Of a stretch of 64,000 nucleotides of DNA, positions 1-64,000 are shown in pieces. The stretch lies in the NCBI RefSeq assembly GCF_020217425.1, contig NZ_CP084090.1, positions 868,001 to 932,000 of the forward strand, read 5' to 3'. The position numbers were made by a program, and so were the translations under genes. The DNA comes from Halomicrobium urmianum. GTDB lineage: Archaea; Halobacteriota; Halobacteria; Halobacteriales; Haloarculaceae. A model generated the notes under the pieces. The model saw only the letters and a list, made by a program, of their open reading frames with translations, was not told the origin of the DNA and ran no database searches. Numbering within the stretch: position 1 is the first letter of the stretch; every line of letters starts with the position of its first letter.

Positions 1-1137
1 CGCGGCCGCCGCGGTCGAACCGACCTCCTCGATGGGGATCGACGTCGCTCCCTCGGGCTCCTCGACGTCCTCGACGTGACCGCGGACCCTGAGGACGGGC
101 TCATCGTCCTCGCGGCGGCGGAGGGCGCGGTAGCCGGCCGCCAGCGCGAGGCCGGCCGCGACGCCGACGCCGGCGACGACCCCGCCCGACAGCGGCGCGC
201 GCTCCGAGAGCCGAGTGTAGAGGCTCGACCCGGCCACGTGGCCCTCGTAGTCGCCACGCTGCTCCAGGTCGCCGACCGGCTCGTCGAGGACGTTCTTCTC
301 GGACGTGCGCGCGGGTTGATCCTTCTTCTGCTGGCTGACGAACGTCGTGGACATGAGCCTGTCCGTGAGGCCCCTGGCGTACGTGCCCATCGCCGACAGC
401 CACTTCGCGCCGCCGCCGACGTACACGTCGCGCCGGGGGCTCTCGGCGGCGTTCAGGATGGCCCGCGCCACCGTCTCGGGCGCGTAGACCGGCGGCGGGA
501 AGTCCGCGGCCTCGTCCATGTAGTTCTTCGCGTGCTCGCGGTACGGCGTGTCGATCGCGGCCGGCTTGATCAGCGTCACCGAGACGGGCGCGCCGTCGGC
601 CATGAGCTCCGCACGCAGGGCGTCGGTGAACGCCTTGACGGCGTGCTTCGAGGCCGAGTAACTCCCCTGTAGCGGGAGCGCCTGGTCCGAAGCGACGCTG
701 CCGACGTTGACGATCGCACCGGGCTTGTGTCGGTTCCGGTAGTGCGCCGCGGCCGCCAGCGAGCCGTACAGCAGGCCCCAGACGTTGGTCTCGAACTGCT
801 CGCGCATGTCGTCGACCGGCGTCTCGTCCAGCCGCCCGTAGATGAACTGGCCGGCGCCGTTGACCCAGGTGTCGAACCCGCCGTAGGTCTCCTCGGCGAC
901 CGCGACGATCTGCCCGGCGGCCTCCGGGTCGCCCACATCGGTCGCGACGTACACCGCTTCGCCGCCCGCCTCGGAGATCTCGTGGGTCAGGTCGTCAAGC
1001 GCGTCCTCGCTGCGGGCGACCAGCACCAGGCGCGCGCCGCGCCTGGCGGCCGTCCGCGCGGTCGTCAGTCCGATGCCCGACGTCGCCCCGGTGATCACGA
1101 TCACCTGATCCTCGACCGGCCGGAGGTTCGGGGTCAC
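1..1137 (-). CDS. SDR-family oxidoreductase with C-terminal membrane segment (3' end off the window)
   Basis: This is an NAD(P)-dependent short-chain dehydrogenase of unknown substrate. A TGATSGIG dinucleotide-binding motif lies at residues 16-23 and the catalytic YSASK motif is further on. After the Rossmann domain comes a tail with a hydrophobic stretch (VVAGVGVAAGLALAAGY) that looks like a membrane anchor, followed by an acidic end. The GTG start at 1137 is chosen because GGAGGTG lies 6 nt upstream (1144-1150) and the SDR fold begins directly after it. All 379 codons are open to base 1, so the stop is outside the window. The family is certain, the substrate is not. Confidence 0.85.
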   Translation of the reverse strand, partial: MTPNLRPVEDQVIVITGATSGIGLTTARTAARRGARLVLVARSEDALDDLTHEISEAGGEAVYVATDVGDPEAAGQIVAVAEETYGGFDTWVNGAGQFIYGRLDETPVDDMREQFETNVWGLLYGSLAAAAHYRNRHKPGAIVNVGSVASDQALPLQGSYSASKHAVKAFTDALRAELMADGAPVSVTLIKPAAIDTPYREHAKNYMDEAADFPPPVYAPETVARAILNAAESPRRDVYVGGGAKWLSAMGTYARGLTDRLMSTTFVSQQKKDQPARTSEKNVLDEPVGDLEQRGDYEGHVAGSSLYTRLSERAPLSGGVVAGVGVAAGLALAAGYRALRRREDDEPVLRVRGHVEDVEEPEGATSIPIEEVGSTAAAA

Positions 1138-1197
1138 GCGTCGCACCTCCGGTCGAGACTCGCCGTGGCGTCCGTGCGCCGCTGTGCGACCGCGCGC

Positions 1198-1222
1198 CGA
1201 GAGAGCGCTCTGCGCTCTCTCG
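1198..1222. repeat. 11-bp-stem palindrome
   Basis: The arms CGAGAGAGCGC (1198-1208) and GCGCTCTCTCG (1212-1222) are perfect inverted repeats around a 3-nt loop. They lie in the 271-bp gap between the SDR start and the PP-loop gene stop. It resembles the hairpins in the arrays near 2500 and 5200. It could be a terminator-like structure for the minus-strand SDR's neighbour or simply an extragenic palindrome. Confidence 0.6.
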
Positions 1223-1408
1223 TGCTCCCGCGTCGTCTCCGAACACGCCGGGACCGCCGAGAACTGATCTGTGGCTGGGACATGCGAAATCACTCCGACG
1301 CCGCGCCGGTGTCCGTACCACGGCCACGACGCCCTTCACGCCGGGGCCTGTATTCGCAGGGGGAACGACCCGCGCGTCAGCCGCCCCGTAGCGGTCCGCC
1401 GCTGCACC

Positions 1409-1993
1409 CTATCGGCGGCCGACGACGCGCGACTGGACGTGTTCGGGGAACACCTCGCCGACGGCCCCGGACCCGTACTCGTCGGCCAGCAGCGCCCGCA
1501 GTTCCGTCTCGTAGTCCGCCTTCGGGACCGTCTCGCTGGGGCCGGTCTCGACCGACAACTTCCGCTCGACGAGGTCGTCGACGGCTCCGCGCCCGTAGCC
1601 CGACAGCGGCGCGACGTAGTCGACCCCGAAGCGGTCCTCCAGGCTCTGGGCCAGCGACCGGTCGACCGCCGGCGCGCGGTCGTCCCGCCGGGTCCCGTCG
1701 ACGACGACGTCGGCCGTCGCCGCCACCGTTTCGAGCGCGTGCTCGTGGACTAGCTGGATTCCCTCGCTGGGGTAGCCGTCCGCGACCATCCGCTCGACGG
1801 CCGCCTCGGCCACCTCGCGGTCGAGTTCGACCGCCTCGAAGGGAAAGCCGAGCGCCTCGGCGGCCGCCCGTCCCTCGGCGGCCACGTCGCGGATCCCGAA
1901 CGTGCAACTCACGAGCGTGACGTCGTAGAACGGCTCCAGCAGTAGCCCGGCGAGCGCCGAGTCCTTGCCCCCGCTAAAGAGCACGCGGGCCAT
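1409..1993 (-). CDS. PP-loop ATPase (N-type ATP pyrophosphatase) family protein
   Basis: This 194-residue protein starts MARVLFSGGKDS, so the SGGKDS PP-loop that binds ATP pyrophosphate is at residues 7-12. The fold is that of N-type ATP pyrophosphatases (adenine nucleotide alpha hydrolases), enzymes that adenylate a substrate. The substrate is unknown. The start codon follows the TAG of the PDCD5-like gene without a spacer (TAG|ATG), so the two are almost certainly co-transcribed and translationally coupled. Length is typical of haloarchaeal homologs. It could act in tRNA or protein modification, but nothing visible settles that. Confidence 0.85.
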   Translation of the reverse strand: MARVLFSGGKDSALAGLLLEPFYDVTLVSCTFGIRDVAAEGRAAAEALGFPFEAVELDREVAEAAVERMVADGYPSEGIQLVHEHALETVAATADVVVDGTRRDDRAPAVDRSLAQSLEDRFGVDYVAPLSGYGRGAVDDLVERKLSVETGPSETVPKADYETELRALLADEYGSGAVGEVFPEHVQSRVVGRR

Positions 1994-2344
1994 CTACCGG
2001 CGCTTGATGTCGAAGCTCTGCGAGTCCGGCGTGATCTCCTTCAGCAGCTCCTTCATCTGGTCCTCGTCGATCTTCCCCTGCACCCGGCCGCTGCGCGCCA
2101 GCGAGATGACCTGCTGTTCGATCTGTTCGCCCACCTGCGGCTTGGACATCTTCACCGTGTTCAGGCGCTTGCGCGCCCCGTCGGTGAGGTTCTGGCGCAG
2201 CAGCGCCTTCTTCTTCGCCTCCGCCTGCTGCTGGGCCGCCTCGCGGGCCTCGTCGTCCTGCCCACCCTGCTGTTGCTCGCGGAGCTGCTCCATCTTCTCC
2301 TCGCGTAGCTTCTCCAGTTCCTCCTCGTCTGGTTCCCCGCTCAT
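1994..2344 (-). CDS. DNA-binding protein, PDCD5 family
   Basis: This 116-residue protein matches the archaeal PDCD5/TFAR19 family: a charged, Gln-rich helical N-terminus (residues 5-45), then a three-helix core and a basic C-terminal FDIKRR. Archaeal members bind DNA non-specifically. The reading frame is open further upstream, but the ATG at 2344 gives the family's usual start ([14 protein letters not shown]) and length. A T-rich stretch (2371-2380) about 30 nt upstream may be its promoter. It is the first gene of a pair with the PP-loop ATPase. A large inverted repeat begins 46 bp upstream. Confidence 0.9.
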
Positions 2345-2390
2345 ACGTACGAACAGATACCGACTTCTGCCGGAAAACTCTTTCCGACCC

Positions 2391-2460
2391 ACCTTTTTGC
2401 TGCGGGGGGTTTCCTCGGTCGCCTTCGGCGACCTGCGGGAACCCCCCGCAGCAAAAAGGT
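2391..2460. repeat. 70-bp nested palindrome upstream of the PDCD5 gene
   Basis: The 21-nt outer arms (2391-2411 and 2440-2460) are perfect inverted repeats that start ACCTTTTTGC and end in a run of G. The 28-nt centre contains a second hairpin (GGTCGCC-TTC-GGCGACC). It lies just upstream of the PDCD5 promoter region, so it could be a bidirectional terminator, a regulatory structure or a mobile palindrome. No coding potential. Confidence 0.75.
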
Positions 2461-2620
2461 TGTCCTGCTGAGCGGAGCGAAGTGGTTCGAGAGAGCGAAG
2501 CTCTCTCGTCATGCCGAAAATCTTCGATTTTCGAGCACAGGGCTCGAAAGACGAGCGAAGCGAGTCTTTCGGTGGCGAAAAACTCCCGGAAGCGTCTACG
2601 GCGCTTCCGGTGTCCTCCGG
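2461..2620. repeat. Array of consecutive short hairpins
   Basis: At least four palindromes follow one another: GAGAGCGAAGCTCTC (about 2490-2508), CGAAAATC-TTC-GATTTTCG (about 2515-2533), a CGAAAGAC/GTCTTTCG pair, and CCGGAAGCG/CGCTTCCGG. The order and linkers resemble the array at 5105-5329, although the arm sequences differ. No open frame with coding character runs through it. Confidence 0.7.
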
Positions 2621-2621
2621 A

Positions 2622-3232
2622 GTTTGACATCCTCCCCGCCCTGAAGGGCGAGGATTCCCACGCGTGGGGCATCGGGCCGTTCCCAAGCCCCCGAGGGCAA
2701 CTTCCTCCCACGAAGGGAGTACCGGGTTCGTGCGACTCCACGTCAGGGTGGTGAGCGCGTGGTGACACCGACTCGTAGCGAGTCGCCCTGCTTGTGGCGC
2801 TCCCCACGCCCAGTCCACGCGGACTGTGCGAACGCGGGGATTCACGTCCCTCGTTTCGAGGGGCGCGACACGGGCCGTGCCATCGACCGTACTCCGCCAC
2901 GCCGAATCGTGGCGAAGTGCAACCGCGAACGGAGCGTGTTTTGGTTAAGCCGTCACCCCCTCCCGTACACGAGCGTTACCGCCCGATTCCAGCGGGGCTA
3001 CGGATTCTGTGAGGACGGCGAACGAGTCTCAACCACGTACTCACCACCTCGTTGTGAACCGAAGTGGTAGGCGTGGAACCGTCCGTGTCGGTGGGAAGCG
3101 ACCCCGAGTCTTCCAATTGATACTTTACGCGATTGGCTTGGACTACGGCACGATGCCGGGTTACTTGATAATGTCGGTTGTAGAGGGTTTGTCGGATTCG
3201 TCCCCGCGCTGAAGCACGGGGCTTTCTCCTTG
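2622..3232 (-). mobile_element. IS200/IS605 (IS1341-type) remnant with hairpin ends, no intact tnpB
   Basis: One end (2622-2657) reads TTGACATCCTCCCCGCCC, then a CTGAAGGGCGAGGATTCC arm. This is the hairpin typical of the right end of haloarchaeal tnpB-only elements. The other end (3202-3221) is a CCCCGCGCT-GAAGCACGGGG hairpin. The roughly 560 bp between them have no intact frame and no recognisable TnpB motif. The minus-strand sequence next to the right end is GC-rich and full of short hairpins, as in the guide-RNA-encoding ends of tnpB elements. It interrupts the methyltransferase fragment at 3233. The boundaries are estimates; family assignment rests on the ends only. Confidence 0.45.
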
Positions 3233-3447
3233 CACTCCCGTAATCCGATTCTCGTCGCTCTCGACGCCGATGGCTTCCAGCCCGTCCGCCGCGCGGCGCG
3301 CGTGAAGTACCCCTCCGCGCAGCCGACGTCCAGCAGAGTCTCGTGCTCGTCCGCGAGGTATCTCTGCACGAACGACCACCGCTGTTCGTTGTCGCTCCTG
3401 AGCGGACAGTACGGCTCGCACGAGTCCCGGTCCGCGTCGTCCATCAT
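3233..3447 (-). pseudogene. SAM-dependent methyltransferase, 5' fragment with frameshift
   Basis: The fragment begins MMDDADRDSCEPYCPL and contains a clear SAM-binding motif I (LLDVGCAEGYFTRAARR). At about 3298, in a GCGCGGCGG run, the frame changes, and the continuation (ADGLEAIGVESDENRI) is in another frame. After about 3240 homology to the fold stops at the hairpin end of the neighbouring mobile-element remnant. It is therefore an N-terminal remnant inactivated by both an indel and a truncation. Its substrate cannot be told. Confidence 0.7.
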
Positions 3448-3498
3448 GGTTGTGTGATGGCGTCCGTCGTGGCTATCGGATGGCGTCGCCTGCCGTGA

Positions 3499-4434
3499 CT
3501 ATCGGATGGCGTCGAGGTACCGCTCCATCTCCGCCTCGGCCTGGGCGGCGGCCTCCTCGCTCGTGTCGTCCCACTTGTCGAACAGCCCCAGGTTGTAGAC
3601 GTGCCAGACCGCCTCGTAGACTGGTACGCGGTCCTCGTACCCCTCGGGGAGCGAGCCGGCGCGCTCGGCGTACCCCTCGTGCAGGACGTCCCTGACCCAC
3701 TCGTCGTCGTCGAACAGGAACTGCTGCTCGGCCCGGTAGAGTTCGTAGGCCGGATCGCCGACGTGGGATATCTCCCAGTCGACGAACCCGATCGCCCCGT
3801 CGAGTCGGAAGAGGTTCGGTTGCGCCGGGTCCCCGTGGGTCAGTACCGCGGGCGCCTCGTCGAGGAGGGGCCGGTTCCCCTCGACGGCCGCGACGACCTC
3901 GTCGAAGTAGCCCTCGAAGCGATCCGTCGACGACCGCGCTCGCTGGGCCTCAATCTCGTCGACGAGCACGTCCGTCCACGTCCCGCCGTCGAGGACCAGT
4001 TCGCCGGGACCGCCGCCCTCGACGTGGCCGTGGCTCTCGAACGCGGTGTCGTGTACCTCCGCCAGAGCGGCCCCGACCCGTCGCGTCGTCGCTACCCGCT
4101 CGGCGTCGTCCCACTCCGGCCACCCCTCGGCGACGTTCCGGCCGTCCATCGGCGCCGTCGCGAGGTACGGCGGGTCGCCGCCGGCGTCGGACGCGACGAC
4201 GGTCGGAACGGCCACGTCGCGACGCGAGCGGACGTAGTCGATCACGGCGCACTCACGGGCGACGCGGGACCCGTCGCCGTCGACCGCCGCCTTCAGGAAG
4301 ACGGACTCGCCGTCCGCGAATTCGACGGCGACCGTCTCGTTCTGATCGTTCCAGGAGATGCCCGCCGGCCGCAGGTCCGCGACGCTACGGCCGGGAAAGG
4401 CCTCGTCCAGAACCGGTTCGACGGTGCCAGTCAC
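3499..4434 (-). CDS. Aminoglycoside phosphotransferase (APH)-fold small-molecule kinase
   Basis: This 311-residue protein has the APH/choline-kinase fold. The catalytic loop HGDPAQPNLF and the metal-binding FVDWEISHVGDPAYEL segment are intact. It probably phosphorylates a small hydroxylated compound. The family does not imply drug resistance. The frame is open to 4494, but GTG at 4434 (MTGTVEPVLDEAF) is preferred, because AT-rich promoter-like sequence (4455-4475) sits just upstream and would otherwise be coding. The last 16 bp of the gene are copied just downstream, at about 3473-3488. Confidence 0.8.
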   Translation of the reverse strand: MTGTVEPVLDEAFPGRSVADLRPAGISWNDQNETVAVEFADGESVFLKAAVDGDGSRVARECAVIDYVRSRRDVAVPTVVASDAGGDPPYLATAPMDGRNVAEGWPEWDDAERVATTRRVGAALAEVHDTAFESHGHVEGGGPGELVLDGGTWTDVLVDEIEAQRARSSTDRFEGYFDEVVAAVEGNRPLLDEAPAVLTHGDPAQPNLFRLDGAIGFVDWEISHVGDPAYELYRAEQQFLFDDDEWVRDVLHEGYAERAGSLPEGYEDRVPVYEAVWHVYNLGLFDKWDDTSEEAAAQAEAEMERYLDAIR

Positions 4435-4621
4435 ACCGTACGACGTCTCCCGTGCGGAATTTAGTAATTGCGACGGGTTGTTAGATAGTAGCAATCGGAG
4501 CCGACCGACCGGTCCGCAGGCGAAACGGTGGCGGTCGAACGGCTCTGGCAGGTCCCGTTACACCGGAGCCAAGCTGGCGACGCCGCTCTGGGGAACTGTC
4601 GCCGGCTCGTCCCGACGTGCC

Positions 4622-4795
4622 TTAGCGGGCGAGCCCCGCACCGAGGGTGGCGACGCCCGTGAGCAGCGGGTTCGCAGTCTGCGCGAACACGGCCAGCGCG
4701 ACGAGTGCGAGACAGCCCAGTATCGACAGGCCACCGAGTACGGAGGGGTAGCGCCTCGCGTCGGGGTCGTCGCTCGGAATTCCTGGCTGTGTCAT
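4622..4795 (-). CDS. Small single-span membrane protein
   Basis: This 57-residue protein has a polar N-terminus (MTQPGIPSDDPDARRYP) and a hydrophobic helix (SVLGGLSILGCLALVALAVF), then a second weakly hydrophobic stretch. A TATA-like AATAAAG lies about 35 nt upstream of the ATG. Codon use matches the neighbours. No family recognised; probably an inner-membrane protein of unknown role. Confidence 0.55.
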   Translation of the reverse strand: MTQPGIPSDDPDARRYPSVLGGLSILGCLALVALAVFAQTANPLLTGVATLGAGLAR

Positions 4796-5084
4796 CTGCC
4801 GTTCCTGCAGAGTCTCTCGAAGAGCGGCTTTATTCTCTCCCTCTGATACATCACGGTCAGTACGGCACGCTGGCGACCTGTCCGGGATCGGACTTCGATC
4901 GGCTCCTCGACGCGACGCCCGGGACGACCGGGGTGACCGTGCTGTTCCCCGAGCGCGAGTACACGGCGACGCTCCCGGTGCTGTGCGAACGGACGGCGAT
5001 CCAGAACGAGTGAGTGCAGCGGCGTGCCGGCTGTTGAGAGACGCCCGGCGGGAACCGGAGGTTTGGAGGCGGTAAGCGCAAGCA
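4796..5084. other. Intergenic region with a possible gene remnant
   Basis: A plus-strand open stretch ends with TGA at 5011-5013 and encodes about 55 residues ending LFPEREYTATLPVLCERTAI. It has good haloarchaeal codon bias, but no convincing start codon nearby and no recognised family. It may be the 3' remnant of a lost gene. Nothing else is visible here except the promoter of the small membrane protein. Confidence 0.3.
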
Positions 5085-5329
5085 TCCGCGGCCGCAGGCC
5101 GCGGGTCACTCCGAGCGCGCTGGAGGCGCGCCTCGGAGCAGTTTTTCGCGAACGTTTTTGCGAGGAGTGGTTAGTGCGCGAAGCGCGCTAACCCGACGTG
5201 GTTCGAAAGAGCGCGAAGCGCTCTTTCGTCATTGCGGGAAATCGGAGATTTCCCGCTTGCAGTCAGATTCCTTTGGAATCTGACGACATCACGAGAGAGC
5301 TTCGCTCTCTCGAACGAACGTAAAAAGGT
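5085..5329. repeat. Array of consecutive hairpins downstream of S19e
   Basis: A row of palindromes: GCGGCC-GCA-GGCCGC (about 5089-5101), GAAAGAGCGC-GAA-GCGCTCTTTC (about 5204-5226), GCGGGAAATC-GGA-GATTTCCCGC, CAGATTCC-TTT-GGAATCTG, and GAGAGAGC-TTC-GCTCTCTC. The linker GTGGTTCGA and the TCGTCAT after the second hairpin also occur in the 2461-2620 array. The array lies just past the S19e stop and could end minus-strand transcription. Confidence 0.7.
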
Positions 5330-5791
5330 TCAGGCGTAGCGCTCGAGCTCCGGCCGGTCAAGGTCTTCGAGAACCTCGCCGGCGAGGTCGTCGAGGAAGG
5401 AGCGGCCGTCGGGGGAGACGCGGCGGCCCTCACCGCCGGCGGCCTCGATGTAGCCGACCTCCTCGAGCTGCTGGAGGACGGTCCGGATGATGTTCCCGGA
5501 GGCCTTGCTCTTCTGGGGCGGGCGGACCTGATAGCGGTTCGAGCCCTTCTTGGAGCTGCCGTACTCGGTGCGGAGGCTGTTGACGCCGACGGGGCCGTCG
5601 ACGGCGACCTTCCGGAGGACGCTGGCGGCGCGGCGCTGCCAGAAGTCCTCCTGCTCGGGGGGCAGTTCGCGGTCGGCACCGGTCTTGGTGAACTCGGCCC
5701 AGTCGGGCGCGTCGATGGCGTCCTCGTCGGCGAGCTCGTCCGCGGCGGCCTCGATGAGCTCGTCCGCGGGAACGTCGTAGAGCGTCGTCAT
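5330..5791 (-). CDS. rps19e: 30S ribosomal protein S19e
   Basis: This 153-residue protein is S19e, found in archaea and eukaryotes but not bacteria, and it works in small-subunit assembly. The family's winged-helix fold is recognisable through TLYDVPADELIEAAADEL, the WQRRAASVLRKV core helix and the VNSLRTEYGSSKKGSNRYQV region. The ATG at 5791 gives the conserved MTTLYDVPA start; the longer frame upstream is rejected. The terminal hairpin array begins at its stop codon. It stands alone, with its own AT-rich upstream region (5800-5822). Confidence 0.95.
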   Translation of the reverse strand: MTTLYDVPADELIEAAADELADEDAIDAPDWAEFTKTGADRELPPEQEDFWQRRAASVLRKVAVDGPVGVNSLRTEYGSSKKGSNRYQVRPPQKSKASGNIIRTVLQQLEEVGYIEAAGGEGRRVSPDGRSFLDDLAGEVLEDLDRPELERYA

Positions 5792-5876
5792 TGACGTTTC
5801 ATTCCGGACGGCGTCATTTAAGGGCATCGTTAGCGACCGCTGTCGAGAGGCGGTGGCACGCGCCGTGGCGCGGCGA

Positions 5877-6911
5877 TCAGCGGTCGCGCTCGGTCACCTG
5901 GCCGGCGCCCAGCGTGGCGGCGACGCCACCTCCGATCAGGGTCGGGAGCCAGTAGGTCGCGCCGCGGTGGAGGAGGACGGCGGAGGTGGCGACCGCCAGG
6001 GAGACGCCCGTCGTCGGGACCAGGAGCGTCGCGATGACCGTCTCGATGGCGCCGGAGCCGCCGGGCAGCGGCGTGACGCTGGCGATGGCGCCGACGGGGA
6101 CCACGAGGAGAACGGCGGCGACGGGGACCGTCTCGCCGAGCGCGAACAGGGAGAGCCACAGCGAGCCGCAGAGGCAGAGCCAGCCGAGCGCGGAGAAGCC
6201 GATGGCCTCCAGCAGCGTCTCCCGGTCGGCGGCGACGCGGTCGATCGAGCCGAAGAAGCTCTCGATGCGCTCCGCGACGACGGCCTCGGTCGGCGGCGTT
6301 CGGCCCGGGAGGACCCGGGAGACGAGGCGGACGACAGGCGTAACGGCCCGGGCGACGGCCGCCTCCAGTTCGTGGCGGTAGCGCCAGCCGAGGTAGGCGC
6401 CGACGGGTAGCGCGACCGCGAGGCCGGCGACCGCGACGGCGGCGAAGCGCAGGTCGCGGCCCAGCCGGACGGCGCCCGCAGCGACGAAGACGAATCCGAT
6501 GATCGCGTAGCCGACGGAGGGGACGAAGTGGAGGGTGTCGACGCTGGCGATGGACGCCAGACCGTTCTCGTACTCGGTGTCTGCGGCTTCCGAGATGAGC
6601 AGGGCGCTGAGCGGCTCACCGCCGGCCTGTCCGAAGGGGGTGACGTTGTTAGAGAAGATGGCCGCGGTGAACACGAGGATCGCCGTGTGGGCCGGGACGG
6701 GCGCGCCGACGGCGTCGAGGACGGACTTGAGTGCCATCCCCCAGGCGCTCAGCCACAGCGTGGCGACGACCAGCAGGAGCGCGACGATCGGGAGCCGTGC
6801 CTGTGAGAAGGCGTCAAGGACGTCGTCGACGCCGACGAACCAGACCAGTCCGGCGAGCACCGCCAGCGCACCGGCGAATCCAAGCAGCGTCGGCAGTCGA
6901 TCGGTGCCCAT
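5877..6911 (-). CDS. UPF0104 / lysylphosphatidylglycerol-synthase-TM-type membrane protein
   Basis: This 344-residue protein has at least seven hydrophobic helices and belongs to the flippase-like UPF0104 group, related to the transmembrane half of bacterial MprF. The conserved NNVTPFGQAGGEP and TPLPGGSGAIE segments, characteristic of the family, are present. Members are thought to move lipids or lipid-linked compounds, but the substrate here is unknown. The ATG at 6911 gives the usual short cytoplasmic N-terminus. It is divergent from thiL, and the two share a 118-bp promoter region. Confidence 0.85.
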   Translation of the reverse strand: MGTDRLPTLLGFAGALAVLAGLVWFVGVDDVLDAFSQARLPIVALLLVVATLWLSAWGMALKSVLDAVGAPVPAHTAILVFTAAIFSNNVTPFGQAGGEPLSALLISEAADTEYENGLASIASVDTLHFVPSVGYAIIGFVFVAAGAVRLGRDLRFAAVAVAGLAVALPVGAYLGWRYRHELEAAVARAVTPVVRLVSRVLPGRTPPTEAVVAERIESFFGSIDRVAADRETLLEAIGFSALGWLCLCGSLWLSLFALGETVPVAAVLLVVPVGAIASVTPLPGGSGAIETVIATLLVPTTGVSLAVATSAVLLHRGATYWLPTLIGGGVAATLGAGQVTERDR

Positions 6912-7029
6912 ACCGGCGACACTGGCGGCGAGCGTTTCAACCCACCGGAAGATAACGGAGAGACGCGGACCTGGGCCGGCGAACGGCGGGACCGCGGGGA
7001 TTTTGGTGGCAGCCCCGCAACCGGGCGGC

Positions 7030-7896
7030 ATGGACGAACGGGCGGCGCTGGCCGCGATCGCGGACCGGCTCCCTGCGACGGGCGACGACTGCGCCGTCGT
7101 GGACGGGCAGGTCATCACGACCGACATGCTCCACGAGGCGACGGACTTCCCGGCGGGGACGACCCGCTACACCGCGGGCTGGCGCGCGGTCGGTGCCTCG
7201 CTGTCCGACGTGGCCTCGATGGGTGCCGCCGCCACCGCCGCCGTCGCGGTCTACGCCGCCCCCGAGTTCGACCCCGAGGAGCTGTCGGCCTTCCTCGACG
7301 GCGCCGCGGACGTCTGCGAGGCCGCCGACGCCGAGTACGTCGGAGGCGACCTCGACGGCCACGACGAGTTCACCGTCGCCACGACCGCGCTGGGGGAGAC
7401 TGACGATCCGGTGCTGCGGTCCGGCGCGACGCCCGGCGACGCCGTCTGCGTGACCGGGACGCTCGGCCGGAGCGGGGCCGCGCTCCGGCACTTCGAGCGG
7501 GACGACGTCGAGCGGGGCAACGAGCTGTTCCGGTTCGAGCCCCGCGTCGCGGCCGGGCGGGCCCTGGCCGAGCACGCGACGGCGATGATGGACTCCAGCG
7601 ACGGCCTGGCCCGGTCGCTCCACCAGCTGGCCGAGGCCAGCGACTGCGGGATGGACGTCGAGACGCCGCTCCCCATCGACGAGAGCGTCGACGCCGTGGC
7701 CGACGACGGCGAGGACCGGCTGGAACTCGGCGCGTTCTTCGGCGAGGACTTCGAGCTCGTCTGTACGCTGCCGGAGGATCGGATAGATGACGCACGTGCG
7801 TCCGTCGACGCGGGGCTGACCCACATCGGGACGGTGACAGAGGGCGGGGTCACGCTCGACGGCGAGCCGCTGCCCGATCGGGGCTGGACGCACTGA
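7030..7896 (+). CDS. thiL: Thiamine-monophosphate kinase
   Basis: This 288-residue enzyme phosphorylates thiamine monophosphate to thiamine diphosphate, the last step of thiamine biosynthesis. It has the PurM/ThiL fold: an N-terminal DDCAVVDG metal/ATP segment, the GWRAVGASLSDVASMGA stretch (residues about 57-73), GGDLDGHDEF, MMDSSDGLARS and FFGEDFELV, in the family order. The ATG at 7030 is chosen because the longer upstream frame runs across the divergent promoter. No other thiamine genes are adjacent. Confidence 0.92.
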   Translation: MDERAALAAIADRLPATGDDCAVVDGQVITTDMLHEATDFPAGTTRYTAGWRAVGASLSDVASMGAAATAAVAVYAAPEFDPEELSAFLDGAADVCEAADAEYVGGDLDGHDEFTVATTALGETDDPVLRSGATPGDAVCVTGTLGRSGAALRHFERDDVERGNELFRFEPRVAAGRALAEHATAMMDSSDGLARSLHQLAEASDCGMDVETPLPIDESVDAVADDGEDRLELGAFFGEDFELVCTLPEDRIDDARASVDAGLTHIGTVTEGGVTLDGEPLPDRGWTH

Positions 7897-7917
7897 TCGC
7901 CGCCAGGACCGTCGCGG

Positions 7918-9060
7918 TCAGGGACTCGATATCTCGAAGGGCACCGGCGTGAAACACGCCAGCCCCAGCAGGAGCGTCAGCAGGGCCAGCGCCCGCCGCT
8001 TCGAGCCGAGGCCGTCGTCCCGGATCGGCGTCGCCGGGCCGGCGTAGGCCAGCCCGGTCGCCAGCAGCCCCCACATGATCCAGATGCCGATCGAGTCGGT
8101 CACGTCCCGGACGAAGTACACGTAGCCCGCGAGGCCGAAGAGGGCGGCCGGCACGGCGGCGGCGACGGTCTCCTGACGGTCGCCGACGACGGCCCTGACG
8201 ATGTGGCCCCCGTCCAGCTGTCCGACGGGGAGGAGGTTCAGGAACGTGATGAACATCCCGACCCAGCCGCCGAACACGACGGGGTGGTAGGCCCCGGACT
8301 GGAGTTTCCCGAGCGTGCCGGTCGCGGCGGCGATGGCCTGCAGCAGCAGCGGGTGATTGAACCGGACGACCACGGCATCGGGGTCGGGTATTCCCTGCTG
8401 GACCGCGAGCGGATCCAGCTGGAGCCCGATCGCCGACACGACTACGGTCGCGACGAGGCCGGCCAGCGGCCCCGAAGCGCCGATGTCGAACAGCGCCCGT
8501 CGGTCCGGGATGCGACCTTTCATCCGGATGACGGCGCCCATCGTCCCGATGAGCGTCGGGAAGGGGATGAAGTACGGGAGGGTGGCGTCGACCCCGTGGT
8601 ACCGGCTGGCGACGTAGTGGCCGAGCTCGTGGACGGCCAGCACCCCCAGCACCGCGGCTGCGAAGGGCCAGGCACGGAGGATCGCGATCGGGTTCGACGG
8701 GTCGATCTGGTACCACCGGACGGCGCCGACGAAGAGCGTCGAGCCGCTCGTCAGCAGCGCGAGGACGACGTTCGTCCACGGGATCCCGTCGACGCCGATC
8801 GACAGCGGACGGGCGACCAGCACCCACCCGTGGGTCGGGACCGTCGTCTCCGAGTCCGGGACGTACTCCCGCTGGAGGCTGATCTCGTAGCCCCGGTCCC
8901 TGAAGAGGTCCCAGAGACGTCGCTCGACGTCATCTGGGGGAACGAGCGGGTCGCCGACGTACAGCAGACGGTCGCCGTCGCGGCGGACCTGATACACCTG
9001 AAACGCCGAGTCCAACCGGTCGGGCGCTGGAGCGTCTGCCGGCGTCGCGGACCCGTCCAT
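7918..9060 (-). CDS. Site-2 protease family M50 membrane metalloprotease
   Basis: This 380-residue intramembrane zinc protease has HELGH at residues 144-148, supplying two zinc-binding histidines and the catalytic Glu, and a second motif PVGQLDGGHIVRA whose Asp (about 283) is the third ligand. Six or more hydrophobic segments surround them. The first about 85 residues form a soluble domain. ATG at 9060 is preferred to a GTG one codon earlier. Archaeal targets of this family are mostly unknown. A second, PDZ-containing M50 protease lies at 12587. It is convergent with thiL. Confidence 0.9.
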   Translation of the reverse strand: MDGSATPADAPAPDRLDSAFQVYQVRRDGDRLLYVGDPLVPPDDVERRLWDLFRDRGYEISLQREYVPDSETTVPTHGWVLVARPLSIGVDGIPWTNVVLALLTSGSTLFVGAVRWYQIDPSNPIAILRAWPFAAAVLGVLAVHELGHYVASRYHGVDATLPYFIPFPTLIGTMGAVIRMKGRIPDRRALFDIGASGPLAGLVATVVVSAIGLQLDPLAVQQGIPDPDAVVVRFNHPLLLQAIAAATGTLGKLQSGAYHPVVFGGWVGMFITFLNLLPVGQLDGGHIVRAVVGDRQETVAAAVPAALFGLAGYVYFVRDVTDSIGIWIMWGLLATGLAYAGPATPIRDDGLGSKRRALALLTLLLGLACFTPVPFEISSP

Positions 9061-9232
9061 CACTCTGCAGATAGTCCGTGCGCGGGCATAAAAGCAGGGA
9101 CGACGGCTCGCGAGCGACGCGACGGCGTCAGGCGGGGACCGGGCGGCGCCGCAGTGACCGCGAGAGGGTCAGCCGGCGCGCGTTCCTGCACCGCCGGTCG
9201 TCGCGCCAGTCGTCCGCGGGCGATCGCTCGCC

Positions 9233-9478
9233 TCAGGCCGCTTCGACCCGCCAGGTCGTCGCGCTCGTGTACGACCACTTCTCCACGTGGAGGTCCTGGG
9301 CGGAGTCTTTCAGCTTCACCATCAGCGCGCCGATCTCCTTCGGCGACAGACCGACCTCGTCTGCGATGAACTTGCTCTTGAAGTACACCTCACCGTCGGC
9401 CGCCTTCTTCTCGAGGAAGGACTTCAGGCGCTGTTCTTTGGAGGGCTCGTCGTTGGAGGGCTGCGCAGTAGCGCTCAT
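9233..9478 (-). CDS. DUF7123-type small winged-helix-like protein
   Basis: This 81-residue protein (MSATAQPSNDEPSKEQRLKS) resembles the haloarchaeal DUF7123 family. Its core (LKSFLEKKAADGEVYFKSKF, then ADEVGLSPKEIGALMVKL) looks like a small winged helix. It could bind DNA or a protein, but no function is established. ATG at 9478 is preferred to a GTG three codons upstream. A strong TATA box at 9515-9522 precedes it. Confidence 0.75.
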   Translation of the reverse strand: MSATAQPSNDEPSKEQRLKSFLEKKAADGEVYFKSKFIADEVGLSPKEIGALMVKLKDSAQDLHVEKWSYTSATTWRVEAA

Positions 9479-9514
9479 CTGTGTCACCTCAGCGTCTCCT
9501 TACCGCCGGGGGAG

Positions 9515-9522
9515 CATATAAA
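9515..9522 (-). promoter_or_regulatory. TATA box for the DUF7123 gene
   Basis: On the minus strand TTTATATG lies 37-44 nt upstream of the ATG at 9478. That implies a short 5' leader of about 10-15 nt. Confidence 0.6.
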
Positions 9523-9540
9523 GGGAGGAACCTTAGCGTT

Positions 9541-9980
9541 GCTTCGTGAACTTTCAGGCTAAACGCGAGGAAAACGTACGTTTTACCACTGTTTTAGCTT
9601 CCGCTAGACGTTTTACAGAGCCGTCTGAGTCGGTATCGTCCGGTCAGCGATTCCCCCTCTCGAATCGCACGTCAGCCCGGTTCAAGCATCGACTGAACGC
9701 ACGATTTACAGAAATTCTTGCCGATAGGTGACGGCCGGCAGACGTCCGTCAGACGGGCCGGCGTCCGCGCGAGCGAAGCGAGCGCGGGCTCGACAGGCGA
9801 TCGGCGGGAGTCTGTCGGTGTCCTGGCAAGCAAAGCGAGCCGGGGCTTGCGGGACGAACGCAGTGAGTCCCGGGCGTCCACGCGACCGAAGTGAGGTCGG
9901 GTTCGAAAGCTCACGGACGATCACCCCGGTGGCGAGTGAAAGCAGTCCGCACTCGACGGTGCCGGAGACGGGCTTGACAA
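9541..9980. repeat. Intergenic region with palindromic extragenic repeats
   Basis: Bases 9541-9720 are relatively AT-rich and contain no convincing gene. From about 9765 to 9915 short palindromes recur (GCGAGCGAAGCGAGCGC, AAGCAAAGCGAGC, GGACGAACGCAGTGAGTCC). These are the degenerate 'GAGCGAAGCGAG' type found around the window. No RNA gene was recognised. Confidence 0.55.
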
Positions 9981-9982
9981 CC

Positions 9983-9988
9983 CTTAAG
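9983..9988 (+). promoter_or_regulatory. TATA-like box of pyrH-lysS
   Basis: CTTAAG lies 26-31 nt before the pyrH ATG, the spacing expected for a leaderless archaeal transcript. Confidence 0.5.
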
Positions 9989-10013
9989 AGCGCATCGCGG
10001 TTACGGCGACCCA

Positions 10014-10727
10014 ATGAAAGTAGTCGTCTCCGTCGGCGGGAGCGTCCTCGTGCCGGACATGGAACCGGATCGGGTCGACGCCTACGCCGACGCCATCGAG
10101 GCGCTCGACGAGGCCGGACACACGCTCGGCGCCGTCGTCGGCGGCGGCCCGACCGCGCGGGAGTACATCACGACCGCGCGCGAACTGGGCGCCAACGAGA
10201 TCGAACTCGACCAGCTCGGCATCGAGGTGACCCGGCTCAACGGCCGCCTGCTGATCGCGGCGCTCGACGACCGGGCCGCGCCGACCCCGTCGGAGAGCTA
10301 CGACGAGGCCCGCGAGGCGATGCGCCGCGGCGACATCCCCGTGATGGGCGGGACCGTCGCCGGCCAGACGACCGACGCCGTCTCGGCCGCCCTCGCCGAG
10401 TACGTCAACGCCGACCTGCTGATCTACGCCACGAGCGTCCCCGGGGTGTACAGCGCCGACCCCGACGAGAACGACGACGCCGAGAAGTACGACGAGATCA
10501 CCGCCGGCGACCTGGTGGACCTGATCGGCGGCATCGAGATGACCGCCGGGAGCAACGCCCCGGTCGACCTGCTGGCCGCGAAGATCATCGAGCGGGCCGG
10601 GCTGCGGACCATCGTGCTCGACGGGACCGACCCCGAGGCTGTCCGGCGGGCGATCGAGACCGGCGAGCACGAGGGGACCGACGTGGTGCCGGCCGAGGCG
10701 GCCGCGCCCGACGAGTGGGAGCGATGA
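10014..10727 (+). CDS. pyrH: Uridylate kinase (UMP kinase)
   Basis: This 237-residue amino-acid-kinase-fold enzyme phosphorylates UMP to UDP. The N-terminal VVVSVGGSVLVP phosphate-binding loop is at residues 3-14, followed by GAVVGGGPTAREYI and the PVMGGTVAGQTTDAVSAALA segment. The archaeal YATSVPGVYSADP segment is also present. Length is normal. The stop overlaps the lysS start (ATGA), so the two genes form an operon linking pyrimidine nucleotide supply and tRNA charging. Confidence 0.95.
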   Translation: MKVVVSVGGSVLVPDMEPDRVDAYADAIEALDEAGHTLGAVVGGGPTAREYITTARELGANEIELDQLGIEVTRLNGRLLIAALDDRAAPTPSESYDEAREAMRRGDIPVMGGTVAGQTTDAVSAALAEYVNADLLIYATSVPGVYSADPDENDDAEKYDEITAGDLVDLIGGIEMTAGSNAPVDLLAAKIIERAGLRTIVLDGTDPEAVRRAIETGEHEGTDVVPAEAAAPDEWER

Positions 10728-12502
10728 GCGGGAGCCTGCCCGACAGACACGACCCGTACTCCCTGGGCGGCCGCCGCGAGGGAGGCGGCGACGACGGGCA
10801 CAACGAGTTCTGGGCCGACGACGTCGCCGACGAGATCGAGGCGCGCGACCCCGACGAGCCCATCGTGATCAAGGGGGCCATCTCGCCGTCGGGCGTCCCC
10901 CACCTCGGCAACGTCAACGAGATCATGCGCGGCTACGTCGTCGCCGAGGTGCTCCGCGAGCGGGGCCACGAGGTCCGGCAGGTGTTCACCACCGACGACC
11001 GCGACCCCCTGCGGAAGCTCCCCCGCAAGCTCGCCGACCTGGACGGCAACGTCGTCGACCTGGGCGAGGTCAACGCCGGCGCGCTCGGCAAGAACCTCGG
11101 CCGCCCCTACACCGACATCCCCGATCCCTTCGGCTGCTGTGACTCCTACGGCGACCACTTCTCGCAGCTCATCGCGGACTCGGCCGAGCTGCTGGGCGTC
11201 GACATCGAGGTCCTCTCGACGACGGACCTCTACGAGGACGGCGAGTTCGAGGAGCTGACCAGACACGTACTGGAGAACCAGGGCCGCGCGCGCGAGGTCC
11301 TGAGCCAGTACCAGGACAAGGTCGACGACGAGTACGTCCCGTTCAACCCCATCTGCTCCGAGTGCGGGAAGATCACCGAGACGGTCACGGACGTCGACCT
11401 CGACGCCGGCACCGTCGACTACCGCTGCACGGACATGGAGGCCGGCGATCGGACCATCGAGGGCTGCGGCCACGAGGGGACCGCGACGCTGCGGGAGGGC
11501 AAGCTCCCCTGGCGCTTCGAGTGGCCAGCCGGCTGGGACGTACTGGGCGTCGACTTCGAGCCGTTCGGCAAGGACCACGCCGAGGGGTCGTGGCCGTCCG
11601 GCGTCGACGTCGCCGAGAACGTCCTCGGCGTCGAACCGCCCGTCCCGATGGTCTACGAGTGGTTCACGCTGGACGGCGAGCCGTTCTCCTCCTCCGAGGG
11701 CCACGTCGTCCTCGCCCACGACGTCCTCGACGTGCTCGAACCCGAGGTCCTCCGGTACTTCTTCACCAAGGACCCGAGCAAGGCCCGTGACTTCTCCATC
11801 GAGCGGCTCGATCAGCTCGTCGACGAGTTCGATCAGCTCGAGCGGCGCTTCTACGGCGAGGAGGACGCCGGCGAGCGCGAGCGACGCCTCGCGGATCGGG
11901 CCTACCCCGTCGCCATCCGCCCGACCGTCGCCGACGTCTTCGACGCGGACCTCCCCGGCGACGGCTGGCTCGACGTGGCGACGGATCCGGACGCACGCGC
12001 ACGCGTAGACGACCTCGTCGAAGGGCGCTTCTCCGACCGCGCCCGCGTCCCATACACCTTCGCCGCCGTCCTCGGGATGTTCGACGACCCCGAGCTGCGG
12101 GCCGACGTCGCTCGCAAGGAGGGTCACCTCACCGAGGACACGCCCGAGTGGGCCCGCGACGTCGCCCTCGGCCGGGTCGACCTGGCCAGCGAGTGGGCCC
12201 GCCGCACGGACAACGAGTTCAACTACGAGCTGAAGCGGGCCGAGCAGCCCGAGGTCGACCTCGACCCCGCCGTCGCGGACGCGCTGGACGAACTGGCCGA
12301 CTTCGTCGACGCCGGTCACGACGGCGAGGCCATCCAGGGCGAGATCTACGAGACGGCCAAGCGCCACGACGTCGACATGGGCGAGCTGTTCGGCGCCGGC
12401 TACCGGCTGCTGTTCGGCGAGGACGAGGGACCGCAGCTCGGTCCCTTCGTCGCCAAGCTCGACCGTGAATTCGTCGTCCGGCGGTTCCGGCGCGAGGGGT
12501 AG
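10724..12502 (+). CDS. lysS: Lysine--tRNA ligase, class I
   Basis: This 592-residue enzyme charges tRNA-Lys. It is the archaeal class I form, not the class II form of most bacteria. A HIGH-like SGVPHLGN motif is at about residues 56-63, a zinc-binding CSECG with later Cys residues is in the middle, and the KMSKS equivalent FSSSEG is near residue 320. A C-terminal anticodon-binding helical domain follows. The start is fixed by the ATGA overlap with pyrH. The stretch before the class I core is somewhat long and Gly/Asp-rich, as in haloarchaeal homologs. Confidence 0.95.
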   Translation: MSGSLPDRHDPYSLGGRREGGGDDGHNEFWADDVADEIEARDPDEPIVIKGAISPSGVPHLGNVNEIMRGYVVAEVLRERGHEVRQVFTTDDRDPLRKLPRKLADLDGNVVDLGEVNAGALGKNLGRPYTDIPDPFGCCDSYGDHFSQLIADSAELLGVDIEVLSTTDLYEDGEFEELTRHVLENQGRAREVLSQYQDKVDDEYVPFNPICSECGKITETVTDVDLDAGTVDYRCTDMEAGDRTIEGCGHEGTATLREGKLPWRFEWPAGWDVLGVDFEPFGKDHAEGSWPSGVDVAENVLGVEPPVPMVYEWFTLDGEPFSSSEGHVVLAHDVLDVLEPEVLRYFFTKDPSKARDFSIERLDQLVDEFDQLERRFYGEEDAGERERRLADRAYPVAIRPTVADVFDADLPGDGWLDVATDPDARARVDDLVEGRFSDRARVPYTFAAVLGMFDDPELRADVARKEGHLTEDTPEWARDVALGRVDLASEWARRTDNEFNYELKRAEQPEVDLDPAVADALDELADFVDAGHDGEAIQGEIYETAKRHDVDMGELFGAGYRLLFGEDEGPQLGPFVAKLDREFVVRRFRREG

Positions 12503-12586
12503 TTCTCACCGCGTGGTCACCCGGAAGTTGCCGACGGCCGGCGGAGTCCAAACGCTCTTTTGCGACAGGCCCGTGCCTCCGGGTGA

Positions 12587-14356
12587 ATGGTGAGCGCGCT
12601 CACGTGGGTCCTCGCCGGTATCGTCGCCTACACCTTCGTCGGGATGGCGTTGCGTGCGCGGGGGTTGCTCCCCGACTACATCCGGCTTTCGGGACCGATC
12701 ACGACGTTACACACCGGCCGCGGGCGGGCGTTCCTGGATCGACTGGCCGCCCGGCGGCGGTTCTGGCGCGCCTGGGGGAACCTGGGCCTCGGGATCGCTC
12801 TCGTCGTCATGGTCGGCTCCTTCCTGCTGGTAGTGGTCGGGGCCTACAGCGCGATCGTCGATCCCCAGCCGACCGCTCTGAACGAGCCCCGGAACGTGCT
12901 GGCGATCCCGGGCGTCAACGACTTCCTCCCGCTGTCGGTCGCTCCGGAGATCGTCACCGGCCTCGTCCTGGGCCTGATCGTCCACGAGGGCGGCCACGGC
13001 CTGCTCTGCCGGGTCGAGGACATCGAGATCGACTCGCTTGGCCTGGCCTTCTTCACGCTGATTCCCGTCGGCGCCTTCGTCGAACCCGACGAGGAGGAGC
13101 TTCGTGAGGCCTCCCGGGGCGCCCAGCTCCGGATGTTCGCAGCGGGGGTCACCAACAACTTCGCGCTGTCGCTGATCGCACTGGCCGTCCTCTTCGGGCC
13201 GGTGATGGGGGCGTTCGCCGTCGTCGACGGCGCGCCCGTCGGCGGCGTCGTCCCCGGATCCGCGGCCGACCAGGCCGGGATCGACCGGGGCGACGTCCTC
13301 ACCGAAGTCGACGGACAGCGGGTCGCGTCGGCGGGCGACCTCGACGCGGTGCTGGCCAACACCTCCGAGCGGACGATCACCGTCGACCGCCGCGAGGGCG
13401 ACCCCGTGTCGGTGAACCGGTCGCTCGTGGTCACCAGCGCCAGCGCCGACAGATCGCCGCTCGGGATCAACGCGACCGTCACGGCCGTCAACGGGACGCC
13501 GGTCTCCACGGAGCGGGGCTTCGAGCGAGCGGCGCGTAACGCGACCGTCGCCGCCCTGGAAACCGACGGCGGCGAGACGGTGACGGCCCCGCTGGGCGCC
13601 GCCGTCCGCGTCGCCGAGGACGGACCCCTCGCCAGCGAGGACGCACCATCGGGCGAGCGGCTCGTGATCACCAGCGTCGGCGACCGACGCACCGCGACGG
13701 CGGCCGACCTCACCGACGCCATCGCGAGCCAGTCGCCGGGCGAGCCGGTGACCGTCGTCGGCTACGTCGACGGCGAGCGCCAGCGCTACGAGGTCACGCT
13801 GGCGGAGGCCGACACCGTCGGCGCCGCCCTAGGCGTGGCCTCGATCGAGCAGGGCACCAACGGCTTCGTCGTCGACGAGTTCGGTATCAAGGACTACCCC
13901 GCGGGCTCGTTCCTCGAGATCCTCGGCGGCGACGCCGAGGGCACCGCGGCCGGATCGCTATCCTTTGCCCAGCGGGTGTTCTTCGTGCTGCTCCTGCCCT
14001 TCGCCGGCGCGGGCGCCGCGGGCATCGACTTCAACTTCGCCGGCTTCACCGGTATCGCTACCAACTTCTACGAGGTCGAGGGGGTCCTCGGCGCGTTCGG
14101 GACCGAGCCGGCGTTCCTGGTCGCGAACCTCCTGTTCTGGGCGGGGTGGATCAACCTCGTCATCGGCCAGTTCAACTGCGTCCCGACGTTCCCGCTGGAC
14201 GGCGGCCACCTCCTCCGGGCCGGCACGGAGTCTGTCGTCTCGCGGCTCCCGCTGCCGGACAAGCGCCGCGTCGTCACCACCGTCTCGGTGACCGTGACGC
14301 TCGTGATGATCGGGTCGCTGCTGGGAATGGTGTTCCTGCCCCAGCTGCTGGCCTAG
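12587..14356 (+). CDS. Site-2 protease family M50 with PDZ domains
   Basis: This 589-residue membrane zinc protease has HEGGH at residues 133-137 and FPLDGGHLLRA near 535-545, the two halves of the active site. Between them is a large insert with a clear PDZ domain (about 215-270, GGVVPGSAADQAGIDRGDVL) and a second PDZ-like region (about 335-400). It has a transmembrane segment at 65-90 and several near the end. PDZ domains in this family bind substrates or regulate access. The target is unknown. A T-rich box (CTCTTTT, about 12556) lies about 27 nt before the ATG. Confidence 0.9.
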   Translation: MVSALTWVLAGIVAYTFVGMALRARGLLPDYIRLSGPITTLHTGRGRAFLDRLAARRRFWRAWGNLGLGIALVVMVGSFLLVVVGAYSAIVDPQPTALNEPRNVLAIPGVNDFLPLSVAPEIVTGLVLGLIVHEGGHGLLCRVEDIEIDSLGLAFFTLIPVGAFVEPDEEELREASRGAQLRMFAAGVTNNFALSLIALAVLFGPVMGAFAVVDGAPVGGVVPGSAADQAGIDRGDVLTEVDGQRVASAGDLDAVLANTSERTITVDRREGDPVSVNRSLVVTSASADRSPLGINATVTAVNGTPVSTERGFERAARNATVAALETDGGETVTAPLGAAVRVAEDGPLASEDAPSGERLVITSVGDRRTATAADLTDAIASQSPGEPVTVVGYVDGERQRYEVTLAEADTVGAALGVASIEQGTNGFVVDEFGIKDYPAGSFLEILGGDAEGTAAGSLSFAQRVFFVLLLPFAGAGAAGIDFNFAGFTGIATNFYEVEGVLGAFGTEPAFLVANLLFWAGWINLVIGQFNCVPTFPLDGGHLLRAGTESVVSRLPLPDKRRVVTTVSVTVTLVMIGSLLGMVFLPQLLA

Positions 14357-14373
14357 CCGAGGTTCGTTACCCC

Positions 14374-14377
14374 TATA
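14374..14377 (+). promoter_or_regulatory. TATA-like box of argS
   Basis: CCTATACC is centred about 27 nt before the argS ATG, consistent with a leaderless transcript. Confidence 0.5.
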
Positions 14378-14401
14378 CCGGCCGCAGGGATAGGGCCGCG
14401 T

Positions 14402-16147
14402 ATGTTTCGCCAGACCCGCGCGGAGGTCGAGGACGCCCTCGAAGGGGCGCTGGCCGCGCTCGACCTCCCCACCGACGACCTCGGGATCGAGGAGCCGCCG
14501 GAGGACGTCCCGGCCGTACTGGCCTCCAGCGTCGCCTACCGGCTGGCCGGCGAGGTCGGGGCCGCCCCGCCCGAGGTCGCCGGTCAGGTCGCCGACGAGA
14601 TCGACGCCGACGAACTGACCTACGTCGACGGCGTCGCGACGCAGGGACCGTACCTGAACTTCCTGCCGAGCGAGGCCTACTTCGCCGAGACGCTCGATGC
14701 CGCACAGGACGACGACTACGGCCGCCTGCCCGACCGCGACACCAGCCTCGTGCTGGAGCACACCTCTGCCAACCCGACCGGTCCTGTCCACGTCGGCCGC
14801 GCCCGCAACCCCATCATCGGGGACGCGCTGGCCCGCGTGCTCGACTTCGCCGGCTACGACGTCGACCGCCACTACTACGTCAACGACGCCGGCCGCCAGA
14901 TCGCCGTGTTCACCTGGGCCTACGAGACCTTCGACGAGGCCGACCTCCCCGAGCCAGAGCGGGACTCTCCCGAGTACGAGATGGTCCGCTACTACCGCAA
15001 GGGCAACTCCTTCCTCGAAGAGGGCGACCCCGACGAGGTCGAGGAGGCCGAAGACGAGATCCAGTCGATCCTCCAGGGCCTCGAAGCGGGCGACGACGAG
15101 GCCTACGAGCGCGTCTCGGAGGTCGTCGACACCGTCCTCTCGGGCATGCGCGGGACCCTCGAACGCCTCCCCGCCGAGTTCGACGAGTTCGTCAAGGAGA
15201 CGCGGTTCATGCGCGACGGCTCCACCGACGACCTGGTCGACCGTCTGCAGGACCTCGACTGCGCCGTCTACGAGGACGACGCCTGGCAGCTGGACCTCCC
15301 CGGGTTCGAGAAGAACCTCGTCTTCCTCCGCTCGGACGGCACCTCGCTGTACACGACGCGGGACCTGGCCCACCACGAGTGGAAGCTGGAGAACTACGAC
15401 GAGGCCGTCACCGTCCTCGGCGAGGATCACAAGCTCCAGGCCGACCAGCTGAAGGCGACGCTCGAGTTGCTGGGCCACGACACCGACCGCATCCGCTCGG
15501 TCCACTACTCCTGGGTGAACCTCCCCGAGGGCGGGATGAGCACTCGCGAGGGGACCGGCGTCGACCTCGACGACCTGCTCGACGAGTCAGTCGACCGCGC
15601 CCGGAAGGAGGTCGAACGGCGCATGGACGAGCGGATCCGCGACGACGACCTGACCGAGGCCGACGTCGAGCGCATCGCCCGTCAGGTCGGTATCGGTGCC
15701 GTCCGCTACGACGTCGTCTCCAAGCAGCCCACGAAGGGCATCACCTTCGAGTGGGAGCGCGCCCTGGACTTCGAGGCCCAGTCGGCCCCCTACGTCCAGT
15801 ACGTCCACGCGCGCTGCTGTGGTATCTTGGACGAGGCCGGCGAGACGCCCGACCCGGACGACGTCGACGCGTCCCTGCTCGAGACCGACGCAGAGCGCGA
15901 CCTCCTGCGGGCCGTCGCGCGCTTCCCGGCCGTAATCGAGGAGAGCGCCGGCGAACTCCGGCCCCATGTCGTCGCCACCTACACCCGGACGCTGGCCGAG
16001 CGGTTCAACGCCTTCTACCGGGAGTGCCCCGTCCTCGACGCCGACGACGAGACTCGCGAGGCCCGCCTCGCCCTCGTGGCCGCCGCCCGCCACGCGGTCG
16101 CCAACGCCCTCGACATGCTCGGCGTCGAGGCGCCCGACTCGATGTAG
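14402..16147 (+). CDS. argS: Arginine--tRNA ligase
   Basis: This 581-residue class I synthetase charges tRNA-Arg. The HIGH motif appears as [13 protein letters not shown] near residue 122, and the KMSKS region as GMSTREGT near residue 377, in which the canonical Lys is replaced. The arginyl-specific N-terminal domain (residues 1-110) and the C-terminal DALR anticodon-binding helices (about 460-581) are both present. The gene stands alone with its own promoter. Its end faces a small membrane protein gene on the other strand. Confidence 0.96.
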
Positions 16148-16161
16148 CGCCGCGGGCGATG

Positions 16162-16383
16162 CTACCGGTCTGAGTCGGTCAAGCGCTTCAGGAGCGATCC
16201 GACGACGGAGACGCTAATCAGCAGCACCACTCCGACACCGGCGAGTCGAAACGAGAGCGCTTCCGAGAGACCGAGCAGCTCACCGAACACCGGCGTGTCG
16301 AGTGGGACGCTCCCGCCGACGCCGAACGCGAGGAGGAAGATTCCGAGCGCGGCGAGCAGCCCGGCGGCGTCCTGCCGGTCCAT
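16162..16383 (-). CDS. Two-span small membrane protein
   Basis: This 73-residue protein has two hydrophobic helices (LLAALGIFLLAFGVGG and RLAGVGVVLLISVSVVGSLL) joined by a short loop. It has good haloarchaeal codon use. It is convergent with argS, only 14 bp apart. No family or function is recognisable. Confidence 0.6.
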   Translation of the reverse strand: MDRQDAAGLLAALGIFLLAFGVGGSVPLDTPVFGELLGLSEALSFRLAGVGVVLLISVSVVGSLLKRLTDSDR

Positions 16384-16473
16384 ACGCCTTCCTGCCCGAC
16401 GCGCGTCAAATTCCTTGTGGGCGACCTCCGTGCCCGGAACGGACGGCGAGACCGGAGGACACTGGCCCGCGAT

Positions 16474-16846
16474 TCAGTCCAGAGCGAGGTCGCCCACTCG
16501 CTCGTAGGCCGTCTCGAGCCGCTCGTTCTCGTGGTAGCGGATCATCTGACTGCGGACGTCGTAGTCGACGACGCCGGCGTCCGCCAGTTTCGGGAGGTGG
16601 TGGTGCTGGAGGGCGACCTGCACGTCGTCGTGGTTCGGCTGCGCTCCCTGCTTCTGTCCGATCCGCAGAACGATGTGTTTCGTCGCTTCCTCGAACGGTC
16701 CGGCGTTGCCGGGCTGGTCCATCAGGTACTCTAGAAGCGCGCGTCGGTGCTGGTTCGCCAGAATGTCGAGAACGGCATCGAGAGAGCGGGATCTCGTGCA
16801 GCCATGGTTCGTCAGGCTCGTTCGACGGCTCCTCGTTTGGCGCCAT
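16474..16846 (-). pseudogene. DUF7344-type winged-helix regulator, out of frame at a GA repeat
   Basis: The C-terminal part (SLDAVLDILANQHRRALLEY onward, about 100 residues) resembles the haloarchaeal DUF7344 winged-helix family. A natural-looking N-terminus, MAPNEEPSNEPDEPWLHEIP, begins at ATG 16846 but is in a different frame. The switch falls on a GAGAGAG tract (16780-16786; CT repeats in the coding strand). Adding one dinucleotide joins the two parts into a 124-residue protein. It is either a decayed gene or one whose frame is set by repeat number. If translated as is, only GTG starts upstream are available in the C-terminal frame. Confidence 0.6.
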
Positions 16847-16952
16847 TCGTGCTCACATCTACCATACGTCACGCTCTTCTCACAGATGGTTCTAGTCACC
16901 CAGAACACAGTTCGCGAGCGAGCCGAGCGTTCGCGGGGAGAGCGGCCGGCGA

Positions 16953-17795
16953 TCAGTTGAACAGGCCGAATACGCCGCCTGACTCGTCGTCATCGCCGGT
17001 ATCGGCCGACCCCTCCGCCTCGGCCGCGTCCGCTTCGTCGTCCTCGACGAACCACTCCTCCTCGACGACCGTTTCGAGGTCGCCGGGGTCGGCGCCCGTG
17101 AAGAAGATCTCGTCGAGGTGCGCGGTCAGCCCCTGGAAGGCCCGGGCGGCGCGGCTATCGGGCGCGTTCAGCACCAGGGGTTCCCGGCTGGTGGCCTCCA
17201 GGTCGTCCGGAACGACCGCGAGGAGGTGGTGGCCGAGTTCGTCGGCGATGGCGGGGACGTCGGTGTGGCGGGTGACCCGGTTGAGGACGGCGCCGATGAC
17301 CTCGCCGCCGTCGTCGATGCGGTCGGCGAGCTGGGCCGTCTTGACTGTGTCCCCGACGGCGACGTCGTCCGGCGTCGTCACCAGCAGCACGCCGTCGGAG
17401 AGTCCCAGCGGTACGGCCACCTCGTGGCTCAGGCCCGCTCCCGTGTCGATCAGGACCGCGTCGTAGGCGTTCCGGAGCGTCCTGATCACCTTCCGGAGCT
17501 TGGCGGGGTCCGCGTCGGCGAACGCGTCCAGGGACTGCTCGCCGGGAATGATGGTCAGCCCGCCCGGCGCGTCCGTCAGGGCGTCGCTGACCGCCGCGCC
17601 GCTGGCGAGGACGTCGTGGACGCTGGTCCCGTGCTCGATACCGAGCATAGCCCCCAGGTTCGCCATGCCGAGGTCCGCGTCGACGACGACCACGTCGTGC
17701 CCCATCTCCTGCAGGGCGACCCCGACGTTGACCGCCGTCGTGGTCTTGCCGACCCCGCCTTTACCGCCCGCTATCGTACAGACGTACCCCGCCAT
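16953..17795 (-). CDS. MinD/ParA-type P-loop ATPase
   Basis: This 280-residue ATPase has the deviant Walker A motif GGKGGVGKTTT at residues 10-20, a VVVDADLGMANLG switch region and a DTGAGLS segment. It lies in the MinD branch of the SIMIBI class, whose haloarchaeal members position cell-surface or motility machinery. A usual MinD ends in an amphipathic helix. This one instead has a long acidic tail (residues 225-280) ending GGVFGLFN, whose hydrophobic tip may serve that role. The ATG at 17795 excludes an unlikely longer frame. Confidence 0.88.
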   Translation of the reverse strand: MAGYVCTIAGGKGGVGKTTTAVNVGVALQEMGHDVVVVDADLGMANLGAMLGIEHGTSVHDVLASGAAVSDALTDAPGGLTIIPGEQSLDAFADADPAKLRKVIRTLRNAYDAVLIDTGAGLSHEVAVPLGLSDGVLLVTTPDDVAVGDTVKTAQLADRIDDGGEVIGAVLNRVTRHTDVPAIADELGHHLLAVVPDDLEATSREPLVLNAPDSRAARAFQGLTAHLDEIFFTGADPGDLETVVEEEWFVEDDEADAAEAEGSADTGDDDESGGVFGLFN

Positions 17796-17828
17796 ATTTC
17801 GTCTATCTCCCCCCAAGGAAGGCAATCA

Positions 17829-18060
17829 TATAAACCCGCCGCAGCAGCCCGGGGCCCGCTCGCGGTGGCGCCTTCGAGCCTCCGCTCCCGCTCGCTTGGA
17901 GGCGCTCACTGCGTTCGCGCCTCCCTGTTCGCGTGTCGCCTCACTTCGTTCGGCTCCCGCTCACTTCGAGGTCTCACTACGTTCGACCTCGCTGCTCACG
18001 GCTCGCTCCGCTCACCGTTCGCCTGAAGGCGGCCCGGCCTGCGGCCGCGCCGCCCTGTCA
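17829..18060. repeat. Palindromic extragenic repeats between the MinD-like gene and prf1
   Basis: The region is dominated by inverted motifs such as CACTTCGTTCGGCTCCCG and GAGGTCTCACTACGTTCGACC. The 32 bp at 17929-17960 match, with one mismatch, the repeat inserted in yccF at 36000-36031 (opposite strand). Two divergent genes start outside it. No RNA gene recognised. Confidence 0.65.
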
Positions 18061-18096
18061 ACAGTTTCTTACGCGCCCTACGCTTAAACCACCCCA

Positions 18097-19350
18097 ATGA
18101 GTGAGTCCGAGCGAGAGCAGTCTGACAAACAAAAATACGAGTTCAAGAAGGTCATCGAGGACCTGAAGGACTACGAGGGATCAGGAACGCAGCTCGTCTC
18201 TATCTACGTTCCCGAGGACAAACTGATCAGCGACGTCGTCGCGCACGTCACGCAGGAGCACTCTGAGGCTTCTAACATCAAGTCGAAGCAGACGCGGACG
18301 AACGTGCAGGACGCCCTGACGAGTATCAAGGACCGCCTGCGGTACTACGATACTCGTCCGCCGGATAACGGGCTCGTACTGTTCTCCGGTGCCGTCGACG
18401 CCGGCGGCGGACAGACCGACATGATCACGGAAGTGCTGGAGAGCCCGCCCCAGCCCATCGAGTCGTTCCGGTATCACTGCGACTCGCACTTCCTGACCGA
18501 GCCACTCGAGGAGATGCTGGCCGACAAGGGCCTGTTCGGCCTCATCGTGCTGGACCGCCGCGAGGCCAACGTCGGCTGGCTCCGCGGCAAGCGCGTCGAG
18601 CCCGTCAAGTCCGCCTCCTCGCTGGTGCCCGGCAAGCAGCGCAAAGGTGGCCAGTCCGCCCAGCGGTTCGCCCGCCTTCGGCTGGAGGCCATCGACAACT
18701 TCTACCAGGAGGTCGCGGGGATGGCCAACGACCTGTTCGTCGCCGAGCGCCACGAACTGGACGGCATCCTCGTGGGCGGTCCCTCGCCGACGAAAGACGA
18801 GTTCCTCGACGGCGACTACCTCCACCACGAGCTCCAGGACAAGGTCATCGGCAAGTTCGACGTCGCCTACACGGACGAATCGGGGCTGTACGACCTCGTC
18901 GACGCCGCCAGCGACGTCCTCGCCGAGCACGAGATGCTGGAGGACAAGCGGGCCATGGAGGAGTTCTTCGAGCAGCTCCACGACGGCGAGAAGGCCACGT
19001 ACGGGTTCGAGCCCACACGCGAGAACCTGATGATGGGCGCCGTCGACCGCCTGCTCATCTCGGAGGACCTCCGGCAGGACGTCGTCACCTACACCTGCGA
19101 GAACGGCCACGAGGAGCGCGAACTGCTCGACCGACGGGAGGAGACGCCAGAACACACCTGCGACCGCTGCGGCGACACCGTCTCCGCCGAGGCGGGCGAG
19201 CGCGAGGACGCCATCGACCACCTCATGGAGATTGCCGACCAGCGGGGCACCGAGACGCTGTTCATCTCCACTGACTTCGAGAAGGGCGAACAGCTGCTCT
19301 CCGCCTTCGGCGGCGTCGCCGGCCTCCTTCGGTACTCTACCGGCGTCTAA
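18097..19350 (+). CDS. prf1: Peptide chain release factor aRF1
   Basis: This 417-residue factor recognises all three stop codons and triggers peptide release. The NIKS stop-reading motif is at residues 60-63, the YxCxxxF element appears as YHCDSHF (near 127), and the catalytic GGQ is at 184-186. The C-terminal domain has a Cys-pair zinc-finger-like insertion (CENGHE then CDRCG). All functional elements look standard, so the factor itself does not suggest that UGA is spared as a stop codon. A CTTAAAC box lies close upstream. Confidence 0.97.
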   Translation: MSESEREQSDKQKYEFKKVIEDLKDYEGSGTQLVSIYVPEDKLISDVVAHVTQEHSEASNIKSKQTRTNVQDALTSIKDRLRYYDTRPPDNGLVLFSGAVDAGGGQTDMITEVLESPPQPIESFRYHCDSHFLTEPLEEMLADKGLFGLIVLDRREANVGWLRGKRVEPVKSASSLVPGKQRKGGQSAQRFARLRLEAIDNFYQEVAGMANDLFVAERHELDGILVGGPSPTKDEFLDGDYLHHELQDKVIGKFDVAYTDESGLYDLVDAASDVLAEHEMLEDKRAMEEFFEQLHDGEKATYGFEPTRENLMMGAVDRLLISEDLRQDVVTYTCENGHEERELLDRREETPEHTCDRCGDTVSAEAGEREDAIDHLMEIADQRGTETLFISTDFEKGEQLLSAFGGVAGLLRYSTGV

Positions 19351-19471
19351 ACACTTCGCTCACGGCCACGGATCACTCGCGTTCGCAACCCCGTAGTTGC
19401 TCCCACTCGTTCCACCGAGACGGTTCCAGCGAGCGGTTCTGACGGCTCTGTCACGGGGGTGAAGAGACGTG

Positions 19472-19610
19472 GGAAAGGGAAACCGGCGCGCCTGTGGGCG
19501 CGCCGGTGCGGCATTCAGGTGGCATGGGAAGGTGGTGCGTGGGGTGGGGGACTGTGGGCACAACACCGCTGCAGGGTAGCAGCCTGACGGTCCGCTCCCC
19601 GATGCCGCAT
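19472..19610 (-). ncRNA. Candidate small non-coding RNA with its own TATA box and terminator
   Basis: On the minus strand CATTTATACG (19630-19639) is followed about 25 nt later by a GC-rich, hairpin-prone segment of about 130 nt. This ends in a perfect 11-bp stem (19482-19492 with 19497-19507) and then TTTCCCTTTCC, as in an archaeal T-rich terminator. It starts with a GATGC-GGC hairpin. It lies downstream of the zinc-ribbon gene's stop and is not explained by a gene. It does not match the SRP or RNase P RNA patterns I know. The rest of the 327-bp gap appears empty. Confidence 0.4.
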
Positions 19611-19677
19611 CTGTTCGAAGACCCCCTTCGTATAAATGGACTGTACCTTACTCGTTAGGTACCGGCGTTCGCCGAGG

Positions 19678-20076
19678 TCACAGCAACTGCTCTAGCTGGC
19701 GGCGTCGGCCGGCGAGGTCGACGCCGCTATCGACGTCCGGGTCGTCGGCGAGGCGGTCGAGCGTCAACAGCGGGTCCACGCCCTCGCGCTCGACCAGTTC
19801 GAGTAGCGCGGCGATCTCGTCGCGGTGGGTGGCCAGCGACGAGAGCAGTCCCAGCAGGAGCGCGAACGGCACCGCCGCCGACGGCGCGTCGGGGAACGCG
19901 TCGCTCACCCGGCCGAAATCGGGAACCTCCGCCGGCGGATCGGCCACCGGGCGGAGCGCGAGACAGCGCGGACACAGCGCCGCACCCGGATCCTCGCCGG
20001 GCAGGTACTCGCGGAGCGAGGCCTCGACGGGAAACGCGAGCATCGCCGCTCCGCACTCCGGACAGTCGCGAGTCAT
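19678..20076 (-). CDS. DUF6276-type zinc-ribbon protein
   Basis: This 132-residue protein has two CxxC pairs (CPECG at residues 5-9 and CPRCL near 38-42), likely a zinc ribbon. An alpha-helical segment (AVPFALLLGLLSSLATHRDE, then IAALLELVER) follows. It resembles haloarchaeal DUF6276 proteins, found beside the ATP synthase operon. ATG at 20076 removes an unsupported N-terminal extension. Function unknown. Confidence 0.7.
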   Translation of the reverse strand: MTRDCPECGAAMLAFPVEASLREYLPGEDPGAALCPRCLALRPVADPPAEVPDFGRVSDAFPDAPSAAVPFALLLGLLSSLATHRDEIAALLELVEREGVDPLLTLDRLADDPDVDSGVDLAGRRRQLEQLL

Positions 20077-20205
20077 GGACGTCCCTGCACGCGCGGACGG
20101 CAAAAAGGCGCGGGGCTCTCGCCTCGCTCTGGTCGAGGTCGCTCCCGTGGTCAAAATCTCGCGGCTCGCGTGTCGTTCGCTTTGCTCACTCCCGCTCGCT
20201 CAATA

Positions 20206-20234
20206 GGATGTCGCGAGCGAAGCGAGCGACATCC
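20206..20234 (-). terminator. Hairpin just after atpD
   Basis: GGATGTCGC (20206-20214) and GCGACATCC (20226-20234) form a 9-bp stem immediately past the atpD stop. This is a reasonable end point for the ATP synthase transcript, although no long T run follows. Confidence 0.45.
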
Positions 20235-20236
20235 CG

Positions 20237-20929
20237 TCAGTCGTCCGCGGCGACAGTCGCAGGCTCTTCTTCCTCTTCGGCGGCCTCGCGCTCGGCCCGC
20301 TCTTCGTCTTCCTTCTTGGCCTTGATCTTCTTCATGCGGAAGATCTCCTCGCGCTCCTGCTCCTCGAGCTTCTGCTCGATGTACTCCTTGTTCGAGTGGA
20401 GCTCGGGCAGGAGCTTGAACTCGAGGGCGTTGACGCGGCGCTTGGTCGTCTCGATCTCGTCCAGCATCTTCTTCATCGCCGTCTCGACCTCGGCGGCGAG
20501 GATGACGTTCTCGATGAGTTCCTCGTAGGCGTCGGCGGCCTCGTCGATGCGCGCCGAACTGCCCATGACGCCGTAGCCGCGCTCGTCGAGTGACTTGCGG
20601 ACCTTGCTGGACTCGATCTGCGGGACGACGACGCCCATGATGTTCTTGGACTGCGTGGTGATCTCCGGGTGTTCCTTCAGCGCAGCGGCCGCGCCCCGCA
20701 CCGCGACGTCACCCTCCATCGCCCGCGCCATGTCCATCGAGTGCTGGGCGCGGTCGTAGGAGTCCTCCAGTTCCGAGCGGACGTCCTGGGCCTGATCGAG
20801 GATGTCCATGAATTCCATGATGAGCCCGTCGCGCTTCTTCTCCAGCGTGTCGTGGCCCTGCTCGGAGAGCTCGATGCGGTCCTCGATCCGCATCAGTTCC
20901 TTGCGAGTGGGCTTGACGTCCTTGGCCAT
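20237..20929 (-). CDS. atpD: A-type ATP synthase subunit D
   Basis: This 230-residue subunit forms the central rotor stalk. It begins with the family's [20 protein letters not shown] helix and ends with a long coiled coil and a very acidic Glu-rich tail (residues 195-230). It is last in the operon and is separated from atpB by 120 bp that may hold an internal promoter. Confidence 0.95.
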
Positions 20930-21049
20930 TACCGGGGGCTAGCGGAGCGAGACAGTTAATCGTTGTTAGTTTCCGTCGAACCGCGCCGGACGCACTGCTC
21001 CGAATTCGATCGACGGCGAGAAAAACGGGCGCGTCGGGCGAGTGAGTCG

Positions 21050-22465
21050 TCAGTCGGCGGCGACTTCCTCGGCCTCGGCGTCCTCGCGGTAGTGCTCCTC
21101 GATCGCTTCCTCGTCGATGCGGTTGAGCTCCTCCTTCGGGAGCATCGAGAGGAGGTCCCAGCCGATCTCCAGCGTCTCGTCGATCGACCGGTTCGTGTCG
21201 AAGCCCTGGTCGACGAACTCGTCCTCGAAGCGGTCCGCGAAGTCGAGGTACTTGTTGTCGAGGTCGGACAGCGCCTCGCGACCGACGATGTTCACGAGGT
21301 CGCGCAGGTCCTCACCTTCCGCGTACGCGGCGAAGATCTGGTCTTTCACGTCGGCGTGGTCGGCGCGGGTCAGCCCCTCGCCGATACCGTCGTCCATCAG
21401 GCGCGACAGGCTCGGCAGGACGTCGATCGGCGGCTGGACGCCCTGGCTGTTGAGGTCCCGATCGACGTAGATCTGGCCCTCGGTGATGTACCCGGTCAGG
21501 TCCGGGATCGGGTGCGTGTCGTCGTCGCCCGGCATCGTGAGGATCGGAATCTGGGTGACCGACCCGTCACGTCCCTTGATCCGACCGGCGCGCTCGTAGA
21601 GCTGGGCCAGGTCGGTGTACATGTACCCGGGGTAGCCACGGCGACCGGGGACCTCCTCGCGGGCGGCCCCGATCTCGCGCAGCGCCTCGCAGTAGTTGGT
21701 CATGTCCGTCAGGATGACCAGGACGTGGTAGTCTTTCTCGAAGGCGAGGTACTCCGCCGTGGTCAGCGCCAGCCGCGGCGTGAGCGTCCGCTCGACGGCC
21801 GGGTCGTCGGCGAGGTTCATGAAGACGACGGAGCGCTCCAGCGCGCCGGTGCGCTCGAAGTCGTCCATGAACTCGTTGGCCTCCTCCTGGGTGATCCCCA
21901 TCGCACCGAAGATCACCGCGAACTCCGATCCCTCGTCGTCGTCGCCCTCTTCTTCCTCCGGGACGGAGGCCTGTCGGGCGATCTGCAGGGCGAGGTCGTT
22001 GTGGGGCAGCCCCGACGCCGAGAAGATCGGCAGCTTCTGGCCGCGGACCAGCGTGTTCATGCCGTCGATGGCGGAGACGCCGGTCTGGATGAACTCCTCG
22101 GGGTACTCCCGGGAGTAGGGGTTGATCGCGGCGCCGACGATGTCCTGGCGCTCGTCCGGGACGATGTCCGGGCCGCCGTCGATGGGGCGGCCGGTCCCGT
22201 CAAGCACGCGACCGAGGAGGTCCTCGGTCACGGGCATCTTCATGGTCTCGCCGAGGAAGCGCACCGAGGACTGGCGGTCGATGCCCTCGGTCCCCTCGAA
22301 CACCTGAATGGCGACGTGGTCGCTGGCCGATTCCAGCACCTGGCCGCGCCGCGTCTGGCCGTCGCCGGTCTCGATCTCGACGATCTCGTCGTAACCGACG
22401 GGCTCGTCCGTCTCGACGAAGACCAGCGGTCCGCTGATTTCCGTGATCGTCTGGTACTCTTTCAT
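21050..22465 (-). CDS. atpB: A-type ATP synthase subunit B
   Basis: This 471-residue subunit is the non-catalytic nucleotide-binding partner of A in the hexameric headpiece. As expected for B, the Walker A loop is replaced ([17 protein letters not shown]). The conserved [20 protein letters not shown] and [19 protein letters not shown]-like segments are recognisable. Its start is only 2 bp after the atpA stop. Confidence 0.97.
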
Positions 22466-22467
22466 TG

Positions 22468-24228
22468 TCAGTAGAGCTCCCGCAGCTGGGATTCGATGTC
22501 GTCCTCGAGGTCGTCGACGTACTCGTTGTAGTCCTCCTGCACGCCGATGCGGTTGAGCCGGGGCGCGGCGTCGACGTCCGTGATCTCCTCAACCGGGACG
22601 CCGGCCTCGAGCGCCTCGAAGGCCGCGTCGTTGTACGTCTTGATGGCCCCGAGGATCCGGTAGGTCTTCTCCGGTTCGCAGAAGGTGTCGACGTCGTGGA
22701 ACGCGTTCTGCTGGAGCCACGCCTCGCGGAGGTAGCGGGCGATCTCCAGGGTCAGCTGCTGGTCCTCCGGCAGTGCGTCCTTGCCGACGAGCTGGACGAT
22801 CTCCTGCAGTTCGGCCTCCTCGTCGAGCACGTCGATGGCCCACTGTCGCTGCTCGGGCCAGTCCTCGCGGACGTTCTCCCGGAACCACGGGTCGAGCTGG
22901 TCCCGATAGAGCGAGTAGGACTCGTTCCAGTTGATCGACGGGAAGTGCCGACGCTCCGCGAGGTCGGCGTCCAGCGCCCAGAACGTCTTCACGATGCGCA
23001 GCGTGTTCTGGGTGACCGGCTCGGAGAAGTCACCGCCCGGCGGCGAGACGGCCCCGATGACGCTCACGGAGCCCTCCGACCCGTTGATGTTCTCGAAGTA
23101 GCCGGCCCGCTCGTAGAACTGCGAGAGGCGGGCGGCCAGGTACGCGGGGTACCCCTCCTCGCCGGGCATCTCCTCGAGGCGCGAGGAGATCTCGCGCATG
23201 GCCTCGGCCCACCGCGAGGTGGAGTCGGCCATCAGCGCGACGTCGTAGCCCATGTCGCGGAAGTACTCCGCGATGGTGATCCCGGTGTAGACGCAGGATT
23301 CACGGGCCGCGACGGGCATGTTCGAGGTGTTCGCGATGAGGCACGTCCGGTCCATCAGCGCGTTGCCGGTGGTCGGGTCCTCCAGTTCGGGGAAGTCCTC
23401 GATCACCTCGGTCATCTCGTTGCCGCGCTCGCCGCAGCCGACGTAGACGACGATGTCCGCGTCGGCCCACTTGGCGAGCTGGTGCTGGGTGACGGTCTTC
23501 CCGGAGCCGAAGGGTCCCGGGATGGCGGCCGTCCCGCCCTTCGCGATGGGGAACAGGCCGTCCAGCACGCGCTGGCCCGACACGAGCGGCGTGGTCGGGG
23601 TCTGCTTCTCGACGGAGGGCCGCTGCTCGCGCACCGGCCACTCCTGGCGCATCTGGATCTCCTCGCCGTTGTCGAGTTCGACGACCGTCTCCTCGACGGT
23701 GTACTCGCCGGACTCGACGGCGACGACCTCGCCGCCCTCGTAGTCGGGCGGGACCATCACCTTGTGGTCGATACTGGGCGTCTCGGGGACGATCCCGACG
23801 ACGTCGCCGGGTTCGACCTCGTCACCGGCGGAGACCTCGGGGTTGAACTCCCAGGTCTCCTCCAGGTCGATGCCCGGCGCGTCGACCCCGCGGTCGAGGT
23901 ACGCCGAGCCCATCTTCTCCTCCAGGACGTCGAGCGGGCGCTGGACGCCGTCGTAGATGGCGTCCAGCATGCCGGGCCCGAGGTCCACGGAGAGCGGCGC
24001 GCCCGTACTCTCGACGGGTTCGCCGGGGGAGACGCCGGACGTCTCCTCGTACACCTGGATCGTGGTGATGTTGCCTTCGATCTCGATCACTTCGCCCATC
24101 AGCCCTTCGTGACCGACGTACACCACGTCGTTCATCCGGGCGTCGAGGTCGGTCGCGGTGACGACCGGCCCCGAGACGCTCTCGATGACGCCGTCCTCTC
24201 TGACGTCAGATTCTGTTGCTTGACTCAT
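22468..24228 (-). CDS. atpA: A-type ATP synthase subunit A, catalytic
   Basis: This 586-residue catalytic subunit synthesises ATP from ADP and phosphate as the rotor turns. An intact P-loop [11 protein letters not shown] lies near residue 230, and the SMTSR-like [14 protein letters not shown] and [19 protein letters not shown] segments follow. The A-type-specific non-homologous insert (about 100-200) is present. No intein is seen. It begins 3 bp after atpF ends, inside the operon. Confidence 0.98.
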
Positions 24229-24231
24229 GGT

Positions 24232-24555
24232 TTAGTCTTCTTCCATCAGGTCGATGCCGATCGCTCGCTTGATCTGGTCGCGCAGTCCGCCGCTGCCGGT
24301 CCCGCCACCGAGCGTCACCAGCACCGGTTCGACGCTCGTCTCGACGTCCTCGCGGACGCCGCGGGAGAGGTGGTCGAGGTCGTCGTCGTGCATCACGACG
24401 ATGCCGACGTCGTCGTCCTCGAGCATCTCCGAGACGGCCTCGTCCAGGCGTTCGTCCTTCTCGGCGTCGGGAACGTCTGCGAACTTCCGGACGCCTGCCA
24501 GCCGAAAGCCCGTCGTGAAGTCCGGACTGCCGATGACGCCGATTTCCTGGCTCAT
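24232..24555 (-). CDS. atpF: A-type ATP synthase subunit F
   Basis: This 107-residue small stalk subunit has the Rossmann-like start EIGVIGSPDFTTGFRLAGVR, typical of the A/V-type F family. It binds D and transmits rotation. The start overlaps the atpC stop by 4 bp. Confidence 0.95.
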   Translation of the reverse strand: MSQEIGVIGSPDFTTGFRLAGVRKFADVPDAEKDERLDEAVSEMLEDDDVGIVVMHDDDLDHLSRGVREDVETSVEPVLVTLGGGTGSGGLRDQIKRAIGIDLMEED

Positions 24556-25631
24556 AGTATCACCAGCTCCTGTTCTATCTCGTCCGGGTCCAGCCCGGCC
24601 TCGCGGCCGCGGGCGATTGCCCTGACGTTGTCGACCTCGCGCTCCTTGGCGAGGACGTACGAGAACACCGGACAGACCGACAGCGGGTAGCGGTTCGACA
24701 GCTGGTCCGCGTATTCCACCAGCGCGGCGTCCAGCGCGCTCTCGAACTCGATGAGGCTGTCGGCCGCCTCGAGGACGTCCAGCGCCGCGTCGAGGTCGTC
24801 GGCGTAGCGGCTCTCGCGGACGCGCGCCGCGAGTTGATCGGTGTCGGCAGCCAGACCGGTCAGGTCGCTCTCACTGAAAAGGCGACCGCCCTCGATGTAG
24901 TAGTCGGCCGGATCGAGGCTGTCGGCGCCGCTCCGGGCGATCCGGACGGCGTTCCGGAGGTTCCGGAAGTCGACCTCGGCCTCGAGGAACGAGACGTACA
25001 GCCCGACCGGGCTGTCGATCTCGGGGTTGTCCGGCAGGCCCGCGAGCAGGTTCTCGTAGTAGGCGCGGTCGACCGCGTTCTCCAGGGGAATCAGGACGCC
25101 GGTCTCCTCGTAGTCGTCGTAGGCGTCGTCGAGCACGCCGTCGAAGACGGTCCCGTCGAGGACCTCGACGACCTCCTCGATGGAGTCGGCCGCCAGCAGG
25201 CGGTCGAGGACGTTCTCGTCGAACTCGCCGGCGCGGACGAGGTCGTCCTCGATCTCCTGGCTGTCGGCCCCCGAGTAGATCCCCCGGACGACGGTCTTGA
25301 CGTTCCAGACGTCGAACTTCCGGAGGTACCGGGCGACGTAATCGTACAGCTGACCCTCCGACCAGTCCAGCAGGTCCTCGAAGTTCCGCGCGAGGTTCCG
25401 GTTGAGCGCGTACTCGACGAGGTCGACCCCGCTGTAGCGCGATCCCAGCGCGTTCATCTCCCGGCCGTAGGTCGACTCCTCCATGAAGCGGGCGATCTCG
25501 CCCGGCCCCATGCGGACCAGCTTCCGGTAGTCGTCGTCGTCGAACAGCGCCGCCCGCCGGGAGCGAACGCGGGCGTTCACGTACTCGTAGTTGCTGGCGC
25601 CCGCGGCCTTGCGGTCGGCTCGCGCGGTCAT
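24552..25631 (-). CDS. atpC: A-type ATP synthase subunit C
   Basis: This 359-residue, mostly helical, funnel-shaped subunit (the d subunit of V-type enzymes) links the rotor ring to the central stalk. It has the usual internal three-part similarity (YEYVNARVRSRRAALF... with repeated helix bundles). It overlaps atpE by 4 bp and atpF by 4 bp. Confidence 0.94.
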   Translation of the reverse strand: MTARADRKAAGASNYEYVNARVRSRRAALFDDDDYRKLVRMGPGEIARFMEESTYGREMNALGSRYSGVDLVEYALNRNLARNFEDLLDWSEGQLYDYVARYLRKFDVWNVKTVVRGIYSGADSQEIEDDLVRAGEFDENVLDRLLAADSIEEVVEVLDGTVFDGVLDDAYDDYEETGVLIPLENAVDRAYYENLLAGLPDNPEIDSPVGLYVSFLEAEVDFRNLRNAVRIARSGADSLDPADYYIEGGRLFSESDLTGLAADTDQLAARVRESRYADDLDAALDVLEAADSLIEFESALDAALVEYADQLSNRYPLSVCPVFSYVLAKEREVDNVRAIARGREAGLDPDEIEQELVIL

Positions 25632-26212
25632 TGGTCCTCGAAGAGCCTGTCGCTGATGTCTCGCAGGTTGTCCTCCCAGACGTCCTCGAGGATCGAGTCG
25701 AAGGTGTTGTTTACCCGGACGCGCGAGGCGTCGCTCTCGGCGACGACGCCGCCGAGACAGTCGACCTCGCCGGCGTACTCGTAGCCGTCGTACTCGGCGA
25801 GGATCGACGTCAGCAGCTCCTGGTCGTCGGGGCGACCGTACACTTCGATCGCCGCGCCGTCGTCGAACTCCGCGGCGGCGGCGTCCAGCAGGGCGCGCGT
25901 CAGCTCCTCGCGCTGATCACCTTCGAGTCCGGCGATCTCGGCCTCGACCTGCTCGCGGACGTCCTCGAGGACGTCGCGGCGGGCCGCGAGGCGCTCCTGC
26001 TTGGCCTCCAGCTTGGCGCTGGAGAGCCGCTGCTCGCGCTCCTGCTCGATCTCGCGCTCGACCTCGGCCTCGCGGTCCTCGCGGATCTCCTCGGCGTCGG
26101 CCTCGGCCTCCGCGACGATCTCCTCTGCGCGCTCGTCTGCGTCGGAGCGAATCTCCTCCGCACGCGCGCGGGCCTCTTCTCGCACGTCCTCTACGACTGT
26201 ATCAAGACTCAT
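25628..26212 (-). CDS. atpE: A-type ATP synthase subunit E
   Basis: This 194-residue subunit forms the outer stalk. Residues 1-95 are a charged coiled coil (DVREEARARAEEIRSDADER), followed by a globular head. The ATG at 26212 gives the usual MSLDTVVEDV start; a longer open frame runs back through atpK and is rejected. It sits 26 bp after atpK. Confidence 0.95.
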   Translation of the reverse strand: MSLDTVVEDVREEARARAEEIRSDADERAEEIVAEAEADAEEIREDREAEVEREIEQEREQRLSSAKLEAKQERLAARRDVLEDVREQVEAEIAGLEGDQREELTRALLDAAAAEFDDGAAIEVYGRPDDQELLTSILAEYDGYEYAGEVDCLGGVVAESDASRVRVNNTFDSILEDVWEDNLRDISDRLFEDQ

Positions 26213-26238
26213 AAATGATGTACGGGAAGGGGCCGCGT

Positions 26239-26508
26239 CTATCCGAGCGTGAGGAACACGACGACCAGCGCCAGGATGACGATGGTCTCCGGCAGGACCG
26301 TGAGGATCAGCCCACGGCCGAACATGGATTCGTCCTCGGCGATAGCTCCGACCGCGGCTGCCCCGATGCCACGCTCGGCGTACCCGGCGCCGATCGCTGC
26401 CAGCCCGACGGCCAGCGCAGCGAACGCCAGCGGCGCATTCGGGATCGCAGGCGCAGCGGCTCCTCCTTCTTGCAGTACAGTGCCCGCCACAGTTGTAATT
26501 GCACTCAT
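26239..26508 (-). CDS. atpK: A-type ATP synthase subunit K (proteolipid ring)
   Basis: This 89-residue proteolipid has two helices and forms the membrane rotor. The ion-binding acidic residue is within LTVLPETIVIL of helix 2. A TATA-like CCTTTATG (26567-26574) upstream suggests a separate promoter. The gap to atpI is 196 bp, unusually large for this operon. Confidence 0.96.
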   Translation of the reverse strand: MSAITTVAGTVLQEGGAAAPAIPNAPLAFAALAVGLAAIGAGYAERGIGAAAVGAIAEDESMFGRGLILTVLPETIVILALVVVFLTLG

Positions 26509-26566
26509 GGTTTAGTAGTCCTCGGGTTGCTCGTGTCCGAACAGGCGTATGTGATCCGACCGTGAT

Positions 26567-26574
26567 CATAAAGG
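26567..26574 (-). promoter_or_regulatory. Possible internal promoter ahead of atpK
   Basis: CCTTTATG on the minus strand lies about 60 nt before the atpK ATG, in the 196-bp atpI-atpK gap. That would leave a leader of roughly 33 nt and could boost K, which is needed in many copies. Confidence 0.35.
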
Positions 26575-26704
26575 TTCTCAAAACAGTTCGTCACGGCCCG
26601 ATCCGGCGGTTTAGGGCCGCACGACTGGGTGGGTGTCACAGCGTATCGCGGCAGGTGTCGTCACGCCGTGGGCGCCGTGCCGACGAGAGGCGGGCAGTGA
26701 ACGG

Positions 26705-29032
26705 CTACTCCTCGGCGGTGTGAGTCCGCTCGTGGCCGAACGGCTCGTAGCGTTCGCCGCCGCCCTCGTAGAACTTGCCGAAGAACTCGACGTACTCCAG
26801 GCGGACGGCCTGCAGGCCGGCCGAAGTGATGCCGAGGACGAGCACCAGCAGGTGCCCGATCACCAGCACCAGGAGCCCGACCAGGCCGCCGAGCACGAGC
26901 CCGACCGCACCGTCGGCGTTCAGGAGGCCGCTGAAGATGACAGCGGCCTCTTCGGTGTGGGGCATTCCGTTGAAGAAGATGAGGTGGAACTCACCACCCT
27001 CCGAGTACGCGCCGAACACCAGCAGGTTCACCGCCAGCGCCATCCCGGCCTTCGCCAGCGTGACGGCCGCGATCCGGGTGTAGGAGACGACGTGGCCGAA
27101 GCCCTGGGTGATCGACTCGATGAGCCCGATCCCGCCCTCGGCGTAGACGACGAGCGCGAGACCGACCAGCGTCACCAGCAGCTGGAGCGAGATCGGCCCG
27201 ACCGCGATGGGGTCGAAGCCGTTGAAGCCCAGCGGGATTGCGACGTGCTCGATGGCCTCGTTGGTCGCGGGATTGGTCATCCCCTCGCGAGCGAAGCTCG
27301 AGAACAGGAACGGCGGCTTCGCCGACATGGCGGTGGTCGTCAGGACCCACCACCAGATGCCGAGCGTCAGGATGATCCACGAGCCGCTCTCGAGGAACGC
27401 CTCGCCAGCCCCGTGTTCGAGGTTGTTCACGAAGTCGATGACCCGACCGATCACGAGGTGCGCGACGCCGGCGAAGACGCTCAGCAGCAGCCACGCCTTC
27501 GCGTAGTAGATGTAGTGCGGCTGCAGGCCCTTGTGGATCGGCGGCCCGTGCATGCCGAACAGCTGGCCGACGACGCCGGCGCTCTCCTCGGTGCCCCAGA
27601 CGACGTATCCGAGCTGGTGGAGACCGAAGAGCTCGCCGTAGAGGACGCCGAACAGCGCCGTGAAGCCGCCGGCCCACAGGCCGACGCCGCCGAGGCTCTT
27701 GACGACGTCGCTGTCGAAGGACTTCATCAGCCAGTAGCCGATCCCCATGTACAGCAGCCCGTAACCGAGATCGCCGATCATGAACCCGAAGAACAGCGGG
27801 AAGGTCAGGAAGACCAGGAACGTCGGATCGATCTCGGTGTACTGCGGGCGGTTGATGACCTCGACCAGCGCCTCGAAGGGCCTGACGCCGCCGGGGTTGT
27901 CCTGAACCGTGGGCGGCTCGTCGTCGCCCATCGTGATCAGGCCGCCGGCGCTGGTGACCCGGCCGCCGTCGGGGGCCGCCTCGCGGGGCTCGGCCTCCTC
28001 GTCCTCGTCGGCGGTCGGGCCGGCCGCCTCGGCCGCCTCGGGCTCGCCGTAGTCGGTCGTGACCTCGGAACCGGCCTCGGGGATCGGCTCGGTCTCCTCG
28101 TGGTGGCCCTCGTCGTAGTCGGCCCGCTCGAGCTCCTCGACCTCGACGCTGTCGCCGGCCGCTGCGGCCAGTTCGGACTGGAACCGGTCGTAGCGCTCAG
28201 TGGGGATCCATCCCTCGGCGACGAAGGCGTTGTCGGTGGTCGCGAAGGTCAGCGGCGCCTCGCGCTTCTGGACCTCGATGGTCAGCGTCTCCTCGGCGGC
28301 CAGCAGGAACCCGGACACGTCCGTCCGGAGGTCCTCCAGTTCGCCCTCGACGTCGTCGAGGTCGGACTGGAGCTGTTGACGCCGGTGTTCGAGCTCCTCG
28401 CGGTACTCCTCGGGATCGACGTCGCCCTCGGGGACCTCGAGTTCGGTGAAGGTCGTGCCGACGAGCGCGTCCTGGAGGTCGTCCTCGTCGGCCCGCGCGA
28501 AGGCGGCGAGGACGCCGTCCTCGGCGAAGACCTCGTAGTCGTCGACGTCGCTGGCGGCGAGTTGCTCGCGGACCCCGTCGGCGTCGCCCTCGCCGACGGC
28601 CACGGACAGGGTGTCGTAGCCCTTCAGGAGGTCCAGATCGATGCCCAGCCGGACGTACGGGTCGAGCGTGTCGATCTCGTCCTCGACCTCGCGCAGTTCG
28701 TCTCGCAGCTCCTCGCGGCGGTCGTCGAGGTCGTTCACTTCACGGCGGATCTGGTCGAGTTCCTCGTCGAGGGCCTCCTCGGTGACCAGCTGCGTCGGGC
28801 CGGCGTCCTCCTCGTCGACGTCGAGGATCGACTGGAGCGACCGGACGGTCACCAGTTTCTCGGAAGCGGACTCGGCGCCCTCTATCGGGTCGCCGGGCTC
28901 GAACCCCTCCCAGGAGCCGTCGTACTCGGTGACGTGCAACAGTCGGAGGTCGTGGACGGCCTCGATGACCTCGTCTATGACCCGCTTGGATCCCGTCACC
29001 GAGACCCGGCTCATCTGCTCAGGTCTGAGCAT
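26705..29032 (-). CDS. atpI: A-type ATP synthase subunit I
   Basis: This 775-residue stator subunit has a soluble coiled-coil N-terminal half (residues 1-400) and about seven transmembrane helices in the C-terminal half. The FFGFMIGDLGYGLLYMGIG and LFGVLYGELFG segments, typical of the a/I family, are present. An acidic, low-complexity linker (about 290-350) is a haloarchaeal feature. The start at 29032 (MLRPEQMSRVSV) overlaps atpH by 14 bp. A Met six codons later would remove the overlap. Confidence 0.95.
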   Translation of the reverse strand: MLRPEQMSRVSVTGSKRVIDEVIEAVHDLRLLHVTEYDGSWEGFEPGDPIEGAESASEKLVTVRSLQSILDVDEEDAGPTQLVTEEALDEELDQIRREVNDLDDRREELRDELREVEDEIDTLDPYVRLGIDLDLLKGYDTLSVAVGEGDADGVREQLAASDVDDYEVFAEDGVLAAFARADEDDLQDALVGTTFTELEVPEGDVDPEEYREELEHRRQQLQSDLDDVEGELEDLRTDVSGFLLAAEETLTIEVQKREAPLTFATTDNAFVAEGWIPTERYDRFQSELAAAAGDSVEVEELERADYDEGHHEETEPIPEAGSEVTTDYGEPEAAEAAGPTADEDEEAEPREAAPDGGRVTSAGGLITMGDDEPPTVQDNPGGVRPFEALVEVINRPQYTEIDPTFLVFLTFPLFFGFMIGDLGYGLLYMGIGYWLMKSFDSDVVKSLGGVGLWAGGFTALFGVLYGELFGLHQLGYVVWGTEESAGVVGQLFGMHGPPIHKGLQPHYIYYAKAWLLLSVFAGVAHLVIGRVIDFVNNLEHGAGEAFLESGSWIILTLGIWWWVLTTTAMSAKPPFLFSSFAREGMTNPATNEAIEHVAIPLGFNGFDPIAVGPISLQLLVTLVGLALVVYAEGGIGLIESITQGFGHVVSYTRIAAVTLAKAGMALAVNLLVFGAYSEGGEFHLIFFNGMPHTEEAAVIFSGLLNADGAVGLVLGGLVGLLVLVIGHLLVLVLGITSAGLQAVRLEYVEFFGKFYEGGGERYEPFGHERTHTAEE

Positions 29033-29351
29033 GTACCGCCTCCTCGAACAGGTCCGTGACGTGGTCGATCACGTCGTCGATGCTCTCCTGGGCCTGGGCC
29101 TCGAGCTCCTCGCGGGCCTGCTGGCCCTCGGCGAGGATCTCCTCGCGCTCGGCCTCGATCTCCTCGCGTGCCTGATCGAGACGCTGTTCGGCCTCCTGCG
29201 CTGCCTCTTCGCGTGCCTGCTCGCGGATCTCGTCGGCCTCCTCGCGGGCCTCCTCGATGCGCCCGTCGGCCTCCTGCTCGGCCTCGGCGACGATCTCGTC
29301 GGCCTCCTGTTCGGCCTCCTTGATCCGGTCGAGAACTTCTGGCCGTGGCAT
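29019..29351 (-). CDS. atpH: A-type ATP synthase subunit H
   Basis: This 110-residue protein is nearly all coiled coil (IKEAEQEADEIVAEAEQEAD and onward) and pairs with E to form peripheral stalks. It is the first gene of the operon. A TATA-like CCAAATAG (29383-29390) sits about 35 nt upstream. Confidence 0.93.
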   Translation of the reverse strand: MPRPEVLDRIKEAEQEADEIVAEAEQEADGRIEEAREEADEIREQAREEAAQEAEQRLDQAREEIEAEREEILAEGQQAREELEAQAQESIDDVIDHVTDLFEEAVHAQT

Positions 29352-29382
29352 TCTCTAATCGTGGGAACGTTGCTAGAGTGGC

Positions 29383-29390
29383 TATTTGGT
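29383..29390 (-). promoter_or_regulatory. TATA-like box of the ATP synthase operon
   Basis: CCAAATAG on the minus strand lies 32-39 nt upstream of the atpH ATG and is the only AT-rich patch before the operon. Confidence 0.5.
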
Positions 29391-29506
29391 AGTTGCGAAG
29401 TTGGGGCGTCGCGACCGACGGGAGCGACGCCGAAATGCGAGCGGGAGCGAACGGAGTGAGACGTGAGTCGGGGCCGCGCAGGACGCGGTCGGGACGAGAC
29501 CGGGGC

Positions 29507-29514
29507 CATTATGT
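29507..29514 (+). promoter_or_regulatory. TATA-like box of the methyltransferase gene
   Basis: CATTATGT lies 25-32 nt before the ATG at 29539, consistent with a leaderless transcript. Upstream, around 29440, is a GAGCGGGAGCGAACGGAGTG repeat of the kind seen elsewhere in the window. Confidence 0.5.
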
Positions 29515-29538
29515 CCGCATGGCCGCAACGTCGGGCCA

Positions 29539-30162
29539 ATGGGAGTCCTCGAGGACAAGGACCGCGCGCGGACGTTCTACAAGTACCTCTCGAAGGTGTA
29601 CGACAGGATCAACCCGTTCATCTGGAACGAGGAGATGCGCGACGAGGCGATCGGCATGCTGGACCTCGGGCCCGACGACCACGTGCTGGACGTGGGCTGT
29701 GGCACCGGGTTCGCCACGGAGGGACTCCTCGAGGAGACGGAACACGTCCACGGGCTCGACCAGAGCGCCCACCAGCTGGACCGGGCGGTCCGGAAGTTCG
29801 GTCGGCGCGGGCCGGTCCGGTTCTACCGGGGCGACGCCGAGCGGCTCCCGTTCCAGGACGATTCCTTCGACGTGGTGTGGTCGTCGGGCTCGATCGAGTA
29901 CTGGCCGAACCCGGTCGACGCCCTCGAGGAGTGTCGCCGGGTCGTGCGCCCGGGCGGGCAGGTGCTGATCGTCGGCCCGGACTACCCCAAGCAGACGATC
30001 TTCCAGAAGCTCGCGGACGCGATCATGCTCTTTTACGACGAGGAGGAGGCCGACCGGATGTTTCGCGAGGCCGGCTTCCGGGAGTTCGAACACAGGATCC
30101 TCCAGCGACGCCCGGGCAGTCCGCGCGCCATCACCACCGTCGCTCGCGTGCCCGAGGAGTAG
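29539..30162 (+). CDS. Class I SAM-dependent methyltransferase, UbiE/MenG-like
   Basis: This 207-residue enzyme has the SAM-binding motif VLDVGCGTGFATEGLLEE near residue 48 and the post-motif GDAERLPFQDDSFDVVWSSG. It resembles quinone-ring methyltransferases of the 2-methyl-6-phytyl-benzoquinone / menaquinone type. A role in menaquinone methylation is plausible next to the energy genes, but that is inference. No other quinone genes are adjacent. Confidence 0.82.
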   Translation: MGVLEDKDRARTFYKYLSKVYDRINPFIWNEEMRDEAIGMLDLGPDDHVLDVGCGTGFATEGLLEETEHVHGLDQSAHQLDRAVRKFGRRGPVRFYRGDAERLPFQDDSFDVVWSSGSIEYWPNPVDALEECRRVVRPGGQVLIVGPDYPKQTIFQKLADAIMLFYDEEEADRMFREAGFREFEHRILQRRPGSPRAITTVARVPEE

Positions 30163-30165
30163 AGC

Positions 30166-30633
30166 CTACCGGGCTCGGGCGGTCGCGACGGCGACCGTGG
30201 TTCCGTCGCGAGCGAGCCGCACGGTCACCTCGTCACCGGAATCGATCAGGGGCTCGTTCGTGGACGCCAGCCGCAGCGTCGCCCGCTCGCCGGCCGCCCA
30301 CCGATCCGGCGCGGCGCGGTTGAACGGACCGGTGGGACCGCTCCGGAAGCCGCGCGCCGCGAAGAAGGGTACCGGCGGCTGGCGAGCGAGCGGATCGCCG
30401 CCGACCATGACGGTCACGGAGAGTCGAGAGGCGTTCAGAACGGCGCCGCCGCGATGGACGAGCGCGATACGATCGGGACCCTCGTCCGCCGACAGCGACA
30501 CGGACGCCGACGCCGGCTCGGCCGGGGGCTGGAACGCCAGCGCGGCCGTCGCAATCCCGACCGCGAGGAGAGTGGTCACGGCCACGAGCGTGCAGGCGGC
30601 GACGACCGGTGCGACGGCGCGGCTCCGGGCCAT
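30166..30633 (-). CDS. Archaeal type IV pilin-like protein
   Basis: This 155-residue protein starts MARSRAVAPVVAACTLVAVT: a short basic N-terminus followed by a hydrophobic helix with the RAVAPVV motif of haloarchaeal prepilins that are cut by PibD. The rest is a beta-rich extracellular domain. It ends 3 bp from the methyltransferase on the other strand. It may be a minor pilin or surface protein; no pilus assembly genes are adjacent. Confidence 0.6.
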   Translation of the reverse strand: MARSRAVAPVVAACTLVAVTTLLAVGIATAALAFQPPAEPASASVSLSADEGPDRIALVHRGGAVLNASRLSVTVMVGGDPLARQPPVPFFAARGFRSGPTGPFNRAAPDRWAAGERATLRLASTNEPLIDSGDEVTVRLARDGTTVAVATARAR

Positions 30634-30663
30634 GGCGGGCCTGGCGCGCCATCACTGAAAACC

Positions 30664-31890
30664 CTAGGGCGGCAGGCGATCAGTCACCCGGCGGCCGTCG
30701 TCGGTGACGACGATCACGGGGACGCCCGCCCGGGGATCGACCGTCCAGAGCTCGCCGTCGGGACCGGTGTGACCGACCGGGTCGCCGTTGAGCGCGACGG
30801 TGCTCCCGACGGGCTCGCCCGTCGCCGCGTCGGTCACGTTGACGCGCATCGGCCCGGTCTGGTAGGTGCGCTCGACCTCGACGCTGACCGACTGGTTCTC
30901 GAACCGGAGCGTGTCCGAGACCGGCACGTCGTCGACGCGCTGGCGCTGGTGCTCGCGGAACACGTCCGTCGTCCCGCCGTCGAGGTACGCCCGGAGCTGG
31001 CCGCCGTCGTAGTCCCCGCGGAACAGGTAGATGCTCGTCCCGCCCAGGCCCCGTCCGAAGGGGTTGGTCTCGTTCCGCACCCACGGATACAGTTCGCGGC
31101 CGCGCTCGTTGGCGGCGTCGACGACGTACTGGTCGCTCTCGCGGAACTGGTCCGGGGCGCTGGTGTTGCGCTCGCTCCCGAGGTACGTCTCCCGGTGGTA
31201 CGTGGTGCCGTCGACGACGGCCATCGTGTAGCCGGTCAGTGAGGACTCGACGTACACCGACGGAATCCCCGACGTGCCCGTCGCGGCGTGGGTGAGCCGC
31301 TGGCCGACCGGGCCGCTCATCACTACGAGCTCCTCGCTGAGCGTCCGCATTCGGTCGTTCAGTCCGTCGGGCAGCGAGAGTCCGGACCGGGCGACCCGGT
31401 CGTCGACGGCCGAGACAGTCGTGCGGAGTTCGCGCGAGCTCGTGTCGATACGCGCCATCGTCCGGACGAACTGATCGGTCGTGATCGTGCCGTTGGAGTG
31501 GGCGCCCATCGCCTCGGTGCGCCGCTGCTGGAGGGCGTCGTGACGGCGCTCGGCCGCCCCGATCACCTCGCGGACGGCTCGAACGCGTTCCTCCTCGGAC
31601 TCGGCCTCGCTGAACGCCCGCCGGAACGCCAGGCGGTCGTAGCGAGCGTCGAAGAGCGCGCCGTCGGCCGCAGCAGCGGTGCTCAGGTCGATTCCGGTCT
31701 CGGCCGTCGTCGACGCCCGAACCTCGCCGCTGGGGATCGTCAGGTAGTTCGAGAAGCCCTCCACGGCGGCCACTGCGTGCGGGTGGCCGGGACCGAGTCG
31801 CTGATCGCTGGTCGTCGCAGCGCCGACGGGAGCGGTGACGGCGACCGCGACCAGAAGGAGGGCAGTCGCGTAGACCAGGGAGGGGCGCAT
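30664..31890 (-). CDS. Secreted DUF7096-type protein
   Basis: This 408-residue protein has a Sec signal peptide (MRPSLVYATALLLVAVAVTA then PVGAATT). A helical region follows, and after it a beta-rich C-terminal domain (MRVNVTDAATGEPVGSTVAL and onward) that resembles a carboxypeptidase-regulatory fold. It resembles the haloarchaeal DUF7096/DUF7094 group of unknown function. ATG 31890 is preferred to a GTG one codon earlier. It is divergent from the membrane-anchored winged-helix regulator, which suggests a functional link. Confidence 0.7.
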   Translation of the reverse strand: MRPSLVYATALLLVAVAVTAPVGAATTSDQRLGPGHPHAVAAVEGFSNYLTIPSGEVRASTTAETGIDLSTAAAADGALFDARYDRLAFRRAFSEAESEEERVRAVREVIGAAERRHDALQQRRTEAMGAHSNGTITTDQFVRTMARIDTSSRELRTTVSAVDDRVARSGLSLPDGLNDRMRTLSEELVVMSGPVGQRLTHAATGTSGIPSVYVESSLTGYTMAVVDGTTYHRETYLGSERNTSAPDQFRESDQYVVDAANERGRELYPWVRNETNPFGRGLGGTSIYLFRGDYDGGQLRAYLDGGTTDVFREHQRQRVDDVPVSDTLRFENQSVSVEVERTYQTGPMRVNVTDAATGEPVGSTVALNGDPVGHTGPDGELWTVDPRAGVPVIVVTDDGRRVTDRLPP

Positions 31891-32046
31891 CACGCGGGCA
31901 TTTATCGCCGACCTACAAAAGCTTCTCTCTTCCCAAACAGACGATCCGCTGATCGAGACGCGCCGAGACGTTTCAAAACGTGTTGTGACGTTTTATTCGC
32001 GGATGGAAAGTGTTTTCCTCTCGGGCGGTTCACGGTGGACTGGAAG

Positions 32047-33150
32047 ATGTCCCTCCGGGCTCGTGCCGCCCTCCCCGCCTTGCTCGCCCTCGCGGTGATC
32101 CTGACGTTCGCAGCCAGCGGTGCCCTGGCCGAAGCTGCCGTGGACGAGTCCCCCGCTGTACAGGGCGCCCCGAGCGTCGACCGGACGGTTTTCTTCGTCC
32201 AGCTGGAGCCCGACGGCGACGCGACCTGGGAGATCACTCATTACAGCGCCGTGTACGGGACCGACGACCGTGAGGCCTTCGCGGACCTCGCCGAGCGGTA
32301 CGAGAGCGGCGAACTCGAACTCGCGACGCTCGACGTCGTGCGTCGGGCCGCCGAGGGAGCCGACGAGGCGACCGCCCGGAACATGACGATAACGGACGTC
32401 GAGCGGACCAGCGACGCGGACAACGGGACGTTAACGCTCTCGCTGACCTGGCAGAACTTCGCGCGCCAGGACGGCGACGCCTATCAGGTCGGCGACGCGT
32501 TCAACACCAGCAACGGGCTGTGGCTGTCCGGTCTCACGGAGGACCAGACGCTGATCATGGCGGTCCCCGACGGGTACGGGATCAGGAGCGCGCCCAAGCG
32601 ACACCAGGACGGCCGCGTCCGCTGGGAGGGACCGCAGGAGTTCACTGCCGCCGACCTCTCGCTGACCTACATCGGCAACGGCCCGGGCGTGACCACCCCC
32701 GGGTCGCCCGGTACGACCAGCCCCCCGGGCGGCACCGACGACCGCAACGCGATCGTGTGGGGCGGGTTCTTCGTGCTCGGCGTCGTCGTCGTCGGCGCGT
32801 ACGTCCTCTCCCGGCGCGACGGCGGCGTCCCGACGACCGGGCCGCTCGGCGACGCGCCGGAAGGGGAGGCGACGCCGGCCGACGAGGAGGCCGTCGCCGC
32901 CGACCCGGACCCGATCGACGACGTCGACGAGGAACTGCTCAGCGACGAGGAGCGCGTCGAGCGCCTGCTGGAGCGCAACGGCGGTCGGATGAAGCAGGCC
33001 GACATCGTCAAGGAGACAGACTGGTCCAACGCCAAGGTCTCCCAGCTGCTGTCGTCGATGGAGGAGGAGGACCGGATCGACAAGCTCCGCATCGGCCGCG
33101 AGAACCTCATCTCCTTCCCCGACGAGGACCTCACTGACCTCGAGGAGTGA
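32047..33150 (+). CDS. Membrane-anchored winged-helix regulator (DUF7345/DUF7343-type)
   Basis: This 367-residue protein has a signal sequence (residues 1-30), an extracellular beta-rich domain (about 40-215), a Gly/Pro/Thr-rich stalk and one transmembrane helix (about 235-258). A cytoplasmic acidic linker then leads to a winged helix (about 300-367, ERVERLLERNGGRMKQADIV with KVSQLLSSMEEEDRI). The architecture implies that an outside signal is passed directly to DNA. A TTTTATTC box lies near 31990. It neighbours the secreted DUF7096-type protein. Confidence 0.78.
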   Translation: MSLRARAALPALLALAVILTFAASGALAEAAVDESPAVQGAPSVDRTVFFVQLEPDGDATWEITHYSAVYGTDDREAFADLAERYESGELELATLDVVRRAAEGADEATARNMTITDVERTSDADNGTLTLSLTWQNFARQDGDAYQVGDAFNTSNGLWLSGLTEDQTLIMAVPDGYGIRSAPKRHQDGRVRWEGPQEFTAADLSLTYIGNGPGVTTPGSPGTTSPPGGTDDRNAIVWGGFFVLGVVVVGAYVLSRRDGGVPTTGPLGDAPEGEATPADEEAVAADPDPIDDVDEELLSDEERVERLLERNGGRMKQADIVKETDWSNAKVSQLLSSMEEEDRIDKLRIGRENLISFPDEDLTDLEE

Positions 33151-33187
33151 CGCGGACCGGATCGTGCCGGGCCCGACGTCGGAAACG

Positions 33188-33194
33188 TTTATTC
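33188..33194 (+). promoter_or_regulatory. TATA-like box of etfBA
   Basis: TTTATTC lies 24-30 nt before the etfB ATG, the spacing of a leaderless promoter. Confidence 0.55.
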
Positions 33195-33217
33195 GCTGAC
33201 GGGACTGACCTAACGAC

Positions 33218-34000
33218 ATGCGAATTCTCGTCACGGTCGCGGAGGTGGCCGTCGTCGGCGGCGCGTTCGAGATCGACGGGCTGGCCATCCCCGACCGCTT
33301 TCTCACCCACGAGTGCAACGAGTGGGACGAGTACGCCCTCGCGGAGGCGGTACGGATCGCCGACGAGGTCGGAGACGTCGAGGTCGTGACGGTGACGATC
33401 GGACCGGAGCGGACCGAGGCGGCGATCGATCGGGCGCTGGCCACGGGAGCCGATCGATCGATCCGGATCTGGGACGACGACGTCGCCGCCAAGGATCTGC
33501 TCGATCCAGCCACGAAGGCCGACCTGATAGCGCGCGTCGTGCGCGCGGAGGAGCCGGATCTGGTGCTGGCCGGCGCCCAGTCGGCCGACGACGGGTTCGG
33601 GGCCACGGGCGTGACGCTGGCCGAGCGCCTCGGCTTCGAGTGGGCCGCCGGCGTCGACGACCTGGAGCTGGACCCGGACGCGGGCGTCGCCCACGTCCGC
33701 CGAGAACTGGAGAACGGCGTTCGGGAGCTGACGGACGTGCGACTCCCGGCGGTCCTGACCGTCCAGACCGGGATCACGGAACGTCCCGACGGACGCGACG
33801 GTCGAGGGCACCGAGACGGCGACCTGACAGTGCTCGACCTGGACGACCTGGGGCTGGGGCTGGCGGTCGACGGAAACTTCGAGCAGCGGACGCTGAGCGT
33901 TCCGGACGAGGAGCGCGAGACGACGCTGTTCGAGGGCGATCCCGGCGAGACGGCGGGCCGGCTCGCCGCCGCGCTCCGCGGGGAAGGGGTCGAGCGATGA
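33218..34000 (+). CDS. etfB: Electron transfer flavoprotein subunit beta
   Basis: This 260-residue subunit starts MRILVTVAEVAVVGGAFEID and has the AMP-binding fold of ETF-beta/FixA (LAGAQSADDGFGATG segment near 125). With EtfA it carries electrons from dehydrogenases such as acyl-CoA dehydrogenases to the quinone pool. It overlaps etfA by 4 bp (ATGA). Confidence 0.92.
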   Translation: MRILVTVAEVAVVGGAFEIDGLAIPDRFLTHECNEWDEYALAEAVRIADEVGDVEVVTVTIGPERTEAAIDRALATGADRSIRIWDDDVAAKDLLDPATKADLIARVVRAEEPDLVLAGAQSADDGFGATGVTLAERLGFEWAAGVDDLELDPDAGVAHVRRELENGVRELTDVRLPAVLTVQTGITERPDGRDGRGHRDGDLTVLDLDDLGLGLAVDGNFEQRTLSVPDEERETTLFEGDPGETAGRLAAALRGEGVER

Positions 34001-34944
34001 CAGTGCTGGCGGTGGCGGAGCACCGCCGCGGTGAGCTGCGCGACGTGAGCTTCGAGCTGATCGCGGCCGGGCGAGAACTCGCGATTGAGACCGGGGGCAA
34101 GCTTCACGTCGCCGTGATCAACGGGCCGGTCCAGAACTACGCCCGGACGCTGAGCCGCGAGGGCGTCGACGTCGTCCACACCGTCGACCACGGCGCGGAG
34201 TTCAACCACGACGTGTACGTCCAGGCGGTCGCCGGGCTGACCGAGGCCGTGGATCCGACCGTGCTCCTGCTGCCGCACACGGCCAACGGCATGGACTACG
34301 CGCCGGCCGTCGCCAGCCGTCTGGAGCGGCCGCTGATGACCGACGTCGTCGGCCTCGCCTTCGACGACCTCCTCACGGTCACGCGGGAACTGTACGGCGC
34401 CAAAGCGGAGGCGACGGTCCGGATACACGCAGCACGGGCGGCCGTCACGCTCCGCCCAACCGAGTGGCCCCCCGCCGAGTACCGCGGCGACGCGCGGATC
34501 GAGCCCTTCGATATCGACGTCGACGAGACCGACGTCCGGTCGAACGTCAACGGCTACGAGGAGATCGGGGGCGACGCGGGCCTCGACGACGCCGACGTCG
34601 TCGTCGGGGTCGGTCGCGGCGTCGGGGCCGAGGAGAACCTGGACGAGATCTTCGAGCTGGCCGACGCGATGGACGCCGCGGTCGGCGCCTCCCGCCCCGT
34701 GATCGACGCGGGGTGGCTCGGACCGGAGCACCTGATCGGCACCGCCGGCGAGACCATCAGCCCGGAGGTGTACCTGGCCGTCGGCGTCTCCGGGGCCCCG
34801 CGGCACGTCGCCGGCGTAAAGGGGGCGGAGACGATCGCCGCCGTCAACGAGGACCCCGCCGCGCCCATCTTCGACGTCGCGGACTACGGCGTCGTCGACG
34901 ACCTGTTCGAGGTCGTTCCCGCGCTGCTCGCGCAGTTCCGGTAG
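33997..34944 (+). CDS. etfA: Electron transfer flavoprotein subunit alpha
   Basis: This 315-residue subunit binds FAD in its C-terminal domain, seen as VGVGRGVGAEENLDEIF, GASRPVIDAGW, IGTAGETISPEVYLAVGVSG and DVADYGVVDDLFEVVPAL. The start is fixed by the ATGA overlap with etfB. No FixC/FixX-like quinone reductase genes follow. Confidence 0.94.
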   Translation: MTVLAVAEHRRGELRDVSFELIAAGRELAIETGGKLHVAVINGPVQNYARTLSREGVDVVHTVDHGAEFNHDVYVQAVAGLTEAVDPTVLLLPHTANGMDYAPAVASRLERPLMTDVVGLAFDDLLTVTRELYGAKAEATVRIHAARAAVTLRPTEWPPAEYRGDARIEPFDIDVDETDVRSNVNGYEEIGGDAGLDDADVVVGVGRGVGAEENLDEIFELADAMDAAVGASRPVIDAGWLGPEHLIGTAGETISPEVYLAVGVSGAPRHVAGVKGAETIAAVNEDPAAPIFDVADYGVVDDLFEVVPALLAQFR

Positions 34945-35032
34945 GGTCCGCCGCCGGGATGGACCGACGGGTGAACGCGCTCGCCGAGCCAGTCCGTCAC
35001 CTACTTGCCGGCAAACTCCTAACACGCGGCCG

Positions 35033-35875
35033 ATGGAGTACCTGGAACGGCGTCGGAACCTCGTCGAGGACCGCCTCGAGGAGGTGCTCGACGGCGTCGA
35101 GCCCGAGACGCTGGCCGAGGAGGTGGGACACGTCGCGCTGGCGGGCGGCAAGCGTGTGCGCCCGACGGTGACGGTCCTGATCTGCGAGGCGCTCGGCGGC
35201 GACCCGGAGGACGCCGTCGACTTCGCCGTCGGGATCGAGCTGGTCCACAACGCCTCGCTGGTGATCGACGACATCATCGACGAGTCCGACGTGCGCCGCG
35301 GGACGCCCTCGGCGTGGGCGGCCTTCGGCCACGGGCCGGCGATCATCGCCTCGGACGGCCTGCTCGGGGAGGCCTTCGCCCTCTTCTCGACCGACGAGCG
35401 GGCGATGCAGGCGGTGGCCGAGTCGATGGTCGAACTGGGCGAGGGCGAGGCGACGGAGCTGGTCGCCGAGCCGACCGACGAGGACGAGTACATGGAGCTG
35501 GCTCGCCGGAAGACGGGTGCGCTCTTTCGCGCCGCGGCGGAGCTGGGCGCCATCGCCGCCGACGCCGACCCCCACACGGTCGAGACAGTCGGCGAGTACG
35601 CCGAGCGGGTCGGCGTCGCCTTCCAGATGCGCGACGACGTGCTCGACGCGACCGCCGACGCCGAGAAACTGGGCAAGCCCGCCGGCCAGGACGCCGAGAT
35701 GGACCGGCCCTCGTTCGTCGAGGTGACCGACCTCACCCCGGACGAGGCCAACGACCGGGCCCGCGCCGAGTCCGACGCCGCCCTCGAAGCGCTGGCGACG
35801 GTCGACGCCGCCGACTCCCAGGCCACGGAGTACCTCCGGGACCTCGCGGAGTTCGTCGTCGTCCGCGAGCGGTAG
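35033..35875 (+). CDS. Polyprenyl synthetase (geranylgeranyl-type)
   Basis: This 280-residue enzyme condenses isoprenyl diphosphates. In haloarchaea it makes the C20 or C25 chains of membrane lipids or quinones. The first Asp-rich motif is DDIID at residues 79-83 and the second is RDDVLD near 200. Residues just before the first motif (VHNASLVI) lack large aromatics, which suits a longer chain, although product length cannot be fixed this way. It is one of possibly several paralogs. Confidence 0.88.
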   Translation: MEYLERRRNLVEDRLEEVLDGVEPETLAEEVGHVALAGGKRVRPTVTVLICEALGGDPEDAVDFAVGIELVHNASLVIDDIIDESDVRRGTPSAWAAFGHGPAIIASDGLLGEAFALFSTDERAMQAVAESMVELGEGEATELVAEPTDEDEYMELARRKTGALFRAAAELGAIAADADPHTVETVGEYAERVGVAFQMRDDVLDATADAEKLGKPAGQDAEMDRPSFVEVTDLTPDEANDRARAESDAALEALATVDAADSQATEYLRDLAEFVVVRER

Positions 35876-35878
35876 CGA

Positions 35879-36129
35879 TTAGCCGTGGAACCGGTAGAGC
35901 GACGTCACGTACGGCAACCTGTTGAACATCCAGACGGCGATCGGAAGGGCGACGATCGTGACCGCGAGGCCGACCGCAGGGAGGGCTCGAACTGCGCGCG
36001 CGGGAGCCGAACGGAGTGAGGCGACACGCGAGCCGCGAGGCCGGCGGCGACGTTGGCCCACAGCCACGAGAGCCACCAGCCCACGAGCACGAACCACAGC
36101 GCGCGGACGAGCAGCGGTCGTCGCGACAT
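35879..36129 (-). pseudogene. yccF: YccF-domain small membrane protein, interrupted by a 71-bp repeat insertion
   Basis: The gene begins MSRRPLLVRALWFVLVGWWL and ends VALPIAVWMFNRLPYVTSLY in another frame. Removing exactly 71 bp (one unit between CCGCGAGGCCG copies at 35962-35972 and 36033-36043) restores a continuous 59-residue YccF protein with ...ANVAAGLAVTIVALPI... at the join. The inserted DNA holds the 32-bp repeat also found at 17929-17960. As it stands the gene is frameshifted. Confidence 0.78.
35962..36043. repeat. Palindromic repeat insertion with 11-bp direct repeats
   Basis: A 60-bp insert is bounded by two copies of CCGCGAGGCCG, as in a target-site duplication. The core GGGAGCCGAACGGAGTGAGG and flanks (36000-36031) match the 17929-17960 copy at 31 of 32 positions. 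Confidence 0.75.
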
Positions 36130-36242
36130 GGGCGCGCTCGGCGACGGGGGCGTATACGCTCGCCGTCCCGCGGCGGGCGCGTTCGGCCACCAGCCCGGGC
36201 CAAACGCAGTTCTTATGCGGCGGTGTGGACAACCGCGAGGTA

Positions 36243-36815
36243 ATGAGAGTCATCGCGACGGTCGGCCTGCCGGGCAGCGGCAAGGGCGAGGCGGCCAGCG
36301 TCGCCGAGGAGCTCGACGTCCCCGTCGTGACGATGGGCGACGTGATCCGCGCGGAGTGTCGCGACCGGGGGCTGGACCCGTCGACCCACCACGGCCAGGT
36401 GGCCCAGGCCCTCCGCGAGGAGAACGGTCCCGGGGCCGTCGCCGAGCGCTCGCTGCCGATGATCGAGGAGGCGCTCGACGGAGCGGGCGACGCCGTCCTC
36501 GTCGACGGCGTCCGCTCCGACGTCGAGGTCGATCGGTTCGAGGCGGCCTTCGACGACGAGTTCTCGCTGGTGAGCATCGAGGCCCCCTTCGAGGTCCGCC
36601 GGGAGCGCCTGAAAGAACGGGGCCGCGACGCCCTCGACGGCGACGGCGAGAGCCTGGAAGAGCGCGACGAGCGGGAACTCGGCTTCGGCATGGGCGAGGC
36701 CATGGAGCGGGCGGACGTGACCATCGACAACACCGACTCCCTCGACGCGTTCCGGGCGAAGGTCCGGACGCTGCTGACCGAGGGGATCGAGGCCTTCGGG
36801 GAGCAACACCGATGA
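36243..36815 (+). CDS. UPF0200 P-loop nucleotide kinase-like protein
   Basis: This 190-residue protein has a Walker A loop at residues 8-15 (GLPGSGKG) and the overall shape of dephospho-CoA kinase or adenylate kinase relatives. The UPF0200 family is archaeal and its substrate is not established. It overlaps the UPF0201 gene by 4 bp (ATGA), a pairing conserved in haloarchaea. A TTCTTATG box (about 36208) lies about 30 nt upstream. Confidence 0.85.
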   Translation: MRVIATVGLPGSGKGEAASVAEELDVPVVTMGDVIRAECRDRGLDPSTHHGQVAQALREENGPGAVAERSLPMIEEALDGAGDAVLVDGVRSDVEVDRFEAAFDDEFSLVSIEAPFEVRRERLKERGRDALDGDGESLEERDERELGFGMGEAMERADVTIDNTDSLDAFRAKVRTLLTEGIEAFGEQHR

Positions 36816-37222
36816 TCTACAGCGTCGACGTCCAGATCACGGCACCGGTCAACGACACGGAGGTCACCGACCGCGTGGCGGACGCGATCCGGAACCTCTT
36901 CCCGAACGCCGACCCGGAGTTCGAGCACGGCGAACTCCGTGCGGAGGTCCACGACGTCGAGCACTTCTCGGAGCTGCTCCACCGCTTCGAGATCCTCGAC
37001 ACCGCCCGCGGCGTCTTCTTCGACAACCGACGGGGCGACACCTTCTCGTTCGACCTGAAGAAGCAGGCGGCCTTCCAGGAGCGGGTGAACTTCGCCGTCG
37101 GCGACCCCTCCGAGCTCGGCGACATCCACGTCCGCGTGCGCGTGGATGAACCCGACGTGGAGTCCTTCGTCGACTACGTGGCCCCGCCCACCGAAGAGGG
37201 CGAGCCGATCGATCGCGCGTAG
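36812..37222 (+). CDS. UPF0201 family RNA-binding-like protein
   Basis: This 136-residue protein starts MIYSVDVQITAPVNDTEVTD and has the two-part alpha/beta fold of UPF0201, which resembles ribosomal L5-like RNA-binding domains. It is co-transcribed with the UPF0200 kinase. Function unproven. Confidence 0.85.
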   Translation: MIYSVDVQITAPVNDTEVTDRVADAIRNLFPNADPEFEHGELRAEVHDVEHFSELLHRFEILDTARGVFFDNRRGDTFSFDLKKQAAFQERVNFAVGDPSELGDIHVRVRVDEPDVESFVDYVAPPTEEGEPIDRA

Positions 37223-37266
37223 CGAGTGTCGTCAGGCATGTACCGGCCAACGGCGACGGAACTGGC

Positions 37267-37896
37267 ATGACGACCGCGGTCTGTTTCGACCTCGACGGGA
37301 CGCTCGTTCAGTACGAGCGACCGTTCCCGGAGTTCGCGCGCGCTGCCCTCTCGGAGCACCTGGAGACGGTGTCCGACGACGCTGCCGACGCGTACAGCGA
37401 GGCCTTCTTCGACGCGTTCGAGGCGCTGGAGTCCGATCCCTTCGAGGCCGGGATGCGGGCCGTCCTCGAAGCCGGCGGAACGGGCGGGGACGACGCAGAC
37501 GTCGCGGCCATGGTCGAGGCGCTCCGCGAACGGGAGTTCGAGAGCGCGAGCGTCTCCGCGGCGGCGCGCGACTGCCTCGACGAGCTGGCGGCCGACGACG
37601 ACATCCGGCTGGCCCTGGTCACCGACGGCGTCGGCGACTGGCAGCGGGCGAAACTGGAGCGGGTCGGCCTCGCGGACGCGTTCGACGAGGTAATCGTCTC
37701 CTACGACGTCGGCGGCCACAAGGCCGACGGGGCGCCCTACGACGCCGTCCGCGAGCGGATCGACGCCGACGAGTACGTCATGGTCGGCGACGACTACGAG
37801 GGGGACGTCGAGGCCGCCCGCGAGGCTGGGTTCGTCCCGATCCACTACGAGGACGACGAGAACGACCTGTTCGCGGTCCTGCGGGCGATGCTCTGA
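37267..37896 (+). CDS. HAD-superfamily hydrolase
   Basis: This 209-residue phosphatase-like enzyme has the nucleophile motif FDLDGTL (D8, D10), a helical cap domain, and later motifs VTDGVGDW and VGDDYEGDVEAAREAG with the metal-binding acidic residues. The substrate is probably a small phosphate ester but is unknown. Its end is convergent with the molybdopterin oxidoreductase gene. Confidence 0.88.
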   Translation: MTTAVCFDLDGTLVQYERPFPEFARAALSEHLETVSDDAADAYSEAFFDAFEALESDPFEAGMRAVLEAGGTGGDDADVAAMVEALREREFESASVSAAARDCLDELAADDDIRLALVTDGVGDWQRAKLERVGLADAFDEVIVSYDVGGHKADGAPYDAVRERIDADEYVMVGDDYEGDVEAAREAGFVPIHYEDDENDLFAVLRAML

Positions 37897-37917
37897 GAGG
37901 ACGGCGAGGGCGGTTCC

Positions 37918-39012
37918 CTACTCCTCGAAGCCGCTCACGAAGATGGCGACCCACTCGCCGACCTCGCGGCGCCTCGTCACCCGGACCTCGGTGACCCACT
38001 TGACCCACTGGAAGCCGCGCCTGTCGGGGGCCACCAGTCGCAGCGGGTAGCCGTGCGCGTGCGAGAGGCGCTCGCCGTCGACGTGCGTCGCGAGCAGGGC
38101 GTCGCGGACCTCCTCGACCGGGAGCGACCAGCGATAGCCCGTGACGGAGCGGAACTGCACCCACTGCGCGGCGTCGTCGGGCCCGGCACGGTCGAGCAGG
38201 TCGCCCACCCGGAGGCCGCGCCAGTCGTGCTCGGAGTACCAGCCGCTCGTGCAGTCGAGGACGGCGCGCTCGGTGGCAGTCGCGGGGTCGTCGTCCGAGT
38301 CGTCGGTCTCCAGATCGTCGACGCCGAACGTCCCCGGGTCGGCCACGCGGCCGCGCACCCGGAGCGCCCACGCGTCGCCGTCAATCGGGTCGGGGTCGTC
38401 GGCGACCCAGCTGGTGACCGGGAAGTCGTTGCCCGCGTCGCTGCCGCGCTCGCGCGAGCCGGTGAACCGCCGCGCTGCGCCGGGCGTCGCGAAGAGGTCG
38501 TCGACGGCTTCCTGCCCACGCCACGCCAGCCCGGCCGCTCCCACGATGACCGCGTAGGACAGCGCCGAGCGGCGGTCTGGGTCCACTGCCCCCGGCGAGT
38601 GGAAGCGATGGCGCAGGTGCCAGACCAGAACCAGCGGCACGAGCGACCCCAGGATCATGTGGACCATCAGCAGTCCCCAGGGACCCCACGGACCGACGGC
38701 GAGCGACCCGCCCAGCGCCCACCAGATCCCCGTGCCGAGTGCGCCCAGCGCGAGGGCGGCGAGCAGGACCGAGAGGACTCGCGGCCCCGTCAGGCGGTCC
38801 GGCCGGACGCGTCCCGCGACGCGCCGGAGTTTGAGCGCGACGAGGACGAGGAGAGCGAGCCCGCCGACCGCGTGCAAATCGAACACCCACGCGCCGGCGG
38901 GGTCGCCGACTGCCAGGCTGTAGAGCCCCGTTCCTGCCACGAGCGCCACGGCCGCCGCCAGGCTCCAGTCGACGAGTCGCGGCGGCGGAATTAGCCTGGC
39001 GAGGTGGCTCAC
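37918..39012 (-). CDS. Cytochrome b-like membrane domain fused to a molybdopterin oxidoreductase domain
   Basis: This 364-residue fusion has four transmembrane helices (residues about 10-150) with histidines spaced as in cytochrome b561-type or MsrQ-type haem domains. A sulfite-oxidase-fold molybdopterin domain follows (about 175-364). The likely Mo-ligand Cys is in LDCTSGWYSEHDW, and the fold's YPLRLVAPDRRGFQWVKWV segment is intact. In bacteria the MsrP and MsrQ functions are on separate proteins; here they are joined. GTG start at 39012. The electron acceptor or donor is unknown. Confidence 0.8.
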   Translation of the reverse strand: MSHLARLIPPPRLVDWSLAAAVALVAGTGLYSLAVGDPAGAWVFDLHAVGGLALLVLVALKLRRVAGRVRPDRLTGPRVLSVLLAALALGALGTGIWWALGGSLAVGPWGPWGLLMVHMILGSLVPLVLVWHLRHRFHSPGAVDPDRRSALSYAVIVGAAGLAWRGQEAVDDLFATPGAARRFTGSRERGSDAGNDFPVTSWVADDPDPIDGDAWALRVRGRVADPGTFGVDDLETDDSDDDPATATERAVLDCTSGWYSEHDWRGLRVGDLLDRAGPDDAAQWVQFRSVTGYRWSLPVEEVRDALLATHVDGERLSHAHGYPLRLVAPDRRGFQWVKWVTEVRVTRRREVGEWVAIFVSGFEE

Positions 39013-39091
39013 GGGCGGTCGTTGGGGCTCGACGCGCTTTGCTCCTCGGGGTTGATTTTCGATCTGTCGTAACTGCGGCTACAGCCACTAC

Positions 39092-39371
39092 GAACAGCCA
39101 GAAAGCCCCCGAGCGTTCAATGGTCCGCGGCTCGCTGTGCTCCTCGTCGCTCACTGCGTTCGCTCCTGCGGTGCTTACTTCGCCGGGGACCAGTCGAGCG
39201 CTCGGCCCCTTTCAGTCCCGCCTGACGCTGACTGTCCAACCGGCTACGGGCGGGACTGAAAGGGGCGGCGGGCTACGCGAAGGCGGCTGACGCAAGCACC
39301 GCAGGGAACGAAGTGACCGAGGAGCGCAGGGAAGCCCCCGAGCGTAGCCCGCCGGGGCTTTCTGGCTGTTC
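39092..39371. repeat. 280-bp element with nested perfect inverted repeats
   Basis: The outer 18-bp arms (39092-39109 and 39354-39371, reading GAACAGCCAGAAAGCCCC and its complement) and inner 18-bp arms (39205-39222 and 39249-39266, containing CCCCTTTCAGTCCCGCC and its complement) are all perfect. A direct repeat AAGCCCCCGAGCGT also occurs near both ends. No gene lies within the 393-bp gap. It could be a non-autonomous mobile element or a bidirectional terminator. Confidence 0.7.
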
Positions 39372-39405
39372 ACGTCCACGGTAGCAGAAACGCGACAGCG
39401 AGGAG

Positions 39406-40326
39406 CTAGTACGAGTGCTCCAGAACGAGATCCCCGTCCGCGTCACGGACGAAGGCGGTGTCGCCGTCGTTGTTCCAGACGGCGCCCTCGTCCCAGTAGA
39501 ACTCGGTTGACGTGTCCTCGCCCGAACCGGAGTAGAGCCGTACGCTGCCGTTCGCGGGCACGGTGGTTCCCTCGGGGAACGTGAACTCGCGGCCGGCCTC
39601 GTCGGAGACGGTCCAGCCGCCGACGTCGACGGCGTCGTCGCCCGCGACGAGTGCGACGTACTCGCCGTTAGGGTTCTCGCGGTCGTCGCCGGGCGCGTCG
39701 ACGCGGACGCGGAGCTGCAGGCCAGCGTGGCCGGTCGGCTCGTCGGCGCAACTCCAGAGTCCGCGCCGCTCGTCCTGGGCGGCGCGTTCGCTCTCGTAGA
39801 AGCGATCGGCGAGGGCGAACTCGGTGTCGTAGACGCGGGCGCGGCCGGTCTCGACGAGGCGGTGGTTGGCGTTGCTCCCGTCGACGACGACGTGGGCCAG
39901 CAGGCGGTCGTAGCGGTCGCGGCGGTCGGTCAGGGGGTCGACGGCGAGGGTCACGTCGCGGTCGGCGACCAGGTCGGCGAGCGCGGCGGTTGCGTTGTCG
40001 GCCGCACGAGCGAGGCACGCGCGGCCGGCGGCCGTGTCGGGGACGCCCTCGAACTCCGCAGAGTACGTCTCGCCCCGCGTCTCCGGCGCGTCGACGCCGA
40101 CCAGACGGACGGTGTCGGTCTCGCCGCCGGCGCGGACCTCGACCGTGTCGCCGTCGACGACGCGGGTGACCGTGGCTGGCAGGGTGTCCGCGCCGTCGGG
40201 GATCGCTCCGTCGGCCGAGTCGCCGCCGTCGACGGCGGGCGTCGGCGTGACCGGTCCGACGGCGCTGCACCCGGCGAGGATCAGGGCGGCGGAGACGAGG
40301 GCGACCGCGGACGCCGACTGATGCAT
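39406..40326 (-). CDS. Thermonuclease-like lipoprotein with lamin-tail domain
   Basis: This 306-residue protein has a lipobox signal (ALILAGC). A staphylococcal-nuclease domain follows (about 50-190; VVDGDTVEV, VRLVGVDAPE, DRYDRLLAHV, LVETGRARVY), and a lamin-tail (LTD) beta domain (about 205-306; NPNGEYVALV, WTVSDEAGREFTFP). It probably degrades extracellular DNA at the cell surface. Catalytic Arg/Glu positions appear present. It stands alone between a repeat element and the CBS-MaoC gene. Confidence 0.87.
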   Translation of the reverse strand: MHQSASAVALVSAALILAGCSAVGPVTPTPAVDGGDSADGAIPDGADTLPATVTRVVDGDTVEVRAGGETDTVRLVGVDAPETRGETYSAEFEGVPDTAAGRACLARAADNATAALADLVADRDVTLAVDPLTDRRDRYDRLLAHVVVDGSNANHRLVETGRARVYDTEFALADRFYESERAAQDERRGLWSCADEPTGHAGLQLRVRVDAPGDDRENPNGEYVALVAGDDAVDVGGWTVSDEAGREFTFPEGTTVPANGSVRLYSGSGEDTSTEFYWDEGAVWNNDGDTAFVRDADGDLVLEHSY

Positions 40327-40450
40327 GGCCGGCGGTTAGGACCGGGGGGACACAAGCGTGGGGGCCGCGGCGGTCGACCCGGTCCGACCGCAGGCCGGCG
40401 GTCGACTCGGCGGGGACAGGTCTAACGTGCCCGCCTCCGTCGTGGCTGAC

Positions 40451-41338
40451 ATGATAGTCACCGTTACGGTCGACGACGTCATGCAGAGCCCGGTCGAGTC
40501 CGTCGCACCGGAGGCGACGCTTGGGGAGGCCGCGGCGCACATGGACGACCGTCCGATCGGTTCCGTCGTGGTGGTCGAGGACGGCGAGCCCGTGGGGATC
40601 CTCACCGAGGCGGACGTCGTCGACGCCTTCGTGTTGGACGCCGACCGCGGCGGCGCGGTCACCGGCCCGATGAGTTCGCCCGTGACCACCATTGAACTGG
40701 ACACGACCGTCGACGACGCCGCGGCCCTGATGCGGGAGACGGGCGTGTCGAAGCTCCCGGTCGTCGACGACGGTGAACTGGTCGGCATCGTCACCGCAGT
40801 CGACCTGTCGTACTACATTCCAGCGCTGATCCACGCGACCGGTGCCGTCGAGCGGTCCGAGCGTCGGCGCGACGTCCGGCCCGACACCGCCTACGAGGAC
40901 GACGACTGGGCGTTCGAGAGCTACGGGCCCGACGACGAGGTCGTCGAGGTCGGCGACAGCGTCGAGTTCTCGAAGACCATCGACGCCGCCGACGTGGAGG
41001 CGTTCGCCGAGGCCAGCGGCGACACGAACCGCCTGCACCTCGACGCCGACTACGCCGCAGAGACGCGGTTCGGCGAGCGCATCGCCCACGGGACGCTCGT
41101 GGCGGGGACCATCAGCGCCGCGCTGGCGCGCCTGCCCGGGCTGACCATCTACCTCTCGCAGGAGACGGCCTACCAGGGCCCGGTACCCATCGACGACCGG
41201 GTGACCGCCGACTGCGAGGTCGTCGAGGACCTCGGGAAGGACCGCTACCGGCTGACCACGCGGGTCGAGGACGGCGACGGCGAGACGGTCATCGACGGCG
41301 ACGCGGTCGTGCTGAGCGACCCGGTCCCGGACGTGTAG
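40451..41338 (+). CDS. Tandem CBS domains fused to a MaoC-like hydratase
   Basis: This 295-residue fusion has two CBS domains (residues about 8-60 and 70-125) and a C-terminal MaoC-like hotdog domain (about 150-290). The latter contains the hydratase signature FAEASGDTNRLHLDADYA and an AHGTLVAGTIS segment with catalytic Asp/His positions. CBS pairs usually bind adenosine nucleotides, so this may be an enoyl-CoA-hydratase-like enzyme regulated by energy charge. The ATG at 40451 follows a TGAC stretch. Confidence 0.83.
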   Translation: MIVTVTVDDVMQSPVESVAPEATLGEAAAHMDDRPIGSVVVVEDGEPVGILTEADVVDAFVLDADRGGAVTGPMSSPVTTIELDTTVDDAAALMRETGVSKLPVVDDGELVGIVTAVDLSYYIPALIHATGAVERSERRRDVRPDTAYEDDDWAFESYGPDDEVVEVGDSVEFSKTIDAADVEAFAEASGDTNRLHLDADYAAETRFGERIAHGTLVAGTISAALARLPGLTIYLSQETAYQGPVPIDDRVTADCEVVEDLGKDRYRLTTRVEDGDGETVIDGDAVVLSDPVPDV

Positions 41339-41388
41339 CGGCCGCCGGTGCGCGGCGTATTTATCCGGTCGGGCCCGTAGCGTGAGAC

Positions 41389-41709
41389 ATGACACCGACG
41401 GACGAGACCGAGCGGGCGGCCGGGCGGGTGGTGCTGTCCCACCCCTCGAATCTGGGCGAGCACGGCCGGGAGCGCGTCCGACAGGACTACTACCGGCAGT
41501 GGCTCCGGACGTCGCGCGAGACGGCCGCGCCGGGCGACGAGTGGGACGAGTTCACCGACGTCGGCTGCTGTGGGAGCCAGATGCGCATCCCGTTCCGGGT
41601 GGAGGAAGTCGAGGGCGGCGACCGGATCACCGAGGCGACCGAGATCGAGTTCACCCAGCGGGAGGCCTGCGACCTCGGCCACGGCTGGGCGGTCCAGTAC
41701 GACGAGTAG
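41389..41709 (+). CDS. DUF7968-type small protein with Cys pair
   Basis: This 106-residue soluble protein has the motif DVGCCGSQMRIPFRV near residue 57 and a later Cys-His segment (ACDLGHGW). It may bind a metal or use a redox Cys pair. It resembles the haloarchaeal DUF7968 group; function unknown. It follows the CBS-MaoC gene by 50 bp and is probably co-transcribed. Confidence 0.65.
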   Translation: MTPTDETERAAGRVVLSHPSNLGEHGRERVRQDYYRQWLRTSRETAAPGDEWDEFTDVGCCGSQMRIPFRVEEVEGGDRITEATEIEFTQREACDLGHGWAVQYDE

Positions 41710-41743
41710 CGGGCGGTCTCGCTGGGTGGTAGCAGCGGCGCCC

Positions 41744-42733
41744 TCACGGCACCAGCAGGATCGCCACGGCCAGCGCGATGAAGACGACCTTCAGCGCCGT
41801 GTTGACGGCGATCACCTTCGAGCCGAACTCGGCGCCCCAGATCCCGTACTGGAAGGGGATCGACCGCTTGAACGTGGAGAAGGCGAAGGAGACGATGCCG
41901 CCGAGCAGCATCGTGGCGACGGCCTGACGTGGGGTGAACACGCCGTCCTCGATCAGCGGCGCGACGAAGAGCGCGCCGCTGGTGGTGTCGACGGCGAAGA
42001 CGGCGACGACGGACGGGGCCGCGCCGGGCAGCCCCAGCGGGGCCGTCAGGGGGTCGGCGACGGCCGTCAGCTGCTGGACGTCGTACCGGGCGACGACCAG
42101 GGCGACCGCGGTGTAGACGACCGCCAGGCGCGGCAGGATCGAGCGGAGCTTCTCGGCCGTCGACTCGGCGGCCTCGCGGACCTTCTCCCGGGCCGTCGTC
42201 TCGCCCCCGTCGGGCGCGTGCGCGTCCACCTCGGCCGCGCGCCCGCGGTCGACGTTCCGGTCCGAGAGGAAGACGGCCCCGGCGAGGAGGCCCACCAGTG
42301 TGATCGAAAGCGAGATCGCGGCCCTGGCCCCGACGTACAGCAGCCCCACGCGCAGGCCGAGGATCGGGATCAGGACGGGCGCGTAGAAAGTGAAGATGTG
42401 CTGGGCGAAGCCGAAGAACGTGTTGATGGTCACCGCCACGAGCGTGGCGCGGTCGTCCAGCACGCCCGACTTCCGGAACTCGGCGAGCATCCCGTAGCCC
42501 GCAGTCGGCGAGGCCGTCGTCGCGAGGATTGCGGTGCCGACCTCCCGTGGCAGGTTGGCGGGGTCGGTCAGGTACCGCGAGAGGGCGGCGATCCGCTCGA
42601 CGAGGCCGAACGCGACGGCCAGGTTCGCCAGGAACACCCCGGCCGCGACGAAGGCGGCGATGGAGGCGACGCGGGGGACGACGCTGTCGACGAGTACGTC
42701 GGTGATCGGTGCCGCGGCGGCCAGCGACTGCAC
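41744..42733 (-). CDS. Nucleoside-recognition (Gate) domain membrane protein
   Basis: This 329-residue protein has about eight helices and Gate-type regions in both halves (TASPTAGYGMLAEFRKSG and DTTSGALFVAPLIEDGVFT), separated by a cytoplasmic linker (about 165-205). It probably transports a small metabolite or an ion; nucleoside transport is only one option for this fold. The GTG start at 42733 is 49 bp from the downstream MgtE-like gene. Confidence 0.72.
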   Translation of the reverse strand: MQSLAAAAPITDVLVDSVVPRVASIAAFVAAGVFLANLAVAFGLVERIAALSRYLTDPANLPREVGTAILATTASPTAGYGMLAEFRKSGVLDDRATLVAVTINTFFGFAQHIFTFYAPVLIPILGLRVGLLYVGARAAISLSITLVGLLAGAVFLSDRNVDRGRAAEVDAHAPDGGETTAREKVREAAESTAEKLRSILPRLAVVYTAVALVVARYDVQQLTAVADPLTAPLGLPGAAPSVVAVFAVDTTSGALFVAPLIEDGVFTPRQAVATMLLGGIVSFAFSTFKRSIPFQYGIWGAEFGSKVIAVNTALKVVFIALAVAILLVP

Positions 42734-42782
42734 GCGCCTCTCTCGGTCCGAACGGAACTTGGACCCGTCGGTTCGAGCGACG

Positions 42783-43358
42783 CTACACGAGCAGGCGGAA
42801 GGCGGCGAACAGGACGAGCACGCCGAGGACGTCGCAGACGTTGGTGACCACGGGAATGACGACGTCGTCCGGGTCGAGGCGGAACCGGTAGGCGGCGTAC
42901 GTCGTCGCCACGGTCACCAGCACCGCCAGCACGGCCAGCACGAGGCCGCTGACCGAGGCGACGACGACGATGGTACCGAGGTCCAGCGTCGCCCCGCCGA
43001 CGACGGACTGCAGCGCCCACGCGGCTGCTCCGACGAGCGGGAACACCGTCAGCGACAGGCCGACGGTGGCCACGGCGTTGCCGGCCATGCGGTCGTCGGT
43101 CGGTTCGAAGGAGAGCAGCCCCAGGTGGACCGCGGTGGACAGGCGGGCGGCGAGGACGCTCCCGAGGTTGCCGGCCATGCCGATGGTGACCGGCACGAGC
43201 ACCAGCAGCGTGGGATAGGTCAGCAGCGTCTCCTCGAAGGTCTCCAGCACGAGGCCGCTGACCAGTTCGATGGCGGTCAGGACGACCAGGATCGGCAGCA
43301 TGGTCCGCATGATCCCGCGGACCGACCAGGTCGAGAGGTCGCCGGCCACGCTAGCCAC
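42783..43358 (-). CDS. MgtE-type divalent-cation channel membrane domain, second protein
   Basis: This 191-residue protein has five helices and the MgtE membrane-domain signature PVTIGMAGNLGSVLAARL. It lacks the N and CBS domains of bacterial MgtE. Its GTG start overlaps the stop of the preceding paralog by 8 bp. The two probably form a heterodimeric pore, each supplying half of the symmetric channel. Confidence 0.82.
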   Translation of the reverse strand: MASVAGDLSTWSVRGIMRTMLPILVVLTAIELVSGLVLETFEETLLTYPTLLVLVPVTIGMAGNLGSVLAARLSTAVHLGLLSFEPTDDRMAGNAVATVGLSLTVFPLVGAAAWALQSVVGGATLDLGTIVVVASVSGLVLAVLAVLVTVATTYAAYRFRLDPDDVVIPVVTNVCDVLGVLVLFAAFRLLV

Positions 43359-43929
43359 CTCCCAGGGCGAGCACGACGCGCGTGGCGGCCAGCAGCGTCG
43401 CGATGCCCACGACGTCCCCGGTAGTCGTGACCACCGGTCCGGCGAGCGTGTCCGGGTTCAGGCCGCGGCGGTAACCGACGAAGACGACGGAGACGACGGC
43501 GACGGTCAACAGGAGGCCGGAGACGAAGCCCGCCAGCAGCGCGATGCCGAGCAGCGTCCAGAAGCCCGCTGCCGGCCGGCCCAGCAGCCAGAGGACCGGA
43601 ATCGCCAGCACGGCGGCGAAGCCGCTGATCAGGACGCCGTTGGCCAGCGCGGCCGCGACGGCGGCGTTCAGCCGGTCGTTTCCGGCGGTGAACGTCGGTT
43701 CGACCAGCCCCTGGTGGAGCGCCGATCCCAGCCGTGCGCCCAGCGATCCGTACACGTTGCCGCGGGTGGCCAAAAGCGCCGGGACGATCACCAGCAGGCC
43801 GGCGACGCGCTCCAGTTCCGCCTCCATCCCGCCCAGCATCAGGCCCGCGAAGAGGCCGCCGACCGCGCTGACCGCCAGCACGGGCAGCGTCTCGCGGTAG
43901 GCCTCGGCGGCGACCTCGCGGACCGTCAT
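43351..43929 (-). CDS. MgtE-type divalent-cation channel membrane domain, first protein
   Basis: This 192-residue paralog has the LVIVPALLATRGNVYGSLGA segment, equivalent to the pore helix motif of its partner. ATG at 43929. Tandem stand-alone MgtE membrane domains are common in haloarchaea and probably carry Mg2+ or another divalent cation; gating would differ from bacterial MgtE because the cytosolic sensor is missing. Confidence 0.82.
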   Translation of the reverse strand: MTVREVAAEAYRETLPVLAVSAVGGLFAGLMLGGMEAELERVAGLLVIVPALLATRGNVYGSLGARLGSALHQGLVEPTFTAGNDRLNAAVAAALANGVLISGFAAVLAIPVLWLLGRPAAGFWTLLGIALLAGFVSGLLLTVAVVSVVFVGYRRGLNPDTLAGPVVTTTGDVVGIATLLAATRVVLALGGG

Positions 43930-44014
43930 TGACGGGCGAAGGGTCGGCCGCCTCAAAAAAGGACCGTGCCGCGCTCCGACCGCGGCGCGCCGCTCGCAGT
44001 CCGGGCGCTCGCCC

Positions 44015-44416
44015 CTAGAGGACGTCGCCAGCGCTGCAGACGAACACCGGCCGGTCCGTCCCGAGGATTACGCTCTGGGTCACGCTGCCGAACAGGACCT
44101 TGCCCGCGGGCGTGCGCTTGCGCCCGGCCACGACGATCATGTCCGCGTCGACGTCGTCGGCTCGCTCCATGATCGCGTCGGCCGGGTCACCGGTCGCGCC
44201 CGCGCAGGTCGCCTCGATGCCCGCCTCGTCGAGGGCGTTCCGGGCCCGCTGCACGGAGGGCACTTCCTCGACGGGCACCTCCTCGCCGTCGTCGTCGAAA
44301 GCGTGGAGCAGCGTGACGCGGACCGAGTCGTCTTCCAGCGGCAGGTCGGTGATCGCGTCCGCGGCCGCCGCGGCCCGCTCTTCGCTCGTGTCTATCCCCG
44401 CGACGATCTGGTACAT
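44015..44416 (-). CDS. Universal stress protein (UspA family)
   Basis: This 133-residue protein has the UspA fold. The GxxGxxxxG-like ATP-binding pattern appears as AGRKRTPAGKVLFGSVTQSV, with a partly altered spacing. ATG at 44416 (MYQIVAGIDTSEERA). It is divergent from the symporter operon. Role unproven. Confidence 0.85.
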   Translation of the reverse strand: MYQIVAGIDTSEERAAAAADAITDLPLEDDSVRVTLLHAFDDDGEEVPVEEVPSVQRARNALDEAGIEATCAGATGDPADAIMERADDVDADMIVVAGRKRTPAGKVLFGSVTQSVILGTDRPVFVCSAGDVL

Positions 44417-44643
44417 GTCCCCGGGTACGGCGACCGGGGCCTTAACTGTGGTTCGGCCGGGGCCGGCACTCGGCGTAGTCCAGCCGAACGCGCTGCCCTT
44501 CGCGGCAATTCCGGCCGCTTCCGGCAGCTTTCGCGGCTGTCGAAGTGTGAACATGCCCCGAACAAGCATCTTTCTACTACGTTATTGTGAAAACAAGAGG
44601 TAGTGTTTTGCCATTTCATGCCAAACCAAGCCGCCGTAGCATC

Positions 44644-45081
44644 ATGAACGATAGTGATAGAGTCGAGGCAGAGAGCGAACCGCGTGAGTACCGCACTGAC
44701 GGCGGGACAGCGACGGCCCGGGAACGATCGGTCAACTATCTCGACGCCGAGGTGAACATCTTCAAGCCGTCGACCCCGTTCATGCGGGACCACCTGCGGA
44801 TCATCTGGACCGGATTCGTGGCGTGGGCGTTGATCGTCTTCGGTCCGGTGACGCTGACGGCCGTCGCGCCGGACGCGATGTCGACCCAGCTGCCCGTACT
44901 CGGGTTCCCGCTGCACTACTTCCTGATCGCGATCGGAGCGCCGGGGGGGTCGCTCGTACTCGCGTTCTGGTACGCCCGCCAGCGCGACCAGCTCGACGAG
45001 GAGTACGGTATCGATCACACCGTGACCGGGAGCACCGCCGACGAGGAGGCCGTAGCGGCCGACGGAGGGGCTGACGCATGA
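44644..45081 (+). CDS. DUF4212 small subunit of a sodium/solute symporter
   Basis: This 145-residue protein has two transmembrane helices (LIVFGPVTLTAVAP and FLIAIGAPGGSLVLAFWYA). DUF4212 proteins usually precede a VC_2705-type symporter, as here, where it overlaps the next gene by 4 bp (ATGA). It has an unusually long hydrophilic start. A TATA-like box is near 44580. Confidence 0.82.
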   Translation: MNDSDRVEAESEPREYRTDGGTATARERSVNYLDAEVNIFKPSTPFMRDHLRIIWTGFVAWALIVFGPVTLTAVAPDAMSTQLPVLGFPLHYFLIAIGAPGGSLVLAFWYARQRDQLDEEYGIDHTVTGSTADEEAVAADGGADA

Positions 45082-46772
45082 TCGACACGCTACTCCAGGG
45101 AGGGCTCCTCCCCGAGGGGCTTGACGTCTCGTTCAAGCTCCTGCCGGCGATCCTGGTGCTGTCGATGCTGGCGCTGTTCCTGGTGATCGGGTACGTGTTC
45201 CGCGTGGCCGACACCGAGGGCATGTGGGTCGCCGGTCGCTCGATCGGCAACGTCGAGAACGGCATGGCGATCGGCGCCAACTGGATGTCGGCCGCCTCCT
45301 ATCTGGGAATGGCAGCGCTGATCGCCCTCTCGGGGATCTACGGGCTGGCGTTTGTCGTCGGCTGGTCGACGGGCTACTTCATCCTGCTGATCTTCATGGC
45401 CGCGCAGATGCGGCGGTTCGGCAAGTACACGGCGCCCGACTTCGTCGGCGACCGGTTCAACTCGGACACCGCCCGCGCCATCGCCGCGGTCACCACGTTC
45501 CTGATCGGCTTCGTGTACGCCATCGGGCAGGCCCGCGGCATGGGCCTGGTGGGGCTGTACATCTTCGGCGACATCGGCATCCCCGGCCTGAGCGGCTACC
45601 AGTCGATGGTCGTCTTCATGATGGCGATCACCGTCGGCTACCTGACGCTCTCCGGGATGATGGGGGCGACGAAGAACATGGCCGTCCAGTACGTGATCCT
45701 CATCGTCGCGTTCCTCGTCGGCCTGTACGCGGTCGGCTGGACGCAGGGGTACTCGACGGTGCTCCCGCAGATCGAGTACGGACAACTGATCAGCGAACTC
45801 AGCCGCGAGTTCAGCGCGCCGTTCGTCAACCAGAGCTACTACCTGTGGATCGCGACGGCGTTCTCGCTCGTCGTCGGTACCTGCGGCCTCCCGCACGTGC
45901 TGGTCCGGTTCTACACGGTCGAGAACGAGCGGACCGCCCGCTGGTCGACCGTCTGGGGGCTCGGGTTCATCCTCCTGCTGTACCTCAGCGCTCCGGCGTT
46001 CGCCGCGTTCGGGACCGACCTCTTCGCCAACAACGTCGGTCCCGTCTACGGCGAGGGCGGGATGTCGAGCGCGGCCGGTGACGTGATCGTCGTGCTGGCG
46101 GCCCAGCTGTCCAATCTGCCCCAGTGGTTCGTCGGGTTCGTGGCCGCCGGCGGCATCGCCGCTGCGATCGCCACCACGGCGGGCCTGTTCATCACCGGTT
46201 CGTCGGCCATCGCCCACGACATCTACACGAACATCATCAACCCCGAGGCGACCCAGCGCGAGCAGGTGCTCGTCGGTCGCCTGAGCATCATCGCGCTCGG
46301 TGTCATCACGACGCTGGCAGCGCTGGACCCGGCGGCACCCATCGCCGCGCTGGTGTCCTACGCGTTCTCGCTCGCCGGCGCCGTCCTGTTCCCCATGTTC
46401 TTCCTCGGCCTGTGGTGGGAGAACACGAACCGCCAGGGCGCGCTGGCCGGCATGACCACCGGCCTCGTCATCTGGTTCATCCCGATGCTCAACGAGGTGG
46501 CCCCGAACTACGGGCTGTTCACCGGGATGGCCGGCGAAGCCGGCGTCATCTCGCCCGCGCTCGCCCAGTGGCTCCCGGCAGTCGGCTCGGCGCTGGTGGC
46601 CACTCCCATCGTCTTCCTCGTCACCATCGCCGTCTCGCTGATGACTGCCGAACCGGACCTGAAGACCAAGCGGATGGTCCGCCAGTGTCACAGCCCGGAG
46701 CCGATGGGTCAACAGCAGACCGCCGAAGACGTCGTGACCACCGACGGGGGCGAGACCCCCGCGGACGACTGA
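45078..46772 (+). CDS. Sodium:solute symporter (acetate/pyruvate-type, SSS family)
   Basis: This 564-residue protein has about 13 helices and the SSS-family segments NWMSAASYLGMAALIALSG, GFVYAIGQARGMGLVG and GLPHVLVRFYTV. It probably takes up acetate or another small carboxylate with sodium. It pairs with the DUF4212 protein upstream, and a UspA gene starts 3 bp after its stop, so all three are in one operon. Confidence 0.88.
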   Translation: MIDTLLQGGLLPEGLDVSFKLLPAILVLSMLALFLVIGYVFRVADTEGMWVAGRSIGNVENGMAIGANWMSAASYLGMAALIALSGIYGLAFVVGWSTGYFILLIFMAAQMRRFGKYTAPDFVGDRFNSDTARAIAAVTTFLIGFVYAIGQARGMGLVGLYIFGDIGIPGLSGYQSMVVFMMAITVGYLTLSGMMGATKNMAVQYVILIVAFLVGLYAVGWTQGYSTVLPQIEYGQLISELSREFSAPFVNQSYYLWIATAFSLVVGTCGLPHVLVRFYTVENERTARWSTVWGLGFILLLYLSAPAFAAFGTDLFANNVGPVYGEGGMSSAAGDVIVVLAAQLSNLPQWFVGFVAAGGIAAAIATTAGLFITGSSAIAHDIYTNIINPEATQREQVLVGRLSIIALGVITTLAALDPAAPIAALVSYAFSLAGAVLFPMFFLGLWWENTNRQGALAGMTTGLVIWFIPMLNEVAPNYGLFTGMAGEAGVISPALAQWLPAVGSALVATPIVFLVTIAVSLMTAEPDLKTKRMVRQCHSPEPMGQQQTAEDVVTTDGGETPADD

Positions 46773-46775
46773 ACC

Positions 46776-47276
46776 ATGTACGACAACATTCTCGTTCCGA
46801 CGGACGGCAGCGACACGGCCCGCGCGGCGGTCGACCACGCGGTCGACCTCGCGGGCAAGTACGACGCGACGGTCCACGCACTGTACGTCGTGGACGTCAA
46901 CGCGACCAACTACTCGCTGGGCACGGAACAGGTCGACCGGATCCGGCAGGGCCGGCTCAACGAGATGACGGAGGTCCGCGAGGACGCCGACGAGGCGACC
47001 GGCTACGTCGCCGACGCCGCCGCCGACCACGGCGTCGACGTCGTCGAGCACGTCACCGCCGGCGAACCCGCCCGGGCGATCCGGAACTTCGTCAGGGACA
47101 ACGACATCGACCTCGTCGTGATGGGGAGCCACGGCCGCTCGGGCCTCTCGCGGGTCGTCCTCGGCAGCGTCGCCGAGACGGTCCTCCGGCGGACCCACGT
47201 GCCCGTCCTCGTGGTCGACGTCCACGGCGAGACCGAATCGCCCGTCGTCGAGGACGAGGAGGGCGCGCAGTCGTGA
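46776..47276 (+). CDS. Universal stress protein (UspA family)
   Basis: This 166-residue protein has the UspA ATP-binding pattern MGSHGRSGLSRVVLGSVAE near residue 110. It is encoded 3 bp after the symporter and probably modulates it; USP genes beside haloarchaeal transporters are common. Confidence 0.9.
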   Translation: MYDNILVPTDGSDTARAAVDHAVDLAGKYDATVHALYVVDVNATNYSLGTEQVDRIRQGRLNEMTEVREDADEATGYVADAAADHGVDVVEHVTAGEPARAIRNFVRDNDIDLVVMGSHGRSGLSRVVLGSVAETVLRRTHVPVLVVDVHGETESPVVEDEEGAQS

Positions 47277-47316
47277 TCCCCGGCCGACGCTCCGCGGCGT
47301 CGGGGAGGGACCGACC

Positions 47317-47544
47317 GTGAGCGTCGCCGATACCGTCCTCGACCACGTCGAGGAACACCGCGGCGGCATCGTCGCCGACATGGTGTTCGCGGTCGCCTGG
47401 GTCGGCGCGGTGTCGCTCGTGTTCGGCCTGCTGGGCGCCCCGCAGTGGGCCCACTACCTGGCCATGGCGCTGGGCGTCGCGGCCTACTACGGGTTCTTCT
47501 GGTCACTGGCGATCGCCAGGGAACAGCAGTCCGCCGCCGAGTGA
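47317..47544 (+). CDS. Small two-span membrane protein at the end of the symporter operon
   Basis: This 75-residue protein has two hydrophobic helices (GIVADMVFAVAWVGAVSLVF and YLAMALGVAAYYGFFWSLAI). It follows the USP gene by 40 bp. It may be an accessory subunit of the symporter; no family recognised. Confidence 0.6.
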   Translation: MSVADTVLDHVEEHRGGIVADMVFAVAWVGAVSLVFGLLGAPQWAHYLAMALGVAAYYGFFWSLAIAREQQSAAE

Positions 47545-47697
47545 CGGCGGCCAGCCCGTAGCCGTTCGAAGCCGATTCTCGCCGACGCCGCCGTCGCTGT
47601 TTCTGTCGCTCGCAGCTCTGTCGACTTCGTCGTCGCAGGAATCGAGAGCGGTCTCCGAGAGAACGCGCGATACCCGAACGCGTCGACGGTCAGTCGA

Positions 47698-49113
47698 TCA
47701 GTCCCCGAAGGGACCGCCGCCACCGCCGCCGAGCCCGCCCATGCCGCCGCCACCGGGGCCGCCGCCACCGCCCTGCATCTGCTGCATCATCCGCTCCATG
47801 TCGCCGTCGCCCATGCCCTGGAACTGCTTGAGCATCTGCTCCATCTGGCGGTGCTGCTGGAGCAGTTCGCGGACGCGCTCCTCGGGCTTGCCCGACCCCT
47901 TCGCGATGCGCTCGGTGCGGCTCTGGCCGACGACGCGGGGGTTCTCCAGCTCCTCCTCGGTCATCGAGTCCATGACGACCTCGAAGTCGCGCATCCGCTC
48001 CTGGGTGACGTCCATGGCGTCGTCGGGCAGCTGGTCCATCAGCCCGCCGCCGAGTCCGGGGATCATGTCCAGCACCTGATCGAGCGGGCCCATGTTGTTC
48101 ATCGCCTCCATCTGCTTGCGCATGTCGTTGAGGGTGAACTGCCCCTCCAGCATGTCCTCGGGGTCCCAGTCCTCCTCGACGTCCTCCTGGGTCTCCTGCA
48201 TCGCCCGCTCGACCCGCTCGGTGAGCTGCTTGAGGTCGCCCATGCCGAGCAGGCGGGAGATGAACCCCGAGGGCTCGAAGCGCTCGATGTCCTTGACCGT
48301 CTCCCCGGTGCCCAGGAAGGCGATGGTAGAGTCGGTCTGGTCGACCGCCGCCAGCGCGCCGCCACCCTTCGCCGTCCCGTCGAGCTTGGTGATGGCGACG
48401 CCGTCGATGCCGATGGCCTCCTCGAACTCCTGGGCCTGGTCCTTCGCGGACTGGCCCATCGCCGCGTCGATCACTAGCAGGTTCCGGTCCGGGTTCACTG
48501 CCGCGCCGATGCGTTCGATCTGCTCGATCAGCTCCTCGTTGAGACCGTCCCGGCCCGCCGTGTCGACGATGCGGACGTCGGCGTCGCTCGTCTCCTCCAG
48601 GCCGCGCTCGGCGATGGCCACCGGGTCGTCCTCGTCGGGGTCGCCGTAGAAGTCCACCTCGGCGTTCTCGGCCATCTGCTTGGACTGGTCGTAGGCGCCC
48701 GGCCGGTCCGTGTCGGTCTGGATGATCGCCGGCCGCAGGCCTTTCGTGGAGAACCACCAGGCCATCTTCGCGGCCGTCGTCGTCTTCCCCGACCCGTACA
48801 GGCCGGCCAGCATGATCGTCTGGTCCTGGAGGGGGATCTCGGTGGACTCGCCCACCAGATCCACCAGCTCCTCGTAGACGATGCGCAGCACCCAGTCGCG
48901 GGGCGTCGTCCCCGCGGGCGGCTCCTCCTCGAGGGCGCGCGTCTCGATGTTGTCCGACAGCTCCTGGACGAGGCCGACGTCGACGTCGGCCTGGAGCAGC
49001 GACCGCTGGATCTCCCGGACGACGTCCTCGACGTCCTCCTCGGAGATGCGGGACTTCCCCCTGAGGTCGTCGAGCGTCCCCCGGAGAGAGCTCCCGAGAT
49101 CGTCGAGTACCAT
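47698..49113 (-). CDS. ffh: Signal recognition particle protein SRP54
   Basis: This 471-residue GTPase recognises signal sequences on ribosomes. The N domain, then the G domain with [13 protein letters not shown] at residues 104-116, DTAGRDG and [10 protein letters not shown] motifs, and the Met-rich M domain (about 300-440) are all present. The tail is a run of Gly with Met ([14 protein letters not shown]-like). It diverges from the VapBC-like pair. Confidence 0.97.
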
Positions 49114-49189
49114 TGTTACTGCCGGCTACGCGACCGGATCGGTAAAGCCTTGTCGTCGGTGGGCGCGCCTCGTACGCTCGTCTGGCTCC

Positions 49190-49205
49190 AATTAGCCGAC
49201 TAATT
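49190..49205. promoter_or_regulatory. Inverted repeat overlapping the vapBC promoter
   Basis: AATTAG-CCGA-CTAATT is a perfect 6-bp inverted repeat that runs into the TATA region (TAATTTAATT, 49201-49210), about 30 nt before the antitoxin ATG. AbrB-type antitoxins usually repress their own operons, so this is a candidate operator. Confidence 0.45.
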
Positions 49206-49233
49206 TAATTGCGATCACCTCGTAGACACAGTC

Positions 49234-49482
49234 ATGTCCAACAGCGTCGAAGACGAGACGACCGTCAACGACAGCTACTCGGTGACAGTCCCCGCGAGCG
49301 TGCGAAGCGAGGCTGACCTGGAGGCCGGCGACAGGCTCCGGTGGCGCGTCGACGAGGGCGGTGACCTCCACGTCGAGGTCGTGAAGCGGCGCCGCGGTGC
49401 GTTCTCGGAGCTCGATCCGGTCGAACTGGACGAGGAGACGAACGCGGCCGAGGACCACGACACCGTCGCCGGCGAGTACTGA
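49234..49482 (+). CDS. AbrB/SpoVT-type antitoxin
   Basis: This 82-residue protein has the swapped-hairpin AbrB DNA-binding fold (SYSVTVPASVRSEADLEAGD, then LRWRVDEGGDLHVEVV) and an acidic C-terminal tail that would bind the toxin. Its TGA shares a base with the ATG of the next gene. It should neutralise the PIN-domain toxin and repress the operon. Confidence 0.85.
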   Translation: MSNSVEDETTVNDSYSVTVPASVRSEADLEAGDRLRWRVDEGGDLHVEVVKRRRGAFSELDPVELDEETNAAEDHDTVAGEY

Positions 49483-49910
49483 TGGCGACGGCACTGATCG
49501 ACTCGAACGTCCTGATCGGCGCGCGGATCGCTACGGATCAGCACCACGAGACCGGCCACGCGATAGCGACCGGTATCGACGGGGGATCGCTCCCGACCGG
49601 CCGGATACCCGACGACGTCCTGTCGGAGGTTCTCAACTACCTCCACACGAGAGCCGGTAACGAGGTCGCCGTCGAAACGTTGGACGCGATCCAGGCGAGC
49701 GTGGACTTCGAGGTCGACGGGACGACCAAGACCGACTTCGACGCCGGACGATCGCTGTTCCGCCAGTACGACGGGCTATCGTTCACCGACGCCGTCATCG
49801 CGGCCTACATGCGCCGGACCGGAATCGACTACCTCTACAGCTTCGACGACGATTTCGACGCCGTGGACGGCATCACCCGGCTCGATACGGTGACGAATCC
49901 CTTCGTCTGA
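49482..49910 (+). CDS. PIN-domain (VapC-type) ribonuclease toxin
   Basis: This 142-residue protein has the PIN-domain acidic residues in order: D in LIDSNVLIGA, an E in LSEVLNYLHT, and D residues in LSFTDAVIAAY and FDDDFDAV. The active site looks intact. It probably cuts tRNA or rRNA when free. Pair with the antitoxin just upstream, overlapping by one base. Confidence 0.87.
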   Translation: MATALIDSNVLIGARIATDQHHETGHAIATGIDGGSLPTGRIPDDVLSEVLNYLHTRAGNEVAVETLDAIQASVDFEVDGTTKTDFDAGRSLFRQYDGLSFTDAVIAAYMRRTGIDYLYSFDDDFDAVDGITRLDTVTNPFV

Positions 49911-49997
49911 GTCACGACTGTGCTATCCCGTTCTGGGTGTGTTACCGCACCGCTACCACCCAGTACCGACAAGTGGGGCGTAGAACACGGACCTGAC

Positions 49998-51086
49998 ATG
50001 GGTTCGTTCGATTCGATCGACGCCGAAACGATGCTCGCGGGCCGGAGCGACTGAATCGACGCCGACCTCGCGGCGCGGCTCGCCGAACACCCGCCGGAGG
50101 GCGTCGAGACGGAGTTCCCACACTGGGTCGGCGGCGTCGAGTCGCCCGAGGCGTTCGACCGGCCGAGCGAGCAGCATCCTGTGTTCTACGGGTGTTACGA
50201 CTGGCACTCCGCCGTGCACAGTCACTGGTGTCTGGTCAGGCTGTTCCGGCTATTTGACGACCACCCCGACGAGGCACGGATCCGAGACAGTATCGGCGAA
50301 CGGCTGACGGCCGCCAACGTCGAGCGGGAACGCGAGCGCTTCGAGGAGAACTCGACCTTCGAGAAGCCGTACGGCTGGGCCTGGCTCCTGCGGCTGGCGG
50401 CGGAGCTACGCCTCTGGGACGACCCCGTGGCCGACGAGTGGCGGACGACGCTCCGACCGCTCGAGTCCCGGATCGTCGACCTCGTCGAGTCGGAGTTCCT
50501 CACCGACGAGCGGCCCTTCCGGGTCGGCACCCACGAGAACACCGCGTTCGCGCTCGCGGGCGTCCTCGACTACGCGCGGGTGGTGGGAGACGGCGACCTC
50601 ACGGCCGCCGTCGGCGAGCGGGCGCGGGCGTTCTACCTGGACGACAGCGACTACCCCGTCGAGTACGAGCCGCTGGGCTGGGACTTCCTGTCGTCGGCGC
50701 TGTCGGAGGCCGACCTGCTGCGCCGGGTCCTCGACCGCGGAGAGTTCGCGGACTGACTCGACGGCTTCCTGCCCGACGTCCGCACCGCGCCGCATGACGC
50801 CGTCCTCGAGCCGGTGGCCGTCGAGCCCGATTCCGACGAGGGGGTCGCCCACCACCTGGTCGGACTGAACCTCTCGCGGGCGTGATGCCTGGCCGGCGTC
50901 GCGGACGCGCTGGGCGACCACCGGTACGCCGAAGCGCTGGAGCGCGGCGCCGAGCGCCACGCCCGCCGCGTCGTCCAACAGGCCTTCACCGACGACTACG
51001 CGGGCGCGCACTGGCTGTCCTCGTTCGCCGTCTACCTGCTGACCAGAAACGAGGGCGGCGTCGCGCCCGCAGAGAGTCGCGCGTAG
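49998..51086 (+). pseudogene. DUF2891 family protein with three in-frame TGA codons at Trp positions
   Basis: From ATG 49998 to TAG 51084-51086 there are 362 sense or TGA codons in one frame. TGA occurs at 50052-50054 (codon 19), 50754-50756 (253) and 50883-50885 (296). Each sits where DUF2891 homologs have Trp (GRSD-W-IDADLA, EFAD-W-LDGFLP, NLSRA-W-CLAGVA). Nine other Trp codons remain TGG, and there is no other stop and no frameshift. The conserved FYGCYDWHSAVHSHW and EKPYGWAWLLRLAAEL segments are intact. It is most simply a recent pseudogene, otherwise a read-through gene. Confidence 0.8.
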
Positions 51087-51107
51087 CGGCGGTCGCGGCC
51101 CCGCCGC

Positions 51108-52968
51108 TCAGATCGCCTCGAACAGCGTCACGAGGTCGTCGTAGTCGATCTCGCCGTTGCCGTTGTAATCGTAGTACTGGGCGTTGCGCCCCATTCCGTC
51201 GCTGGCTAGCTCGTTGAAGTACCGGACGACGTCCTGGTAGTCGGCCTCGCCGTTGCCGTTGAGGTCCTCGTACAGGCCGTCGCCGTCGGGGTCCGTCGCG
51301 CCCTCCGGCCAGTCGGGCCCGGGCGAGACGACCGTCAGGGTCGCGCTCTGCGTCGAGACGGGGACCTCGTCGCCGGCGTTGCCGTCCAGGTTCGAGACGT
51401 CGACGCCGACGTCCGTCTCGCCGTCGGACTGTCCCGCCAGCGTCACCGTCGCCAGTTCGACCTCGGTCGCGCCCTCGGAGACGCTCTCGCCGAGGTCGGC
51501 ACCGCTGATGACGGCCGTCGAACCGTCGTCGCTGGGCGCGGGCTCGCTGCCGATGGAACTCATGTCACCGCCCACGGCCGCGCTCTCGATGGTCGCCACC
51601 GACGTGTCCGACACGCCGACCGTCAGGTCGAACCCGGAGACGCCCCCGGGGGCCTCCGACAACAGCACCGACGCGGTCCTCTCGTGGCCCGGGACGAGAT
51701 TCGCCGGCGGCATCACGACCGAGACGGTCGCCCCGGGTGCCGTCGTCCGTCGTCGCCGCGACGGTGGCCGGGCCGGACTCGTTGCCCGCGCCGTCGACCG
51801 CTACCACCGACACCTCGTACTCCGTGCCCGAATCGAGCCCGTCGACCGTCGCCTCGGTCGTGCCGGCGGCGACGGTCGTCTCGCTGCCGCCGGCGGAGGC
51901 GACGTACTCGGCCAGCCCCGAGCCACCGGCGTCGCTGGCGGCGTCCCACGAGACCGTCACCGACGACTCCGAGGTGGTCACCGACAGGTTCGACGGCGGA
52001 GAGGGCGCCGTCGCGTCCCCGGTGCTCCCGCCGCCGAGCTTCTCGTAGACGACGTCGAAGTAGTCGCTCTCGGTGTAGGACGAAGCACCGCAGTCGTCGC
52101 CCCAGTACGGGTCGGCCATGTTCATGGGGTCGTCGGAGCCGTCGCCGTTCCACGCCCAGCCGATCACCGGCCAGCCCAGTTCCTTAGCGTGGTCGACGAT
52201 GGCCGACCAGTCGGCCTGCCCGTCCATGTTGCTGCCGAACTCCCCGACGATGCAGGGGTAGTCGGTCTCGTCCATGACGTCGAGGTGCTCGGGCTGGAGC
52301 CACTCGTTGGCCGCCTGGTTCCAGCCGCCGGAGTAGACGTGCGCCGAGAGGATCAGGTCGTCGTCGATCACGCCGGCGGCCTCGGCGAGCCGGTGGGTCT
52401 CCTGCCCCCAGCCCGGCGCGTCGCAGACGATCGGTCCGTCGTAGCTCGTGCCCTCACGGACCGCGCTGATCGCCTCGTCGTACGCCGAGGCGTACTCGTC
52501 GGCCGTGACGTCGTGGTTGCCCCACTCGTTCATCATGTTGACGACGATGTCGGTGTCCCGCGAGAGGGTCTCGTAGTGCTCGACCCAGAACTCCGCGGCG
52601 TTCTGCAGCGCCGACGCATCGGCCGAGCCGTTGTCCGGGTAGTGGTGGTACGTCGCGACGACGTTCTTGCCGTTCGCGCCGGCCTCGTCGATCCAGTGCT
52701 TGGCGTCCTTGACGGTCGTCGCCACCTCGCCGAAGGAGAACGGCTCGATCTCGATCCGGACCGTGTCGATGGCCGGGTACTGGTTCATCAGCTCCCAGCC
52801 AAGTTCCTGGTCGCCGCTGCAGAAGTACGACGGCTGCAGGTTCACGCCGTCGCCGAACGATGCGCCCGCCGCCGCCGCGGTCGCGCTGCTCGCGGCCACG
52901 CCGGCGCCGACGGTCGCCCCCACTGCGGTCGTCCGTAACAGGTCGCGTCGCGTGTACGTGTGTTCCAT
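51108..52968 (-). pseudogene. Tat-exported GH5 glycoside hydrolase with FnIII, cohesin-like and dockerin domains, one frameshift
   Basis: The first frame (52968-51740) has a Tat signal (TRRDLLRTT), then a GH5 catalytic domain (about 36-320) with catalytic Glu in NMMNEWG (E148) and VGEFGSN (E243). An FnIII domain (about 325-405) ends VAATTDDG. The continuation GATVSVVMPPANLVPG is in a second frame: a cohesin-like domain and a dockerin with two Ca-binding repeats (DPDGDGLYEDLNGNGEADYQ and YDYNGNGEIDYDDL). One extra base near 51738, in ACCCGGGG, explains the break. As written, the protein would lose the cohesin and dockerin. Confidence 0.75.
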
Positions 52969-53125
52969 AGTACTCCCCCGGCGATAACATTACGATGTCT
53001 GTGTAATAAAATCTACTGTTTATTGTCGGCATCATTCGAAGGTGATCGGGTCTGCTCGAATCGTTCCGAACCCGGCGATCAGGCCCGTTCAGAACGGTTT
53101 TCGGCGGGGCGAGCGATGTCCGACC

Positions 53126-53524
53126 ATGGGCTACCACCGCGTCGATCCGGACTCGCTCGCCCGCACCGACGACTACCCGTGCGACCGCCGCAGCGTCTCG
53201 GACGCCACCGACTGCTCGGTCCTGCACCTGGCGCGCTACGAGATGGCCCCCGGCGAGCAACTGCCGCGGACCTACCACTACCACGCCCAGCGGGAGGAGG
53301 CCTTCTACGTCCTGCGCGGGCGACTCCACGTCGAGACGCCGGACGGCGAGTACGAGGTGCCCGCGGGCGAGGTCTTCGTCGCCGAGCCGGAGAGCCCCCA
53401 TCGCGCGTACAATCCCGAAGACGCCGACGAACCGGTCGCCGTGGTCGGCACCGGCGCCCCGCGGACGGACCCGGCCCTCGAGTACGACCTCGACGGGGAC
53501 GAACAGGGCCAGCGCGGGGACTGA
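53126..53524 (+). CDS. Cupin-domain protein
   Basis: This 132-residue protein is a single cupin barrel. The metal-binding motifs are visible as HYHAQREEAFYVLRG (motif 1) and ...EPESPHRAYNP (motif 2). It probably binds or isomerises a small molecule; the substrate is unknown. ATG 53126 is chosen because the motif-1 spacing fits. Confidence 0.85.
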   Translation: MGYHRVDPDSLARTDDYPCDRRSVSDATDCSVLHLARYEMAPGEQLPRTYHYHAQREEAFYVLRGRLHVETPDGEYEVPAGEVFVAEPESPHRAYNPEDADEPVAVVGTGAPRTDPALEYDLDGDEQGQRGD

Positions 53525-53612
53525 ACCGCCGACGCGATCACAATCAGATACGGCCGACGCGGCGTGTTTCCGAACGGATCCGACGCAACGACGACGGAGC
53601 CTCGCCCATACA

Positions 53613-53977
53613 TCACTCGTCGGTCGCCCGTTCGGCGTCGATGTCCGGAAGGCCCGCGTCCCAGTCGTCGTTCCGATCGTAGTGATCGCCCTCGAACTGT
53701 TCCGCGACAGTCTGTAGACCGATCTCGCTTGCGGTGTGGACGTCGTACGCTTCGATATTGATGGCCCAGTACTCGCCCTTGTAGCGGACGAATCCCCGCT
53801 GTTCGAGTCGACGGAGCGTTGTTCCGACACTCCCGCGAGGAACCTCCAGTTCCGTTGCGAGCTCACTCGGTCGGAACCCCAGTTCGGGGTTCTCGGCGAG
53901 GAATCGAGGATCCGACGGCCGTTCGTGTCCTCCTCCGGGAGATCAGTTGGATGGTAACTCCCGAAATCGACGGGCAT
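53613..53977 (-). pseudogene. HTH regulator (MarR/PadR-like winged helix), frameshifted
   Basis: The N-terminus MPVDFGSYHPTDLPEEDTNG is in one frame. The HTH core (FLAENPELGFRPSELATELE, then GTTLRRLEQRGFVRYKGEYW) and the C-terminus ending DIDAERATDE are in the next. One missing base near 53908, inside CTCGATTCCTC, accounts for the break. The insertion-element hairpin starts just upstream of the promoter. Probably inactive. Confidence 0.75.
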
Positions 53978-54010
53978 CGTAACTCTATGTAATTCTACGT
54001 CACCAGACGT

Positions 54011-54510
54011 ATTGACATCCCCCTCCGCCTGAAGGCGGAGGAATCCCGAGCGGTGGGAGTGTCAGGTCTGCAACCACGGACGCCACCACTTCACGGGAGT
54101 CCGCCGCTAACCCAGCCATCGTGATCGGTGGCTGTCTAGCCGTGCCAAGCGGCTGTTACTCCTATCCTCGGTGTCGTTGACTCTCACCTGTTGTGTTTTT
54201 GCCAGCAGAGAGCCTCCGACACGTCGCCAGACTCGGAGTTATCGTCGGACTTGCTCAGGCCGACGGGCACAAGGACGAACCCTTCGAGGATTCGCGTTCA
54301 CCGCGTCGGCGTTTCGGATACTGCCTCGTTATGTGGGCGGGCTGGCCGCCTCCGAGGGTCGTTCGGAATCCGCTCCGTTCCGACCTGACCTTACTGCTGT
54401 ATAGCAGTTCTTGACACTTGACAGTATAGAATGGAAACTCAGCAATGCAATTGGCGGTGGAATGTATCACTAGGTCACCGCGCGTATCCACGGCGTGAAC
54501 GCCGTGGTAT
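54011..54510 (-). mobile_element. Second IS200/IS605-like remnant
   Basis: The right end (54011-54046) reads TTGACATCCCCCTCCGCC then a GCGGAGGAATCCC arm, like the 2622 end. The other end (54488-54507) is CCACGGCGTGAACGCCGTGG. Within it are about 480 bp with no intact tnpB or tnpA frame. Boundaries are estimates. It lies upstream of the frameshifted HTH regulator. Confidence 0.4.
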
Positions 54511-54847
54511 TGCGCCTGTTCAGCGTATAATGTATCTCTGTTCAAATATTTAGACAGCTGTGACGGCGGTGAGACGGAGCTAGACGAGTCGCCACCTGAT
54601 GTTTCGGGCAACGTGTACTCCGCGTGGAGTTTCCTCCATAGTTCAAACGTTCGTATTCGTCGTTGTCCTGGTTCAGCGAGAGAACCGCGCCGTTCACGGC
54701 GCGGAAGATATCACAGGACATACGCAACGGAGGGATGGGATCAAGGGGTGTTCCCCGGTTGCCACAACAAGTGAAGCGGTGGTGTCTCTGATTGGAGCAT
54801 TCAGGTCTGGCGGAATTCTTTTGTGACGATACGCCATCTATCCACAC
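54511..54847. other. Intergenic region, no gene recognised
   Basis: It contains one hairpin (CCGCGCC-GTTCAC-GGCGCGG near 54688-54706) and short AT-rich stretches. No open frame with recognisable homology was found on either strand. The last 40 bp before 54848 probably hold the mntA promoter. Confidence 0.4.
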
Positions 54848-55279
54848 ATGGACGAGGATGACGGGCATTCGCAGGAGCTCGCCGCTCTCGCGGATTCGAT
54901 CTGTCATGACCCGGACGTCGAGTTCGTGGTGGCGTTTGGATCACGGATTAGTGGTGAGTCGACTCGTTCGTCCGACCTCGATTTCGCCGTCAAATTCGCG
55001 GACGATCTTTCTGCTCGCGGCCGCTTTCAGAAGCGGTGCTTCTTCTCGGGGAACCTCCAACAGGATAATGTTCAGTTTATTGACGCCTCCGGCATCGAAT
55101 CCCTCCCGCTAGACGTTGCGCACGACGCCGTCAACGGCGAATTTGTGTGTGGTAATGAACGAGCGTTCGAGCAGTTCAAAGCTGATATTGAAGAACAGTT
55201 TGCCGAGCAACGCGACGTACTCCGCCGCCAGCAACGCGAGGTAATCGATCGAATCGCGGAGGAGGGATTGCGTGGCTGA
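54848..55279 (+). CDS. Nucleotidyltransferase antitoxin, MntA-like
   Basis: This 143-residue protein has the GSRISGESTRSSDLDFAVKF signature (GSx(10)DxD) of MNT-type minimal nucleotidyltransferases. In the MntA-HepT system it AMPylates and silences HepT. The stop overlaps the HepT GTG by 8 bp. Motif appears intact even though the toxin is frameshifted. Confidence 0.85.
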   Translation: MDEDDGHSQELAALADSICHDPDVEFVVAFGSRISGESTRSSDLDFAVKFADDLSARGRFQKRCFFSGNLQQDNVQFIDASGIESLPLDVAHDAVNGEFVCGNERAFEQFKADIEEQFAEQRDVLRRQQREVIDRIAEEGLRG

Positions 55280-55698
55280 CGAACGAGTCGTCTCGGTCAA
55301 GCTTGAACAGATCGAGCAGTATCATGGCGAGTTAAAAGAGAAACAGGAAGCGCTGGCGCGAGACGAGTTTCTCGCGAACACGACCGAAACGCGCAGTCGA
55401 GCGGATGTTCGAGAACGTGATCCAGGCGTGTTCTGACCTCGCTCAGCACATCGCCACGGACGATTTCGGCTTTGACGGCAGTCCCTCGAAAGAAGCGATC
55501 CGAGTCCTGCATCGGGAGGGCGTCATCGACGATGACACGGCTGACACACTCGTTGCTGCGGTTGGGTTCAGAAACGTTCTCGCCCACGAATACGGCCATG
55601 TCGACTACGACGAAGTGTACGAAACGCTCCAGACTGGGTTAGCCGTCTACGACACGTACAGTCGACAGGTTGCCCAGTGGGTCAGAGAAAACGACTGA
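55272..55698 (+). pseudogene. HepT-like HEPN toxin with a +1 frameshift
   Basis: It starts with GTG 55272 (VADERVVSVKLEQIEQYHGE). The second frame from about 55390 carries the HEPN core ENVIQACSDLAQHIA and the RNase motif FRNVLAHEYGHVDY. One extra A in GAAAC (55387-55389) breaks the frame; removing it gives ...TTERAVERMFENVIQACSD. Without correction only the short N-terminal piece is made, so the toxin is probably dead. Confidence 0.75.
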
Positions 55699-55761
55699 TG
55701 GTATCCTTCGATCGGGGAACCAATGGGGGAAACCGCAGACCGAGAACGGCGATACTGATCC

Positions 55762-58110
55762 TTAGCTCCCGACGGCCGTCCCGTTCCTGATAGCGCCGGC
55801 GGGAACTTCGATTTGCTCGGTCCCGTTGCCCGTCGCGACGGTGTACGTGCCGGGGTTGGCGACGCGGACGGCGTAGGATCCCGAGGCGTCGGCGGTCGCC
55901 TGTCGCTCGTAGGTGAACTCGGCTCCAGGGGTCGCGACGTTCGTCCGCAACGTGACCGTGGCATTGGGTGCCGCCGAGCCCGTCACGTTCGCGCCGGGGA
56001 CCACCGCGAACACGCGGCGCTCGCCGTCGGGCGAGGCCCACAGCGCTCGATAGTGCGCCGTCCCCGGTTGCTCGGCCGTCCGACTGCCGTAGTCTCGGGC
56101 GAGGAGGTCGTAGGCCGGCGTCTCGGCGTCGACGCCCAGCGAGTCCGGGACGACGACGTATCCGACCCGCCCCGAGAAGCGATCATAGAGATCGTCGGGG
56201 TGGTCGGCCGTCAGGAGCCTCGGGTAGTTGTTGCGAGCGTAGCCGTAGCTCCGTGACTCGCCGCTGACGAAGTAGTTGTACATCCGGTTCTCACCCCACC
56301 CGCTGAGGACGTAGTTCTCGGGGTACTGCTGGTCGAGCCGGTCGGCGCGCTCGTCGGCGGCCATCGCGGCGCCGTACTCGGCGTCGGTGACCAGCAGCTG
56401 GCTCGTCTTGACGGGCACCTGGATCGCGCCGAGGCTGGCCACCAGCAGGAAGAGGACGCCGACCGTGACCAGCGTCCTGCGGTCCGGGAATTCGAGCGCG
56501 GGTCCGGGCGCGTCGGGGTCGAACGGCCGGACGGCGTCGATCCAGTCAGCCGTCCAGACGAAGACGACGCCGGCGAAGACCGCGACGAAGGGCGCGAACT
56601 CGCCGACGAAGCGGACCGACAGGGCCGCCAGCCCCAGGAAGTACCAGGCGTAGGCCGTGGCAACCGTCCAGCGCCGGTCCGCGAGGCTCCGGCGGATCCC
56701 CCAGATTATCGCCGGCGCGGCGACGACGAGCGTGAGGCCCAGCAGGAGGAGGATGCCCAGCGAGTCGGGATCGAACAGGCCCGTCGTCTCGGCGATGTTG
56801 CGCTGGCTGGTGAGGCGCTCGACGCCCTGAGCGAGGTGCGCCCAGTCGTCTGGTCGGCCGAAGCGGAGGGCCGCGAGGCCGGCCGGTGTGAGGACGGCGT
56901 AGATCGCGGCGAGGTGTCTGGCGTCGCCGGTGGTGTGCCTGACAGCCTCTGCGGCCAGAAGGACGGCGACGACGCCGATGAGGACGAGGGCCGGCGAGAA
57001 CGCGACCTGTGCAGTGTGCCAGCCGACGACGAGGTGGCCGACGGCCGTGAGTGCAGCTGCGAGTGCGAGTCCGGTGACGATGGGAAGTCCGGGGCCGGCA
57101 GCGAACGGCTCGTCTCGCGCCACGGCGGCCAGCGCGAGGCCGGCGACTGCGAGGCCGATAGCCGTGATCAGGAGCGGGCTCGCGTTCCAGGCCAGGACCT
57201 GGCCCGCGACGGCGATGCCGAGACCCAGACTGGCGAGCCAGGTCGTCGGTGCTCGTAAGGACTCGCGGTCGACGCCGGCGAGGTAGGTCAGCGCTAGCGC
57301 CGTCGCCGCGAGCCACGGGTAGTCGAAGGCGTGGTGGTCGGCGAAGCCCAGGCTCGTCCGCAGCGCGTGGCCGGGGACCAGCGCGAACAGGAGGACCGCC
57401 GCGAGGCCGACCCGGCGGTCGCGGGTGAGGGTCGTCGCGAGCAGGTAGACGACGGCCCCCATGAGGACCGCCGAGACGACGGGGTACCACGCGAGCACGT
57501 GGCCGACGACCTCCGGCCCCTCGCCAAGTAGTTCACTTGTCCACCATAATGCTGTGACCATCAGGGGCTCTCCGTGGACGATGTTCCCCGGTAGCTCCGA
57601 GAGCGCTCCGAGGTTGAACGGGGACGCGCTGCTCGAGAGGACCTGCTCGACCCAATACCGGTAGAAATACGGGTCGTTGCCCGACAGGACCACGTTCCCG
57701 TCGCGGTAGATCGAATTGATCGGATGGATGCGGACGAGAGCGACGAACGCCAGCGCTGCGGCGACGAAGCCCGTCACGGTCCAGTCGACGGTGCGGAGAC
57801 GCTCGCTGATCGACGGGGCGGAGAAGTCCGCGCTGGGTCGGCTGGTCCCCGTACCGGCCCCGTTCGTGGCCGCCGCGGCGTCGCCCTCGAGGGCCGCCCT
57901 GACGGCGTCAGGGTCGGCCAGTCGGTACTCGTCGCTGGCGCTCTCGACGATGTTTCGGGAGACGAGTTCGCCGAACGCGCCCGAGTCAATCGGGACGTCG
58001 TCGAACGTCCAGGACTCGTCGGCCTCGTCGACGTCGAGGACGTCAGCGAGCGGGTCCGCGAGGTCGGGCCGGTCGTCGAGCAGGTCCCGGACCTCGCTTG
58101 CCTCAGTCAT
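55762..58110 (-). CDS. STT3/AglB-like oligosaccharyltransferase with N-terminal winged-helix-like domain
   Basis: This 782-residue protein has about 13 membrane helices and STT3-type features: DPYFYRYWVEQVL after the first helix and GWGENRMYNYF where STT3 has WWDYG. A soluble C-terminal domain ends with a beta-sandwich (NATVTLRTNVATPGAEFTYE). Residues 1-90 form a small helical domain with a winged-helix look (VRDLLDDRPDLADPLADVLD then SRNIVESASDEYRLADPDAV). Its neighbours are glycan genes, which supports a role in glycan transfer. The altered catalytic motif makes the exact activity uncertain. Confidence 0.75.
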   Translation of the reverse strand: MTEASEVRDLLDDRPDLADPLADVLDVDEADESWTFDDVPIDSGAFGELVSRNIVESASDEYRLADPDAVRAALEGDAAAATNGAGTGTSRPSADFSAPSISERLRTVDWTVTGFVAAALAFVALVRIHPINSIYRDGNVVLSGNDPYFYRYWVEQVLSSSASPFNLGALSELPGNIVHGEPLMVTALWWTSELLGEGPEVVGHVLAWYPVVSAVLMGAVVYLLATTLTRDRRVGLAAVLLFALVPGHALRTSLGFADHHAFDYPWLAATALALTYLAGVDRESLRAPTTWLASLGLGIAVAGQVLAWNASPLLITAIGLAVAGLALAAVARDEPFAAGPGLPIVTGLALAAALTAVGHLVVGWHTAQVAFSPALVLIGVVAVLLAAEAVRHTTGDARHLAAIYAVLTPAGLAALRFGRPDDWAHLAQGVERLTSQRNIAETTGLFDPDSLGILLLLGLTLVVAAPAIIWGIRRSLADRRWTVATAYAWYFLGLAALSVRFVGEFAPFVAVFAGVVFVWTADWIDAVRPFDPDAPGPALEFPDRRTLVTVGVLFLLVASLGAIQVPVKTSQLLVTDAEYGAAMAADERADRLDQQYPENYVLSGWGENRMYNYFVSGESRSYGYARNNYPRLLTADHPDDLYDRFSGRVGYVVVPDSLGVDAETPAYDLLARDYGSRTAEQPGTAHYRALWASPDGERRVFAVVPGANVTGSAAPNATVTLRTNVATPGAEFTYERQATADASGSYAVRVANPGTYTVATGNGTEQIEVPAGAIRNGTAVGS

Positions 58111-58141
58111 GAGCGGGTACTTGCCGCTCGTCGGAATAAAG

Positions 58142-58820
58142 TCACCGTCTGCGGTCGGTGTCCTCGTCTGGTGGTTCCGGCGGCTCCAGTGCTGCACGGA
58201 CTAACTGTCCGACGCGGCTCTCAGCAAGTTCGGTCAACGTCCAGTCGACCGTGAGGCCGAGCAGTGCGAGGACCGCCAGGCCGGCGTAGACGCCCAGGAC
58301 GATTCGGCTCTCGATCGGCCAGGCCAGTGCGAGTCGTGCGGCGAGGAGACCGAGAACGAGTGCGCTCGCGACGCGGACCGGTGCGTCGGCAATGGTTCGC
58401 GTCGTCTTCTTCGTCGCGCGACCGGTCGCGGAGTTACGCCACGCCCGTTCGACGTGGGGAACAGTCCAGTCTATGGCGCGGATGATCGGTCCGACCGTGT
58501 AGGTTTCACGGAGATCGATAACGATTACCTCCGGGTCGGGCTCGGCGGTCAGCCACTGGAACAGCCAGGAGTTTCTGATGGCCGTCTCGGTCGTGCCTCC
58601 GGCACTTCGGAGTCGCGAGGTCTGCATTGCGGTCTTGACCCGCTGGATCCCGCGCCGAAGGATCGACTCCCGGTAGGCGCTGCCCATCGTACGCCGAATG
58701 TCCCTGACGTTTTCCGCCAACCGCGAGCCGTCTGCAAGCCCGCTACTCATCTGGGTCGTATCGGAGCGATCCAGCACTACAACCGTTGCGGTGTCGGTCG
58801 ATTCCTGTCGTCTCAGTCAT
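58142..58820 (-). pseudogene. Two-span membrane protein of the glycan cluster, N-terminus frameshifted
   Basis: The long frame, from about 58777, encodes LDRSDTTQMSSGLADGSRLA, then a predicted soluble domain and two helices (ALVLGLLAARLALAWPIE and VLGVYAGLAVLALLGLTVDW). An ATG at 58820, overlapping the sugar-transferase stop by 8 bp, opens MTETT in another frame. One extra G at about 58805 (ACAGGAATCG) separates them. Removing it gives MTETTESTDTATVVVLDRSD. If translation restarts at a GTG (58777) or ATG (58750), most of the protein is still made. No family recognised. Confidence 0.55.
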
Positions 58821-60369
58821 CTCTCTCCCCGCCGTCGGCGCGCTGCGCCGTTCGGTCGTCTGCATTGGACGCTTCGGCCTCGGGATCGACATGCTCTACG
58901 CCGAGGAGCATGCCCGCGGCATCGATTACGACCTGGTAGACCTGCCGGGTGACGATCTTCAGGTCGTACCAGAACGACTGCTTGCGGATGTACTCGATGT
59001 CGTACCGGAGCTTCTGCCGGGGTTCGTGACCGGTTACGTCGTTGATCTGGGCCAGTCCGGTCAGGCCGGGCTTGACGAACCAGCGGCTGCGCCACTGGTC
59101 GACGGAACTCTCGATGTCGACGTCCAGCTCCGGCCGCTCCGGGCGCGGGCCGACGACGCTCATATCGCCGATGAGGACCGCCCACAGCTGGGGAATTTCG
59201 TCGAGGTGGGTCTTCCGGAGGACCTTACCAACGCGCGTGACGCGGGGGTCGACGCCGCCTGTATCTTCTTCACTGAGTTTCGCGCCCGTCTCTGCCTCTG
59301 CCTCAGGGATCATGCTGCGGAACTTGTAGACGGTGAACGTGTCGCCGAACTCCGCGGTGCGTTGCTGGGCGTAGAGGATCGGTCCCGGCGAGTCAAGTTT
59401 GATTCCGACGGCGATGACGCCGATGAGCGGCGACAGCGCGAGCAGGCCGGTCGCAGCAAACGCAACGTCGAAGACACGCTTGAGTACGTAGTCCTGGAAG
59501 TCCCACGGCTCGAGGTCAGTGTCGACGAGATCCCCACCTGCGCTCCGGGAGACAAGGACGCTGTCGGCCTGTTTTCGGTGGACCATCGCGCGCACACCGT
59601 GTTCGTAGCAGGTCGCCAAAGCGCCGAAGAACTCTTCACGATCGGGTTCACCGAAGCCCAGAAGGACCGTGTCGGCATCGTATCGGATCAGAGTTTCACC
59701 GAGTGTCGAGAGACCACCGAGGCGCGGGAGGTCGGCCAGCCGCTTCTCATTGCCGTCGGGTTCTGTAATCGGCTGCCCACCGTCAGGCTGTCTTACCGTT
59801 TGTCTGATGCCGGTGGTGCTGGCTCTGATTCCCGGTGTCTCCGATGGGATAACGTTCGACGGCGCAACGTACCCGAGTACGTCGACGTCGGCTGCGTCTT
59901 GGAGACGCTCCATCACGCCCAAGTCATCTCCGACGATGACTGCGCGTGTGGGTGACTGCGGCCGGCTGCGGATATACAGGAACCACGCGGGCACGAACAT
60001 CGCCAGGAAGACAGTCACGGCAACGAGCGTGGTCCGGGGAAGTCGGGTGGACCAGTCGAAGTAGCCGATCGTGGCCAGCGTCGCCGACGCCGTGAAAACG
60101 CGCCTGTGCGACAGCGAGACGATATCGAGGATCCGCCTCGGACGGGGCTTGTACAGTGGCCAGAATGCGGCCAGGACGATGACCATTGTCGTCAGCGTCT
60201 CGTCGACGAGGTCACCGTTTGTGGCGGTGTGTGACTCGAGTCCGGTCAGGGGTGGTACTGCGGTCACGAGGGACTGCATAAGCGGATGGTTGGCGACGAC
60301 GACCGCCAGCACAATTATGGCGGCCGTACCGCCGATGGCCAGTAGGCGGTACCGCCAGTTAGTCGCCAT
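58813..60369 (-). CDS. Membrane sugar transferase (polyprenyl glycosylphosphotransferase type)
   Basis: This 518-residue protein has an N-terminal set of helices and a central NAD-binding-like domain. The C-terminal bacterial sugar-transferase domain (about 295-500) carries [51 protein letters not shown] and [13 protein letters not shown]. It should add the first sugar-1-phosphate to a polyprenyl phosphate. It overlaps the next gene's start by 8 bp. Confidence 0.9.
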
Positions 60370-60375
60370 TGCCAC

Positions 60376-60530
60376 CTAGGAGAGCGAAGGTAGGTAATAA
60401 GGACTGTGGAACGTGAACATCTGTACTGTCTGATTGTGAGTTATCCTTCAATGTATTGGAAACATTAGCATTGTTTGAGTATCTCTCTTCAAGTTCTTAA
60501 ACAGTTTATCATGTTCGTCTTGATTAAATT
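60376..60530. other. AT-rich intergenic segment
   Basis: The GC content falls abruptly here compared with the genes on the left (many T and A runs, e.g. GATTAAATTTTG). It marks the edge of a low-GC block that continues to the end of the window. Confidence 0.5.
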
Positions 60531-60716
60531 TTGAATGAAAAACTAAAAACACCTGGGAGGATGCTTGGCTTCTATCGCTACCACTACAAGAACATCGATG
60601 ACATTCGTCCAGCTGAAGATGCTATCAGAACAGGGTGGTCTGGTTTGACTGTAGGATTTAATGAACTATCGTCGAGAGAAGCGGTTGATTGCTTTCTCAC
60701 TAACCTGCCTTGTTGA
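60531..60716 (+). pseudogene. Short fragment truncated by the IS5-type element
   Basis: A 61-codon open frame (MNEKLKTPGRMLGFYRYHYK, then DDIRPAEDAIRTGWSGLTVG) runs into the IS end, whose TGCCTTGTTGA supplies its last codons. It looks like the 5' remnant of a glycan-cluster gene, but no family was recognised. Confidence 0.35.
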
Positions 60717-61550
60717 ATCCGATATAGCGGTCACTGTGTGAGTGAGCGGTCGAGGTTGTAGACGGCGGCGGCGGTGAGCACCAGCTCACGGAATTCTCGG
60801 TACCAGACGCGTGGCCTGACAGCGGATCCGTATCGACGTTTGATGGCGAGAAGGCGGTCTCGGCCCTCCAGCGCTGCCTGTAGAGCCCGCTGTCCAACCG
60901 TGGTTGTGTGTGATCGTAGTGGGCGAACAACCGGTGTCTGATGACCGGCCGGACGCCTGCGGCATGGAGTACGTCCCGCAGCGATTGGTCATCGTAGCCT
61001 TTGTCGCCGACGAGACTCTCGATATCCGTCGTATTTTGCAGCGCACCCCGACGGCCCACCTGGGTATCGTGGGGCCAGTGTGCCGAGCAGTGGATGTTGA
61101 GGACGGCACACGACTCCGCATCGATCAGGGCCGTCGCTTTCAGCATCCGTATGTGGCGATCCGATCGCGCGATGTAGTGGCTGGATGCCGCCTGACGGTC
61201 GAAAAACGTGGCATCCAGCACGCCATGACCGCCGTGATCGCAGCGGGCTGTACTTCGTCGGGGCAGTTGGTGCCAGACTCGCATCGGCGGCCGCTCGAAC
61301 GACCGCCACAGCGTCGAGAGCGCCGGAAACACGGATCGCGCTAGTTGCAACAAGCCACGGACGCGATCCATTTCACCTGCCAGTCGACGATCTCGCGGTA
61401 GATCCCATCCATGTGAATCCACAAGAAGTGCAGCATCACGTGCTTCCAAGCGGGAAATCCGTTACCAGTCGGGTTACTCACTGCCGACGTGGGGCTGGCG
61501 GTACAGTGCTTTTGAGTCAGCGACATTGCCTGTTTAACGAAGCGGAAAAC
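60712..61550 (-). mobile_element. Degenerate IS5-type insertion sequence
   Basis: The ends resemble one another weakly: TTGTTGAAT (60712-60720) and, on the other strand, TCGTTAAACAG (about 61530-61540). No clear target duplication was found, so boundaries are approximate. It carries a transposase with two frameshifts. Confidence 0.55.
60731..61526 (-). pseudogene. IS5-family transposase with two frameshifts
   Basis: The N-terminus (WKHVMLHFLWIHMDGIYREI) is in one frame, the middle (EMDRVRGLLQLARSVFPALS, VLDATFFDRQAASSHYIARS, SLVGDKGYDD) in another, and the C-terminus (AIKRRYGSAVRPRVWYREF, ending NLDRSLTQ) back in a third. One base is missing near 61391 and another near 60857. With both restored the 266-codon gene runs from 61526 to 60731. 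The DDE-type DATFFD and DKGYDD motifs are present. Confidence 0.75.
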
Positions 61551-61552
61551 GG

Positions 61553-61955
61553 GTGTGTCTGAACCCTTTTCCGCTTCGCTTCTCCCTTCACAGCGACGCT
61601 ATCCGCTCGCTGTCTCTGGATCTAACAGAGCAGTATGGGGAGGATTCCTACCGGGGCTGGATCGACTGCAAGCCTGCTGGAGACGTGCATGTGGACGCTA
61701 CACTCATCAACCCTGGCCGGAAGGCTTCAGGGAACATTGACGCCGGATTCGCTATCAGTGCCAGCTCAACGGGGAACTACTACGGAGAAGTTGAGGTATG
61801 ACACCCCAACCATCACGCCGCCAATATCTCCGCCGGAGACAACGACCTTGACATTCAGGTGGTTGAGGAGATCGGAGCTCAGTCAGAATCGATGTCTGTT
61901 CAGATTGATGGAAGCACAACCGGCGAATATCATGTCGTGTCTGAGGGGGGTGGTC
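61553..61955 (+). pseudogene. Surface-protein gene fragment between two IS elements, with an in-frame TGA
   Basis: An open frame encodes RGWIDCKPAGDVHVDATLIN and similar beta-rich sequence, then TGA at 61799-61801 (after GEVEV). The same frame continues HPNHHAANISAGDNDLDIQV up to the IS6 end. A Trp would fit before HPNHH. It has no start and no end of its own. Probably a piece of a secreted protein; family unknown. Confidence 0.5.
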
Positions 61956-61961
61956 TGCCTA

Positions 61962-62707
61962 GGCACTGTCTAGTTCTGGACCGCCTCGATCGGTGGCTTT
62001 CCATCGAGGGCTTGGTGGGGTCTGTGGCGGTTGTAGTAATGCATAAATCGTTAAAGCCACTCGCGGACGCTCGCCCGTCTGACCACCCACGAGGTGTGAA
62101 AGCGGTCGATCCGCATTTTGAGGGTGTGAAACCATCTTTCGACGAGGTTTCGCTTGGTATAGTTGACTTGGCCGCTTAATCCTAATCGAGCAAGGGCAGT
62201 CCGGTAGCCGAATTGATCGACGAGAAACTCAGCCACTGAGAGATCGTGTTTCTCACGGAGTCCAGCGAGGAACGCCGCCGCCGGATATCAGTGCCGTGTC
62301 GACCAAATAACGCGACGTCGAGGAGCAGCTTTGTCTCAGTATCTATTGCAGCGTATAACCAAGGCCACTCGCCGTTTATCTTGACAGCGGTTTCGTCGAC
62401 GACGACCCGCGACAACTGCGCCGTCGACAGGTCGCAATCGCTGTCAGCCAGCCGATGCACCCAGTTCCACACCGCTCCATGCAACCGTTCAATGCCTAAT
62501 TCCGCGAGAATCGTTGTTGTATCTCTAAGTGAACAACCGGTTTCGTGGAGGCGGACAGCGTACGCCCTGACGGGCGTCGCCGTCCACTCGTTCTCCCAAG
62601 ATTCTTCTAAATCCGCCTCACAGCTCTCGCTGAGCAGGTCTGCGAGCATCTAACCAATTCACTCAACGACCTGCTCGTTCCTCAAACTGACTCAACTAGA
62701 CAGTGCC
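61962..62707 (-). mobile_element. IS6-family insertion sequence, 746 bp
   Basis: The terminal inverted repeats GGCACTGTCTAGTT (61962-61975) and AACTAGACAGTGCC (62694-62707) are perfect. No 8-bp target duplication flanks it, which suggests later recombination or deletion at one side. Confidence 0.85.
61970..62649 (-). pseudogene. IS6-family transposase, frameshifted
   Basis: The first frame from ATG 62649 (MLADLLSESCEADLEESWEN) has VVVDETAVKINGEWPWLYAA and DVALFGRHGTDI. The continuation (LSVAEFLVDQFGYRTALARL, KRNLVERWFHTLKMRIDRFH) is in another frame. One base is missing near 62285 in a CGGCGGCGGCG run. The DDE residues are in different frames, so it is inactive unless shifted. Confidence 0.8.
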
Positions 62708-62751
62708 TCCAAGACATTTTCTCCAAACAACCAAAATACAAAACCCTCTTC

Positions 62752-62756
62752 TTATA
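62752..62756 (+). promoter_or_regulatory. TATA box of the FkbM methyltransferase gene
   Basis: TTATA lies 26-30 nt before the ATG at 62782, which argues for that start and a leaderless transcript. Confidence 0.6.
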
Positions 62757-62781
62757 CATGTGTCTGTCAGTACTCTCAAGC

Positions 62782-63639
62782 ATGGAATCAATCCCGACAA
62801 TTAGCCATCTACTCCAGCAGGCTCGTAATCAACTATATAGAGGCTGGGTTCAGCGGGCGGTTCGATGGCTAGGACTCAATGAGTATTTATCTGACTCATA
62901 CTGGTGGCTGGTATTCTTTCTTGCAGACGATGCCCAAACACACTCCATAGCAGAGGAGACTGTGACATTTCGCACGGAGACGTTTCCCGAGTTCATGAGG
63001 TTTCGAGATCTGGCAGGTGAGGAGACGGTTCTTGAAGACCTATTAAATAAGCTGGAACCTATGGATGTGTTTTACGATATCGGTGCTAATGTTGGAACGT
63101 ACATGTGCTTCGTATCGTCTAAATTGAAGACGGGCAACGTGGTCGGTTTTGAGCCTGAACCCGAAAACGCAGTACGGCTTCGGGAAAATCTCGCTCAAAA
63201 TGAGCTTGAGGCCCAGGTCTTCGAAGTCGCACTCTCGGATACAGACGGCACAATTGAGTTAGCGCTGACTGGCGAGAATGCAGGTGAAGGTGAACACGCC
63301 ATAGCAACAGAGGAGCACCAAGAAACGAGAGAAGTGCAAACGGCAAAAGGAGATACATTTGTCCAAAGCCACGAGATACCAGTACCGAGTGTTGTCAAGA
63401 TTGACGTTGAAGGTGCTGAACTTTCGGTTCTTGAAGGAATGCAGCAGACACTGCAGAATCACTGTCGCCTCGTGTATCTAGAAATACACCCAGACAAGAT
63501 TGAGGATTACGGTGGGACACCGGCGGATGCATGTACACTACTTGAAGACATCGGATTCGAGATAGAAAAGTTAGAACAACGGGGTAGACAGTATTTTATA
63601 CTGGCAGAGAATAACATAGATAGGCAGCATCCTATATAG
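62782..63639 (+). CDS. FkbM-family SAM-dependent methyltransferase
   Basis: This 285-residue enzyme has the FkbM fold: MDVFYDIGANVGTYMCFVSS near residue 95 (SAM binding), EPEPENAVRLRENL, and VVKIDVEGAELSVLEGM near 210. It probably O-methylates a glycan or lipid-linked sugar. ATG 62782 is preferred to one 24 bp upstream because of the TATA spacing. Lower GC and different codon use indicate transfer with the glycan block. Confidence 0.88.
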   Translation: MESIPTISHLLQQARNQLYRGWVQRAVRWLGLNEYLSDSYWWLVFFLADDAQTHSIAEETVTFRTETFPEFMRFRDLAGEETVLEDLLNKLEPMDVFYDIGANVGTYMCFVSSKLKTGNVVGFEPEPENAVRLRENLAQNELEAQVFEVALSDTDGTIELALTGENAGEGEHAIATEEHQETREVQTAKGDTFVQSHEIPVPSVVKIDVEGAELSVLEGMQQTLQNHCRLVYLEIHPDKIEDYGGTPADACTLLEDIGFEIEKLEQRGRQYFILAENNIDRQHPI

Positions 63640-63679
63640 AGAATGAAATCTCTAGTGAACCAAAGGAATTACAGTACTC

Positions 63680-64000
63680 ATGTCTAGTATACTCCGGGGA
63701 TTTCTATCTATTCTTGGCGCCAAAATCACCTCTCTTCTACTAAGTTTGTTAATAACTCCGATACTCGTTAGAATACTTGGTAGTAGTCGCTATGGAGACT
63801 ATGCCTTCATCCTTTCAGTTCTCGGGATAACAATGATTCTTGTCAATACGGGTATCTTTGATGGGGTGCGGAAGTACATGGCAGAAGATCGGGGTGAAAA
63901 AGACTGGAAAGAACGCGTATTCGGCTTTTACTCCCGGATAGCAGTCATTTTAGCAGCCATAGCTTCAATTGGATACGGTCTACTTTCTCAGTCACCTTTG
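63680..64000 (+). CDS. Oligosaccharide flippase (Wzx/MATE-like), 3' end off the window
   Basis: 107 codons are visible: an N-terminal amphipathic start (MSSILRGFLSILGAKITSLL), then VLVRILGSSRYGDYAFILSV-type sequence and a second helix (AVILAAIASIGYGLLS). This is the usual start of polysaccharide-export flippases that move lipid-linked repeat units across the membrane. AT-rich like the FkbM gene. Confidence 0.8.
   Translation, partial: MSSILRGFLSILGAKITSLLLSLLITPILVRILGSSRYGDYAFILSVLGITMILVNTGIFDGVRKYMAEDRGEKDWKERVFGFYSRIAVILAAIASIGYGLLSQSPL

Follow-up and report, generated by a model that had tools for sequence, protein, structure and literature searches.

At positions 16474-16846 of a 64,000-nucleotide stretch of the Halomicrobium urmianum genome, G000:C1:868001-932000 (referred to here as the window), the gene for a putative regulator is split between two reading frames that join at a short GA repeat. 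The question raised by this locus is whether the repeat serves as a switch, whether the break is an error in the sequence, whether the regulator is made in spite of it or whether the gene has been lost. We consider it probable that the locus is a recent pseudogene of an accessory regulator, itself probably acquired horizontally, from which two bases have been lost by slippage. The features concerned are:

16474-16846, reverse strand: DUF7344 gene disrupted by a frameshift, with its native ATG at 16846 and its stop at 16474-16476
16778-16846, reverse strand: 5' piece, MAPNEEPSNEPDEPWLHEIPLSR, which shares the frame of the native ATG and leaves it after 22 native residues
16474-16788, reverse strand: 3' piece of 104 codons, free of stops, that carries the DUF7344 domain in the second frame
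16780-16786, forward strand: GAGAGAG (CTCTCTC on the coding strand), where the net two-base shortening relative to the homologs falls
16844-16860, reverse strand: start-codon region AGATGTGAGCACGAATG, which by eye resembles GGATGTGAGTGAGAATG in homolog L054 and TGATGTGAGTGTGAATG in homolog L055

Read from ATG 16846, the gene gives the 5' piece followed by out-of-frame residues as far as 16406. The domain lies in a frame that is already open further upstream and ends with the stop at 16474; the two frames meet at GAGAGAG. The site was compared in ten close homologs with 58-78% identity in the domain (L052, L053, L054-L058, L068, L069 and L078; L053 is the same record as L035, from Natrarchaeobius chitinivorans), while the weaker homologs L059-L067 were excluded. 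All ten cross it in one unbroken frame that reads [I/L/V][P/L]LS[L/V]DA; the window lacks two bases at this point. In N. chitinivorans, the one relative found in a scan of genome_contigs, the gene is a single open frame of 124 residues, 76% identical and starting MTPNNESSDESGEQSLHEIPLSLDAVLDILA... The break is thus more than two frames overlapping by chance, given the continuity of the homologs, the 2 nt missing from the window and the matching length of 124 amino acids. Relative to the homologs, the reading frame is broken as in a frameshifted pseudogene.

Comparison with the homologs also identifies ATG 16846 as the native start. The 5' piece compares with MAPNEGNSFDNQPLGDIPLS in L055 and MTPNNESSDESGEQSLHEIPLS in L035, L055 begins MAPNE, as does the window gene, and the bases 5' of the window ATG resemble those of L053-L055 when compared by eye. 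The similar bases, the MAPNE start and the continuity of the homologs at the site argue that this N-terminus is right. The original prediction, made without database searches, had taken the N-terminal frame as the natural one, placed it one dinucleotide from the domain frame at GAGAGAG and proposed that an added GA unit would give an uninterrupted 124-residue protein. These points were borne out: the homologs are continuous across the site in ten cases out of ten, and a different native N-terminus was looked for in them and found in none. The plasmid gene L078 (3998-4312) is annotated from the domain onward, with 104 codons. Its frame continues without a stop back to an ATG that lies 18 codons before the annotated start and fits the homologs; the annotation probably begins the gene too late.

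The domain frame matches DUF7344 (PF24035) with 60.2 bits (cut-off 27.8), and with 61 bits in a genome-wide search. This search gave 31 DUF7344 domain matches in the genome, all above the cut-off, with no stop within the matched stretch of the other 30. A match at G000:C1:1301086-1301199 of the same genome spans profile positions 39-76 only and is possibly a truncated copy. The description of the product as a winged-helix regulator is plausible, given the DUF7344 match and a plasmid relative, 38% identical, that is annotated as winged helix-turn-helix, but no confident fold was obtained to go with it. The model of the L035 homolog is of low confidence (mean pLDDT 53.5 from a two-row alignment) and consists of helices, then two strands and a last helix. 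No solved relative was found by sequence at E up to 1, and ArsR-type models gave only a match below the cut-off (23.2 of 55 bits). A literature search for 'DUF7344' found no paper.

The gene occupies a junction with the following borders and contents:

14402-16147, forward strand: gene that we take to be arginyl-tRNA synthetase (argS); left border of the junction
16162-16383, reverse strand: 73-codon ORF, judged by eye likely to encode membrane helices; it shares the insert with the DUF7344 gene and, like it, lies between argS and the minD-like gene
16953-17825, reverse strand: MinD/ParA-like ATPase; right border of the junction

Genome comparisons used one genome per species. argS adjoins the minD-like gene in all seven genomes of the genus searched, the window's included, and in the six others both the DUF7344 gene and the 73-codon ORF are missing beside them (E 1e-3). 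The aligned ends of argS and minD lie about 25 bp apart in L073 and L076. L074 and L075, where the alignment of minD is incomplete, have gaps of about 90 and 110 bp. The space is larger in L071 (about 805 bp, ~696-1500) and L072 (about 660 bp, ~2323-2980) and has no extended similarity to the window's insert. Since other DNA is found there in these two genomes, the junction may be prone to insertion. The L071 and L072 DNA is partly similar to each other. A search of 193 other genomes of the class gave no match to the 73-codon ORF, and its only profile match, to DUF7860, is sub-threshold.

The DUF7344 gene itself has a patchy distribution. Its best match elsewhere in the genus is 37% identical. 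Among 146 genomes of the family, only the window genome gave a match better than 1e-20. In the class, where at most 12 candidates were scored in each genome, 17 of 391 sampled genomes, its own included, matched at E <=1e-20. In a related family, 6 of 125 genomes have a match at E <=1e-28. Plasmid homologs were found in 49 records, a single one of which (64.1%) exceeds 60% identity. None of the frames flanking the gene in the window recurs beside the homologs. Matches between the homolog flanks are confined to sets such as L057/L069, L058/L078 and L054/L068/L078, the remaining matches being to the gene itself and its mirrored frames. A viral origin was also considered, with no phage match at E 1e-5 and no pattern match in viral_contigs. 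Horizontal gain in the window's lineage would be simpler than repeated loss, and the distribution suggests that the gene was probably gained in this way into the argS-minD space.

The course of events may be proposed as follows. An accessory DUF7344 regulator gene would have been acquired horizontally into the argS-minD intergenic space, carrying a CT run that arises incidentally from Leu-Ser-Leu codons. One dinucleotide unit would then have been lost from this run, most simply by a single replication slippage. The native ATG would now yield 22 native residues and an unrelated tail, and because translation from it leaves the frame at that point, the domain is presumably not made.

If the gene has been lost, the loss has left little trace elsewhere in the sequence, as no clear excess of decay was seen in the domain frame, whether in stops (none in its 104 codons), private changes or pN/pS. 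Where the other seven sequences are invariant (L058, L068 and L078 being left out of the count), the window has three private changes (R14H, W23M and S31P); the others have 0-3, including three in the intact L055, and once L058 is included the window has none. The pN/pS ratios, which are rough because pS is high for many pairs, are 0.15-0.46 for the window against nine relatives and 0.10-0.40 for the other pairs. The window exceeds all other pairs in just two comparisons, those with L057 and L058 (0.46 each), which give a weak hint of relaxation. The lack of clear long decay implies that the loss is recent, that the break is an error or that the gene is still read. An independent homolog, L068 (G453:C12, about 1501-1806), has an in-frame TAA inside the domain, so loss of the gene has occurred elsewhere too. 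The L068 genome also carries an unbroken relative, L069, on another contig.

An error of sequencing or assembly would mean that the living strain has a longer tract and an ordinary intact gene. This would account for a domain frame without clear decay and for a break that is unique to the window among the ten homologs compared; singleton frameshifts are described in one study as the likely result of indel mutation or sequencing error (PMC3711429). However, the 4.25 Mb genome is assembled in 6 contigs and is 99.31% complete. The tract is only 7 nt long and is not a homopolymer; short non-homopolymer tracts are a poor site for most platform errors. We regard such an error as unlikely, and an ordinary recent pseudogene as the likelier of the two.

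There are two ways in which the domain might instead still be produced: translation could begin upstream in the domain frame, at GTG 16908, to give 144 aa, or the ribosome or the RNA polymerase could slip by -2 within the CT repeat. The domain frame is indeed open upstream past GTG 16908 and shows no clear relaxation, and in five of the ten homologs the frame likewise stays open for some distance before the ATG. In the other five, however, an in-frame stop precedes the ATG by 0-2 codons, and the extended frame overruns the stretch that resembles the homologs' start context. For both reasons the upstream extension is unlikely to be ancestral, and an upstream start is not favoured. Long chance frames also come with GC-rich DNA. 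As to a slip, reading the sequence shows that the UCU codon can re-pair exactly two bases back, which would restore ...PLSLDA..., but the slippery run is present in none of the ten homologs and there is thus no sign of conserved recoding. Continued production of the domain by either route seems to us very unlikely.

It had also been proposed that the GA tract is a phase-variation site, at which slippage between tract lengths would switch the regulator between an on and an off state within the population. In favour of this idea, the net change amounts to exactly one dinucleotide unit and falls inside the repeat, and both pieces are otherwise intact. Three tests, of tract frequency, tract conservation and the presence of MutS, do not favour it. 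The tract has only 3.5 units and is neither longer nor commoner than composition predicts in the 64-kb window: GAGAGAG is rarer than expected, with 10 occurrences on both strands against 19.7 (sd 4.6) in 100 shuffles, 99 of which contained it at least 10 times. Nor is the repeat kept at the same site, the longest CT or TC runs within 18 bases around it in the ten homologs being 2, 2, 2, 3, 3, 5, 5, 5, 5 and 5 nt. With runs of this length, the CT run looks like a product of Leu-Ser-Leu codon choice rather than a kept repeat. Finally, MutS-type genes, with a predicted role in mismatch repair, are present: there are four MutS_V matches in the genome, three of them above the cut-off and two of those strong.

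A review does not count tracts of chance-expected length as evolved phase variation and gives a 7C tract as its example (PMC11868660). Among the papers listed on phase variation in archaea or haloarchaea, the titles and abstract openings mention no dinucleotide switch in archaea. The tract being short and common, with no run above 5 nt in ten homologs, phase variation is unsupported here, and we would give it hardly any credence. Decay, which the original prediction had named as the simpler alternative, is favoured over it. The broader idea that a dinucleotide repeat sets the frame of a haloarchaeal regulator, through a DNA slippage switch or a -2 translational slip, so that its expression is bet-hedged or kept at a low level, is in our view highly improbable. 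If true, phase variation or a -2 bypass would, in our judgement, be an unusual case for archaea. As a recent pseudogene, the locus matters little beyond annotation: one accessory regulator, probably gained earlier, has apparently been lost, and the genome that carries it has 31 matches to its domain.

The locus can be compared with three kinds of known system. By its profile match, the window copy is a member of DUF7344 (PF24035), a helix-turn-helix-like family that is abundant in haloarchaea; what sets it apart from an ordinary member is that a frameshift severs it from its own start. The unbroken homologs of N. chitinivorans (L035) and the Halomontanus rarus plasmid NZ_CP135524.1 (L078) share 76% and 64% domain identity with it and have a similar N-terminal pattern, but each is a single open frame with no CT run above 5 nt at the site, and their neighbours are different. 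As in bacterial phase-variable loci based on simple sequence repeats, the frame of the window gene changes by one repeat unit within a coding tract; unlike theirs, its tract is of chance length and is not conserved, and only one state of it was seen.

Follow-up and report, generated by a model that had tools for sequence, protein, structure and literature searches.

The window analysed here is a stretch of 64,000 bp from the 4.25 Mb genome of Halomicrobium urmianum (G000:C1:868001-932000). At positions 49998-51086 of the forward strand it carries a single 363-codon reading frame of the DUF2891 family (PF11199), which terminates with TAG and is interrupted only by three TGA codons, namely codon 19 (50052-50054), codon 253 (50754-50756) and codon 296 (50883-50885). 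The translation read through these codons matched positions 2-324 of the 325-position Pfam DUF2891 profile (E=2.5e-115) with a score of 385 bits, where the gathering threshold is 25, and thus belongs to the family. As the profile is covered almost completely, the frame therefore lacks an internal indel of note. Both the re-reading of the frame and the profile match agree with an earlier note on this DNA, which had described 363 codons with TGA at these three places and no other stop or indel.

The gene located on the 3' side, convergent with the DUF2891 frame, encodes a GH5 cellulase with fn3 and dockerin domains (51108-52968, reverse strand) and has a frameshift near 51726. The GH5 and fn3 part (51568-52968) and the dockerin domain (51111-51716) lie in different frames, and hence a second broken gene adjoins DUF2891. 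A gene pair for a MazE/AbrB-like antitoxin and a PIN-domain toxin (49234-49910, forward strand) is located immediately 5' of the DUF2891 frame.

The positions of the TGA codons were examined in an alignment with 29 intact homologs, 27 of them haloarchaeal. Trp occupies codon 296 in all 29 and codon 253 in 28 of 28 (one of the 29 has a gap), while codon 19 is a variable position with Trp in 18 of 29. The claim that each TGA stands at a Trp site of the family was thus borne out, as was the count of nine further Trp codons in the frame, all of them TGG. Given that the conserved domain spans codons 27-346, the stops at codons 19, 253 and 296 truncate conserved domain sequence, as in a nonsense pseudogene. 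In-frame flags of one TGA in some DUF2891 relatives turned out to be terminal stops, none of them internal, and among the 57 genomes of the order that bear DUF2891 it is only in that of Halomicrobium urmianum that stops interrupt a frame which is otherwise of full length.

The family is patchily distributed. DUF2891 was found in 57 of the 392 genomes of the order and is absent from the other 335, and within the genus it is present in 2 of 7. The gene is single in Halomicrobium urmianum, with no second copy in the genome. Two other genomes (G048 and G028) have remnants with stops, and short fragments are found in further genomes. The patchy occurrence, together with the decayed copies in other genomes, shows that the gene is dispensable. 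A plasmid collection contained DUF2891 only at less than 60% identity, and the matches listed were all bacterial.

The decoding apparatus looks standard. TGA terminates 1,047 of 1,645 predicted genes (64%), and the archaeal peptide chain release factor 1 (aRF1), encoded in the window at 18097-19350 on the forward strand, has intact NIKS, YxCxxxF (here YHCDSHF) and GGQ motifs, so that the earlier statement that TGA serves as a stop and that aRF1 looks normal holds. Among 50 matches to the tRNA family RF00005, which cover intronless tRNAs, none had the anticodon UCA. The search for a tRNA-Trp(UCA) that had been proposed as a check therefore came out negative for intronless genes, and the tRNA-Trp that was found is a gene with a long intron and the anticodon CCA (L286 1478-1655, about C1:3290831-3291008, forward strand). 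In the structure that we assign to this tRNA, the anticodon stem has 5 bp (GCTGA/TCAGC) and position 24 is G. Reading of UGA has been linked to tRNA-Trp(CCA) in which the anticodon stem has four pairs or position 24 is changed to A (PMC13092985), and the tRNA-Trp here has neither the four-pair stem nor A24.

Some further features were observed at tRNA genes. Two 15-mers that lie 10,196 bases apart just 3' of tRNA-Trp are also repeated every 14,077 bases in contig C4, which suggests that a 14.1-kb element is integrated at tRNA-Trp and was also assembled as tandem copies, from either a circular form or a concatemer. In addition, two near-identical tRNA-Glu(TTC)-like genes of 69 nt, at L159 101-169 (forward strand, C3:44902-44970) and L161 101-169 (reverse strand, C1:334266-334334), share an identical 100-base 5' flank, the normal tRNA-Glu being 75 nt long. 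These genes are possibly carried by a mobile element.

Comparable lesions were sought with a coding HMM in which in-frame stops and frameshifts can be passed at a cost, run on 2.06 Mb, or 48% of the genome. An early coding-potential scan had mostly called neighbouring genes that share a frame, and the HMM, with and without frameshifts, was used in its place. Planted stops were recovered equally well whether Trp had been changed to TGA (107 of 150) or to TAG (106 of 150). Two otherwise clean frames have a TGA at a conserved Trp, a GH10 xylanase-like gene (L178 4861-6876, reverse strand, TGA at 5809, aligned to 7d88) and a GH16-dockerin gene (L244 8531-9634, reverse strand, TGA at 8891, aligned to 3azx). 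TAG was found at Trp in a GNAT gene (L210, aligned to 1nsl), the 5' half of which is apparently in another frame, and in a gene in L183, which also has a TGA at a variable position. A CBM3-fn3-dockerin gene (L259) contains a frameshift and a TAA. At a looser setting, the HMM identified a kinase remnant with TGA (L269) and a gene at L258 (18501-19418, reverse strand), which we take to be DUF1254-like from our own reading of its sequence. The latter has TAG at a codon that is CAG in an intact homolog of 87% identity, within a stretch of 306 codons that is otherwise open; a relative was sought in the PDB and none was found. The nearest intact homologs of this gene are three tandem copies in a genome of another genus (G065).

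Four other HMM calls were rejected as false positives: two adjacent genes (L206), antisense low-complexity sequence (L242), an ordinary gene end ahead of NucS (L273) and a start artefact (L207). The frameshift calls, 60 in 2.06 Mb, show no excess over the 12 in 0.22 Mb of a relative. Genes for polysaccharide degradation that are broken by nonsense or frameshift are the GH10, GH16-dockerin, CBM3-dockerin and GH5 genes.

Outside DUF2891, the stops at Trp in the 2.06 Mb are therefore two TGA and two TAG, and one stop is also found at Gln; these stops reflect the mutation spectrum and not a reading specific to UGA. A count of TGG-to-TGA changes, proposed in the earlier note as a further check on the whole genome, gave in these 48% of it only five Trp-aligned TGA codons, in three genes, against about 6,018 in-frame TGG. 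A code in which UGA specifies Trp was accordingly not found in this part of the genome, where TGA is rare at Trp and is the main terminator, aRF1 is intact and the tRNA looks standard.

Random nonsense had been expected to strike Gln, Arg and Glu codons as well as Trp, and this expectation fails for the DUF2891 gene. Conversion of a Glu codon to a stop requires a transversion. When the three TGA sites are counted as TGG, the gene offers 29 routes to a stop by G/C-to-A/T transition, comprising 12 from TGG to TGA, 12 from TGG to TAG, two from CAG, one from CAA and two from CGA. Trp codons are frequent in the gene and Gln codons few, so that its 12 Trp codons account for 24 of these 29 routes, and the probability that three of three nonsense changes fall on Trp is therefore 0.57; that all three are TGG-to-TGA has a probability of 0.07. 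In Halobacterium salinarum, G/C-to-A/T transitions dominate spontaneous mutation (PMC9997560), and a survey of more than 250,000 genomes showed that the stops in pseudogenes mostly arise by transitions of codons such as UGG and in this way mimic reassignment of a stop to Trp (PMC8629427). The predominance of Trp among the stops is thus accounted for by a haloarchaeal mutation bias towards G/C-to-A/T transitions acting on a Trp-rich, Gln-poor gene, and stops that all lie at Trp are not improbable in DUF2891.

The remainder of the frame shows little sign of relaxation. The GC3 of 0.912 is close to the genome median of 0.907, and only 2 of 70 invariant columns are changed, a level of change also seen among intact homologs. 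For the stretches that follow the first, second and third TGA, identity to homologs ranks 22nd, 25th and 21st of 25, counted from the lowest, and so equals or exceeds that of intact copies. The nearest homologs share 59-66% protein identity, a distance at which synonymous sites are saturated. At conserved columns, 2 of 238 nonsynonymous transition routes have been used, as compared with 3 of the 29 nonsense routes (Fisher p=0.01); if the first change is taken as nonsense, that two of the next two to four changes are nonsense as well has p=0.012 to 0.06, these p-values being modest and the gene having been picked for its odd look. By our own estimate from Hbt. salinarum rates (PMC9997560), a gene as long as this one should acquire frameshifts about three times as often as nonsense changes, and none was observed. 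The undamaged remainder is hence in mild tension with neutral decay, and is compatible with a very recent inactivation. The missing drop in identity and GC3 limits the age of the lesions and does not exclude decay, as it is expected in very young pseudogenes. That the clean remainder points to recent decay, or else to selection kept up by read-through, had been proposed from the sequence, and the high identity after each TGA agrees with very recent decay.

Taken together, the frame is in all likelihood, with a probability of about 0.9, a dispensable DUF2891 gene that became a pseudogene recently. The most serious competitor is an error of sequencing or assembly that conceals true TGG codons, which we consider improbable. 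Contig C4 does resemble the tandem-copy contigs typical of long-read assembly. However, each of the same three-codon contexts occurs with an intact TGG at other places (GAC-TGG-ATC 22 times, GAC-TGG-CTC 31 times and GCG-TGG-TGC twice), and a systematic context error can therefore be dismissed; nor are frameshift calls any commoner than in the relative. Strand-biased hypermutation of the gene, raised earlier as a possible origin of the changes, would explain why G became A three times on the coding strand, but A at the third codon position is not raised (5.5% as compared with 5.3% in the genome) and a single G-to-A change explains none of the 26 deviations at conserved columns, which leaves this origin with scarcely any likelihood.

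Translation of UGA as Trp could be confined to this gene or general. In the former case, tRNA-Trp(CCA) would misread the three UGAs to give some full-length DUF2891 protein, and the frame would stay under selection, consistent with the occurrence of all three stops as UGA at Trp, the lack of relaxation in the remaining protein and the like pattern in the otherwise clean GH10 and GH16 frames. However, the CAG-to-TAG change at L258 breaks another frame that is otherwise clean, other genes have TAG and not only TGA at Trp, and a comparison of the sequences around the UGAs revealed nothing in common. Moreover, TGA is the main terminator, tRNA-Trp has the 5-bp stem and G24, and losses at three serial stops would multiply. 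Such read-through is thus very unlikely, though it keeps a small share of the probability because of the otherwise clean frame and its mild tension with neutral decay; it is equally doubtful that the GH10 and GH16 mRNAs are also translated through UGA as Trp along with the DUF2891 mRNA. Reassignment of UGA to Trp throughout the genome, or a strong ambiguity of the codon, could draw on the five Trp-aligned TGAs in three genes but is in practice refuted by the codon counts, and the termination of 64% of genes by TGA, the absence of a UCA anticodon among the intronless tRNAs and the intact aRF1 make it still more remote. Of the alternatives that had been put forward from the sequence, recent G-to-A changes therefore stand, whereas read-through of UGA gives way to the TAG codons at Trp, the CAG-to-TAG change and the standard decoding.

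For recent pseudogenisation, the course of events that we infer is that selection on the DUF2891 gene was lost a short time ago, and that three G-to-A transitions then followed, each of which would have converted a TGG codon for Trp to TGA. The absence of other damage in the frame argues that inactivation was very recent. Translation would end at the TGA codons to leave a peptide of 18 residues and at most internal fragments. Other genes of the genome show comparable lesions, with both TGA and TAG in place of Trp codons, a TAG in place of a Gln codon, a TAA, and indels.

The DUF2891 frame resembles the nonsense pseudogenes of prokaryotic genomes, such as the disrupted genes described in haloarchaea (PMC4500146, PMC3119063), in that stops made by point mutation interrupt a dispensable gene with a frame that aligns fully to homologs, and several further genes of the Halomicrobium urmianum genome are broken likewise. 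It differs from them in having three nonsense changes of the same type with no indel or other visible damage, which is unusual, yet within chance for a Trp-rich gene. TGA at conserved Trp positions is shared with the codes in which UGA specifies Trp, such as code 4 of Mycoplasma and Spiroplasma, and with read-through by a tRNA-Trp(CCA) that has a 4-bp stem (PMC13092985). In contrast to those cases, most genes here end in TGA and Trp is normally encoded by TGG, the stem of tRNA-Trp has 5 bp and TAG is also found at Trp in broken genes. Recoding of stop codons in archaea, which inserts Sec at UGA and Pyl at UAG (PMC8211752), likewise involves an in-frame stop within an archaeal gene, but the residues here are Trp. 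No recoding element was seen in the local context of the DUF2891 UGAs.

Earlier cases of UGA being read through as Trp by tRNA-Trp in haloarchaea are not known to us, and such read-through, if true, would to our knowledge be the first instance in this group of tRNA-Trp decoding UGA as a sense codon. Stops that all lie at Trp are weak evidence for recoding, because where G/C-to-A/T mutation acts on a GC-rich gene with many Trp codons, most of the nonsense falls on Trp. The DUF2891 gene of Halomicrobium urmianum is real, was correctly described and is recently inactivated; it is ordinary in kind, and illustrates in detail how a gene that decayed recently can look like a case of stop-codon reassignment.
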